From: Mesodorylaimus sp. YZB2_4
Taxonomy: Eukaryota > Nematoda > Enoplea > Dorylaimida > Dorylaimidae
DNA length: 64,000 nt
Assembly (NCBI GenBank): GCA_030248295.1
Contig: JASANH010000938.1
Location: 310,001-374,000 of the forward strand
Direction of reading: 5' to 3'
Shown: positions 1 through 64,000 of the stretch, in pieces
Layout of the letters: every line of letters starts with the position of its first letter
How positions within the stretch are numbered: the stretch's first letter is position 1
The notes under the pieces: generated by a model
The model's input: the letters and a program-made list of their open reading frames with translations, nothing else
What the model was told of the DNA's origin: nothing
Database searches by the model: none
Position numbers and translations under genes: made by a program

Positions 1-3000
1 CAGCGACTTCATATCAAGGTCCTGGAATCAAGCCCATCATTCCCATTCCTTCCATACCAAGCTCAAGACAACGTACCACGTGCAAAATCGGCCTGTTTTG
101 TCCCAACGTGACCATACCGAGCCAATGTCCCAGATTTTTCAGTAAGGTACGATCTGAGAAATTGGCCACCGCCTTGTCGCTACGAAGAAGGATCTAAAAA
201 ACCCTTCGCGTCTGAGACAACGGTCGTCATTCGCACCATCCCACTCACCTTTATGTTCCGGAAAGTCTCTTTCATGATTAAATCATTCAACGGTTTACTG
301 TTCATTGATGCCACGAAATTCGAATACAGATTATGGAAATTCGATTCGGCGCTAACTCGTTTCATGACCAGATACTGGGCTAACCACGGTAAGTTCTCCT
401 CTTCGCCTAACAGCTCTTTCATCTCGACCACCTGCAAGGAAATATTGGATATCCCCATGAAATAACACCAGCCTAATCAATCTCCACCCTTAATTACCTT
501 CTGCGGCAAATTCGCCTGGCTAAGGTTGTTGAATAAAAATGCCACTTTTTCTTGAACATTCTCAGCCGGAAGCGGGAATTTACTTTCTTCCTTTTCTGTT
601 GCTTTTTCCAACGTCGTGATCGGAGTGCTATTGACCAACGATGGTTGCTGAAAGAAAAGACCAGTCCAAGACCGAAAATCCCAAACATACGCGAATAAAT
701 CAAACCTTTTTCGTCGTCGTACTCGTAATTGAACCCACACTGGTATCGGCGGCCGAGTTCGAACCACTTCCGACCGCCGATTGGGCGGCAGATGCGGTCG
801 TAGTGGATGGAGCAGACGCAGCAACGGGCAACGGAGCCACTTGCGACTGCGACCTAGCCGACGTCCACGAAGCTGGTGCCACTGGTGTTTCGCTTCGTAT
901 CATACTTGAAGGCGGATCTTCGCCACGTGACCCGTACGTCACAGCCTAAAAGCCAATCGATTTGACCTCGCAACACTCAGAATTTCAGCATAGACTCACA
1001 TCGATTATTTGTCGAGGCAATTGTTGAAAATGCGGGACTTGGGTCATGATGGCTTGGCAATAACGCGGGTAATTCTTCAGCTTGTTCTTGAATTGATCCA
1101 GTGCCGTCACACCGAAATAATACAGCTTTGAATGAGGTTCTTTCCTTAACGCCTCCAACACCACGCGTAATGCAAATAATACTGGCATCCCCCTAAAACG
1201 CACAGGCCTGTTACTCGAACCCGAGCCAAAAACATTCCGACTTACGTGACCAAATCATCTCGAATTACTCCGCCAAATAGCAAAGCTGTCGTTCCCAGTT
1301 CTCGGTCTGGATATTGCGCGAAAAATCTGTATTCCTCGAACAAGTTCTTCAGCATGCAACCGAACACGTCCTGAAAGCAAACGTTGGAGGATGACAATGA
1401 CAGAATGTTCGCTCAACATACCTTTTCACGTTTCACAGTCGAATCGCGAAATCGTTTCAAAATATCCAAGAACTGTTCGATCGACATGGATGGTTGCGGT
1501 GGTTGCGTATAGATCTGTTGGAAATAAGAGTTTGCTTCTTCTTGCACTTCATCCGGAAACGTTTGCGAAATGTCCGGGATACTGGAATCCGAAACCAACG
1601 GCTGCGACTGTTGTTGCTGAGACGCTTGCGGCAGATTCGAAGCAGCTAAAAGGCGAGGCACATGTTCGGGCCGAGTCAGCAGCAGCACTGCAAAGCAGCC
1701 AAGCTTCAAAACAGTAAAACTAACATGGCCGCGGTCCAGGAGCCAATAATGGATTAACGGCAGCGTTAGCAGCAAATCCAGCGCCCCATCCGCTGGCCGT
1801 CGGCATAGCTCTGAGCAAGCTAGACGATGCTACAATAAGACGGTACACACTGTTAGCAAGATCACACAAACACTTTTAATGTCCGAAACCAGGATGTATC
1901 TTTGTATTTCGCCCCTCCCCTCATTCTCTAAGGCGCCAAAAGCAAAAACACCTGGACCCAAACTTTTCTAGCTCAAGCGCAAACGGTATGGCGAATGTAC
2001 GAATCTTACCGACTCCATCCCCAGATCCACTGACGCCTTGCAGCAAACCGCGCGTCGGAGACTGCGATTGCTGAGGCAATATCGAAGTACCAAAAAGCGT
2101 CTGTCCGATGTTCAAGCTACCGAAATTTCCACCGATTCCCGACTGCGACGCGTCACTTGCAGAAGCCAATAAGGAATCGTACTGCTAAAAAACGAACACA
2201 AAACGCATAAGAAAATAAAAACAAGCAGATTATAAAATCTTACTCTCGAGAAGGGTGTGGGTGTTGTCGAGCCACCAATCGACGATGTAAAGCCGCTGCC
2301 AATGGCCGACGTTGAACTTTGCGATGCACCCCGCAGTAACGAAGCCACGGCACTACCGACAGGCGGAGTCTGGGAAACGGGTGCAACTGCTGACACCGCT
2401 CGGCTAGCCGCGAGACGATACTGGGTCGCCAATTGCGCAATCTCATTCGATAACGATGGCGACACTGAATTCGAAACTGCTTGTAGACTCGTCAAAATCG
2501 TCGAAACTATGTCTGATGGCAGTTGATTGACTCGGCCCGGATCTCCTCCACCATTCGCCAAACCGGGGCACCGCCGCTTGATTAGCTGAACTGAAGCTTG
2601 CACGAACGCCTCCTAAACAGGAACTCTGTCAGACATTGTGCCCAACCTAATTATGTCAACTTCGATCAACGACAATCCCTTTTGCAAGGTACCATTCTTA
2701 CCCCGTTTTCCTGAATACGATCAGCCAACCACTTGTCCAGTTTCAGATAGTCCCGTCGGGATGCTAAACAGGCTAGATCCAAGGCAAACCCATAATTTTG
2801 AACGTTGAACAAAGCTGGCAATGCCTAAAAGAGAACTCAGTCATACCAGAAATTCCACTCAATCCCCAGCAACATCTCACCTTCAACTTATGCGCCACTT
2901 CCAAGACCTTCGCCAACCGCAGCTGATCATCTGGCGTCTTGCAACACCACTCCACCATCGAGTGTAGAATGAGTACGTGAATCGATTGCTGAATTGGGGT

Positions 3001-5282
3001 CTAAAAAGTGCTTGAATCTCACATCCCGCCTAAGCAAACCCATAAGATTTCCCTTACCGATATATTCCAGGCGTAGGTGAAGACGGCTAGTCCTCCCGGA
3101 TGGCCAGCTAGGAAGATCGAGAACAAGTTCACCAACAGTTCTTGTCGGTGTGGAGTGATCGGTAACTAAAACAAGACAAGTCATACAGTCGAGTGCACAC
3201 TGCCAAGCCAGCACAAAATACTCACCGGCAACTGCAACAGGCCGATGCAGAGTAAGTCAGGGCAATTCTGGGCAGGATATCGAAAGCATTCATTGGCCGC
3301 GACATACAGTCCTGGACTGCCGCTCAATACCAGCAAGATTTCCAATAGTTCAAGCGATTTCCTATAAATTTAAACATTGAACGAGCAAAATTCCAACTAC
3401 AAAGCGGAACAATACCAAGTCAGGATTTCCTTATTCTCATCCGGCTGCGCCTTAAGCATCTCGGTGGATACTTGGCGATGGGGATAATCAGCGAAGCTGA
3501 ATATGTCGGGATTGCGCAATATTTGTTGAATCCAAGAAAGCTGAAATATAAAACCGGCAACGAGTCGTGGGTGTGTATGTGACAGCCAGTCTCTAACGCA
3601 CCTGCCCATCCTTGTTCGTCCATGGCCGATAGAGCAGCGCGATCGGGAATATCGTGTCACGCAAACCACGCAAAAGAGCCTTCGTCAACAAAATCAACCC
3701 CTCTCGATCTCGAACAACGAAGCCCGGTTGATCCAAATCGGCAATTATGTCGGACCAATTCAAATACGGACACTGAAAACCAAGAAAAATTTATGCCGAG
3801 CTAAATATAATCTAGTCCCGCTTACCATTTCGTGCAAAGTTTGCACGAAGCAGTCGACATTCCAGCTAGTGGCCACATCACCGTTCTTATCGTCCAGCCA
3901 TGACGATTGCACCTGAAACGGGCAGTGGGCGTTTGGTGACGCAATGCGAGACCAGGTTCCGACAGAACAGCTTACGTCCGCCATGACCACACCGTCCTTG
4001 AGCCCGTGGTGCGTGCGTACCATCATTGCCAGGACGTGTGCGACATTGCTGGCCGAAACCTCCGTCGCAATCAGAGCCTTCAGATGTTGACGGCATCGAT
4101 CCAAGTCGGTGGTGAATTCGTAACCAATATCTTGAATCTGCAGAGCCAGCGACCCAGTGATCGTCTTCACGCTTGATGTTTCCATTGCGACCGGATCGAA
4201 CAATCTTGGCAAGCCCCGTTCGCTAAGTAGATCGTCGCTTTCGTCGATGGTCGTTGAACCAGTCGGCGTGAGAAGAGGCAACAAAACGCACGGGATACTT
4301 TGCTGGGACGAGAAATCTGCAAGTAAAGCGACATCGATGCTAAGTTTCGTGGATATGCCGGAACCAAATTTCACCTCTTTTTAGTGCTGTTATAAAGCTG
4401 TCGGCAAGATCAGTGGAAACGCCAAACTGCTGGTCCTGGATTAAACTGGTCAGCAAAAAATGCAGCAAGTCGACGTTTGAGTCGTAAATGCCTGTTTCTT
4501 TGCTGGTTTCTAAAATTCAAAGTATCTTGACGTCTCTGCGGCTATTCTGGACAATACACTTTGGGGAAGGCCTGTGTGCGCTCAAGGCAAAATGATTGAG
4601 CGCCTTTGCGCAAGAATTAGCGTACACACCTTGATCGACGTATAGACTAATCAGCTCCGGAAATTTTTTCCGAACAACTTCCAAAGCAGCTTCACGGACT
4701 TCTGGTTTTGATGACCGAGTAAGCACAATCGCCAAGACGATTTCTTGAACTCGGGAAAGACGCAACCCTTTTAAAACTTGGCTTAATTGTACGCCCGATA
4801 ACTGAAAATGGGACATACTTAGACCGGCACACCAGCAACTGACTCATAATAGTCTTACTTTGCTCTGTTTCAACGGATTGTCGTAAGCGAAACAAAAACT
4901 CGAAACAAAACCGACCTTCGAAATCGATCGATTTAAATAATCTTTGAACAGCTGAATCTAAAGTCGCCACAATTACACACTGCTCAAGAGCTACATACAA
5001 ACTAATGGGGGTTTTACCTGGAACGATTCCTTAACCTGCCCTCGACTGTCGGCGCTGAAATCGAGCGCAGACAGAATACACCGTAGAAAATGGGTTTCGC
5101 TTTCGTAGCCCCAAATTTGAAACAGCTAAAAAATATACTATATTTAAACCTAACATACTTCGGAAAGGGTTTTATCTTACGTTTTGCAATTCAAGAACAG
5201 CGACCTTCGCAGTTTTCTTATTCAAATTGAAGACTAAATATTCGATTTCAGACAAAACAGCTGTGATGGGATCAAGTGTCAT
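1..5282 (-). CDS. CNOT1: CCR4-NOT transcription complex subunit 1, 5' half (partial)
   Basis: Scaffold of the cytoplasmic CCR4-NOT deadenylase, which shortens mRNA poly(A) tails. Many short exons on the minus strand translate collinearly with animal NOT1. The start [20 protein letters not shown] is at 5282. HEAT-like exons follow ([18 protein letters not shown] near 4.0 kb; [18 protein letters not shown] near 3.45 kb; IKRRCPGL near 2.57 kb). Then comes a Ser/Gly/Gln-rich linker (1.9-2.5 kb), the TTP-binding MIF4G region ([18 protein letters not shown] near 1.5 kb; [20 protein letters not shown] near 1.1 kb), and the start of the CAF1-binding MIF4G domain ([18 protein letters not shown] near 0.55 kb; [20 protein letters not shown] near 0.35 kb; [14 protein letters not shown] near 0.12 kb). 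The gene leaves the window at about residue 1,200 of roughly 2,400 in relatives, so the NOT9- and NOT2/3-binding regions are outside. I saw no broken frames. Identity is near certain; individual exon edges were not all fixed. Confidence 0.95.
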
Positions 5283-5755
5283 ATTTCGACGCAAGATGGT
5301 GATCGAAACCCGTACTACTCATTATCGAACGGTCAAGCTAGCTGGTTAAACGGCCATTTCAATAACGGACGTAAGAGACAAACCCTAACCCGCAAAATTT
5401 GGACATGCCTAGTCAACCAATCGAAACAAGGAAAGCGCACACTTCAGGTCCATCCAGCCGCTTATAACAAAATATGAGTTTCAGTAACACCCCTTCGGAA
5501 ACATTCAAAGCGCAAGAAAACACATTAACACCTTTTTTCTTCAAATAATTCCGACAGCTTTCAAATTTATTATCTTCGGGATATGTCTGGAATCGACAAA
5601 AGACTGTAAAAAATTATTATTTATCTGAAATGTAAATTTACCACGATGAGGCCTATTTCGATCGATTCTTGATTGTTTTGTTGGTTCCGTTGGTTGATCG
5701 GCGATTTCGATTGATCATTTGTGTCATTGAGTGAATATTAAACGATCGGCGGAAG
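5283..5755. promoter_or_regulatory. Divergent intergenic region of CNOT1 and NDUFS5
   Basis: The CNOT1 and NDUFS5 start codons point away from each other across 473 bp. The interval lacks a convincing ORF and must hold both 5' leaders and promoters unless long non-coding exons exist. A 17-bp sequence at 5706-5722 recurs upstream of TOLLIP. Several ATCGAT/TTGATC-type words lie nearby. The bidirectional promoter is an inference from geometry only. Confidence 0.5.
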
Positions 5756-6328
5756 ATGTCGACATCTGCCTTTTCATTTCCAGGCACTTCGAATTTCACG
5801 TCGCCGATTTTAGGATATTACACGCCCCTTTCCGATTTGGGGCAAAATATTGGTTCTTATCAAGGCTCCCTTTGCGAACAATTCGAATTAAATTTCTATC
5901 GATGCTGCGAAGCATTTGGTAAGGTTATCTGATAAGTGCAACTGATAAAGATGCAATCTATTCTGCTCTTTTGTTCAGGAATGATCGCATCGAAGCGAAA
6001 ATGCGATTTGGAATATCGTGACCTGTTGGAATGGTAAGTAATCAATGCAATGTCCGATTCTTACGTCTTCTAAAACTGCTTTCCTCTTTTAGCGTTTTTC
6101 AACATAAGCAGGTAAGTTTTCATTTTAGTAACTTTTCTTTTCAGTCCCATGATTTCTTTTTGCTCTTTTCAGATGAGCCGTATGCGAGCCATGCGCAAAG
6201 AACGTATGAAACAATTTTTGGAAGGCAAACTCGATCGCCCGTGGATGAAAAATCCTCCAAAACTGTTCGAGTTGCGTCCGGACTATTATTCACATCAACC
6301 CATCGTCCCGCCTCGCCCTTACAACTGA
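5756..6328 (+). CDS. NDUFS5: NADH dehydrogenase iron-sulfur protein 5 (complex I accessory subunit)
   Basis: A small intermembrane-space accessory subunit of mitochondrial complex I. Four exons (5756-5918, 5979-6033, 6093-6111, 6173-6328) join in frame to 130 residues. The twin CX9C signature is visible: the first pair is C-EQFELNFYR-C in exon 1, and the second is C-DLEYRDLLE-C in exons 2-3. They are separated by the AFG..ASKRK segment that corresponds to the GIG..RAEKE segment of the human protein. A basic tail follows (MRAMRKERMKQFLEGK), then a Pro-rich end (RPWMKNPPKLFELRPDYYS). Twin CX9C proteins are imported by the MIA40 pathway, so no cleavable presequence is expected and none is seen. 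Exon 3 is only 19 bp. Divergent from CNOT1. Confidence 0.88.
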
Positions 6329-6858
6329 TCCCCGTCGGCTGGCACGGGGCACTGATAATAGGTGTAGGCTAGACACGGACATTTTTCGAGACTGCCCTGG
6401 AGTGAAGGTACCAGTAGTGTTATAGATAACACCGACTGAGCAGTCATGTATTGAGGGTTTATGTAATGCTCATGCATTTCTAACAGTCATAGAATCATCT
6501 TTACTGGTCTTTACAACGTCCGTGGTTACTGGTCTCCGAAACGTGATTGGGTCGCGTATACAATTCTCCTTCCCAAGCAAGCAATGACGCCCTTTTCAAC
6601 AAAAATACATTGAAAACTTTTACAAACCCTATAAACCATGAAATATGAACATGATACTTTTCGAGGTATCAGCGCCATCCCGCTTCGCCACTACGATCAA
6701 GCAAGAAAGGTGATGCAGTAAGACAGCCAGAGCAGGGACATGTACACAAACCCCAGAGCTATCGCAACACTGTGCTTATTACACGAACAAAATGGATGCT
6801 ATTTCCAGACACTGCTGCACAGTAGGAATAAGACTGTCAATTCCAGCCGTAGCTACGC
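6329..6858. other. Intergenic space between convergent NDUFS5 and UBE2Q
   Basis: A 530-bp stretch between two convergent genes. It should hold both 3' UTRs. I see no further ORF, RNA gene or clear repeat. Confidence 0.6.
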
Positions 6859-8703
6859 TTAACCGTCTTCCTTCGCCGGCGTGAACCAACCTAGAACCAT
6901 CAAAAGTAGACTCCCCATGGAGTTAACAAGCTCGATTTCTTACCGCTTTTCTCGTGAATCTGAACAAGCGATTTGAAAGACTGTTGCGCTTTGGCCAAAC
7001 TATACTGCCCCTAAAACAAGTCGCAAACTTGACATGGCCGATTTGAGGCTTTACTCAATCATACTTACTCGAACGTCGAATTGAATGCGCGCTTTTCCTT
7101 TCACTAAAGTCGCGCTGATTTGAATGATCACAGCTTCGATGCTATAAACGCTGCTCCAGCCCTGAAATCATTTCCAGTCACGAGTGGCCAGGCAAACCCC
7201 TCAGAACACCATACCTGCTTGGTTAAAAGCTCCATGCAGATAGCGCCACCGCCCAACACAAATCCATTCGAAATACATGGCGATACGACGCGAACAAAAG
7301 GCGGGTCGAACGGAAACGAGTCCTAAAATCAACCATCGATTGCCAAAGTATCAAGAAAGTACTGATAATACCTTGAATGAAAAACTCATATGGATATAGT
7401 CTTGGCCTTCTTTCTTTTTCAATGTGATCAAATCTTGCGCTAATGGACTGTCAGGGTCGACTCTAGAACGAAGAATTCAATTCAAGTTCAAATTTTGATT
7501 TCGCAGACAAAAGTGGTTGGACCTCCACACCAAGAGGTTAGTCCCGCAAATAGCGCTGCCACCATGACTTACTTTTTTATGAAGACATTCCATTCGTACA
7601 AATTGTCATTCACCAATTCGACTTTATAAATTCCTAAAGCGAAAACTATGTTGATTGACAATCACACAAAAAAGTTATCGAAACCAACTAACCTTTTTTA
7701 TAATTTTCCGAGCGATATATATCACGTAGTTCCTTCATAAGCCTATCCGTAGCTGTAACCGAACCAGTCGGCACGCCACTCAAATGTTGCTGCCGTTGCA
7801 TTGCCTTCAATTTCTCCAATGTCTGCAATCCCTCGGGCGACATCTCAGCCTCTTCCGAAGCTTCTTCCTTCTTTGCTCTGGAAACAAGAGCACATAAACA
7901 AAGCAAGAGAGACGTAGTAAAGTTTTCTTACGGTGGATCTTCTTCCATATTATAGTGAAATTCATCATCGTCGTCGCTTTCCAAATCGCTTGTGTGCATT
8001 TCGTTTTTCTAAATAGCAAAGGCGTGGTTGTCAATGACTGGAAGAGTAGCACCTATCCTTTTCAGAAATAGAGAGCGTGTGAAGAGTAGATTTGATTTTG
8101 CTTTTGCCCAGCTGAAGACAATCCATCGTACCTGCGCTGTACTTTGATCATGGCCGAGACGGGCTATCTCAGAAGGCGGCGTCATATTGAACAACGTACA
8201 TAAACTGCTGATCAGCTTGTGCACTTGCGGTAATATCTGCAATTAAAGATATCAAGAAAACTTACGACGGGTAATCCACTTCACTTACGAAATTATCTAC
8301 AGAATCTGTCTCGCTCAGGACCGACAACGTGTGTGTTACTGCCTGCTCGTCCGATTCCGAAAACCAAACGGGAGGACTGGCCGGATAGTTCTCCTGCAAG
8401 AAAAAGTACCTACCTCAGGTCTAAAAGCTGACAGAATTTCTAAACCAAGGAGAAAGTTTAGAGTCAAATGCCCCGTCAGGTCTAGAAGTTCAGAAACACC
8501 ATCCTAACCACCCCCCGCGTCAAGAACGGTCACGTTACCATGATATTTGCCGTTATGCGTATTTTCTGTCCACTCGGACCAATAAAGCAGCAGGATATTT
8601 CATCTACCGTACATTCGGCGATTTGAAATCTTTCATGAGTGGGCGGGAAGAGACCTTCCAAAACTCGAAGATCAGCCTTGAGCTTATTCAAGCACGCTGC
8701 CAT
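6859..8703 (-). CDS. UBE2Q: Ubiquitin-conjugating enzyme E2 Q
   Basis: E2 enzyme that takes activated ubiquitin from E1 and passes it to substrates. The start [19 protein letters not shown] at 8703 opens the N-terminal RWD-like region ([20 protein letters not shown]). An acidic linker follows, then the family signature [20 protein letters not shown] near 7.72 kb. The UBC core reads [20 protein letters not shown] near 7.2 kb, where the Cys of [10 protein letters not shown] is the catalytic cysteine, then [20 protein letters not shown] and [20 protein letters not shown] last short intron joins to [10 protein letters not shown] and stop, matching the human C-terminus. The active site is intact. 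The gene is upstream of TOLLIP on the same strand; the roughly 500 bp gap argues against co-transcription. UBE2Q1 versus UBE2Q2 cannot be decided; a single ancestral copy is likely. Confidence 0.93.
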
Positions 8704-9212
8704 AGCGCGTTATCTTCGCCGAAATAATTTTCACCAAAACCTGCTCCACTCGGTTATACAATCAATTTAATTCGCCAAATTTCCACGCTTATTCTAACGG
8801 GCTTCAATTGGGAGCAATCAATTTTGCACTCGAGACAATCAGTCGCCTCGCAAAAAAAGGGCTGTCTGCAACAGGCAAATCCACACCCCATGCGCACACG
8901 CAATTATAAGAACATACTTGCCCCACAAGCACCGTGATGCTCAGGGTCGAATCAGACCCGCCAAATTTAAATGCAACGTACTCTTGATTGCAATTGTTTA
9001 TTCCCATACACAACCAGCACAGTCACTACAAAATATGTCTTTTGGAAATAAAGAAATCGCTGCATTCGAAAGACTACGCCTAAACATATAGTGAACCAGT
9101 CTGAAATTGCTCGTCATAAATAACAGCACAACACCAATTAAGTATTTCGTTCGTTCATTTCGAAAACAGCCATCCGAACCAAGTGCAAACCTTCACCAAA
9201 TCTGGATCTGCC
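8704..9212. other. Intergenic UBE2Q 5' region and TOLLIP 3' region
   Basis: A 509-bp gap. It must contain the UBE2Q leader and promoter and the TOLLIP 3' UTR. I saw no other gene or distinctive repeat. Confidence 0.55.
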
Positions 9213-10693
9213 TCAATCGGCCATCATGGAGACGAGCGCATTGGCGGCTGCGTCCTTGTTGCCCCGCTTCTCCTCGAGCACGCTCTTCACCACTTCGACG
9301 TCCACACTTGGGAACATTTCAGTCAGCTCCTTCACGTCTTCTTCCGTGAACATTGGTTGAGGTGGTTGAGGGTTTGGGTGCGCTGAAAACACAATATGAA
9401 CACAGGCGAAAATGGGGGGGTCGCCTTCGATTGCCTTACCGACAGGAGGGACGACACCACCGGGGACTTGGACAGGGACGCCAACGCCAGGAACCACGAC
9501 CGCGGGCTGATGTGGCTGGGTCATCGGAATGTAGGTCACGGGGGTCGCAGTTATCGGCTATAACAGCTATGCCATCAACAGAAACAGGACTTCGACCCAG
9601 AGCTGCTTACGTGCAGTGTCAAGACCAAGTTGATCATGCCTTCCTTCGACTCTCCTTGCTGACCTGACAAGCAGTACCAGTCGTCGATTGTGTCGCCATT
9701 GAACACGGATTCGGGGATGGTTATGTGGCCGTACGCCACGCGCTCATCAGTCGTGAATGCCCGCTAACAACAAAATGTGCTGACCAGTGCCCAGTCAGCA
9801 AGGCCATGCCCTCGAAGGCAATCAGTGAACTCACCTCGTCGTAGATTTCCAAATAAACTGCATCGATTCCGTTTGGCAAATAACTAAAAATGCAAATAGC
9901 AAGGCTGAGTTACTGCATGAGCTCCAAATACGTACCAATGAACCGTGCGGTTCCAATGCGGATTCTTGCCACCAGCTGGATCGGTCGGGGTTTCGAATAC
10001 CGTATTTCCAACGCGCACACGACAGTATGGATCCATCTTCATCAAGCCGTAGTTTTTCGTCAGGCGGGCCTAAAAATCGTCTTCGTCAGCAACTGGAAAA
10101 AGGGGCAAGCTGAAAGATACATTGCCAATGACGCATGGCAAACTAAAAGCGAGAATCTACACTGCGCAATCAGGAATACCTGTGCAACAGTGATACTGAG
10201 ACGGCCGCGAGTGTTCGGGGGAACGAATCCCGAATAGAAACCACCTCCGGCGACGGCAGGGGCATTCAGCTGTTGCTGCAAAGCACGAGCAGCTTGTTCA
10301 TCCAAAGCAATTTGCTGAAGATCCGCGCTGGTGCCGGCAGCAGTTAGCCGTAAGAAATCGGATGACAAGTCGCCGAGAAGGACCTAAAACCAGAATAGAA
10401 ATTATCGAACTGTAAGCAGGCCTAACTGACAAGTGGGCTTAACAAGTATGTCCACATGGACGCAGGAGATTCAGGGAGGCCTACCGTTGGCACAGCGCTG
10501 AGAGTTGCCGAAACTATATAGCCTAGTTGAGAGCAGTCATTTCCTTGATACAACAGATATGCCCCGATATGCCCCTGCCCACCCTCATATGTACCGTAAC
10601 TGCGTAGTCACGCCTAACACATTTTCCAACCTTACATACCTGTTTTCTTCTTTCACTAGTAGGAACTTTCGTTTGAGCGTTCGCCGAAGCCAT
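9213..10693 (-). CDS. TOLLIP: Toll-interacting protein (C2 and CUE domains)
   Basis: Endosomal adaptor that binds phosphoinositides through C2 and ubiquitin through CUE, linking Toll/IL-1 receptor signalling to trafficking. Exon 1 encodes [18 protein letters not shown]. The next exon carries the Tom1-binding region, [19 protein letters not shown] and [18 protein letters not shown]. The C2 domain follows: GRLSITVAQ, then [60 protein letters not shown] and [18 protein letters not shown] Pro/Val-rich linker leads to a C-terminal CUE domain, [20 protein letters not shown] then [20 protein letters not shown], with the MFP and di-leucine-like positions of ubiquitin-binding CUEs. All human TOLLIP modules are present in order. 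A 17-bp motif 60 bp upstream of the ATG is shared with NDUFS5. Confidence 0.95.
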
Positions 10694-13136
10694 TTCCTTG
10701 AATTACCACAAACTCAAACTCAAAATCAAAATTAGTTTCACAATTTGATTCGACAAATGATCAATCGAAGCAGCACTTTCGATTTCGATATCTGTCCGCT
10801 TTAGATCTGTTTGTTCAAGGCTATACTATATATGTGATAAATCACGTAATAGTATAGCCATGTGTTTGTTGATCCGCACATATTGCTTGGTGGGTAAAAT
10901 ATAGTTTAGGCCATTCAATGAAGTGTGCGCGAGAAACCCCGCCGAGTTTTTCAAGTCGCTTTGTTTGTTGTTTGCTTGCGTGTTGGTTGGGGGGACGTCA
11001 GCAGCTAGGCGTGGAGTGGAGAGATTTTCTTTCAAATGCCTTTTTTGCTGATGAAAGCGAAACCTATGACATCCTATAGATTTGGTGTACTTTCGAAGTA
11101 GGCGACTCACGAGATGGGGAAGGACTGATGACTCATCCATGGGGCATTGGGGCGTTTGAGTTTGAAATCTGACGGGTTTATGGATATGTATATCTGATCT
11201 CACCTCCCGGTATTATGATGCGCTTTGTTTTTTTTGGTGTAGATGATCATTCCGTGGAATTAGACACGTGCGATCTGGCAATTTTGCGTTTTCCTTGTAC
11301 TCAGTAAAATGTAGGGATATAGTCCTTAAACCTGATCAAGGTCTACGAAGGGGAGGCGGGCCGGGGGCGAGCTGCGCGCAATAGGGGGCGTTTGTTTTCG
11401 AGTGGACGTAACTAGACCGGCTCCATTTTTGTATATCTGACTAGTTTGAGTAAACTGTCTTTCTTTTCAGCCAGCGAAAACAAAACCGACACGTTTTTCA
11501 GCCGGTCTCGCTCCTTGCTCGTTGAAAAATTCATTACATATCAGAACGTATCAATAAGACAAGACCAAGTAATAATGGTAAGTGAGGGGCCGGGTGATAC
11601 GGGGATTAGTCTGTCTGGCTTGCGCCATCCGTGCCGGGTATGTACTGTACAGCAGTTTGTTGGGTCAGCATTGTGTAGGTTTTTGGGGTGATTTGACGCG
11701 ATGCAAGGAAGGTGAGCGGGTACAATGGTGGTTCTATTCGACCCTTATCAGCTTTTTGCAGTTGCCTGAGCAGACGACTTGAACAAATGCGGGGGGATTG
11801 ATTATTTGGGATTCGACGCAAGCTGTTCAGTTTTTCTATCTTTTCACGGATAACCTCCTGTCGTTATCGCAATCGTTCACCCGTTTGAGTGCTTGTGAGC
11901 ACGGTAAGATTTCGTATCGATGGGGCGAAAGCCACTTGGCTCGAACACGAGTCATGTTTGTTTAGCAGATGCATCTTCGAAATCGTGCTCTCTTCACATT
12001 GTTAGCATATGAACGTTCGTGATTCAGCGAAGAACGATGACTATGCTAGCTATTCGATCGCTGCACCACGTGCATGGGTGGAAGGGAATTGGGTTTTTCG
12101 CTCACTGCTCGTAGTATATTGTATTGCGTACACAATATGCATCAACGGTGTTTCCGCACACGGTGTCCGTCCTGGATGGAGCAAACGCCGTCATAGACCG
12201 CTTTCATATTCACCTAAGCAAGGCGTGTGCATTTCTGGTTGACTGATTCTGTTGCCAAAAACCTTCCTCGAATACTCCTCGTGGTTCAACGTCGGCCTCG
12301 TGTTCTTGAAAATGATTTACGCGAAGCCATCCCAATCGGTATGCCGAATAACAGCTTGACTAGCCCATGGGTTAGAAGTTGAACGGGGATTAATCTAAGC
12401 CTAAATGATCTTTCGGCAAGGGGACTGGATGCTAGAGCTCAGACTTGGCTTATTATTTGGTCTCGTATGTTGCATAGTCAACGTTGCTATCGAATTTCGG
12501 GGTTTAGTTAGGCTCGTTCGTTTTCCGATACAAACATCCTCTGCGCACTGACTAGTGTTGCCGTGTTTGTCCTTGTATACGACAAACTTGGTGTCATAGT
12601 AGTGCCAAATAATAACGCTCGTTTGAAAGAGATTCAATCCGAATTCGGTTGAGTCTAGAGCACGAGCGGACATGGTAAAAATCGGATGCATTTTAGGATG
12701 GCAAGTCGTGATGTGGTATCCTGAGCAGCTTTCCAATTTTAGGCAACTCTCTACCAACGTCGTGAGCAGTTTTTCAATGGCAATTCTCCGGCACCAGTCG
12801 CTCGCACAACCGTTCAAGCGTCCGATGGCAAATCGCAGTTGAATGGGGATCATAATGGTATGCATAAGTCATGCAGGATGTATGAGAAAGCGTTTTGAAA
12901 ACGTTTTTTTTGACCCGGGCTGCTTTTCTCATAGTGCATCTGTTTGGGATAGGGGTCCCTGCTGATGCTGTCCTGGATGTCCTTGAGCAGTACGCTGTGC
13001 AGCTGTAGAGGAAGGTGCTGCGAAGACGCCTTATTTGGGCACAGAATTAGCTGTTTGATGTGTCAACATAAAAACCACCTGCACGAGCGACCGGCTTTGA
13101 CGAATGTAATATATATTTGCTATTTTTTTCCTTCAG
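10694..13136. other. Septin and TOLLIP 5' intergenic region
   Basis: A 2.4-kb stretch between divergent TOLLIP and the first clear septin coding exon. A possible septin 5' exon lies at about 11450-11577: it has an acceptor-like TTTTCAG at its left and ends AATAATG followed by a strong GTAAGT donor. Splicing that ATG directly to the exon at 13137 puts the wrong frame into a stop, so this exon is at best untranslated or part of another isoform. No other gene is recognisable. Confidence 0.45.
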
Positions 13137-15425
13137 GCTCTTCGAAAGAATACAACCGACCGCAATCTCCGAGTGGCGTGAATAATTATGCTGCTCCGAC
13201 GTCGAAGAAATACAGCGTGAACAACGTCAAAGAACTGCACGGAACTGTCGGTTTCGCTAACATTCCAAATCAAGTGTTCCGTAAAGCCGTAAAACAAGGT
13301 TTCGAATTCAGTCTGATGGTTGTTGGTAAGAGCGTTTATTTTGTTTTTGCATACAATTTTTTGGAATTCTGGTTTGTTTCAAGGTCAAAGCGGTTTGGGC
13401 AAATCGACTTTTGTCAATTCGTTGTTTCTGACGGACTTTTACAATTCGAAAGGAACGCAACCTCGTAAAACAACGACGGGAGGTGGAAAAACATTGCAGA
13501 TCAATGAATCGGCCGTGCGCTTGATCGACAATGGCGTTGGATTGACGTTGACGTTGGTGGACACGCCCGGTTTCGGTGATGCCGTTGACAACAGTCAGTG
13601 GTGAGTACTCGAAAGTGGAGTGTGTTGGAAGATCGTTCAGAGTCTTTTTTTTAGCTGGGATCCGATTATTCAATACGTTGATCGAAAATTTTCCGACTTT
13701 TTCACGGAGGAGACGAAAATCTACAGGAAAGATCGTTTTCCAGACAATCGCGTTCATTGTTGTTTGTATTTCATTCCACCAACTGGTCACGGGTAAGGGC
13801 GATGGTGGTCGGCATGCGAGGGTGGTTATGAAAGATGTGTTTTAGATTGAAACAATTGGATATCGAATTCATGAAACATTTGCACGATCGCGTGAATATC
13901 ATTCCAGTCATCGCCAAGGCCGATACGATGACGCCGGAAGAATGCGCCGCGTTCAAGGAAACTGTAGGTTGTGTGTGTTGTTCGGCTGACCCTGACAACA
14001 CATGGAATTGTAGATTACCAAAGAAATAGCGGAGAACAAAATACGAACGTATCAATTTCCGGCCATCGAGGAGGGTGAGGAGGCCAAAGAGAACAAACAG
14101 TTCAGGGTGAGTGTTTGCATTGGGTATGCGCAATAGGCCCCTGATTGGCTCTTTGTGTAGGCTCGGTTGCCATTCGCCGTTGTCGGAAGCAATACGTTGT
14201 GCGAAGTAAATGGGAAGAAAGTGCGCTGCAGGAAGTATCCTTGGGGAATTGTGGAAGGTAGGGGAGTGTGGTGAGTGTTGGTGAGGGATAGGTTTATACG
14301 TGGATTTGTTGCAGTGGAAAATATGGAACATAATGATTTCATCGCCCTGCGCAATATGCTCATCAGGTGAGGTGGATGGCGGTTGGTGGGGCTGTGTGGT
14401 TCGTATGTTGTCTGCTTGTAGAACTCATATCATCGACCTCATTGACGTGACACGATTCGTGCATTACGAGAATTTCCGCGTTCGTCAGTTGGTGTCGTCT
14501 ACGAGCAATGGCGCTGCGGCTGCGCCCTTGACCAAGTAAGCGCCTTGGTGGTGGTTTGTGCAGGCAGTGCTACGATTTTACGTTTTAGAAATCCGTACGC
14601 CGAAATAGAAGAAAAACGACGCGAAATCGAGGAGCATATGAAACAAGAGGATCAGAAACGAGAACAAGTAAGACATTGCTTCTCGTTATCTGGGACGGAA
14701 ATTCAAAATGGGGTGAATTGGTCAATTTTTTCAGATTTTCCAAGAAAAACTTAGCGAAAAGCAGGAAAAAATGAAGCAGATGGAAAGGGATGTGAGTATA
14801 TCGACGCTGATTTCTTTGAGTTTTCGTTTACGGTGTTCTCTTGTTGAGGTGGATCGCCACGTTGAACAAATGCGACAAGCTGTGGAAGAAAAACGACGCG
14901 AACTGGAATTGAAACGCGCCCCGTTTGTGCAGGAACGTCTGAATTTCAAGCAACAATACCCTGAATTCCAAAAATACATGTCGGCCACCAGCCTGAGCGA
15001 GTAAGTGTGGTTGCAAAGTTGCCTGAGCACGGCGAGCCTATGAGCGTGGGTTGGTTGCTTGTGTGGCCAGTGTGCATGCGGGCTCCAACTTCGCCTAGGC
15101 CACTAGCTTCTGGCACAGTGTGCAAGCTTGCTTCCACCTTTCTAGCGGATCGTCGGATGAAAAAGGCGGCAAGAAGTGGAAAACCGGAACTTTGGGGTCC
15201 GTCTTCCGAACTCATCACAAGCAGGCCGATGAATGATTGGTGTTCCAGTTTGCCTGAGTCATTGTTCGTCGTGTTGGCTTTTGCTCGCTAGCTTTTTCGA
15301 GGATTGCTCTACATACTTAATTGGTGTTTGGCCTTGCTACAAGTCCTGCCATTGTGCTATTTTTTTCTAGCAAAGAGAAAGTGAAGAAGAAGCGATCCGT
15401 CTTTTCTTCGCCCCGTTCGGAATGA
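13137..15425 (+). CDS. Septin GTPase, SEPT7-like
   Basis: Filament-forming GTPase of the septin cytoskeleton, acting in cytokinesis and at membrane boundaries. Exons translate to [20 protein letters not shown], the P-loop GQSGLGKST (near 13382), the switch motif [50 protein letters not shown], the AKAD specificity motif, [11 protein letters not shown] and the septin unique element [11 protein letters not shown] through [20 protein letters not shown] long Glu/Lys/Arg coiled coil follows ([20 protein letters not shown] onward). Overall similarity is to the SEPT7/Peanut group, which carries the C-terminal coiled coil. The initiator is not settled; the coordinate given is the first certain coding exon. 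The end is also ambiguous: the exon with [18 protein letters not shown] can stop at 15234-15236 or splice to a Lys-rich terminal exon ending at 15425. Confidence 0.93.
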
Positions 15426-15865
15426 AGTGCGTTAACTGGGTGACTTGTGCGTGCGTTTTTTTATGCGATTTACTCAAGTGGGCGTATTTTTTCTTTCATT
15501 GACAGTTTTTGTGGGAGCATTCTTTTGGAACAATGTCACAGGCGCCTTGTTCACTCTGGGCGGGTGCTGTAATTCGGCGTTATCGTTCTGTAATTCGGCG
15601 TTATTTGTACTTTCTAGTCTTTTTTCGTAATTTGAGACAGTTCTGAGTTGCCTGCATTCCGTGTACCACTGCCGTTTAATTGATATGGGCTTTGGAGTGT
15701 GAATAAAATGTAGTGGTGGATGGGTTGGAGTTTGAAATTACCGCGCTCTGCGGTATGTGTGGTAACTTGAAGATTAAATGGTTACAGTAACCGGAAATGT
15801 GTGAAAATGATCATTCTGAGTAGATTTTAGCCCTAATAAGGAAATGGTGCTAAAAGTTGTCAAGA
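15426..15865. other. Intergenic gap between septin and twisted gastrulation
   Basis: A 440-bp gap between two plus-strand genes. It includes a direct repeat of CTGTAATTCGGCGTTAT near 15567-15603 and a probable septin poly(A) signal (AATAAA) near 15700. No further gene seen. Confidence 0.5.
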
Positions 15866-17307
15866 ATGAGAAAAACGATTTTAATTTTGTCCATTGTATT
15901 TGGTTTTGTGTCGGCGGTTATCGTGACGGAATATGGGAGCTGCAGCGAAGCCCTTTGCGGCCCTCGAGTATCGAAATGCATGTTGATTAAAAGTTGCAAC
16001 TGTTCGATGACGCCGGAGGATTTGAAAAATAGGAACTGCAGTTGTTGCAAAGATTGTTATCAATGTTTGGGCGAATTATTCGTGGATTGTTGTTCGTGCG
16101 TGGGTAAGACTAGTGGGATCATTTTTTGTTCTTTGTACCCTCATCTGTCCTGGGCCTGTACCTATAGTGTACGTGACAAGGATGTCTTGGGCGTGCTCAC
16201 CTCTCCTCTGAACGATTGCCGATCAAGGGCAATACAAGGCTTGTCTGTAGGGTTCGGGTGCCCGACGTAAAACAGCGAGGAAACCATTTTAGGGCCCTAA
16301 TCCAATTGTGCTTTAGAAGTTGTGCAGCAGCAGTTTTGCAGGTTTATGTCGCCCGAACGATGAACTTGGTGGGAATTTGTCAGTTCGTAGTTCCGTCCAA
16401 CTGCTAAAGCCGGCCGAAGATCAGTTAAGCTTGTTCGAGCTGGTCACAAGCGACCCGCTGCCTGTGGACGCCAAGTGGACGGTCAAAACCTTCCCAGCCC
16501 TGGATCCACGTTTCCTTCAACAATTCAACATCAGTAAGCGTTTCGTTGTTAAGGAGTTTGCAGTAACGTGAAGTTCGTCTTTAAGGTCAAAAGGCGGGCG
16601 AGACACAGCCGTTCGCAGGAACCAATTGCACCGTGGCCTTCTTGAAGCAGTGCCTGTCGTTGGAGAAATGTGAGACGGTTTGCACGGTGAGTTCGTGTTC
16701 CAGTTGGGATTCTCAGCGGGGAGTGCATGGGCTACGTCTCGTCCCAGACTGCCAGACCGATTGTCCCACATCACAACTGTGCGCAACTGTTCTGGGCTGA
16801 TCTGTCGTGTTGACATGCTCCCACCAGTCATAGTGTAGCTGGGTTTGCAAGGGAAATTCCAAGAGCACGGCTGCTTACAAAGAAGGTCGCAGTATTTCTT
16901 TTTGTGCTATCGTTGGGTGGGCAGTGGTTTATGCTCAGCAGATGTCTCAGATGATTTTCAACCCAGGCCTCAGAAGTGGAAATCTTGTTGGAAGACTTGA
17001 GATTAGCTGCTCTAATGCTCCAGCCGTTGTGGGACTTTGAGTATTACCCCCCCCCCCCCGGTGCATATACTGTACAAGGCATACGTCTTGAGCTAAATTG
17101 GTCTTGACCCTAAGTCATGACAAAACCTCCTCTTAATTTCAGAGCATGGGGGCCTCGTCGTATCGTTGGTTTCATACGGGTTGCTGCGAATGCGTCGGTC
17201 GCACGTGCATCAATTTTGGTTGGCTGGAAGGCTTGTGCGAGGAGTGCGGCGCCCTGGAGGAGACATCTCGCAACACGGTTGCCAGTGGACGAAACGACGA
17301 ACTGTAA
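15866..17307 (+). CDS. TWSG1: Twisted gastrulation, secreted BMP modulator
   Basis: Secreted cysteine-rich protein that acts with chordin to regulate BMP signalling. Four exons (15866-16103, 16342-16533, 16586-16686, 17143-17307) join to 231 residues. The start MRKTILILSIVFGFVSAV is a signal peptide. The N-terminal BMP-binding cysteine domain reads SEALCGPRVSKCMLIKSCNC, then NCSCCKDCYQCLGELFVDCC. The C-terminal domain carries an NCT glycosylation site and the diagnostic SMGASSYRWFHTGCCECVGR. The internal ATG is chosen because it begins the signal sequence. The last residues are NDEL, resembling an ER-retrieval tetrapeptide, and the tail differs from vertebrate TWSG1. The final intron contains a C13 tract. 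Convergent with RSPRY1. Confidence 0.95.
17047..17059. repeat. C13 homopolymer in a TWSG1 intron
   Basis: Thirteen consecutive C on the plus strand inside the last intron of twisted gastrulation. One of five unusually long G/C runs in the window. Confidence 0.95.
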
Positions 17308-17661
17308 GCGGACTATGCACCTTGTAATTCGTGCTTTATACCAAAGGGTTGCCATACTTAGCATTTTTACATTTTGACCGTCTTCACATCGGAGTTCTCA
17401 TTCCATATTTGCGCCTGTGCTTTAGACTGTACTTTGTAGTTGTATGGCAGCTGCTTCGTTCTTCGCATTATTTGACGAGTGCCTTGAATATTTGGTGCGA
17501 TTTCGTGCGGCCCACATAACTGCTTTGCCATATGCAACCAGTAACTATGATAAAACTTTTCATTTCACCTTCCCTCGTCAAAACGGAAGCTCGTCAAACG
17601 TGCACTCGACACAAAATATTATGGACATGAAAAAGTGTACAGTACTCACTCACTGTCAGCC
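17308..17661. other. Convergent 3' region of TWSG1 and RSPRY1
   Basis: A 354-bp gap between two convergent genes, presumably the two 3' UTRs. Nothing else recognised. Confidence 0.5.
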
Positions 17662-19950
<2,289 letters not shown>

Positions 19951-21456
19951 AGCGTGCCGCTGATTCGAGCCGAATATATGACCAGAATAAAACCCCAATA
20001 GCTAATATCACTCATAAAACGATCAGTAATCAGTCCACTTTGGACCGATCGCCCAACATCCCTCACAAGAAAACTAATGAAAAGGGGCCATGCGCACATT
20101 GGTCTGGTTGATGCGCAAGACATTTTAAGCGCCAATTCAAAATTTTTAAAGTGAGCATGGCAGATCACTGGTTTTCCAGGAAGACAGCCCAGTTCTAAGC
20201 AGGTTCAATGTCTGAGGGCGCCAGTTGAAGGAGTCGGCATTTCTCTTATTGCGGGCAATGGCATTCATACTGACGGCTGCAAGCCACGCTACCTCACATA
20301 AGCTTGGGCCCCACAGCAATGTGAAGCCATACCATACCATATTTTACTCATACCCAAGCACTTACATGCACTCAAACGGGTAAGAGACACACATACATGA
20401 CTATGACAGAATTATACGAATAAAAATTTCCAGCTAGAAATCAAAAAACCAGCTTTGCCAAATAAGAACGTAATTGTGAAAAGTTCCTAAGGCACCGTCT
20501 GCTTATATTGCGTATGTACTGTAACCTGTGCCGGTGAGCGCAGTGCGGTCGTTCACAGCACCCTGATGCACTTGTGGGCTCTCTCAATTCGACACCCGGA
20601 TTGGGGGCCCATTGGAGTTGTATAAGCCCCACTTGCAGTTCCATGTGTTCATGGGTGACTCGAGCCAAGAAAGCCGAGCACTCGCCTTCGCTTGGTTCTT
20701 GGGGGAGCCATTGTCGCTTGGTTTATGTCTCACAAATGAACATGAAAATTGTACTAGTCCCCATTGGAACCACGTGCCCCTACCAGGGTCACAAATGCAT
20801 AAACAGGGTGAGCATGGTGGCCACGAGTCCAAGCTTTACTAGCCTCGCATGAGAGCACGAACAGAGTCACAGCACTTGCCCTTCGGCCACAGGGGTCCTT
20901 AAAGTGGTTGTCAGATATACTGCCCTTAGGTGGGTTAGGAGTCGATTTTGAACGCTTGGTGCGCGGTATATCATTTCGTGGGTAATGTGTCCCTTCACCC
21001 TCGAGTGCGCCAGCTTGCTGATGTGGTAGAGCAGGATCAGGTCAGCTTCAAAGGTCACAGAGGAGCCGACAGCACTGCCTGGTGAAGAAAGAGGCTATGT
21101 CGTGCTACCGAGGTTCTGATGGTCTCATTCTCATGGGTTTCTCATTTTTGTGCAATCTACCACACAGTGTTCCAGAACACAGGAAAGGTCCTCACTGCAG
21201 AGGTGCACGCGTAATCCAATGGTGGCAGTGTAAGCTGACACAGACTCCACACACCTGATACCATACGAAAACAGCACACCCCCACTGTTCGGCAATGAGC
21301 GTGATCATGCGCTTCGGCGGGGCAGTCAGCAAGATATCTTCCATCATAGGGTACCCCTGCGTGTGCTGTAGTCACCCTTCCGCCTAAGCCGAGACACGCC
21401 TTCTCCCTTCTCTAGGAGCTGCACGATACGCAAATGCTTGACACGCCTGACATGCT

Positions 21457-21513
21457 CTGGTGAGTCTACTAGGAGCCACGACATGCCATGGCTCCTAGTA
21501 GCGCATCCACCAG
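21457..21513. repeat. Long hairpin-forming inverted repeat
   Basis: A perfect 13-bp inverted repeat, CTACTAGGAGCCA (21466-21478) and TGGCTCCTAGTAG (21489-21501), encloses a 10-nt loop. An outer 6-bp pair, CTGGTG (21457-21462) and CACCAG (21508-21513), extends the fold after an internal loop. The RNA from either strand could form a 57-nt stem-loop. Confidence 0.8.
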
Positions 21514-21552
21514 CGCATTCGAGCCCGCGGGACGTGAGAGACCGAAATCTCT

Positions 21553-21656
21553 GGGACAAAAAACTCCGATTGGAGGAAGGCAAGTCTCGCGACTACACCT
21601 GCCGCTGAAACATCAACCAAAGAGGTTGACCATTCCCAGCCACGGAAGAGTACATA
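21553..21656 (+). repeat. Dispersed repeat family, copy A
   Basis: About 104 bp that matches the reverse complement of 38256-38358 at roughly three quarters of positions by eye. Shared blocks include GCTGAAACATCAACC and GAGGTTGAC. It lies in intergenic DNA. Confidence 0.7.
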
Positions 21657-22861
21657 TCCCCAGACCGCCAGGAGCGTTGTTTGACTATCGAAATAGGCCC
21701 CCAGAAAAACAGGACGGCAGTCGAGATAGCAACACCTGATTAAGCTTCCAAGAAAGGATGGTCGTGCCACTTTTGCCCTCATGTTTTTGCAATACGAGAC
21801 ATGGCACTGAAGGAATGTGAGGACGAGTAAGCAGCCTGGTTTACCATCCAATGATAAGTGTCGCGGTTGAGTTTGTATCTCCCGCGTGGATATCATGTAG
21901 TGTAGTGTGCGTTATTGTAAGGCTTGCTCGCCAGGGCTACGGCCAGAGCAGGCGACCTGTGTAGAGTATAAGGAGACCGTAATGTAATTCTCGTCTAGTG
22001 CGGTTGGTCTCGAGATTACTCTTCTCCTCACGCGGTCACGTCGGACGGCAACGTGACATAAGATCAGTGTGTCTCTGCATCCCGCTCTGCTGTCCGCTGT
22101 CCATTTGTGTGGCTCTGCCTTACAGACCCCCTCCAGCAGGACTCGACTTCGAATCATCGCTGCACACACCCACCCCTCTTCTGCAGTCTAGTTTATCCCC
22201 CGGAGTACATGCAACTCAAATGCAGTCCGTCCGCCAGCACATCGGTCTCTTCCAAGCCGCCATTGCCCCTGATCACAGCATTGACTCCCGAACTTAATCA
22301 AGCAAATAGCTGTGAGCTGGTCTCGAGTGGCACCCCGATCAATGTATCAATGTCATGGCAAGACAATGCCCACCATCCCGTCCCAGGACACAATTCCCAG
22401 CCAATCTAAACACCCGCTTGATAGCAGGCATGTTATGATCTCGGCCCGTGCCTCGCATACTTAACGAATAACTCCTCGCCGCACGTCTTTTTTAACTCGA
22501 TTTCGCATGGGCAATAAGCCTAATATTATGAAAATCGATATTTCCTGTTTTGCATTCTCTTCCAAAGGACCACTAATCGTTGCCAAGAAATAGGCCTGGA
22601 AAATTGGTCTGGGACCAGTGCGAGGAAGCCGAGCCATGTCCTCTCGGATACCATTCTTCCCAATTGTACAGCAAGCAGGGAGTACTGGCACACACAGCGC
22701 GGAACAAGCTAGCACGAGCTGTCACTGTCACTTCGTGGATGGCCAAACAGCCCACTAGACAAGACTGCTGTAGGGCATCACTGCACTGGCATACACAAAA
22801 CACTGACAGCGAACCGAGGCAGAGCAAAGGCACTACGATCATCAGGAGCGGGCAACCACGA

Positions 22862-23122
22862 TCAGGTCTTGGCGGCCGGATGGTCAGGTTCCTTAATAGT
22901 TTTCACTTCGGCCAAGGCCTCTTTCCTTCGTTCCTTATCGATCAGTGATCGATCGGTGGTCGCGCAGTCGGTATTAGAAGAGCGTCTGACACAAACTTTG
23001 GGACAACAGCACCCGATCAGCCATCCGAACCAGTACTGCCTGACCAATATGATCACCACGCACATCCAGGCCAGCAATAGGACCAGGCCCAAATAGAAGA
23101 AGACGGTGACGGCCGTCGACAT
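22862..23122 (-). CDS. Possible small single-pass membrane protein
   Basis: An 86-residue ORF that I do not recognise. It opens with a hydrophobic stretch (YLGLVLLLAWMCVVIILV, residues about 10-27). A short aromatic segment (RQYWFGWLI), a Cys cluster (GCCCPKVC) and a charged tail rich in Lys, Glu and Asp follow. This pattern suits a small single-pass protein that could be palmitoylated next to the membrane. A stop codon lies just upstream in frame, so the ATG at 23122 is a true start if the ORF is used. There is no intron and no family match. It could be a chance ORF or the last exon of a larger gene. Confidence 0.35.
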   Translation of the reverse strand: MSTAVTVFFYLGLVLLLAWMCVVIILVRQYWFGWLIGCCCPKVCVRRSSNTDCATTDRSLIDKERRKEALAEVKTIKEPDHPAAKT

Positions 23123-23966
23123 TCGCTGCTAATTCCAAGGCCAGGCCTCGTCCGAGCCCGCCTTCACCGACTCGTCATTTTTAGACGTCTCTGCTGACGA
23201 AACTGGCCAACGGCTGCTTATATGGCTCGTACGAGTCTGCCATTCCGCTCTCCACGGCCTAATTAAAAGCCATTTCGGTTTTGGTCGCATCTGCGCGCAC
23301 CACGCACCCGCTGCCGCCCGAACGTGACCGATACCGAGTATGGTAATGCCTGCTGGGACTGGGCCAGGCACACTCTTGTTGACGGGTATTGATCTGAAAG
23401 GCTTTCTACATCGGCCCGAGCTCCGATTACAAGCACACCTCCTATCGCCAAGATTAGCCTAGCCAGTCTGAAATGCAAATGGCGCAAGGATGGAAACCAG
23501 TCCGTGTGACTCGGCCCAAAAGAGATTCACTACCGGCAACGCCCAGGAAATTAGTGTAGCACGCACCAGGCCAATTTCCTCGGCCCAATCGTTGCCAATT
23601 ACACATACTCGCAGTAAGGCGATACCAGCAACCACTCCCCGCGGCCCATTGCCTAATCGAGCAGCAGCTTCCTGTTTCCTGTGAGCAATGTCACAAATGG
23701 GTTTGGCGCTCCATTGCTCCCGGCCCTTGATTTACTGCACCTCGTACACAACCGTAAAACGACCCCGCTCGAATTGCTCGGGCGGATCCTGGAGCCCGTC
23801 GAACACCACCTTTCCCCCAACCCATTACTCCCGTTCTCCTGTTCCCTCCCTCGGCAAGCTTGTCTAATACACAGCTTCAATCCAAGCAAATCTGCTACAC
23901 TGCAAACGACACGTACAAACTGACTCCTACTCACTGTCTAATGGAAAAACAAGTGCGTACAATTGC
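23123..23966. other. Intergenic region downstream of RASA1
   Basis: 844 bp between the possible membrane protein and the RASA1 stop. It includes the RASA1 3' end. No supported gene, RNA or repeat. Confidence 0.45.
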
Positions 23967-26900
23967 CTATACTACAGACACAATCGGACCGCCCAGATAC
24001 AGCTTCTGATGACACTCGAGCAGTTCCACTACCGACAACAGATTCTTGACGGCGGGCTGAAATGAGAAAACACCATTTTGACAATATTCAGGGTCATAGG
24101 GAGGGGCGGAGATTCGGCAAGACCTCAGCCTGTTATAACTATTTCCACTAACTCTTCTAGCTTGGATCGTGTCCTACTAGGTCATCCGCAGGTTAGCGTT
24201 CATTCGGGATCGGGATTTTCAGTGTCTTTTTTTCACTTTTAATTCGCTATAGGTAATCTACAACCCACCATGAGTAGCCAGCAAATGTAAAGCCCAAATT
24301 TTTTTGCGCAGTATTTATCATTGCATTAAAAATCATGCAAGCAAAAAAGCATAGAATTATTCACCAAATAGCAAACAAATCCCTTTCTTCCTCTTTACCA
24401 GTTCAATCATCGGCATAAGTTTCTCCAGCTCACCCTTCTGGAACACTCCCTTCGTTTCCCGATCCCTTCCTCTCCCCTTCCCCTTCTTCACACATCTCCA
24501 CAACATTCAATCCCGACCATTTTTTATTGGGATCGGGATCGGGAGGGGCGATCCCGAACGAGTGCTACTGCAGGTCAGGGTCACTTCTGGGGGTATCTCC
24601 ACTCCAGCCTGCGTGCACAACCATGACATTTTCTAAGGCGCTCCCTTCTCTCTACAGCATAGCATACGGGGAGACATGTTGGGGAACCCCACTTACATAA
24701 TTGTTCTCCTGACTACGAATAGCGTTCAAATGTTTCTGGCAGATGTGGAACACAGTAGCCAAGTAACGAGCTGGATCGGAATTCCTGCGCGGCGGAATAA
24801 GCATATCCTGGCCGTCAGTGGCCGACTCCTGGAACAATAAATGTCCACAATCTGTTCATGATCCCATCCAACCCAGCGCCTTACCGAAATACTATTCAAG
24901 AAAGCAATCATCTTTGGACGAACGCGCACAGAAAACGCTGCCAAAGCTTCTGAGACCGTGTCCTAAAAGAAAACACAAACATGACGACGCTTCACAGGCC
25001 ACAGGCTAAATTAAGTTTTCACCCTACCGAATCGCGTTTTGCTGACATATCGCTGAAATTTGCGACACTTTGCAGAACCTTGGCCACCAAAAGCAAATTG
25101 CGATAGCAACACGATGAAGCATTCTCTGAAAAGTGCCAACCATGCCAGCTCGTTTTTTCCCTCTCCGCAAATTGTTGCAAGAAGGTGATCAAAAGCACAG
25201 CTCACCAGGAAGCAACTGATATTGACGGGGCAGTACTAAGATCAAACAAAACAGGCGAAGAAAGACGAACGAACTAAAACGATACACAAATGCAGCCACG
25301 ATGTGCATGAGCAAAGAGTGTGCACAGGCCAGCCAACGTACCTGATAGCCCGCAGGACGATCAAAGGATCGCGGGACCACTTTTTTGACACATTCGCTTT
25401 CACACTGGCCAATAAACAGCGTAAAATCCTGCAAAATTCTTCTGCCTTACAGATCTGACCTTTATAAACTGACTTACTTGGGGAAGCTGTTCGCACTCTC
25501 GAATATCCGATCGCATATGGTACTTGTGAAATTCAAGAGGATGAGCACGTTCGAGCCAACATTACTCGCCTTGTCCACCTTTGATTGATCGATCTAAATC
25601 AGCACCGTCACTCCAAACCCTAGAGACCGGTCGTCACAAGGCCCACCTCTAGTGTCACTTTGCACGTCACCAAGCTTTCGACAGCTGTTCTGAGAATGGC
25701 CACCGCGTAGTCCTGGCCTTCGCGCAGCATCATCTCGTCGATGAAAGCCACTGCCAAGCTTCCGCTTCGGAACAGCATGCGCACATCGTCTAAACAAGGA
25801 CGTCTTTCTCACTGGACCAGGCTCCCTTTTGTTGACTTACCACTACACTCGATTTCTCGCCCAATTTCCGAAATCACCAACGAAATGACATCGGTTTCGT
25901 AATACAACAATAATGCCTCGGCCAATTTCTGCCTGTCGTCGGCGCAAGCGGCACTGAGACAATGGCACAGGGCGAAATTGTCATCTCGAATAAGCTAAAA
26001 CCAGACCGCACTCAAAGCCAATACCAAGCCCGCAATCTAAACTGCGCTCACGTCCGCCAAACTCCCGTACTCTTCCAATGGCAAAACGATCTCCTTGCAA
26101 TAGCTAATCTTCACGTGGCATTGTCCAACATTCGTTTGACGCCAGGCCGGACCCGAACTTTGAATATCAAACCAATCATCGCACATGAATGGTGACTCAT
26201 CATCGCACGACACGCCGACTTTGAAGGACCCTAAAACGACCGAAATAGATTCAACTTCCTGACTCAGACATGCACGGACAAGGAGGAGATGCTGAGGGTT
26301 CAAATTAACCACCATTTTTTCAAAATTTCTAGCGATAAAAAACTTTCTGTTTTCACTAAGAGCACCGGACAACGCTCGAGATGATTCAATCGTTTTTTTC
26401 TAAATATTCCTTATCGCTAGAGCTAAGGGTTTCCATAAGACACGTGGGTACGGGGTAAAAGAAGCACAGGGTCCTTGACAGTTTTTGGCAGACCAAGCCA
26501 GGCTATTATTCCTTAGATACCCGCACACGCTTATTAGACACAGTACACACAAGCACACATCTTACCCAATTTGACTTCTCTCGATCTTTTTGTCCGAGAC
26601 TTGATTGCGATCGTGATACTGAACACTTCGTGCGGCAGATTACTATTGGCAAAAGTGATTGACCCTTCTGATCTCTAAGCAACAAGTACATTTCACTTAC
26701 TCGAATACAAACTTCTCGTCCCAAATGACCGAATCGTTACACGCAACGGCAAAGGTTCGACATATTTTGGCCTCATTCAACGAAATAACAGCTGACAATT
26801 CCGAATTCGATTTAGCAGAAAGATTCCTAAATTCAATCCGCAGAATAACCAGTACAAACTCACAAACGCGCCTCACCCACAACTCACCTGGCTTTATCGA

Positions 26901-29435
26901 TGCGAATCGAAATATTATTCAGTTTCCGCAGCTGATTTGTACCAATCATCAAAGGACTTTTCTTAGCCGAACTGAATGGTGACGGACACTGGCGATTTCC
27001 ACAGCACAGCGGCCTCAACAGCGACACCCAGTCCTGAAAGGTGGCATACTCCCATCTCACAACGTCAAACGAAACCATTCAGGCAGCCGTACTCACTCAC
27101 CATCCGATGCTCAGACCTGGGTAAGGCAATGGATAGACAGTCAAGCTTAGGTCAGCACCAGTATCAGTTGAAAACACAGATCTCCCACTTCGACCAACCT
27201 CACCTCGTACTCCGACGCGCTTGTTGCAGAAAAGTATAAGGCCACATCAAATCCACTTTGAATAAGCTCGAAGCAATAGGCCTGATTGAACAACGATCGA
27301 TGTACCAAGTATAAAGTGCAACAGAATAACTCGAGAACAATCTTTGGCTTTGTCCGCTAAAAATTTAAAAAACGTGGAAGTTCACTCGGCTCGCATGATA
27401 CGGAGGCAGCTCACCTTCTCATTCTCATAACAGAACAGCTGGCCGGCTGTATCTTTCAAAAGGAAATACATGGCTTTCCATCGTTTTCGAGCTGAAAGTA
27501 AAAAAGCAGCTTACTCACCTAGTTATAGGCAAGGAATCCAAGTCTTACCTTTGAAGTTCAGATATCCACACTTGATAGCGTTCGGGCAGCTGCTTTTGCT
27601 ACTCAAACGTTCCGAACGCAATTTTTGATACAGATCGCCGTCAAAATTGTTGTTATCCAAAGAAGCATTGTACTAAACAAACGACTCCACTTACTTTGTG
27701 TAAACGTCTGCAAAAAAACGCCACTAACCTTAGCAACAGGGGAGATCAAACGCACGTCGTCGCAAATGCTCACTTGGCCGTACCTCGTGATGATGTCGTG
27801 CAATCTTATGAACAGAAATTAAGATGACAGCCCTGACTGAGAGCCACACAATCCTTTAGTCTACAGTACTCACCCATCAAAAAACCGACCACCGATTTCG
27901 TAACCCGCATCATGTTTCCGAATTTGGAATCTTTCCACTCTTCGCCCGCAATTCACCAGCAAAGTATAATTTCCCGGCGACGATTCGCTGGGTGTCACAA
28001 TGTAACCACCCACGCCTTCTAAAATACACAAGCCAAACAATATCAACGCGCAATCTGAGATTCGAACGGCAGCTAACAAACTAACCTTTGGCCACGAGAG
28101 ACACTGCGTCCTGACGAGATATTTGCGAATGAACGTACAGCAATTTTTCGGGCGACCGATTGCATACCGACTAAAATAACCCCATTTATAAAAAATAAAT
28201 AAAAGAAAAAGATAATTTACCAGTTCTTCGGTGAGACCACTGTAAACGACGCCGCTCTCGTTAGTTCGTTCCGAAGTTGCCCAAAGTCGGCCATCGCCAA
28301 AATCTTCATGCACAACAAGGACGTCCCCTTTGATAAAACTGAAACAGAAAAAAAGACGACATTAGGCCGGAGATAAGTGCCAACATCAAACAAGCCGTTG
28401 AGCACATTGAGCCAGGGGCGGCGAAGCAAGCATCTATTTTAAAGCGTTTCACAAAAAATATGCCTACCTTAGTTCGTCCGTATCCTTCATTGCGCAAAAG
28501 GGCACGAGCGTAATTACTTTTCGTTTCGCCAAATCAACAGGCTAGAATAACAATTCAAAACGTTCTTTTTAAAAAAAGCGGCGCAAGAATAAAAAACACA
28601 AAAGCTTACGAAGGCAGGTGCCACTGGATTCACAAGCCGCTCACATTCGCCGATGACAGCATTTGTTGAGAAATATTTGACTAAATCATTTAATGACGCA
28701 AACTCGTGCTGACCAATGAAATAATGACCGCAGACAGAGTTGATCCTAAAGAAGGAACGACGGACAAGTGGCGTGCACGGGCAAGAAATACGTTATCAAC
28801 TGACCGGAAATGGAAAATGCCGGTTGATGACGACACCAACGTTAACACGTAACTGCGCGGACGTCTATCGCTTTCGCGGATCAAGTAACTGCCAGGAACC
28901 AAGCCCGCCTCGATCATCAGTTGCTCGGCGCTCTTTCGATCCAGTCGACCGTGATACCAGCTGAAATCAAAGATTCTCGTACTTGCAGACGAGGGTAAGT
29001 GACCCCTTGCACCGTCACTCGGAGGGCAGTAAGCAATCCGGGCTCAAGATAGTGCTGCATTGTGAATGACCACGGCCACCAGAAAGTTATGAGACCCGAC
29101 CGTCTTAGGTTACGTACGTAGGCTAGCAGAACGATGAGGCGTAGCGTGATATGCCCACACCCGATAGCCGGGGTCTTTGGACAAATCGCACATGTCCCTC
29201 GCAGAAATTCCACTCACCTCTGCAAAGGAGGAACTTCCACTTCTTCGCCATTCGACTGCCCCAAATCGGCGATGCCCGACGATGCCGAGGCCGCAGCCAC
29301 ATTGCTTTCGGATCCGGACAAGTGAGAGGACGAAAAACAACAATCATCCTCGTCTTCATCGTCGTAATTTTCGTCGTCGTCCGGCGATCGTTGAAACACT
29401 TCCACTGGAATTTGAACTATCGGCAACTCTGACAT
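23967..29435 (-). CDS. RASA1: p120 Ras GTPase-activating protein (SH2-SH3-SH2-PH-C2-RasGAP)
   Basis: Down-regulates Ras by stimulating GTP hydrolysis and is recruited to activated receptors by its SH2 domains. The start MSELPIVQIPVEVFQ leads into an acidic region. SH2-1 follows (WYHGRLDRKSAEQL; SYLIRESDRRPRSYVLTLVS; arginine kept), then SH3 (FIKGDVLVVHEDFGDGRLWA), SH2-2 (GGYIVTPSESSPGNYTL then RRVERFQIRKHDAGYEIGGR), PH and C2 regions (27.6-26.0 kb). RasGAP keeps the finger-loop arginine in RMLFRSGSLAVAF and reads SFVFLRLFCLILVLPRQ, LLLVAKVLQSVANFSDMSAK and RPKMIAFLNSIS. The C-terminal helix VKNLLSVVELLECHQKLYL matches human RASA1. Two oddities: SH2-2 has YIVT where families have FLVR, and the FLRLICPAI motif is FLRLFCLIL. 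The last intron is about 640 bp and carries GGGATCGGGA-type repeats. Confidence 0.93.
24190..24570. repeat. GGGATCGGGA-rich segment with imperfect inverted ends
   Basis: Inside the last RASA1 intron, words of the form GGGATCGGGA or its complement occur near 24204, 24460, 24512, 24529-24545 and 24552. The ends TTCGGGATCG (about 24202) and CGATCCCGAA (about 24548) face each other. It could be a small degenerate inverted-repeat element. Confidence 0.4.
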
Positions 29436-31009
29436 TTTCAAAACACGTACAATTTATGTACAATCAGAAATCACACGAAAAAAGCTGCCATTTGATTTTG
29501 ATGGGCGGCACGACTACAATTAATGAATGAAAATCCGATCGTACGCTCAGTTCATTGATGAGAAAATTTCATGAACGAAAGCATCTCCACAGCTGACCGG
29601 AAGTAGCGTGGGCGTTTGATGCTCAGGCCAAAGGCTGCTTACATTAAAGCCGCCGTTGGACGAACTGCCATACACTCGGTGTGTAACTGAGGGCGGGCAG
29701 GGAACGAAAGCTCTTCCTGCCTTCTGTCCCTTCATGACGACCTGCCAGTTCTGTGATGCTATGATAAAAGGCGTTCCCAATTAAAATCTCTATTTTAGGA
29801 ACTAGAACACAGGGGGCGAAAAACGTACATCGCTATATGTCGCGTCTTATCGCTCTACCTGATTTCAGTCGCGTTCGTTATAGCGCTTATAACTATCGCC
29901 CGCCAGAGGTTTTCGATTAGCTTCTTCCTCTTTCTTTCGGTTGCGAGATGCTCGATAGCTTGTGAGCAAATCGAAGTAGGGAAGTCATTTTCTCAATGTC
30001 CACTTCCTGATAGTGATTATTTCTAAAATGACCATAGGTACTAATCGAAAATTATACGCTATGCGATGGGCGGGGGCAAAGGTGACGCACGTAAGCTAGT
30101 CCCGACCAATAATTCGTAGTTTACACCCTATATGGGCATCCGCTTCTTATCCCTAAACCTTAACTGGAACAGTCGTTGGCTGACTCCATTTTTCGGGAAA
30201 TATCTAGTTCCACCCCGACAACTTGAACTAGCGTCCAGCCTAGCTTCTTCTTCAGCTTATCTATTTGCAAAATGGATTTAAAGTGCGCGCTACGACATTT
30301 ACATTTTTCGCTTGCCGAATAGTCCCTTTGAAAATTTTGACGTCGCCAAACCCGCAAGACTGTTTCACTTTTCATGGCCGTTTATTACTTGGCAAACTCC
30401 GTTTCTCTCTTCCACTGTGTACTCCAGCGTGAACCTAACTGGACTGACCCAAATTATTCATTTCCGTTTTCGAGTTCACCGCGACTGTAAAAACCGGTTT
30501 TTGCTTTCTGACTCGAACCATTTTGGGAAGAGAGCTTTATTTACGAAACCAGTTTACGGTTCTCTTTTTTGCTGTTCCTTTTTTGGGAGCGAGGGCGGGG
30601 TGGCAGTTCCGTAACGGTTCGTTGTCGGCCTTAAATCTGAGGGGTCTGTTTGATATAATAGGTTGCGGGGCGAATAGGCCTGTGCAAATTTTCCCCTTTA
30701 GTTAGCTGACTTATAAATACAAATCAGCATAAAATTGTAGCATGTAGCTCGAGTGCGGGACTTATGAAGATCATCCTTTCGTTTCGTCCGTCTAATTTGT
30801 TCGGCTATGTAATTTGCTGTTTCCTTTATTAGCCAGCCGTCTCCGTGTCAGTGTAGCGATGCGTGTCCCGTAGGCTCTAGTGACTAATTAGGTCCTATGA
30901 CTTGATCGAATTTAACTAGTATCAGTCAAACGGGGGTTTTTCGGGTCGATTTCATTTCTTCAATTGCAGTTGTGTTCGTTTTTAGGAGATTGATGCGCCA
31001 TCGGAGATA
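29436..31009. other. Divergent RASA1/CRTC intergenic region
   Basis: 1.6 kb between divergent start codons, holding both promoters and at least one CRTC 5' leader exon. The exon with the CRTC ATG begins after TTTTAG at 30984. No other gene seen. Confidence 0.5.
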
Positions 31010-33583
31010 ATGTCGGGAAATCCTCGCAAATTCAGCGAAAAAATTGCCATTCATCAACGAAAGTTGAACGAGGAACAAAATGCGTTCGATTCCATAATTG
31101 CCGAAGTGTCGACAATCACCAGGGTAAGTCAGAGTTGGTCCCATCTAGACTTGGAATTCCATTGTTTCTCTGTCCGATCTAGACCGTTGAACCAATGGCA
31201 ATGTATTCAGGGCAGTGGGGACCAGGGCCATCGGCTGCGGGCTTTTTTGGGCCTGGCAGCGGCAGTGGCGAGGTGCCGAGTGGACAGCAGCGCATGCCAG
31301 CAGTGGTCCATTCTCGCGGTCGTAGTCCTGGCGGTGGCAACGGGGGTGGTCACGGGCACGGCCACCATTCGCACACCTACCACCCTTACCGCGCGGCGTC
31401 GCCTCAGCACGTTTCCCCTGGCGCCGCTTTGCCGACTCGGCAGCAAAGCCCCGAACGACCGCAGGTGACCTTTGGGCAGTGTTTGACTGGTGATCTGCTA
31501 GGACGGGACTGGTTTCAGATGACTCCACCATATCCAGGCGCCCACATGTATCTTGTGCCTCCTCAAGATACCAATTGGAGACGGTATGAGTGATGCCGCG
31601 TCATCCGAGTTGTGCTGACCAGGAACGCGTTCCGTTTCAGTACTCACTCCGATCCTGGAATCCACGCTAGCGTCATGCAGCCGACGATCCCAGGCATCCA
31701 AACCGCTGCAGCTCATGCGTCCCCGCAGAACAACATCTCGCCATGTAAGCCGACCGATCCCGATTGCTGAGCCGACTCTGACCTGAGTGATGTTTTAGCC
31801 GGATCCCCGATTGGAGACAAGTCGCAGGGTTCGAGCGGTTATTATTTGGAACCAAAGGTTGGTCTGGGAAGGACGTGGTCGGTGTCAGTACTCAGAGGAC
31901 TGTCTGTTTCAGGTCAATGCCCCGCAGTATCGTCCTCGTTCTTGCGATAACGTACCAAATATCAAGTAAGACGGAGCTGGGGTTTCTTCGGTGGGTTGTG
32001 AGGACGCCATACACTCTGTTTAGCATACACCCTAGCGAGCCAGTGGCTGGGCCACAAGTCCCGATCTCTAACAACACTGGATCTCTGCCAGACCTCCCGT
32101 CATCGCTTTTGCCTGCGCATGTTCAGCTTCAGCAATTGGAGGGTAAGCGATTGAAGATGTCCCGGGGGGCCGTTTGTGGTATGCTCGTTTGGACTGCAGG
32201 AATGATCAGTGGCCAGCCGACGTCCTATTCGCAAGCTATGGGTGCCCCGGCGGGTGGCAGCAGTGGAGTCAGTGTCAGCAGTCCGACGGGAGGAATTCCG
32301 CCGTCAGTGGGCCCTCACCAACAACGCCACAGTATTCAGTTGCCCGTGCAGTACACTCAGGGATTCTTCAGCGACGGCAATGGCGGCCCCAAGTACGTCG
32401 CCTACGGAAGTACCGGGCCTCAGACATTGGTAAGAGCACTCGCTGGTCTCGTGCTAAACTTAAAAAAGCACTGGTCCTCGCTTCAGGGTTCGCAGGCCTA
32501 TTCGCACGGCTCGCCGTTCTACCAGCCGGAATCGCCGAGATCTGCGCCCAACAGTCCGAACGATGCTGGTGGTGGCTCGGGCGATAGTCCAGCGTCTTCG
32601 CCTCAAGCGCAGGCACAATCGCCAGGCTCTCCTTATTATTCTCTTCAAGCGCAAATGCAAAACATCAATATTGTGAGTGACTTGGATTGTGGCCCGCGGG
32701 GCAGGTTGCAAGATGACTGGTTTTAGGACTCCCAAGAACCGCCAGCTTTATCAGCTCAGCAGAACGCCTACTTCGGCGTGCCGACGTCGTACCACGTCAA
32801 CTCGATGCCGCCTTCTACTGCGTATCAACAGTACTCTGTTGGCCCGGCGCAGCAGATGCCGTGAGTGCCTTTTGTATGCGCCTTTTCTGTGCGCATGCCA
32901 GGGTCAGTTTCAGGGCTTCGCAAGAGCAGTATCGACAGCAGATGTACCAGGCGTTGCTGTTGCGGCATCAGTCTGGACATTTCCATCCTTCGGCAGTACC
33001 TCAGCAGGCGGTTCATGGCGGCCAGTTGCAACAGGCGTTAGCTTCGCCCACCAGCGGTCAGATCCCTGATATCATATTTACAGGTGGGTAGGCTCGTGTT
33101 TGGCGGTGCTTGCGATCGGCTTATCATGGCAGAGGATGGTGGCAGCTGAAAAACACTTTGACATTTTGCCATCTTATCTGCGCGTGGGACGTGTCTCGAG
33201 GTCAGGCCTAGTAGCGTCTGCTTAGTCGACGAAGGCAGGCCAGGTCGGCTCGCCGCTAGTCGAAGCATCCGCAGGCGCACCTGAAGCTAATTGAGCGTGG
33301 AAGCTGTAATGATATAATTTTAGGGACGGACGGATCGATTACTGCTGGCGGTACTGTGCCTAACATGAACTCTGTTGGCGGATATATGGATCCGGCGGTC
33401 GAGATATTATCCTCGGATTTGAGGGTATGACGGGCGCTTTGAGCAGGGAGCATATTTTATACATCCTTGTTGCAGATATCGCTGGACCCGGTCGACTTGG
33501 AGAGTCTGCACGGACTGAATAGCGAGCAAGGACTGAATATCGATGCCGCGTCCGAAGATGAATTACGCCGGGATCGTATATAG
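31010..33583 (+). CDS. CRTC: CREB-regulated transcription coactivator
   Basis: Signal-regulated coactivator that enters the nucleus on dephosphorylation and binds CREB bZIP. The first coding exon (31010-31123) gives NPRKFSEKIAIHQRKLNEEQ, the CREB-binding coiled coil. Exon 2 (31183-31583) is Gly/Pro/His-rich. Across its junction reads NWRRTHSDPGIHASVMQP, equivalent to the SIK-phosphorylated 14-3-3 site (WRRTNSDSALHQS in relatives). RPRSCDNVPNI and SNNTGSLPDLPS correspond to two further conserved regulatory blocks. Ser/Pro/Gln-rich exons follow, and the C-terminal transactivation segment ends DLESLHGLNSEQGLNIDA then SEDELRRDRI, like the family's acidic terminus. Introns are short. Regulation by SIK and calcineurin is inferred from the family. 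Some middle exon edges (32.0-33.1 kb) are approximate. Confidence 0.92.
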
Positions 33584-34581
33584 CTTCGCGCTGGCCTTGA
33601 AACACAGTCCACTTTGTTATGTGCACAGTTCGCCAGACGTGTATTGCGTCCTGTTGTGAATGCGTTTCGTTCTTTATTCGCGAAATCTGGTCATCGTTGC
33701 GAGGCCTCTGTCTAGAGTCGTAAGTTTATTGGATAGTTCTGTTTGAATCGTAGGCTCGTTTTTATGTTGGCACTTTTCCAGATTGAATAGACACATTGCT
33801 TGAGTCCTCTGATCATGACGTGTGGCCCAGTCTGTCTTGTCTAGTCTTGTATCGAGATATGCTGTAATGGCTCCTCTGATTGTGAGCCGGTGTGCCAGAA
33901 ACGTGTCTTGATACTGCTCCAGATGGCAGATGAGCCCTTGGTACACCGTCCGTGACGTGCTTGGTGCAGAGAGAATGGCTGTCAATTCCACAGTGGCGGA
34001 GGCGGCACCTAACTCCGGCCTGACAGGTCAGAAACTTATCTCACTTAAATTACCGGAGTAAAAACAGATGCAGAGTACATGCCTCTGTGATATTCTGCGA
34101 AGGCGGGCACCAGTAGCGCTATTCTAGTGGTACCTGAAGTGTCGCATTGTCGTCTAACGTGGCTGTGAACACAGAGGGGCAACCACAGGCACCACAGGCA
34201 CCACAGTAGTCTGACATCGTATCACTATCATGATAGATGTGTTGGGCATGTGGAGAAAGTTGCCTTTACTGGCCGCCGCATACAGCGTATCACTTGATTT
34301 CGTTGGGTGCTCGATACGCTCCTCCAGGCGAGGAGGAAACCCGTTGGGTTGTCTCAAGCTCCCCTCCAATGTAGGGCTATCCAGCTTACGACACCATCAA
34401 ACTACTCGCATGCCTCTGGCCTTGGCCGTAGCGAGTAGCTTTTCGATAGCGTTCACTGCACTACCTGCTGCATATGACGCCAATGCCGGGTCCCGACTGA
34501 CACCTTTGACAGGACGGATTACCACTCCTGGAGAGCTGACGACCGACCGATCAACCTGGAAACTGCGAACGTGGCGGCGTG

Positions 34582-34654
34582 TGGCTGTTGGGTGAATGGT
34601 AAAGTGTCAGACCGACAATCGGGAGGTCTCTTGTTTGAACCCCGGGCACCTGGC
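34582..34654 (+). repeat. tRNA-derived SINE-like sequence
   Basis: The stretch has a box A-like GAATGGTAAAGTGTC, an anticodon-arm-like GACCGACAATCGGGAGGTC and a box B-like TTGTTTGAACCCC in tRNA order and spacing. Arms do not pair well enough for a functional tRNA. A tRNA-derived SINE head or tRNA pseudogene is the best reading. Confidence 0.5.
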
Positions 34655-35025
34655 TTCTTCTCCATGATCTGACAAAGTGAATAGTGCATACTAGCCCCGC
34701 TGCCAGCCTACGGTTCGAAAGCTTGGAAAAGCTGGTAGATAACCACTTCGGTGAAGAGCACCTCCCTCGCCTTGACACTGTTAGAATGCCCGATAGAGGC
34801 TTGTGCCTGGGGTGCGTGCTTGACCATCAGTCCTCTTGCTATTACTGCACGGAAGGTGCCAGGTGAATGTATGCGCACAACGTGGAGGGCATAGCCGTGA
34901 GTCATGTCGTGCAAGGTATTGTAGCTTCCATTGACCCGGTCCTTGCATGCCTCCGTGTCATTCATTCCATGTACCAGAGGCCTGGACCAGCCAGCTGGAG
35001 GAGCGCCACATGACACAAATCAGAG

Positions 35026-35050
35026 CACATGGTGGGAGCGCCACCATGTG
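35026..35050. repeat. Perfect 10-bp hairpin
   Basis: CACATGGTGG (35026-35035) and CCACCATGTG (35041-35050) are exact inverted repeats with a 5-nt loop. Further short CACATG-type words lie on both sides. Confidence 0.7.
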
Positions 35051-36746
35051 GCGATGTGCTTCGTGGTACCTGTCTGCACATTAAAGGTAGGCGCCATTGT
35101 CCACTGGACAGGCTTCACTTTTCGCTCCGTTAGCAGCAGAGAATGGGCACAAATTCCTAGCTCGTCCAATCTGTTCTCAATATCTTTTTTGGATTTGATC
35201 ACCGATATAAGCACAAAACAGGCTGAAACTGTGCCCCTTTCATCCAAACCATCACACGCTGCACTCTTTTCCTGGAAAGATAGCGATATTCTGGTGCGCG
35301 CCTTGCGAGCTATCTCGTTTCTGTCGCGCGACTCATCCTTACTCGTTCTAAACCCACCACTCTGCTTCGCTTGCCTAACATCGTTGGTGCCAAGTAAAAC
35401 TGATCGTGAGATCGAGCTTCGCGCCCAACTCCCACTCGCTCCACACAGCGTCGGAAATAGGCACTCTTTCTGCCCGCTTTTTCTGGAGTCTTAAGTCACT
35501 CCTGTTCCAAAAAAAGTGAGTTCATGAGCAACTTCAATGCCAGCCTTGTACCAGGGATGCACCAGCAGTGTACTGTTTGGCGCTTGGCTGATGGATTCAG
35601 TACAGGTCCTTTTTACCAGCTACATAGATCTCATCGTCAGATTCCTTAGACACTGTCTCCTCAAAGGGACTAAAGGAGACAGCAGGCCATGACGGGGCTG
35701 TCAGACGGGCAATGTCTGCTTGAAAATTCAAACATCCGTATGTGCTGGCTGACCAGTGTGTGCTTCCTTACACAGCCCGGAGGCCTGGAGTCTGCTCCGC
35801 GCCGTACAGTTTCACCTGGATGAAGCTATCCAGCGAAAGAAGGAGCAGCTGCGACAGTTTTTCAGATGCCGCCAGCCAGCGATTTCAGGTAGTCTGTTCT
35901 CCTGAGGAACTAGAGCACAGCATGCATTTGCTCTGTTCTCGAATATGGTGTCGCGTGCTGGGATCCTGTATTGAAACAAGACATACCACTAGTAACAGAC
36001 ATAAAACGTGCTCATACTTAAACGTAGTTCTATGGCTATCACGATTTTTTGAATGCTCGCTCCGGGGGTCAGTTGGGTCATGTTCGTGTGAGTGCCCGCC
36101 TTGGTGACATTGATCATTACTTGATTGTCCCTAAGCAGCTTTTTAAGCAGATGTTTATTTTTCTGCTGCTGTATCTGCTGGTTTACCATCTGAAGTCGCT
36201 TTGGGTTCTGCAGGATGGTTTTTTTCACGGGCCAGTTTCATGGCCTTTTATCATGCTTATTTTGTATCATATAAGTGCGCTCTTGGCGGTTGCTTTACAC
36301 TAAAACATGACTTTCTAGGTCAGAGTTGCACTAACATATTCTCCTTGCCTCTTCCGGTGTCGAACCATCGACCACGCAGTGCCTGATATCACAGCAAAGC
36401 GTCCTTCGAACTCGGACTACGAGACATACAGAAACGGGACACATATCTCTTTGCTGTCACTACAGCAAGCACGCTAACAATTCAACAGCAGCAGTCGTTG
36501 AGCAGACAATGCAGACCTAAGCTGCTTCTCAATCCTCGCGCAGTATGTACCGACCAGCACTCCAATAAAGCAAGCGAGTGGCAAAACAGGCAGGCGAACG
36601 GTTTACAGTAAATCTGCGCTCCCTCGAATATACGGTTCTACAATATACCGTCTATGACGAACACACACTAAAGTATACCCCAGACAGAAAATTTGTCAAT
36701 TTACATTCTGATCACCCTTCTGTCTACTGCGCCACCATGCGTGGAC

Positions 36747-37325
36747 TCAAGTCGACGACTTGAGATTCTTCTTGATGACAGTCCTGAATGGTTTGGACAC
36801 GGCGAACAGAAAATAGAAGTCCAGGGCATTGACCAGTTGGAGCATGAAATCAAATATTGTCGAGAACAGAGTTCCCTGGCAGCTGGCGAATGCGGACAGG
36901 AAATAGCTGGCGTAACTGTACGTAGCCAGGTGCACAGTGCCCCCCCACAGTCGACACGGCCTGGAACAATGTGAGCACTACCAGGGCCGTTTGTTGCGCC
37001 TTCCATTCGGTCTCCTTTTGAGGATTGGGCAGAGTCATAATGGCCACTGTCTTGATACGTTTCTTGCACAGAATGATGACAATAACACTGGATACGATCA
37101 GCACCGCCTCGGCCACAAAACGGACCGCGTTGCACAGCTGGCTGGCCACGATCCCGCCACTGGTCTTCACAAAACTGGTCGACACTATCTTGTGGCCATC
37201 GCCCTTGACTGCACTGACTATATTCCAGCGCCACGCTGTGTCCAGGCCCGTCAGAATGCTTATTATGAAGCAGAGCAGGAATCCTACGGCCTGGTGCTTC
37301 GTTTTGTTCAGTTTCTGATGGACCA
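36747..37325 (-). pseudogene. Truncated seven-transmembrane receptor remnant (TM4-TM7)
   Basis: The minus strand encodes four hydrophobic segments in receptor order: AVGFLLCFIISILTGLDTAW, VRFVAEAVLIVSSVIVIILC followed by basic KKRIKTV, ALVVLTLFQAVSTVGG, and LVNALDFYFLFAVSKPFRTV then IKKNL. The last resembles the TM7-helix 8 junction of rhodopsin-like receptors. The frame breaks at a run of seven C (36940-36946); one base fewer restores continuity to the stop at 36747. A plausible splice acceptor bounds the left end of the exon, but the 380 bp before the neighbouring MsrA 3' end lacks anything like TM1-TM3. So it is a 5'-truncated remnant, a pseudogene, or a gene hit by a homopolymer sequencing error and missing exons. 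The receptor subfamily and ligand are unknown. Confidence 0.55.
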
Positions 37326-37709
37326 CTGCTAGTGCTAGTCACTAACAAAACGAGTTTTCTGACGTAAGCACACTGTATTTGTGATAAGATATAAAATGCG
37401 CCGTTTATGCCAAGGGTTATGAAGAGCCGTTCTTAGAGGTCTCACGGAAAAGAGGCACATTGCGTCTAATTGAAATCTCAATCCCCAAAAGGCGACGAAC
37501 TTTCATAAAGCTAGCTAGGTTCTCCTGAAAATTAGACCCGAACTCGACAGGGGAACAAAAAACTGACACATGCCAGGTCCTGCTAGCCAACACATACAAA
37601 GAAAAAAATGAAGAGAGCTAAGCTACAATTGATAACACACAAGCTGTGCCCACGATACGTAGGCAATACCTACAGTAGACACAAAGACCATGTCAACGGG
37701 AGCAAGAGA
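37326..37709. other. Gap between receptor remnant and MsrA 3' UTR
   Basis: 384 bp on the downstream side of MsrA. The short ORFs here have no transmembrane pattern. Probably the distal MsrA 3' UTR and spacer. Confidence 0.4.
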
Positions 37710-37777
37710 GGTGGCCTCAGTCATCAACCAATTAGCGGGCACATGCTTTGGCTAATCGGCATCACAGGCGGGTCACC
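37710..37777 (-). promoter_or_regulatory. Putative SECIS element of the MsrA mRNA
   Basis: Read on the minus strand, this begins 26 nt after the MsrA stop. The core is GTGAT (5' side) against TGAT (3' side), the non-Watson-Crick quartet of SECIS elements. Between them CCGATTAGC pairs with GCTAATTGG (9 bp, one G-U). The apical loop starts CAAAGCATG, so the conserved A run lies 12 nt after the TGA, within the usual range. Below the core, GCCT/AGGC and GGTG/CACC can form helix I with an internal loop. The 5' core base is G rather than the commoner A. It would recruit SBP2 and EFSec to decode the UGA at 39596-39598. Confidence 0.75.
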
Positions 37778-37802
37778 ACTTTGTCCCAACCAGGTAACAC
37801 GG

Positions 37803-39664
37803 TCACAAGCCGCAGCTGGCGTGGATGCCTCCCCGAGCGATGATGGCCTTGAGTGCACTGGACTGCCTTTCATCGAGCTGCCAGTCGGCCGAGTCGCGTT
37901 CGAACTGCTGTATGGTTCCATAGCCACCAATGTAGCCGTTGATCTTGGCTGCCACGTGACTCGTCACCACTTCGCTGTCAGTGAACCCGAACAGGCGGAA
38001 GAGAATCGGGTGCGAGCGCAGCAAGTATTTCTGGTGGTAGCTGAAATGGAAGGCCGTAGATGGCAAGGACGCTGATGTGTAGGATAAAGTGCTCAACAGA
38101 AGCAGAACAGTGCAGGGCGTTTGGGTCACACTAGGCTCTGACTGAGGAGGCCCTAACGATCACGGGCGATTAAAGTGCCGTCCAAACGTGGACTCCACCT
38201 TGTGATGAACTATTGTAACCCTCTGCCGGCAGGCCATGGCGAGTGGGAGAGAGTAATCGACACCCTCCCCTGGCTGGGAGATGTCAACCTCTCGGGTTGA
38301 TGTTTCAGCTGTAGGCAAAGTCGCAAAACTTGCCTGCTCCAGTCAAAGTTTTGGTCCCGCTGACTTTGGTCGGCCACTCTCTCTCTCGCCTGGCGGCATG
38401 GTTGCACACTGTGGCGCACAGCACAGGTGATCGTGGCATTAAAACTCTTGCAGGGCTTACTTCTCAGCTTCTGTGAAGGTGCCTACGGGCAGGATGCTCG
38501 TCAGGATGAGGGCGTTGTATCGCCGCTGCTCCTCCTTCATGGTTTCCATTGCCAGCTGACGTTGCTCCTCGTTATAGTAGAAGATGGCAGACCTGAAACA
38601 AGCCAGTCGCATAGGGTGCTCAGGGAAGGATAGAGTGGCAAGGCTTTGGACAAAGCTGTCCAGCATGGAAAGACGGCAAGACATCCGTGACGTCCTAGAG
38701 TCCTAACTCATCAAAGCAGGAACCCTGGCCAGCCTTGAGAGCGACAACGTGGCTGGGCTGGCGATTCGAGATCATCATCTGGCACCAAAAAGCAGTTCGC
38801 ATCTTTTGGCATTAACTCATTGACAGTCCGGTTGGACCACCAATTTCTAGGCAGCTCTTCCAGCACACTGGGCTTCTGTGCTTGTCCGATAGAGTCATCG
38901 GTCCAAGTGGTTCACCGTCCGGCTGGCCGGGTTCGATCACTGGCGAGTCAGCATCTACCGATCTGGCCTTGAGCTTGGATCCCGAACCAGCAGTCGGGTC
39001 GGATCGGTCGATGCTGGCTGGAGAGAGGACTGTTCGGACTACCCCATCCTAACTGACTCACGTCAGTACCAGGGGCAAGCACTAGCGTGTGATCCTAGTC
39101 ACGCAAACAGGAGATACCAAAAGGCCTTGCTTAGGAGGGTAAGGTCATGGGAGAGTCAAATTATATTCAAAGAGGAAATAAAATTTGAAAAATAGCCTCA
39201 GCAGCCCATTCTGACACGACATGCAAATATGCTGTAGGTGTGCAGCCAACAAACTGACATGAATAATTCTCACTCCACTTGGTTTCTCTAGACTTGACTG
39301 CTGGTCCCCTGGGCACGGACTCACATGTATTGTCGTTTGTGAGGCACGGTAGGATTGTGACTGGACCAGAACTTGGACAGCAGGGTCCCGTACGACATCA
39401 CGCTCGGGTCGTAGTCCACTTCAATCGTCTCCACGTGATCACCTCTGGAAATGGGACACATTAGATCGGACAAACACAGCACACTCCAACCGACATGTTA
39501 TAGTAGGTGGGATGGTCGGTCTTTCCTCCCGCGTAGCCGACCCTCGTTCGAATGACCCCGGGCGCGATGGCGCACTGCGCCTCGGGGAACCAAAATCATT
39601 GAAGTCCGAAAGCTGCTTTCATCGTCTCCACTTTCGGTTCGTAAATGACTTTCGTGCTGGTCAT
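37803..39664 (-). CDS. MSRA: Peptide methionine sulfoxide reductase A, selenocysteine form
   Basis: Reduces methionine-S-sulfoxide in proteins using a nucleophilic Cys/Sec. Four exons (39495-39664, 39325-39444, 38461-38592, 37803-38040) join without phase error to 219 residues, reading one in-frame TGA as Sec. The start is MTSTKVIYEPKVETMKAAFG. The active site reads GLQ-U-FWFPEAQ where relatives have G-C-FW. GVIRTRVGYAGGKTDHPTYY, then GDHVETIEVDYDPSVMSYG, LLSKFWSSHNPTVPHKRQYM, SAIFYYNEEQRQLAMETMK and the family-typical NYHQKYLL, HVAAKINGYIGGYG follow. The TGA (39596-39598) is codon 23. A Cys follows eight residues later and another lies in the C-terminal ASCGL; either might act as resolving Cys (inferred). 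Introns contain a dispersed repeat and a tRNA-like repeat. A SECIS-like stem-loop follows the stop. The alternative, a TGC-to-TGA null allele, does not explain the SECIS. Confidence 0.88.
38256..38358 (-). repeat. Dispersed repeat family, copy B (intronic)
   Basis: On the minus strand this matches the repeat at 21553-21656, with shared blocks GCTGAAACATCAACC and GAGGTTGAC. It sits in the last MsrA intron. Confidence 0.7.
38889..38953 (+). repeat. tRNA-like SINE fragment in an MsrA intron
   Basis: A box A-like GGTCCAAGTGGTTCACCG is followed by a box B-like GGTTCGATCAC (38930-38940), the internal pol III promoter order. Pairing is too poor for a functional tRNA. It lies in the second intron of MsrA, antisense to the gene. 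Confidence 0.45.
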
Positions 39665-40306
39665 CGAATGGGCCGTCTGAAAGGGGGTCTGCCACGATGA
39701 GGCCTACGTGCTCACAATACTGAAACCTTACACGCGAAGACAAGGCGCCCAAAATCGATCGCAACATGAACAGAACAAAAATGGAATAAATTTCAGCCAG
39801 TAGCTAATGAAGGACGGACATGAGACAACTGGCAACCAGCCGCCTTCCCGATCGATCGATCTGTCACAACGAGACTTCTTTGAAAACAGTTTAAAGTCGG
39901 GAAAAATGTAAAATAGATCAATTTATTCAAAACAGAGCTCCAAAACCGTCTGAAAAATTTTGTACAAATGCCAAAAGTAAAATTTGTCTGAAACTACATT
40001 TTACCGTTTCAGATCCTAAAGCAGACAACGAGTTCGTGTGCGCGTCATTTCTGAAATTCGATCCTTTGTTCTTAGCCAAAAAATTATTTTTGGTTCAAGA
40101 ACAAAGAAAAATTGAAAATAAACTGAAATTTCGGATGTGTTTTGCTTTGATTGCTTTTTTTTAAAGTTCGGATACGAGGAGTTCAACATTGAAAGTCATT
40201 GTTCTCGGGTTATTGACCTGGGAACTGGCTGGAATCGATTTTCGCACCGACGGCGGGGAGCCAGCTGGACGCAAAAGGAACATGAATTTGTTCTTGTGAT
40301 TCGAAA
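39665..40306. promoter_or_regulatory. Divergent MsrA / Treslin-like intergenic region
   Basis: 642 bp between divergent start codons, presumably holding both promoters. A GATCGATCGATC word is at 39851. The right half is A/T-rich. No other gene seen. Confidence 0.45.
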
Positions 40307-43300
40307 ATGAATACTAATTCGTACGGCCGTGGAGGAAATTTGAGCCAGCGATCGTATTCGAGCCGGCCTTTGTCGCCCACAGTACGAGATAAACGAACCG
40401 CTGAAGTGGTGAAATCGGTTTTGAGCAAAGTCAAGGAACGGTGAGTATATAATCATTTTGGCTCCTTTTTTTATGTGACTTGCTTTGCTTTATGAAGATA
40501 AATTATCCGTTTAGTGTACTGCTATCGGGTCCACTTCTGTCGGAGGAAGAAGCGGCGATAAATCAGTTAGAGCAACTGTATGTGACCAAGTATTTGCTGC
40601 CGTCGGTGAAAGATGGCGACGTGGGAACGTTGACAGGTAAGAGTAGCAGTGCTAAAATTATCGAATTTTCGTAGACAATTATATTTTTGGGTTTTAGATT
40701 TCAAAAAACGTGAAAAAGACCGATGCGTTTCCCCATTTTTACCATCTCGGCGCAATAGTGATGCGTCGTTCAGCAATGACACTCATTCCTCGTTTACAAC
40801 TCCAGCTGTTCGAGGGCGGCCCCGGAAATACGTAGAGCGAGACTATTACAACAGTCGGGACCCGTGGCGACGTCAATGGCAACGTCGCAAGCGTTTGGAG
40901 ATGAGGAAGCTGGTCGACCCTTTGCCCTTGAGTAAGCTGATTTCATTTTGGCTGAGGCTTGGGCCACGTGGTTTCTGCCTAATCTTTCTGCCCTCCTGTG
41001 TCGACCAAAACGAAGCTTGGATTGAGTTGACTTCCAGCAGAATACCACTGGTTGATCAAAGGGCCTTATTTAGAAGTCCGCGCACTCCTTAGGACGAGCG
41101 TCTGAAGTTCGGGTTCCGTCAACGCTGATAAGCTATTTATCGTCTAACCTGTCGCTGGACGGTGCATGAATGAATCATAATTGGAGGCCGGTACTGATTC
41201 CTTGCTGGCAGTCGGTTCCTTTTTAGTCGATGTTGTCCCTTGCCTTGTTTTGTATGATGGCTGCTTCACAAAATATGTCTGGTTCAGTCGAAGCGACGCT
41301 GGTGACGCTTCGAAGTTATGAGTCTGGGGTATGAAACGTGCTCTATATGATGAGAGAACTCTCTCACAGAAGTCTACGGACGTATTTGATGCAAATCAAA
41401 CGAATCTGATAGAGCACGTTAGGATGCGCGTAGTGCTGGCTGCCTGTGCCGTATCTGAATCTCTCAACCTGCTTTCTGTGCTTGAAGGCGTCGACGAAAC
41501 GAGAGGCGTGTACTTGGTCGATGCCGTAATGTTGGCGTACGACTCGTTGCTGCAGCAAGGCAAGCGCCCACTAGAAGCTTACGACTTATTGATTACGACT
41601 CTGCGCTCGTATTTTGCTGGCGAAACGTGGCCGGACCTAGTCGACGTGAGTAGGCCTGTATACTTTCCGCACGTATTTATATACAACTGGCCTTAAACGT
41701 GGATTACAGGTTGACCTGACGTGCACTGCTTGTCTTGTAGGCATACACCATTCAGTTAGTCCGGAATCATCTTCTCTTGTCGGCTAACCAAATAACGGGA
41801 AAATATTCGACCGAATCGCACGCTGTCCTTGAGCGAGTCGACGAGTAAGGAAGGGCTTTTTGAAAGATTTTTTGTCCTTATACAGGCTTTTTTAGGTACA
41901 AGCTCCAGGCGTTATTGCATTTGTTTGCTCTGCCCGATGAAGAGGACGTGAGAAAGAATTCCTTGGATGAGGTACGAGAAGCTTTTTATTAAAAAAGTAC
42001 GAGATTTGTTTATTGTTTCTTTTAGGTGGTCGAATTATTGCGCGTGATTCTTTCTTCGTTTGGTGGAAACACCGTTCTGCAAAAGTTTTTAGATGATGAA
42101 GTTTTAGAGACGTAAGATTTCGGTGTAAAATTATGCTTATTCTTTACTGAGACGAAGTTACGTTTGAAGGTTTTTGGATCGTATGCCTCGAGAGTTGGCT
42201 AATGTGCATCAAGAGCTGGACATACCACTGCCGCCCGAATTGACCTCGTATTCAGCGGGCGAAAAAGGAGCGGAGAAGAAAATGGACGCCCCGACACCCA
42301 AGTCGAAAGGCAAACCACCCGTGGCCGCTGTCTCTTGCGATACTGTTCCATCAGTTCGGAAAGTTGGAAGGTAGGCTTTAGTGTACTTGGCTTTGGCGGA
42401 TTCGTGGTTGAAACTGCTTTTTTTAGGCCACGAAAGATAAAACTGGATGCTGATTTGGATAGAGTTGACAAAAAGATGGAACCCAGCAGTGCTAAAAAGA
42501 TTAAAGTTGAACGAAAGCTGGAAGATATCGAGGAAGGTACGTTGCGTGTTGCACTGAAAAGAATGAGCGAATTCGTTAATTTGATGGTCGGTTTTTTTTA
42601 AAATTTTAGTTGCTGAGCCAAAACCACAAAACGCCAAGCCGAAAGCTGTTGTAGAAGATGAGAAAAAGGAGCGGGCTCAATCGAGACCAAACAATTCTAA
42701 AACCGCAGAGATTGCGCCCGTCTGCAAAGTTATCGCGGAGACGCCAGAGGCTTCAGCAGTATTGGTTTCAGGTGGGTGCCGTATAAGGTAGTGTGTGCGA
42801 GCGCATCAGCAAGGCGGCGGGGGGGGGGGGGGGGGGGAAGGCGGTTGCTGTCAGTTGATGCGTTGGAGCACGAACAAAGTGGGCGAGATGGGGTCGGGCT
42901 GCGGGGTGTACAAGTGTCTCTGTTTATAGTTCGTCAAAGCCCTCGCCATCACGCATCTACTCGAGCGCTGTACGGCAGTGCGTCCAATACTTTATCGCTG
43001 CTGTTACGGAAAGAACAAACGGACGGTGCTGGCCGCAATGGATGCCTGGCCTTACCAGCAACGACGAACGAACTGTTGACTGACTCGACGAGACTCGTTC
43101 TAGTCAAAGACAAACGAGGGTATTTTTTGAAAAAATTCCTGCAAGACGGCAATAACGATAATGAAGAAAGCGAACAGGTTGTCGATGCTATGCCATCAAC
43201 GTCTTCGAGCTCGAAAAAGTCTTCTAAGCCACGCGGAGAGAAAGTATCAAAGTCGGAGAAAGATAAGCAACCCGACAAGGTGGTCGGGAAATTAACGTTA

Positions 43301-44878
43301 AAATTGAAAAAGACGCCGATCAAGAAGAAAGCTTCGTATCAATCGGCAGCCGGTAAGGAAAAGCCGCAGCAGTCTAAAGCATCGAAGAAGACCACGAATG
43401 GTCGAACGGAAACGCCGCAGCGACTTGTGCTTACAAAAATGAAATGCGATGGCTCCGGCGGTGGTCAACCTTCGATAGTGCTGACGACCAGTCGTGGAAA
43501 AGGAGACAAGGAGAAAAACCAATCGAAGAGTCCCAGTAACGGTGTGAAGGACCATCCGCCCGTGAAGTGCTCGTTGAAAATATCGAAGTCAGTTCCTGCG
43601 AATTCGGAGCGGCAAGGAGCCGGCAACGCGTTTAAATCGTCCAAGTCGAAGACGGAGAAGGCGAAGAATGTGGAGTACTCGTTGCCAGCGTTCGCTGTGG
43701 ATAATTACGTGAAACACGTCAATGATATTCGGCGGGAACGGAAGCGAGCCCGCATAGACGTGGACAATGGGGACGAGCTGTTCTACGCGCGTGGTACGAG
43801 GCGCCATTCCATTTTCTACGATGGCGGAGACGGAGGTGGTTCTCGCGCTCCCGCATCCAAGTGTTACAGTAACGAGCAGATGGCGCCCAAGAATAGGACG
43901 GGACGGAAGATGAAGAGCTCGGTGGAAGTGTTCCATTTGGCCAACTATTTATTGAATATTCAAAACGCGAATCCATCAACGCCGGCCGTTCCCAAGAATC
44001 TGCAACAAGCTTTAAACACGCCCATTCGCTTGTACAAGAAATTACGTCTAGCCCCGAAGAACAACCGTCGGCGATCGTTAAGGCAGTTTTGCGCATTGAA
44101 ATTCAATGCGGACGAATTTAAATTGAGTTTAGACAACGCGAGTGGCACATCGAATTCGTCGACGATCGATGAAGAACGGAGCGCAAACGAGGCCGATGAT
44201 TGCGCTTCGGTGGAGTTGAATTGCGGGGACCCGAGCCAGGCGTCGCCGGCACAAGAACCCAAGCGTGGCGATCTGAAGATGACGCTGACGATCGATACCC
44301 GATTCGTGGATAGTTCTTCGAGAAGGAATTCGGTGTCGGTGTGTTCTGGATTAGCCAAGTGGTCCCCGAAGACGTGGACAGTGAGCGGGAGCGGCCAGGA
44401 CTCGGAGCCGAAGAATGGGTATTATTTGCGTCGACGGCGCCTGTTTTCCGATGGCCACGTGTCTTGCCTTGGATCATCGATCATTTCGCCGGACGCTGGC
44501 CGGGGCACTAGGAGGGGGGCCGTGGGTCGGCGTGGCGGCGATGATTTGGAGGATGTCAAGAAGAGATTGAAAGAGTCGAAGAACGGCGTGAATGGGGAGA
44601 GCGGGCTGGTGGTCACTATCGGGTCGCGCAGTGTTAGTGGAGCAAGTTCGAACGGGGTCACGGAGAAAGAGTACTACGTGATCACCGAGGCGTCGTTGTG
44701 CGATCAGCTGATGGATCAGGCGCGATCGGAGGGCGACGAGGAGCAGAGTGGCGATTCGTTCTTGAATCGACTCTCGTCGCACGCTGGGGGGTTGCTGCAG
44801 TTGGCAAATTCTTCCTCGCTTCTTTGTACTGGTCTCACGGCCAAGAATTACACACAAGTGGCCGCCGATGTGCGCTAG
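40307..44878 (+). CDS. Large nuclear protein, tentatively Treslin/TICRR (Sld3)-like
   Basis: Twelve exons join with consistent phase to 1,164 residues: 40307-40440, 40515-40636, 40698-40931, 41288-41328, 41370-41645, 41741-41844, 41896-41971, 42026-42111, 42170-42370, 42427-42536, 42610-42771, 42930-44878. The N-terminal third is helical: EEEAAINQLEQLYVTKYLLP, VRMRVVLAACAVSESLNLLS, YKLQALLHLFALPDEEDVRK, VVELLRVILSSFGGNTVLQK, RMPRELANVHQELDIPLPPE. The order of helices, ending in an ELDIPLP-type motif before a disordered basic tail, recalls the STD domain of Treslin, the animal Sld3 that loads CDC45 at origins. Two AT-hook-like GRPRK motifs and Lys/Ser-rich tracts follow, with S/T-P sites near LNTPIRLYKKLRL. 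The Treslin assignment rests on memory of the family and is uncertain; a chromatin-associated nuclear protein is safer. One intron contains G19. Confidence 0.8.
42819..42837. repeat. G19 homopolymer in an intron
   Basis: Nineteen G on the coding strand, about 48 nt downstream of the donor of the last intron of the Treslin-like gene. Confidence 0.95.
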
Positions 44879-47800
44879 TGGAATTGAGGTTGCGTGTGTT
44901 GATTGTTCGAGTAAGCCGTGTTGAGTTTATTTAATCAGGGTGTATTTATTAGTGTCGATTTGGGCGAGCATGGCGCTTAGTTGTGCGTTGTGGGCACTCG
45001 GAGTATGCGTTTTTCTGCCAAATTAGCAACTGTAAGTACGCACTGCTTGTTGATGATATCGTAATTTGTTGGGCCTTTTTCTTATTTCGATTGGCCTTGG
45101 CTCAAGTCAATGCGTTTGTGCGATTCGTGTGACTGGCACACTAGGTCCCAATCGTGTGTGCAAAGTGTATGTTTTGCCAGGCAGTGGTGTACAGTGGTGC
45201 GAGGATTGATTTGTGAGTGGATGGTTGGCACAGTGTTGGCCACCTATGCGCATCCTGTTCGCTGATCCTTGTGTGCAAGGAGGGCCCGCCCTGATCATAC
45301 ACACCAGTGCCGAGATAGGCCGCCCTAGTGTCGACAACTTCCTGCAGCGAAGGTGGTTTGTGTACGAGTGTTAGAAAAGTAATGGAGGTATGAGAGGAAT
45401 GCCTTGCACCCACGCAGTCAGTACGGATTGCTGGTTCAGTAATGCACTGTCAGCATACACTCCCTCAAATGGGCATGAAAAACAGTTCAAGGATTTTAGC
45501 GTCGAAACGAATGGAATGTGGCGTGATCGGATTTGAATTAACACAGCCGACATGCGATGAGAGGAAAATTCGAAATAAAAACTAACGATAAGGTTTTTGT
45601 TGCAAAACTAAAAATGCGAAATAATCACATTTGAAATTCCCGCCTTTAGAGCTACTTATGCCAAGCTGTCTGTAAATGTGCGGGAGAAGGCGTGGAGTAG
45701 CTTTTCGCAGTTTTTACGAGTTTTTGTCGGGCTTTACTCGCCAGTTGAATTTCGAAACTAGTTCTAGTTTTTGCGGAAGATTGACGTGAAAACGTCACAC
45801 ACGGTAACTTGTGAACTGTATTTTGGGACCTGTAACGGGAGTGGAGCGTTTGAACGATACGTTGGCCAGCCTTCACGCAAGCGCGGCTGGTTGAAGTAAG
45901 GGCAGAAAGCAAAAGTTGGCCCATAATTTTTGTCCTTTTGTGCACGTGTCCTCTCATATGCTATGCATTAGTAGGTAAGTACGCGTGGGAGAAGCTGTCA
46001 GCGTGGACCAGGATACAGTCATTTGATGGATATACGAAGGAAGGATGGCGGAAAGTGTTTATATTACTGGCAATGGCGATGAAGTAGTGCGTCATTGTAA
46101 CGGTGGTACAAGGGGCAATTGTCCTTCGTGTCAACGACCCAGGTTAATATATTTAAAGAATTTAGTGCTGTAGATCGATTTATCTCAATTTCGAAAGCGT
46201 GGAAGACGTAAGTAGCTTTTCCCGCTGTAAGCACGGTTGCTGGGAGCGCAACCGTTCCGGTGTGTATTAGCATAGTTAAAATTGGCAACTCCCACCATGC
46301 GGTCATCATTCCATCAAGGATTCATTACGGTTTAGGATTCATGTACGTGTCGAGTCGATTAGAATTTTTTAAAACCCCTGCGCTGTCCAAGATAATAGGC
46401 GAGGCGAAGGCAGCTGCTCGTATTCGAGATGGCTTTAGGTCACCAGGGTTTCTGTCTTGTGCGACATTATCGACTGGATGCTTTGACATTACGCCCTTCG
46501 CCTTCGAAGCTAATATTCCTTCTTGGTTGACTAGCATATATTCAAACAGCGTGAGTCCCACTCGGGCAGCCTTCTTCCTGATCTCGGTCGCCGTAGCTGC
46601 AAACAAGCATCACGTGCTCGGCACTGTACGTTTGCATCATTTCATGACTAAGATCACCTATTAATGCAGTAAAGAGGTGTGCGTGGCCACGATGGCAGTC
46701 GTACGTCTGCGATTCCTCGCTCAGCTAATGATAGCGGACCACCCACCAGGGTAGCCTGGCCATACACCTTGAACGGGGAAGGCAGCAATAGGTCGTAGCG
46801 AAACGAGATAACCGCGCAGATGCTACCTGTACTTTCTGGCGACATGTCCCTTTATACTCGGCTAATCGATGCTAGCCACGGCGACGCAGCTGCACGCGAC
46901 GTGCTTCTAAGCTGATCTGCTGGGCTCCTAGTTTTTTGCTCAGCCGTACCCTATTTGCCTTCTAACGCTTACGTAGAACGAGTGAATATTGGCGCGAATT
47001 CGGCTTCTTATTGTTAGCATCCCTTTTTTTCGTCAGCTGCATTCGTTCATCGAGTGCATTGTTTTTGACCGAGCAACTTGCGGCTTTTTTCCTTCCTGCT
47101 CTTCAATATGTTGCTCTTGACTCGTCATTGATTGAAGTTTACTGTAGATGCGCGTGGTCATCACTCGCGCCGTATATAGGTGTTCAGGGATTGAGCTGGC
47201 GGGGAGAAAGGGGCCTGCTGCGTCACACTGACTCGCTCGTTTGGGCCAGGTGATATGAGTACCCGTGCTCTATTGACTTCATCTCCAGTCGTCTGATGCG
47301 GGGCTTGGTATTTAATTTCTTAAAATGGGAGTTGTTTCGCATTCTCGGTCATAGCGGCTTCATAATTTCCATCAGCCTAGAAGCAGTCCGGAGTTTGCAT
47401 TGATCGAGACGGGGCAGACGTTCTTTTCCAACCACTCGTACTTTTGTTGCAAGCCGCAGGTTCTCCAGCGTGCTGAGACGTATGCAACGTGGCCTGAACG
47501 TGCTCGAGTTGCGCCTAATAGGGCGAAAGCGGAAGGTCGACGCGTTGCATCGTTATCTTTTCCATAACAGCTGCTCGCGTGCCCCGACCGGACTTTTTCA
47601 AAAGGATTCGAGGCAGTAGTAGCGCGTCTATGGTTCCCGCTGTTTCCCATTGATTCTGGCCGCGAGCGCACATGATCAACAGCCAATGTAAATTCGTTGC
47701 ATAGTTCTGAAGAGTGAGCAGGAGTGTAAGTATGTTTTACGAGTAGGCAACATAGTTGGCCGGTTGAAGAGGGAAGTACTCGGCGGTTAGTCGTTTTTGT

Positions 47801-49194
47801 GCACTCGTGCATGCGTTGCGTGGACGGCTCGTCAGAGTGTAGCTAGCTGAGCCACCAGCGGCAGCTGACATCGTTATGGAGAACATCTGTGTTGGCTGCC
47901 CCTCGCGACTCGAACCCGAGTTCGGCCGACGAATGGTGGCAGTCGCGGAACGAGGCTCATTTTTTAGTTTAGTCGTTTTGAAAAATTCTTAATGATGCAA
48001 AGAGAATGTGCAATAGAAAGGCAGCCTCCTTTAGAGCCAACCAAGCGAAACAAGATTTTTCGTGAAAGCTGCGAAGTTTTGGCGCCCAAGGGCAGGGACG
48101 ATGTGCGGTTATAACTCGAGGTGAAATATGCCATGCCAACTGCCGACCCTCCGCCTCGAGGCCGTAGCCCCGGGGCTACGGCCTCAGGAGTGAGTAGGGG
48201 AGGGTGGGCGTTACTCGTTCGTTTTTCAACTTTCTTCCCTTTCACCAATATTTGCGACAGAGCTGCTCTGTTGTTTCTAGCAGTCGAGGGCGCCCAGGTC
48301 GAGTCGACAACTCAGCACCTTTGTGTTTTGTCGGTGGCGCCTACCAATAAGGCAAGCGTGTACAAAGTGTCCTAACGTATTCAGAGAAAGGAAGCGGAAG
48401 GCGTCTAGCTTTTATCGCAACCGCCCCGACTTGAAGTGTGGATCCATTTTTGTTCCCCCGGCGACCCGTCTTGGACTATGATACATTTGGGAAGCTGTCC
48501 TTGCCCCATTTACATGATACTCGGCTTGCTACTTATCTTGTTTGATGTTGGCTCTTTGCTCCGTTGCCCACTGCTCGTCCATCGTCGTCGAGATTAGAGC
48601 ATTGAGACAAAGTGCTATCTCTGCTTTTTAGAAACGCGCCGCTTTTTTTCGTCCGTCTCCAAAGACACTGCTGGCAGATTAAGAGTAATACACAGATCCT
48701 CCTCGTTTGTTGCATCCCCTTCCCATCTTATTTTCGTCGTCATACTGTACCCTTCCCTCGACGGGCCACTTTCCATATACCACTCGTGGGGTGACTGAAA
48801 AAAGAGGCGTCTCGCCAAGGAGCACGTCCCCCGGCATTATGCAACCATCATTCGTTTTTTTGCGTTGATAAAAGTGGCATTAGGAGAGATAATGGAGGAG
48901 AATATTTCTCGACGGCTGGCCTTTTGACCTAACGCTTTGTTTTTGGATGTTGGATGATACACGAGGGCGCGATCCCCATCTCGTCAGTAATCCTAATGTC
49001 TGGCACTGGCCGACCTTGGACTTTTTAAATGGTGGCTTTTTTCATTTCTCCTGGGCTTTATGCTGACATGGTAGCTAGGCTGTGGTGTCTGGACGAGGTT
49101 TTATAATTTGGACTCGGCTAGTCTGACGTCAGTCTTTTTTGCTTGTAGGTGACTTGGTGGCTAATATTTGGTTCGGTCGCATATTCGGAGCGGC
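44879..49194. other. Long non-coding stretch upstream of the ataxin-like gene
   Basis: 4.3 kb without a gene I can support. Several ORFs of 90-150 codons lack motifs. It probably holds the 5' exons, introns and promoter of the ataxin-like gene: an acceptor (TTGCTTGTAG) at 49148 opens the exon with its ATG. A 28-bp perfect palindrome is at 48158-48185. Confidence 0.5.
48158..48185. repeat. 28-bp perfect palindrome
   Basis: A 14-bp arm, GAGGCCGTAGCCCC, is followed directly by its exact complement with no spacer. CCCTCC-type and GGGAGGG-type sequences outside could extend it imperfectly. Confidence 0.9.
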
Positions 49195-49215
49195 ATGAGC
49201 CCTTTGTCCAAGTGA
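49195..49215 (+). promoter_or_regulatory. Upstream ORF before the ataxin-like start
   Basis: ATG-AGC-CCT-TTG-TCC-AAG-TGA encodes six residues and ends three bases before the main ATG. It lies in the same exon as the start codon. Such a uORF normally lowers or conditions translation of the main frame. Confidence 0.6.
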
Positions 49216-49218
49216 TCG

Positions 49219-51438
49219 ATGAATGGTTCGTCCGGTTTTCGAGGTGTTCCCATGACCGGTGGCGGAACGAGCGGTTCGTCGTCGGCAGGCAATCACAACG
49301 CACTCAATGAGATGAATTCGTCGTTGCGTTCGCACCACCCCTACTTTCCACGATTGGAGTCATTGGCGTCACCCCTCTACAATGCGGGGGAATTGACTCC
49401 GGCAGGTGTGGCAGCTGCCGCAGCCGCCACTCGCCTTTTCCCCGCTGCTCATTTATCGGCATTGCACGCGGCCGCGGTGGCCGCGGCTTCGACTGTTCCA
49501 CAAACTACGGCCAGTCATCACGGAATGCCGCCACCGTCCTTATCTCAATTTCACCAAGCCGCCGCTGCTGCTGCAGCCGCAGCCGCGGCAGCTAATCATC
49601 ACTCTGTGGCTGCGGCTGCTCACCACCCCTTGCTATCACCGTTCCTCTATTCGCATCTGACGCCGCCGACTGGCTACGGTAGTCAGCCGCCGAGTGCCCC
49701 CAGTTCGACGCCGACAACCGCACCACCGCCGTTCGTGGGCGGGCATCAGAGACACGTGCCGTACGGATCGCCCGTTGAATCAGCATTTATTCCGAGATAT
49801 CGATACCTGCTGCCGTCGACCACGTCGCCCGGCCCGCTGCCACCGGCTCGATTCACGAACACTGTCTTGGCCGATCGCTCGTTATCGGAATCCGAATTCG
49901 GGTCGGCAGCCGCGACTTTGGTTAGAGCACGGCGGCCGTCGTCGCCCGTCCGACCCTCGCTGACCAATGCCCCGATATCCTCGACCACGTCCGGCACGAA
50001 TGCCGCGTCCAGTATTCGTCAAACATCGAGGGCCGACCAACGTCCGCCGAACCCGGCATCAGCGACTGCTGCGAATTCGACGAGTGCTACGTTGCCTGAA
50101 GCAAAAACATCGGCTAGTTCTGATCCGAAGAAGCCGCAAAAGGTTTCTGGTGGCTTGTTGACTCAACCCTACTACCCGTCACATTTCATGAAGGGGACAG
50201 TGATACAGTTGGCCAATGGAGATTTGAAACGGGTGGAAGACTTGAACACTGAGGATTTCGTCCGAAGCGCCCATTTGACGAGTGAACTAAAAATCGATAC
50301 CAGCCAAGTGGTCAAAATCGAAGAAAAATCGGGCGATATTGTGTTGCTCACGTTTTCGGTTGGTGGAAACAAAGTGCAGGTAGGTGTCTGGGCGAGTCGT
50401 ACTGTAGTTGGGGCTGGCGCGCCGAGTATGGATGTTGCGTTTGCTCAGCTTTCAGCATCGTTAGCTCTCGATGGAGAGCGCTGTGGTGGCAGTACGCGAA
50501 TAAGTTTCCACATGGATTATTTGTGTGTTCAGATTCATCGCCTACTAAAGGGTCTCGCCAAGACCCAAGGGGTGCTCGTGTTGAGCGTGTGAGAGATTAA
50601 ACGTTAGCTGGGCGTGTACACGATCGGCCTAATTGATGCGCTATCGAGTAGCAGGTAGCGAAGATTCGCCCAAGTGCTCGGCCTAGCTATGGTAGTTGCA
50701 GCTAATGGGTTGTTGGCCGATGATGTTTGCGTCCATAATTTGTGAAAGCTTATGAAAATTTATGCTTTAGGTTAGCGTCGAGGCGACGGTGGAGCATCCG
50801 TTTTTCGTAATTGGACAAGGCTGGTCGTCTTTCAGTCCTGAAAGAAGGTAAGAGGCATTTTTAATGAGCTGTATCTGGGCGGTGGTGGGTGTAGCTGTGT
50901 ATCGAAGGCGTCAGGTGCATCGTGTGGGTGGCAGAGCGAGGGGAACGACCGCGTGATTTCTCTTTGCAGTAACAATTTGTACGGCTTGCCGTGCCAGCGA
51001 CTACAAGTTGGAGATGTGTGCATTTCGTTGACACATCGCGATGTGGCGGCCAGAGCAGCTGGGCCCGCCGTGACAGTGTCCAACAACAGTGCCGCAGGTT
51101 CGAGCGGTTGTGCTTGGCAATCTTCCGGCGGTGGGGCCCGTCAGTCAGCGCCATTGGTCGGGGCCAAGCTGGCTGGCCATTGTTCGGATGAGACGGCCAA
51201 GCAATCGCAGCTGGCGAGCAGATCGAGTGGCGGACAGCAGAGTTGCATCGACGAGGACGATCGGGCGAGGAAGAGACGAAAGATGACTGTGCCTCTGCGA
51301 ATCGAGGAGCCAGCCAGCCAGCTCGTGTCGCCAGCTTGGAGGTTCCAGCAGTTGGACAGGAGATCGGCATTCACACCGCCCGGAGTCAGTCTGCCGATGA
51401 ACGAACCAGCCAAGTCTCGTCGATGGTCCGTGTCGTGA
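49219..51438 (+). CDS. ATXN1: Ataxin-1-like protein with AXH domain
   Basis: Transcriptional co-regulator of the ataxin-1 family, which binds Capicua and other repressors through AXH. Three exons (49219-50379, 50771-50847, 50970-51438) give 568 residues. The N-terminal half is low complexity, with an Ala run of about 11 residues near 49560 and Ser/Pro/Thr-rich sequence; there is no polyglutamine tract. The AXH domain reads YYPSHFMKGTVIQLANGDLK, VEDLNTEDFVRSAHLTSELK, then VSVEATVEHPFFVIGQGWSS, FSPERSNNLYGLPCQRLQVG and DVCISLTHRDV, closely matching human ATXN1. A basic ARKRRKM follows as a probable nuclear signal. The protein ends AKSRRWSVS, where human ATXN1 has the 14-3-3 and UHM-ligand motif RKRRWSAPE. 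A six-codon uORF precedes the start. Confidence 0.93.
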
Positions 51439-53184
51439 GGCGAGGCCAGCTATGCTTGCACAACGGGGCTGAGGGGTTTTGTCAAGTCAGCTTTTATTCA
51501 GTTACGTACTTGTGTTCTTTTTTTGCTCCAGGCATCACGTGGGTCCTTTCGATTACTCCCTTGAAAACTTGCGTGTGCAAAATGTTTTCGCCGTTTGAAG
51601 TCAGAGATTGACGGGTGTAAAATGAGAGATGGGTTGGGGTTTTTTGAATGGACTATAGTTTGTCACTTTTTTGTGCCACGTGCGGGATCCGTCCTTCGAA
51701 AATGGAATGCGTGCCTTTGCGGAGGCGAGTAGGTCCTTTTTTGGCTAGTAAGAGGAGCAGTATTGTTTGGAAACGGCTAGCGTAAGAGTTCTGGACACTG
51801 AACGACTTTGCGTCGGCTTTGCTTTTTCGAAGCAATAAATAATAGGATGATGGAAAATGAATGGCTTTGTGATTTTGTGATTATGGATCCGATTGAAAGG
51901 CAAAGCCAGGTAATTTCGAATTTGGTATTTCTCGTTTTGGTTGGTGCACTTTTGCATAATGAAGTGAAGTAGTGGGTGGGAGGGGTGCCAGGTATCTGCC
52001 TGTGTTGTGTGTGTGGAAGTTATGTGCTAGACTTTCGGACTGGTCGTTTGCCATCTTTCATTTCATTTAGGTTTTCTTTGTGGATGGTCGAGCAAGGTAA
52101 GCAGTCGCTGCTTGGACAGTCAGATATTGATTTTTGTGGTGTATCATTCGTGTTCTTGACGAAGCAGTGGCAGCTGCGTAATTTGATGTCCTTTTTCTTT
52201 TGCTAACAGGATCTCTGTGTAAGAATGCTCCGCAGTGCTAGCCCGTTAGCCTAGTTGATATTAGCTGAAACAGGGTGTCGGTTACTTGTGACTGGGGACG
52301 CCCCTGTGAGGACATGGGAGCAGGCATAGTGGGGTCTACCTCGATTTTGGACAAAAGGATAGTCGGGGATTTGAGAGCACTGTCGCTCGTTCTCTTGTTC
52401 CATTTCACTGACCACGCGTTGGCTAGGCATTGTGCCAAAGCGAGGGGTTGACGATGCCTTGCGGGTCGAGTGTCCTGTTGATATGTATGATGTGTGATGG
52501 CTGGGCGTGCTTGCTGTGAGCAATGGTTATGGTCCGTGCGCTGTATTTGCATAGTCTGCTATGACAAACGCTTGTAAAGCGTGATTTCGGTTTTGTGTGG
52601 CTCGTGTAAGTGTGTAATAAAATGTCAGCAGGTGCTGGTCATTTGGGGCGGCTATATCTTCTGCGTGTATCACGCACATATGTAGTAGACATAACTCGCC
52701 AGTCAGCTTACGAGGAGGATTGCCTGACAACATCAGCATAGCACCGTCTGTACACTTGTCACCAACTTTGGGGCACAGATTCAAATGCGAACATCAGAGG
52801 GGGTGGAGACAGCCATGGTCTGCTGCTGATAACGCGCCACTAACGAGCACGATGTGTTTACTATCCCGCACGCTTTAGAAGACACGGCTAACGGAGACAC
52901 GCATTTAGACGAATCTGCAAACAAGGAAGCGCCAGACTAAGCCTAAGCCTGAGCCTAGGATTAGATAGAAAGTGATAAGACACGCAAAGATACACAAACA
53001 AACGAATAGAGCAAGTTTCAGGTTGGAAACACATCGTTAGTGCCGAGTCTGCTGATTTGGTTTATATCTACCCTGCAGCCGGCAGCGTAGTCTGTGCGAA
53101 ACACGGCTAATCAAAGACATTCGTTCGCCGACACGGCTAACAAAAGACATTCATACGCCATGTCAGACCAAGAAGAACCCCGAT
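51439..53184. other. Intergenic region before the hAT-like element
   Basis: 1.75 kb with the ataxin-like 3' UTR at its left (AATAAA near 51835). It contains a short TTAGGC-like run at 52937-52959 and a 30-bp tandem duplication at 53101-53160. No supported gene. Confidence 0.5.
53101..53160 (+). repeat. 30-bp tandem duplication
   Basis: Units 53101-53130 and 53131-53160 both start ACACGGCTAA, share AAAGACATTC, and differ at a few positions. A partial relative (ACACGGCTAAC) is at about 52875. It sits 24 bp from the hAT-like element. Confidence 0.8.
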
Positions 53185-54295
53185 CAGTGTTGCCAACTTC
53201 GCCGAAAACCGGCGATTTGTCGCCGGTTTTTGACCCTGTCGCCGGTTTTTCGCCGGTCGGGTACCTTCGCCGGTTCCGTTCGCCGGTCAGCCTCAATATC
53301 GCCGGTTTTGTCGCCGGTTCTGGAAGCTTCCCTCTCCAGCACTACAGTGTGTGAACTTTGGCATTGACCGCCAGCTTTGATGTTGACGCATTCTCTTTTT
53401 TTGTTCCAAGTACGGACATATCATTTTTTTTATTTCGTTTCGAACTTTCTGGGCAGTACGTCGTTAGATGCCCTGCAGCCCCATCACTTTAGGTTATTAT
53501 ACCTACTGGCTAAGTCATGCCTGAGCATTTCGTCCATTCTCTTGGATAATTTGCAAAAATACGGCTCATAGAAGGTTGGAACACTTCTCAAGGGAATTTC
53601 CTATTTTTCCCGTAAAACTCAGGGAAAATGGTAGGTTCAGAGCCAAATTTAGAAGAAACTGAGAGGCTGCATTTTAAGGCTTAAAGTTTGGCGTCTTTAC
53701 AATATGAAGTGGTTTTTTTTAAGGATTGGTATCGCTTCATCATTTCATTCAAATTCAAATTATTTTCCAACGGCTTCATCTGTAAATGTCATGATTAGGA
53801 GATGTAACCAGTTAAAAATTCTTCTACCAAGTCTAGGTCAGGGTAAAAATGTTTTTGGGGAAAGATCGGATTATTGTCTCAAAAACCTGGGAAAATCAGG
53901 GAAAATCATTCCCTAATAGTTTGAACCCTGAAGAAGATAAATTTGCCATCAAAAAACTCCTAGGTCGCTTTTAGGAAAATATATACGATCATAAGAGAGG
54001 TCAGAAGAGTTGGTCGTTGACGGAGACAGTTTTTAAAATTTGGGAAAGAATTCATGATTACAGTGCTTGTTGAAACAGTCCTATAGGAAGTGGCAGCAGA
54101 AGGCGATTTTTGTTTTTCGCTAATGCGAAATGCACGAGTTGCTGATGTGAAGTAAAAGTATACAAAGTAGCACTGTGTTTTGATGCATTTTATGATCGCC
54201 GGTTTTCTGTCGCCGGTCACTTATTTTGTCGCCGGTTTTTCGCCGGTTTTTATCTCAGCTTTCGCCGGTCGTGTTGTTTCAGGTTGGCAACACTG
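53185..54295. mobile_element. Non-autonomous hAT-like DNA transposon
   Basis: The element begins CAGTGTTGCCAAC and ends GTTGGCAACACTG, perfect 13-bp terminal inverted repeats. It is flanked on both sides by ACCCCGAT (53177-53184 and 54296-54303), an 8-bp target duplication. Eight-bp duplications with CAGTG ends are typical of the hAT superfamily. About ten copies of a CGCCGGTTTT-like word crowd the left 150 bp and about five the right 120 bp, resembling subterminal transposase-binding repeats. The 1.1-kb interior has no transposase-like ORF, so it would depend on an autonomous relative. The exact TIRs and duplication suggest a fairly recent insertion. Confidence 0.88.
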
Positions 54296-54664
54296 ACCCC
54301 GATACATATTGTTGTTTCCTGCTTGTACTGTAGGGCCGCCAGCGACGAAGAAATCGGCTCGATTTGGATGTTTTGAATAATCAAAATCGATGTAATTCCG
54401 GTCGATTTCAAACGCAAATGACTTAAAATTAGGTAAGAAATAAGTTTACAATATTTATTATTTTGCGAAAGTGTAGGCTGAAATTTATAAAATGAAATTT
54501 TTTGTGGGTTTGGGATGGGGCCCAAATAATGATCTCGGGAGTACATATGAACTCATCTAAAATTCCTATTTCGATTTCTAAGGATTACATGGTGTTCATT
54601 CTATGCTTTTAATGTTATTGTAACGATGCGGAAGTGTTCATATCTAGTTTTTTTTCGTTTCAGA

Positions 54665-55606
54665 ATGTCAGATTTTTGGATTCGTGTGTTGGCTTCGAAG
54701 CCAGATCTCAAGATCGTGTATTTTTCGCCCAACAAATTGGCAAATTTGCGGTGTGTGGTTAATTCGGATGGCACTATGTCGGCGGAATCGGCTCTCGATC
54801 TACGATTTGAATCGGCGCCGTCATTAGCAAATGCGTGGAAAAGCGGCCAAGTGTTGGATGACAAAGGAAAAATGTTATCGTCGCATATCAAAACAAATAC
54901 TTTGAAATTTCAAAAAGACTTTTTTTTCGAATCAAATCGAAAGAATCGAGTATGCAATTTATTGCCGTCGAAAGGGTCTACATCGAAATCTGAAATTCGA
55001 ACCAGTGACGATGTTCAATCTGCAATCGACGACCAAGTTGACTTGTCTGGTGGCCGAGAAGGATTGAATGTGGCAGGCGGTGGTTGTGAATCGAATAAAG
55101 CAAGTGCCATAAACGAGACAGACTCAATCGGCCGCGAACGGAAGCCGTGTCCTGGATTTGTTCGATTGCAGTATCAAGATGTCATTACAAAACGACAATG
55201 GGATGGTGCTCGCGGGCAGTTTTCACCAGTCGAGTTGAACGGCGATCGATGCTATTCAAAGAAGTGTGAGAAGGAAATTGCAAGCTATCGTGTGGTTTGC
55301 TACGAATGCAAGAAATCGAAACGCTCACTGCAGGTCATTCGATCAAGATACTTGAAGGCGCCCGTCTCGGAAGATAAACGAATTATGCACTCAGCAAATC
55401 GATGGTTGTCGGATGTGGATCTGCGAAAGAAGGTAGCGTTCCTTGTGAGCGAGAAGAGGAAAGCTGCTCAGGAAGCGAGGAAGAAAGATCGGCGTGTCAA
55501 AGCGGTAGAGAAGGAAATGAAAAAGTACAAGCCGGAAGAAAACAAGCGTGATAGCAGTAGCCATGGGGCCACCGTGGCGGTGACAGACTTCAGCGGGGTG
55601 ATGTAA
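54665..55606 (+). CDS. Unrecognised protein with Cys cluster and basic coiled coil
   Basis: A 313-residue ORF from ATG 54665, which follows a good acceptor (GTTTCAG), so 5' exons may exist. The N-terminal part (FWIRVLASKPDLKIVYFSP; LDLRFESAPSLANAWKSGQV) looks folded. A Ser/Asp-rich linker follows. Then PCPGFVRLQYQDVITKRQWD leads to a cluster, CYSKKC then CYECKKSKRSLQVIRSRYL, which may bind zinc. The C-terminus, RWLSDVDLRKKVAFLVSEKR then KAAQEARKKDRRVKAVEKEM, is a basic coiled coil. This Cys-pair plus R-x-R plus coiled-coil pattern recalls N-terminal parts of some transposase-derived or THAP-associated proteins, but I cannot name the family. It starts 370 bp past the hAT-like element but lies outside its ends. 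It closes GVM-TAA, where GTAAGC could instead be a donor. Confidence 0.6.
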   Translation: MSDFWIRVLASKPDLKIVYFSPNKLANLRCVVNSDGTMSAESALDLRFESAPSLANAWKSGQVLDDKGKMLSSHIKTNTLKFQKDFFFESNRKNRVCNLLPSKGSTSKSEIRTSDDVQSAIDDQVDLSGGREGLNVAGGGCESNKASAINETDSIGRERKPCPGFVRLQYQDVITKRQWDGARGQFSPVELNGDRCYSKKCEKEIASYRVVCYECKKSKRSLQVIRSRYLKAPVSEDKRIMHSANRWLSDVDLRKKVAFLVSEKRKAAQEARKKDRRVKAVEKEMKKYKPEENKRDSSSHGATVAVTDFSGVM

Positions 55607-55705
55607 GCAGCCTGTAATGTATTACACTGCATAAACAGTTATGACCAGCTGCCTCTGATCTTATCGTTAGTATCGCGTAGCAGTGACATCACGTCGCCCT
55701 TGGTC

Positions 55706-55966
55706 ATGGCAGCAAATGCAAACGGGGATCCGAACGAGCTGCAGTCGAGCCTGCTCGCCTTCTCAGTGTTGGTGTTGACGATCACAGGCGGCATGATGAC
55801 TTTGGCCATGTTCGTGTGCGGCTGCTGCGGAGGCAAAGATCGGTGGGCGGAAACCAAAGTCGGTGTGAAGCCAAACGACAAAGCCTGTCGGAGCATGATG
55901 GGCTCCAAAGACGACTTCGAGCCGAGCAACAAAAAGCTTCGTCGAAGAGCAGCGACTACAGAATAG
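55706..55966 (+). CDS. Possible small membrane protein
   Basis: An 86-residue ORF starting MAANANGDPNELQSSL. One transmembrane segment (LLAFSVLVLTITGGMMTLAM, about residues 16-35) is followed by FVCGCCGGKDRW, a juxtamembrane Cys cluster, and a charged tail. After FEPSNKK at an A5 run the frame reaches a stop. The next frame reads on as ASSKSSDYRIVGGDDALSD with the TCG-rich codon use of neighbouring genes, so a single-base indel or a missed splice could hide a longer protein ending at 56061. I do not recognise it. Confidence 0.4.
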   Translation: MAANANGDPNELQSSLLAFSVLVLTITGGMMTLAMFVCGCCGGKDRWAETKVGVKPNDKACRSMMGSKDDFEPSNKKLRRRAATTE

Positions 55967-56980
55967 TCGGGGGCGACGATGCCCTCAGTGACAAGAAATG
56001 GGCCAGTCAAGGACCAAAACTCGGACAGCAGCTGAGAAAAGTCGCCTCGACTCGTGCCTAGTGAATCCCAAAATTATGGCGATCCTTTGCTGTCTGCGTG
56101 CCATGTCCTCTTCGGTTTCGCGCTGTACTTGACTCTTGCCGAATCCGTTGTTTCGGATCATCTGCCAAGTCAAATATATGAACACGTGTTTACTGACGTG
56201 CGTTCCTGGCGGGGTATGGGCGCAATACAGTCGGTCTTTACGGTTAGTATTCTTGGAGTTCTAACATTCCATTTCGGAACGGGTAAGCGGACTCTGGTCC
56301 TCACATCCTCTTTGTGGCAACCCGGACTGGAGTCCCCGCGACAGGTAAATCCTCTCCTTCAATCGATGCAAGTGCGATCTCCGCAGTTTCCGCCCTTTGC
56401 TACAGGGGGCACATGGCTTGTCGTGTTGGGTGTGGTGAATGATGAGGCGTACTCACCACAGACCGAATGGATGGGACATACTTGGCCAGATTGCACGGCC
56501 ACAGCTTAACTTTGTTTTCACGTACAGTATGTCGCTGGTGCAGTATAAACGGACTCTCAAACCAGGGCATGACCATATCAGGATGGTGCGGAAATACTAG
56601 TTCCTTTTATCTTTAGTCACTATGCTGTCGTCTGCGGCCAGGAGTGCCCTCTCTCGCCTCCATCAGACGATTCCTTAATCGCCTAAAATATCCGATGAAA
56701 AAGTGGCCGGAGCCTTCTGCCACTTTATTCGCGGAATGAGCCCTTGTTATTGGATGGTCTGCCAAGTCAAATTTGAGTGCTTTTTTTCAATTCCGTGATG
56801 AATGCCATCGTCAGTCTTGGAAGAGTAAGAACAAGCAAGGTGCAGTAAATCCAGCAGAAGGCAAGCTGAGGTTTGCAAGGGGTGTAAAGCCGATGTTAGC
56901 ACTTCCACTAGCCCTGGCCTGGCTGGTGTGCTGCTGGTCGGTTGTGTCCTCATCCTTCTGCCCACTCGAGCATATCACAG
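55967..56980. other. Region upstream of the small heat shock protein
   Basis: About 1 kb. It may include the end of the preceding membrane ORF in another frame and the heat shock gene's promoter. An ORF of 151 codons here has no motif support. A GTCTGCCAAGTCAAAT-like word occurs near 56161 and again near 56757. Confidence 0.4.
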
Positions 56981-57414
56981 ATGGCCACCCAGTCGGGAAA
57001 GCAGTCGATGGACTTTGCCGACGTGTTTCGAGTAAACGATTTGAGCGACGGTAAGCAATGGCGGTGTGTGTGCTGGCAGGGCAGTGACGCCGTGTGTTTT
57101 TCAGGCGATCAGTTCAAGCTGTCGTTGGACTGCGGCGAGTACTTCGGACCGCGCGACGTCCGCGTCAAGGTCATGCCCGAGGAGAATCGGTAAGTTGTGC
57201 GGGCCAGTTTGGGAGCACTGCCCTCGACAGCAGGACACGTTTTGAGGTTGGTGATCGCGTGCAAATGTCTCGTCAGATCAACTACGAACACGAACTGCCC
57301 GACGGCGTGGATGCGGACAACTTGAGGGCCGGCTGGGATCCCAACGATGACCTCCTGGTCGTAGAAGCCCCCATGGCCGGTGAGACCGACGAGGCCGCTC
57401 CAACCGATATGTGA
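56981..57414 (+). CDS. Small heat shock protein (alpha-crystallin domain)
   Basis: ATP-independent chaperone of the HSP20 family. Three exons (56981-57050, 57105-57189, 57234-57414) join to 111 residues: MATQSGKQSMDFADVFRVND, then FKLSLDCGEYFGPRDVRVKV, VGDRVQMSRQINYEHELPDG, VDADNLRAGWDPNDDLLVVE and APMAGETDEAAPTDM. The FKLSLDCGEYF strand, the R...YELP-like block and DLLVVEAP are the conserved alpha-crystallin strands. The protein is short: the N-terminal arm is about 20 residues and the C-terminal tail lacks an I-x-I motif, so large oligomers are not expected. The ATG directly follows an acceptor-like CACAG, so an upstream exon is possible. Confidence 0.82.
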
Positions 57415-58501
57415 TACGGGTGCGTCATTTGATACTCATTTGATTTCTTGCCCAGATGTATGCTGTAGTTCATGCGCACTGGGGGGGGGGGGGGGGGGGG
57501 GATAAGGAAACTGCATGCCGAAGCAATATTTTACAGAACAGGCTAAGCTTAAGAAGCCAAGTGGAAACCATTCGGTTGATTCGAAGTCCCTGGTATCGCC
57601 GCAATGTGGCCCCACTTGTTAGGCCGCTTGTTCAGTTTGGTAGAGGTCATAAGAGGACACACTGGCAGTTATCAACTCCAATAACCTGAGTTTGACACAA
57701 CCCTGAGTTCCATGCCTTACTTGGAAATTGCACTTGTTGTGAGCTGCAGACTCGATTGTCAGTACGCAAAGACCACTCGCTGAGACGAGTGTCCCATGAC
57801 AGCCTCCCGACACCTTTGCGAATACCCAACTCCGTCAAAGCAGCACAGACGAGCCCTGCAATGCGGAAAATGAGCATCCAACTATCTGAAACGTGCCTTC
57901 ATTGACGGACTGGTGAGGTTATGCGAGGCTGTCGACTCGCAGCAAGGAACCTGGCTCATTTTTAGCGAGGAAGATAGAATTTCAATGTCCTCTTTCTAGG
58001 AACACCTCATTTGTCCCCTCGAAGCAGGCGAGGCAGCCCCTAGATCCGTGTTTGCACACGGATAACCCGGGCTCATTAAAAATCTCACGCAGCAAAAGCC
58101 AGACGGCGACAAGAACATGTTTATTCACTGGTGTTTCTAATCCAAAAAACCTTAACTCGAGCGTGTTTGCATTTCCATTGGGCGGGTAAATTGAATGCGA
58201 AACGAGGCTCCTGCATCGAATGTGCGCTCTGGGCCAGTTCTTGGCGCAGTCGCCCCGATCTTTGCGTTTGATGTCATTATTGGATTCATAGAATTGCGTT
58301 GACTAGGATGATAGCTAGTTTGGGCAATTGGATAGCGCACTGCCTGTCGTGCCGGTTTTGAGCAGCAGGCTCTTATCTACGCTTCACGCATGCACGCACG
58401 TTGGAGGGAGGGCGGAACGCGTGTCTTTGAGAATGCTGGCCGTGCTCTACAGGATATTGTATGCGTACTAGACTATAGCAAGTCCCCCGAACGAAGAGGC
58501 A
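57415..58501. other. Intergenic region with G21 tract
   Basis: 1.1 kb between the heat shock gene and alanine aminotransferase. A G21 run begins 67 bp after the heat shock stop. A GTGTTTGCACACGGA-type inverted sequence is near 58049. No gene supported. Confidence 0.5.
57481..57501. repeat. G21 homopolymer
   Basis: Twenty-one consecutive G on the plus strand just downstream of the small heat shock protein gene, the longest homopolymer in the window. Confidence 0.95.
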
Positions 58502-61844
<3,343 letters not shown>

Positions 61845-62819
61845 TGAGTGATGGGCGAGGGACAAGACTGAAAGTATTCTACGTCGTGATGTCATGTGTC
61901 TTGTATTGTACTAGACTGGCACAGGGGAAATATAGTAGACGGTGCTCAGCGGGTGGTCAGTGGAGGCCGCTGTGATTGGGCGTGTTTGTGATGTAGGATA
62001 AGCACTGGCCAGACTAGGTGCTCGGCGAAACAGCTGCCCCAGTCAAATGGTGAGTGAAAAACTGGCCTGTCTTTGGGCGCTGGACGGTAAGTGGGAGTTG
62101 AATTGGGTGTGCGAGTGGCTGGCGGCGTGCCACGGTGAGGAATGCAATGGCGAGAAAGAGGATGGGTTAGTCTGGTCGGCACGTCCCAGACGGGCAGTGA
62201 CAGACGGCGGCACCCCTCGCTGGCCTTACAAGGATATGTCGGTCGGCAGGAGGCCCTTTCCTGAGTGCATCGCCCCGTGCGCGGCAGATGCGGTGCAAGC
62301 GGGATGGCTGTTTATGGCGCCGTGCATATTCTCTGGGCCACCCCGCGGCTCGGCTCCCGACGCGCGACCTTCATTAGGATACGGGCGAGGCGCCGCGGGC
62401 GTTCCTAAGGAAGAGAGAAGAAAATGGAAGCGAATGACCGAGTATTGAGTTTGGAATACCCCCCGGTGGGTGCGCGCAGGGTTGAAGGTTGTCTCGGTTC
62501 CATTATGAGTCGCGTACTAGCGGGAGTAATTCGACGTTGGAAAAGTAACCCCGTCGGGATCGGGATGGGTTCGTGGTACTTATTAAATTGCCTGCTCCGC
62601 GGTTCCCCGAGGATATGCCCGAGTTCTCCGTTCGTCGGACGCCCGCCGCTAACCGGCTTCGCGTATCGGGCTCCGTCGGGCGCCCCTGCATTCTATCGAC
62701 GGCTGCCCGCGCTCGCGGTCGTCGCCCTCGAGACGAGGCATTTTAGGAAACCTTTCTCTCCCCGTCAACATTCGATTCCTTCCACCAAAACGCTTTTTCA
62801 CATTTTTAAGCATTTAGTC
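61845..62819. promoter_or_regulatory. Upstream region and leader of the spalt-like gene
   Basis: 975 bp. The left part is the GPT 3' end. The right part (62330-62720) is notably GC- and CpG-rich, which fits a promoter or 5' leader of the spalt-like gene. It does not match 18S or 28S rRNA landmarks I know. No tRNA seen. Confidence 0.4.
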
Positions 62820-63027
62820 ATGTCCAGACGGAAACAAGCAAAACCCAAGTCGAGCCGCAGTAAGCACATTCCACCACCTGCTTATGTCCTGGCCAAAACT
62901 GCCCCTCGTTTAGGAGACGATCAGCCATTTCCCTACGAAGAGGACGAATCGAGCGGCCGAAACGCCCCCTTCGATGATCAGGCGGCCAGCCAATCGGTCA
63001 AGGATGGGCATGTGGCCGATGCGTCCG
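62820..63027 (+). CDS. SALL: Spalt-like (SALL) transcription factor, first coding exon (partial)
   Basis: The exon opens MSRRKQAKPKSSRSKH. MSRRKQAKP is the N-terminal motif of Spalt/SALL repressors that binds RBBP4/7 of the NuRD histone deacetylase complex; related MSRRKQ starts occur in BCL11 and FOG proteins, but AKP favours SALL. The rest is low complexity and acidic (YEEDESSGRNAPFDDQA). The exon ends DASG with a GTAAGC donor at 63028. In SALL genes this motif sits alone on a short first exon ahead of the large zinc-finger exon, so the body of the gene should lie beyond the window. The preceding GC-rich kilobase fits its promoter. Confidence 0.75.
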
Positions 63028-64000
63028 GTAAGCATGACTAATCTGGAGTGGACCCACTTTGACTTGCATTTGCATCATTGGCTTGCATAGAGCGGACATC
63101 GCGCGGTTTTCAGGCTTCCACCACAGGGCAGATTGAGGTGGAGTGGATTTCTGGAAGTGGCGAGGTGTTGGAGTTTCCTCGATTACCTGCAATGGGATTA
63201 ACCGCGGGGGGGGGGGGGGGAGACTATTAGGGCAAGTCTTGTGGCCTGTGTTCTTGCATTGTTGCTGATAGGAATGGAGAGAGCGGCCCTTTCTCTGACA
63301 GGTACAGTCGCTTGAGCCCTTTTGGCATTGCGTGTAGGACCGGCATAATCGGAATATGTTGTGTTGTTCTGGCGGGTGTCTTGGTGGTTCGGCTCGGTGC
63401 ATTAGGTCTATGAGAGGAGGAGGCAGGCTCGAGCTTACAGCCGTCTCCTCGCGTCCCCTAGGGATACGAACCCCTTCTTGGATGTCTAAAACCTTCTTGT
63501 CCGAGTCTCGTGGATGCGGCTTCATATTGACGTTGAGAAGGGAGGTTTCATTTTTCAGCGCCTTTTCTACGGGAAACGTCCATCTGCCGACACGGCGGCG
63601 TCCCCCAGGGGCGTCGAGTCTCCTCCAGAAACGGCTAGAAATGCCCAGTCGAATCAGTCGGAGCAGCTTTCGGTTTTCTAGTCCTAGTACGTACCATGCA
63701 ATTTGCTGCACCGGCTCGAGCGCCTCGGGGGAGCCGGCCTTCATTAGCAACGGACCCCCTCACCCCTCGACCGCCCCGTAATTGTCGACGAATGGAAGGG
63801 ACCGCCGGCGGCGCCCGTTGCGCCAACGGTAATCAATGTTCGTAGCCAAATCAGTAAATATTCCGGGGCACGGGTCCCGCGGGGTTCCCTGAGTGATTTA
63901 CAACCCCAGCATCTCCAACAGTCCTCCCTCCCTCCCCAACGGACGGGATTGATCGAGTTGATTACGCGCGGGCAGCGTGTTTTTTGGATACTAGGAGCCG
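63028..64000. other. First intron of the spalt-like gene
   Basis: 973 bp, assumed intronic. It contains a G15 tract and a GC-rich right half. ORFs on both strands are low complexity and have no support. Confidence 0.45.
63206..63220. repeat. G15 homopolymer in the spalt-like intron
   Basis: Fifteen consecutive G about 180 nt downstream of the first donor of the spalt-like gene. Confidence 0.95.

What the first reader, a model, noticed from the sequence alone, without database searches (positions are those of the whole stretch)
39596..39598. In-frame UGA replaces the catalytic cysteine codon of an animal MsrA
Seen: the MsrA active-site motif G-C-FW reads GLQ-TGA-FW. The four-exon model is otherwise open and phase-consistent for 219 residues, with conserved sequence on both sides. 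A stop at exactly the redox residue, in a family where Cys/Sec exchange is known (for example green-algal MsrA), points to selenocysteine. No alternative splice removes the TGA without deleting the motif. The Gly before the nucleophile is also changed, to Gln. A Sec-MsrA in an animal that looks like a compact-genome invertebrate deserves checking for novelty.
Basis: partly seen in the sequence, partly recalled or inferred. Interest (0 to 1): 0.92.

Follow-up and report, generated by a model that had tools for sequence, protein, structure and literature searches.

The report
Selenocysteine methionine-repair enzyme in a nematode
A gene for the protein-repair enzyme MsrA carries a UGA codon where its reactive cysteine should be, read most likely as selenocysteine; such enzymes are known from other animals, but here the host is an early-branching nematode, a phylum known for having lost nearly all its selenoproteins.

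Summary
On the minus strand, codon 23 of a clean four-exon MsrA gene (39664-37803) is TGA (39598-39596), at the catalytic cysteine. A SECIS-like stem-loop begins 37 nt after the stop codon, and the protein carries the Pfam domain named for selenoprotein MsrA. The same 145 Mb assembly holds tRNA-Sec, eEFSec, SecS and an SPS2 gene with TGA at its own selenocysteine site, plus SelW-type (3), TrxR-type (3), GPx (2) and SelL-like (1) genes with TGA where selenocysteine is expected. Selenocysteine is by far the best reading. A cysteine MsrA lies elsewhere in the genome. Sec-MsrA in animals is not new: it is published for at least eight species. The unexpected part is the host: mitochondrial COX1 and 133 cuticle-collagen domains (6 on the window's contig) make it a nematode near Dorylaimida. 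The papers I could read give Caenorhabditis one selenoprotein, say earlier work found no Sec-MsrA in nematodes, and call cysteine SPS a nematode trait among animals. The collapse of the nematode selenoproteome probably followed the split from this lineage. Nothing here shows expression or selenium incorporation.

The parts
39495..39664 (-). MsrA exon 1: start codon, TGA/Sec codon, intron 1 donor AT|GTCGGT
39596..39598 (-). in-frame TGA, codon 23, at the catalytic nucleophile; read as selenocysteine
39325..39444 (-). MsrA exon 2
   Evidence: joins agree with P0001 and P0002
38461..38592 (-). MsrA exon 3
37803..38040 (-). MsrA exon 4: MsrA_helical domain, C-terminal Cys-Gly-Leu (inferred resolving Cys) and stop TGA 37805-37803
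37709..37779 (-). SECIS-like stem-loop in the 3' UTR: G-UGAU/UGAU core (GTGA at 37765, TGAT at 37726), AA 12 nt after GTGA, small apical stem
   Evidence: no Rfam match
38214..38406 (.). dispersed repeat in intron 3, shared in part with contigs bearing eEFSec, tRNA-Sec, the Cys-MsrA and COX1 copies; ties the window to the same genome

Best explanation
This is a working selenoprotein MsrA gene of an early-branching nematode (near Dorylaimida). Shown from sequence: UGA at the catalytic position, an open four-exon frame on both sides, a SECIS-like element 37 nt after the stop, and tRNA-Sec, eEFSec, SecS and Sec-type SPS2 genes in the same assembly. Inferred: SBP2 and eEFSec bound at the SECIS deliver Sec-tRNA to the UGA, giving U23. 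U23 attacks methionine-S-sulfoxide and releases methionine, and the resulting selenenic acid is resolved by the C-terminal cysteine (HASCGL) and recycled by thioredoxin and thioredoxin reductase. The gene was inherited from an animal ancestor with a rich selenoproteome. A cysteine paralogue in the same genome (GLQ-C-FW) is a likely relative of the copy that later nematodes kept.
For: TGA at the nucleophile with an intact frame. The SECIS-like element was the strongest scanner hit in the window (-23.3; the next distinct hits -10.1 and -8.3), and 0 of 2000 shuffles of the 501-nt UTR stretch gave one as strong (12 of 2000 gave any). In 395,440 nt (both strands of 20 other loci of the assembly, chosen partly because they hold Sec genes) the scanner found 4 hits at or below -20, all four downstream of SelW-type or SPS2 genes. 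A G before the quartet, as here, was described for some nematode and zebrafish selenoprotein genes (PMC2375036 passages). Machinery: tRNA-Sec 76.4 bits, cut-off 47, the only one of 4 matches over it; eEFSec 111.3 bits, cut-off 27, one open frame of 593 aa; SecS, 7 matching pieces on one contig; SPS2 with TGA at LRG-U-GCKVP and an Rfam SECIS at 36.8 bits, cut-off 35. Other TGA genes: SelL-like (Rfam SECIS 39.1 bits), SelW-type x3, TrxR-type 3 of 4 looked at, GPx 2 of 5 looked at. At the Sec column 50 of the 120 listed homologues have W, the residue a TGA=Trp gene call gives, 44 have C and 26 have none. P0001 and P0002 begin 15 residues downstream; the Nematostella and Trichoplax records (marked partial) begin at the very next residue and Acanthaster two on.
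Against: No transcript, ribosome or mass-spectrometry data. Rfam's SECIS models do not match the element at E up to 10, though they also miss the three SelW-type elements. The folding energy is only moderately low (z -2.21; 6 of 200 shuffles as low). The scanner pattern was written after I had seen the element by eye and admits GTGA for that reason; on whole shuffled 64-kb strands it gave 19 hits as strong in 100 shuffles, the best at -40.4, so the argument rests on position. The scanner also missed the SelL-like element that Rfam finds. SPS2 matched the SelD model exon by exon, at most 58 bits against a whole-protein cut-off of 125, and that model rings in 14 of 14 controls, so its naming rests on the motif. 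The TGA could not be checked in the DNA of any relative. PSTK and SBP2 were not searched.
Confidence: 0.93

Rival explanations
1. Nonsense mutation: the TGA is a real stop and the gene is a young pseudogene, the cysteine paralogue on C472 doing the work.
For: A cysteine MsrA with a complete set of exons exists in the same assembly. No expression data.
Against: The only lesion falls exactly on the one residue where Sec is known in this family, and the rest of the frame is intact. A SECIS-like element lies in the 3' UTR. The closest relatives P0001 and P0002 also lack the N-terminal part, as gene calls would if they shared the TGA.
Confidence: 0.03
2. Assembly or sequencing error for TGC.
For: One base (TGC against TGA) separates the two; reads were not available.
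Against: It does not explain the SECIS-like element, the shortened gene calls of relatives, or TGA at matching sites in SPS2, SelW-type, SelL-like, GPx and TrxR-type genes of the same assembly.
Confidence: 0.02
3. UGA read through as another amino acid, or translation from a start downstream of it giving a protein without the nucleophile.
For: Gene callers give such proteins for relatives.
Against: MsrA needs a nucleophile at this place (established knowledge of the family). The callers' output is what an unrecognised Sec codon produces.
Confidence: 0.02

Closest known systems
Sec-MsrA of other animals (Amphimedon, Trichoplax, Nematostella, Capitella, Branchiostoma: PMC3473315; Strigamia, Daphnia, Ixodes: PMC4244043; passages read in both)
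   Same: Sec at the catalytic site; in the tree the gene lies in the 72-row side (44 W, 15 starting after or gapped at the site, 12 C, and the query), apart from the 47-row side with 33 C (100/99); same FWFPEAQ flank as most W rows
   Different: In a nematode; Gln before the Sec, where the W rows mostly have Ser or Ala; a Cys paralogue in the same genome
Clostridium oremlandii-type selenoprotein MsrA (PDB 4lwj and kin; the organism is recalled, not from a call)
   Same: PMSR plus the helical domain; best solved relatives, E 5.5e-45, Pfam MsrA_helical
   Different: Bacterial Sec insertion uses a SECIS inside the coding region (PMC6155587 passage); here it is in the 3' UTR; this protein ends in CGL
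Selenoprotein system of Caenorhabditis (one selenoprotein, TrxR; PMC2375036 passages)
   Same: Phylum; use of the Sec machinery; G before the SECIS quartet reported for nematode genes too
   Different: 11 genes with TGA at Sec sites here, and SPS2 in Sec form, against 'SPS-Cys found only in nematodes' within animals (PMC4561486 passages)
Sec synthesis genes of the whipworm Trichuris muris (PMC10618284 passages)
   Same: A nematode outside Chromadorea (recalled) with PSTK, SPS2, SecS and TrxR in its metabolic model, so the Sec trait there is not new
   Different: The passages read name no Sec-MsrA, SelW, SelL or GPx and do not give the SPS2 residue

Membership tests
Selenoprotein MsrA | MsrA catalytic domain | tested here: met
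   PMSR 129.3 bits, cut-off 23.7
Selenoprotein MsrA | In-frame UGA at the nucleophile | tested here: met
   39598-39596, aligned with C of GCFW
Selenoprotein MsrA | Selenoprotein-MsrA helical domain (PF20939) | tested here: met
   39.4 bits, cut-off 23.7
Selenoprotein MsrA | Resolving cysteine near the C-terminus | tested here: met
   C-terminus HASCGL; its role is inferred
Selenoprotein MsrA | SECIS in the 3' UTR | tested here: met
   Scanner, shuffles and 395-kb background; Rfam models gave no match
Selenoprotein MsrA | UGA conserved in close relatives at DNA level | tested here: inconclusive
   Only proteins at hand: 50 of 120 W, 44 C, 26 none
Selenoprotein MsrA | Selenium in the protein | not testable with these tools
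   needs mass spectrometry or 75Se
Eukaryotic Sec-decoding organism | tRNA-Sec, eEFSec, SecS, SPS2 | tested here: met
   SPS2 by motif, its SelD model score is under the whole-protein cut-off
Eukaryotic Sec-decoding organism | PSTK and SBP2 | not tested
Nematoda (host) | Nematode cuticle collagen N-terminal domain (specificity recalled) | tested here: met
   133 matches, 6 on the window's contig C2; 0 of 14 prokaryote controls
Dorylaimida or near (host) | Mitochondrial COX1 nearest to this order | tested here: met
   Among the 120 listed, named best hits are Xiphinema, Longidorus and Paralongidorus at 76-81%; the next named are arthropods at 62-65%; no tree was built

The most novel reading that the evidence does not exclude
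An early-branching nematode lineage near the Dorylaimida kept much of the ancestral animal selenoproteome: at least 11 genes with UGA at known Sec sites (MsrA, SPS2, a SelL-like UxxU protein, three SelW-type, three TrxR-type, two GPx). The phylum's collapse to one selenoprotein and to cysteine-type SPS2 would then have happened after this lineage split off, with nematode MsrA passing from Sec to Cys through a duplicate whose cysteine copy survives here beside the Sec copy.
Probability: 0.8. Interest if true: 0.68.

Novelty: new member of a known kind. Interest (0 to 1): 0.6.

Why it matters
C. elegans is the textbook case of an animal that maintains the whole Sec machinery for one codon, and nematodes are cited as one of the great selenoprotein losses and as the only animals with cysteine SPS. 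A nematode with Sec-MsrA, Sec-SPS2 and several other Sec genes places that loss inside the phylum and makes its order testable by sampling Dorylaimia, Enoplia and basal Chromadoria. A Sec and a Cys copy of the same enzyme in one genome is a useful pair for asking what selenium buys.

Tried and rejected
Rfam scans of the window and of the 3' UTR gave no SECIS. On seven loci they gave the SPS2 and SelL-like SECIS over the cut-off and a sub-threshold match (27.4 bits, E 0.11) after one GPx, and missed all three SelW-type elements, so I rely on the scanner and on position. I tried to align five SECIS elements of this genome for a leave-one-out covariance model; MAFFT misaligned them three times and I built no model. 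My scanner missed the SelL-like element and found none strong after the two GPx genes in about 2.5 kb each (one weak hit, -11.3), so the GPx genes are the weakest of the set. GPx matched on six contigs; of five loci fetched two have TGA, one Cys and two begin after the site; the sixth (C787) was not looked at. For TrxR (26 exon matches, none over the whole-protein cut-off) I looked at four gene ends: three read Cys-TGA-Ser/Gly-stop, of which one has a scanner SECIS (-22.0) within the 500 nt fetched and two do not; the fourth ends Cys-Cys-Pro-Ala. MsrB: two matches, no stops inside, so no Sec form seen. The eEFSec protein search listed mostly fish and unnamed proteins at 49-53%; I see no nematode name among the 120 listed of 3747 hits, so it did not help to place the host. 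A contaminant origin of the window was considered and rejected: 6 cuticle-collagen matches on the same contig, and an intron-3 repeat shared with 5 of the 20 loci fetched, among them the eEFSec, tRNA-Sec, Cys-MsrA and two COX1-copy contigs. A link between the Gly-to-Gln change and Sec was rejected because the Cys copy has it too. The papers of Taskov 2005 and Otero 2014 are not held and are known here only through citing papers and recall. Paper searches pairing selenoproteins with nematodes were (listings capped: 25 of 33, 0 of 0, 25 of 54, 15 of 102, 4 of 4, 15 of 30, 10 of 11). None of the listed titles or abstract beginnings describes such a selenoproteome; I opened passages of only some.

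Full report
Observation. Minus strand, 39598-39596, reads TGA. The gene model has exons 39664-39495, 39444-39325, 38592-38461 and 38040-37803; all three introns are GT-AG and phase 2, and the 219-residue frame is otherwise open. Intron 1 starts AT|GTCGGT, a weak donor, but the joined text YYNIGDHVETIEV is what the relatives P0001 and P0002 have, and these two read through all three intron positions. The protein hits PMSR (129.3 bits) and MsrA_helical, which Pfam names for selenoprotein MsrA (39.4 bits). The TGA aligns with the nucleophile of 4lwj.

SECIS. GTGA begins 37 nt after the stop; 12 nt later comes AA, then a small apical stem, and the other strand of the core is TGAT at 37726. RNA folding gives a long stem-loop, z -2.21, 6 of 200 shuffles as low. 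A simple scanner, written after I had seen the element and allowing GTGA, found it as the strongest hit in the window (-23.3; next distinct hits -10.1 and -8.3). Over 100 shuffled 64-kb strands it gave 104 hits, 19 as strong, the best at -40.4; over 2000 shuffles of the 501-nt UTR stretch, 12 had any hit and 0 one as strong. On 20 other loci of this assembly (395,440 nt, both strands; several were fetched because they hold Sec genes) 4 hits reached -20: three after SelW-type genes and one after SPS2. Rfam's SECIS models do not match the MsrA element, nor the SelW-type ones. A G before the quartet was noted for some nematode and zebrafish selenoprotein genes (PMC2375036, passages).

Machinery and other selenoproteins in the same assembly (145,146,385 bases, 1067 contigs). 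tRNA-Sec on C75, 76.4 bits against a cut-off of 47; three further matches stay below it; the TCA anticodon is my reading. eEFSec on C3, 111.3 bits, 593 aa. SecS on C64, 7 matching pieces. SPS2 on C283 with TGA in the place of Sec (NLSDLRG-U-GCKVP, my reading) and an Rfam SECIS at 36.8 bits, cut-off 35; its exons match the SelD model at 25-58 bits, under the whole-protein cut-off of 125. A SelL-like protein on C82 with two TGA codons three apart (FYG-U-GA-U-EKF), AhpC-TSA_2 match of 37.2 bits (cut-off 27) and an Rfam SECIS at 39.1 bits; the SelL name rests on my recall of its UxxU motif. Three SelW-type genes (Pfam Rdx) on C44, C7 and C65, each with one TGA before GY and each with a scanner SECIS. 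Two GPx genes on C539 and C424 with TGA in NVACK-U-GNT; of the three other GPx loci fetched one has Cys and two begin after the site; the SECIS of the two is unsettled. Four TrxR-type gene ends: three read Cys-TGA-Ser or Cys-TGA-Gly and stop, one of them with a scanner SECIS, the fourth Cys-Cys-Pro-Ala. In all 11 genes have TGA at the expected Sec site; seven of them also have a scanner or Rfam SECIS (MsrA, SPS2, SelL-like, SelW-type x3, TrxR-type x1).

The cysteine copy. The PMSR family finds two genes in the assembly, this one and one on C472. The latter reads GLQ-C-FW and has introns at the same three places (my reading). The scanner finds no strong SECIS near it (best -12.2 on its strand). 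In a tree of 119 rows the window gene groups with P0001-P0003 (100/99); the Cys copy pairs with the Cys MsrA of the nematode Aphelenchoides avenae (91/70, a long branch) in the same loosely supported eight-row set (88/77). This fits an old Sec and Cys pair of which later nematodes kept the Cys gene, but the support is modest, and the hand-joined Cys copy had small junction errors.

Relatives. The search found 543 proteins; the best 120 were listed and used. At the Sec column 50 of 120 have W, 44 C and 26 nothing. W is what a gene caller with TGA=Trp writes; I could not see the DNA. The Nematostella and Trichoplax records, marked partial, begin at the very next residue and Acanthaster two on.

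The host. COX1 from contig C73, read with code 5, is 81, 80, 80 and 76% identical to Xiphinema rivesi, Paralongidorus litoralis, Longidorus vineacola and X. pachtaicum; the next named hits are arthropods, nearly all insects, at 62-65% (120 listed). Xiphinema belongs to Enoplea, Dorylaimia, Dorylaimida. COX1 matches 15 times on 11 contigs; the five further places compared are 87-100% alike in stretches, as nuclear copies of the worm's own mitochondrion would be. Nematode cuticle collagen N-domains number 133, 6 of them on the window's contig. Repeats tie the window to 7 of 20 loci from other contigs.

Against print. Jiang 2012 (PMC3473315, passages): MsrA as a selenoprotein in five of six marine invertebrates; earlier work had found no Sec-MsrA in insects, nematodes or vertebrates. 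Strigamia genome (PMC4244043, passages): Sec-MsrA in centipede, Daphnia, Ixodes and Branchiostoma. Lobanov 2007 (PMC2375036, passages): C. elegans and C. briggsae have one selenoprotein. Mariotti 2015 (PMC4561486, passages): within metazoans, SPS-Cys only in nematodes. Santesmasses 2017 (PMC5330540, passages): complete loss in some nematodes. Trichuris muris model (PMC10618284, passages): Sec synthesis genes and TrxR in a whipworm, so Sec use outside Caenorhabditis and its kin is not itself new. The enzyme is thus a new member of a known kind; its host and the company it keeps are the surprise. I found no paper that reports such a set in early nematodes (searches; listings capped, and the library lacks most subscription journals and all preprints).

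Mechanism. Shown: the codon, the frame, the 3' element, the machinery genes. Inferred: Sec insertion by SBP2 and eEFSec (SBP2 and PSTK not searched), attack of U23 on Met-S-sulfoxide, resolution by the C-terminal cysteine, recycling by thioredoxin.

Noticed in passing
L014 about 1240-1440, L012 2089-2154 (contig C283): SPS2 in selenocysteine form with SECIS in a nematode, against the statement that animal SPS-Cys is a nematode trait.
   Followed up: partly
L025, L026, L027: Three SelW-type paralogues with TGA before GY; the first Cys of the usual CxxU motif (motif recalled) is replaced, e.g. FSRGU.
   Followed up: partly
L001 about 850-1565: SelL-like protein with two TGA codons in a UxxU motif and an Rfam SECIS.
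   Followed up: partly
L048, L049, L053-L056: Two GPx genes with TGA at the Sec site but no convincing SECIS within the DNA fetched.
   Followed up: partly
L057, L058, L059, L060: Four TrxR-type gene ends; three read Cys-TGA-Ser or Cys-TGA-Gly and stop, one Cys-Cys-Pro-Ala. Cys-Sec-Ser instead of the usual Cys-Sec-Gly end is odd.
   Followed up: partly
L017-L024: COX1-like copies on many contigs, some with TAA and TAG stops inside: frequent transfer of mitochondrial DNA, or mitochondrial reads joined into nuclear contigs.
   Followed up: no
window 20964-21028, 21553-21653, 34259-34351: Further dispersed repeats shared with other contigs of the assembly.
   Followed up: no
window 18016-18444 (-) and 49216-50589 (+): SPRY-domain open frame and an open frame with an AXH (ataxin-1 and HBP1) domain.
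   Followed up: no
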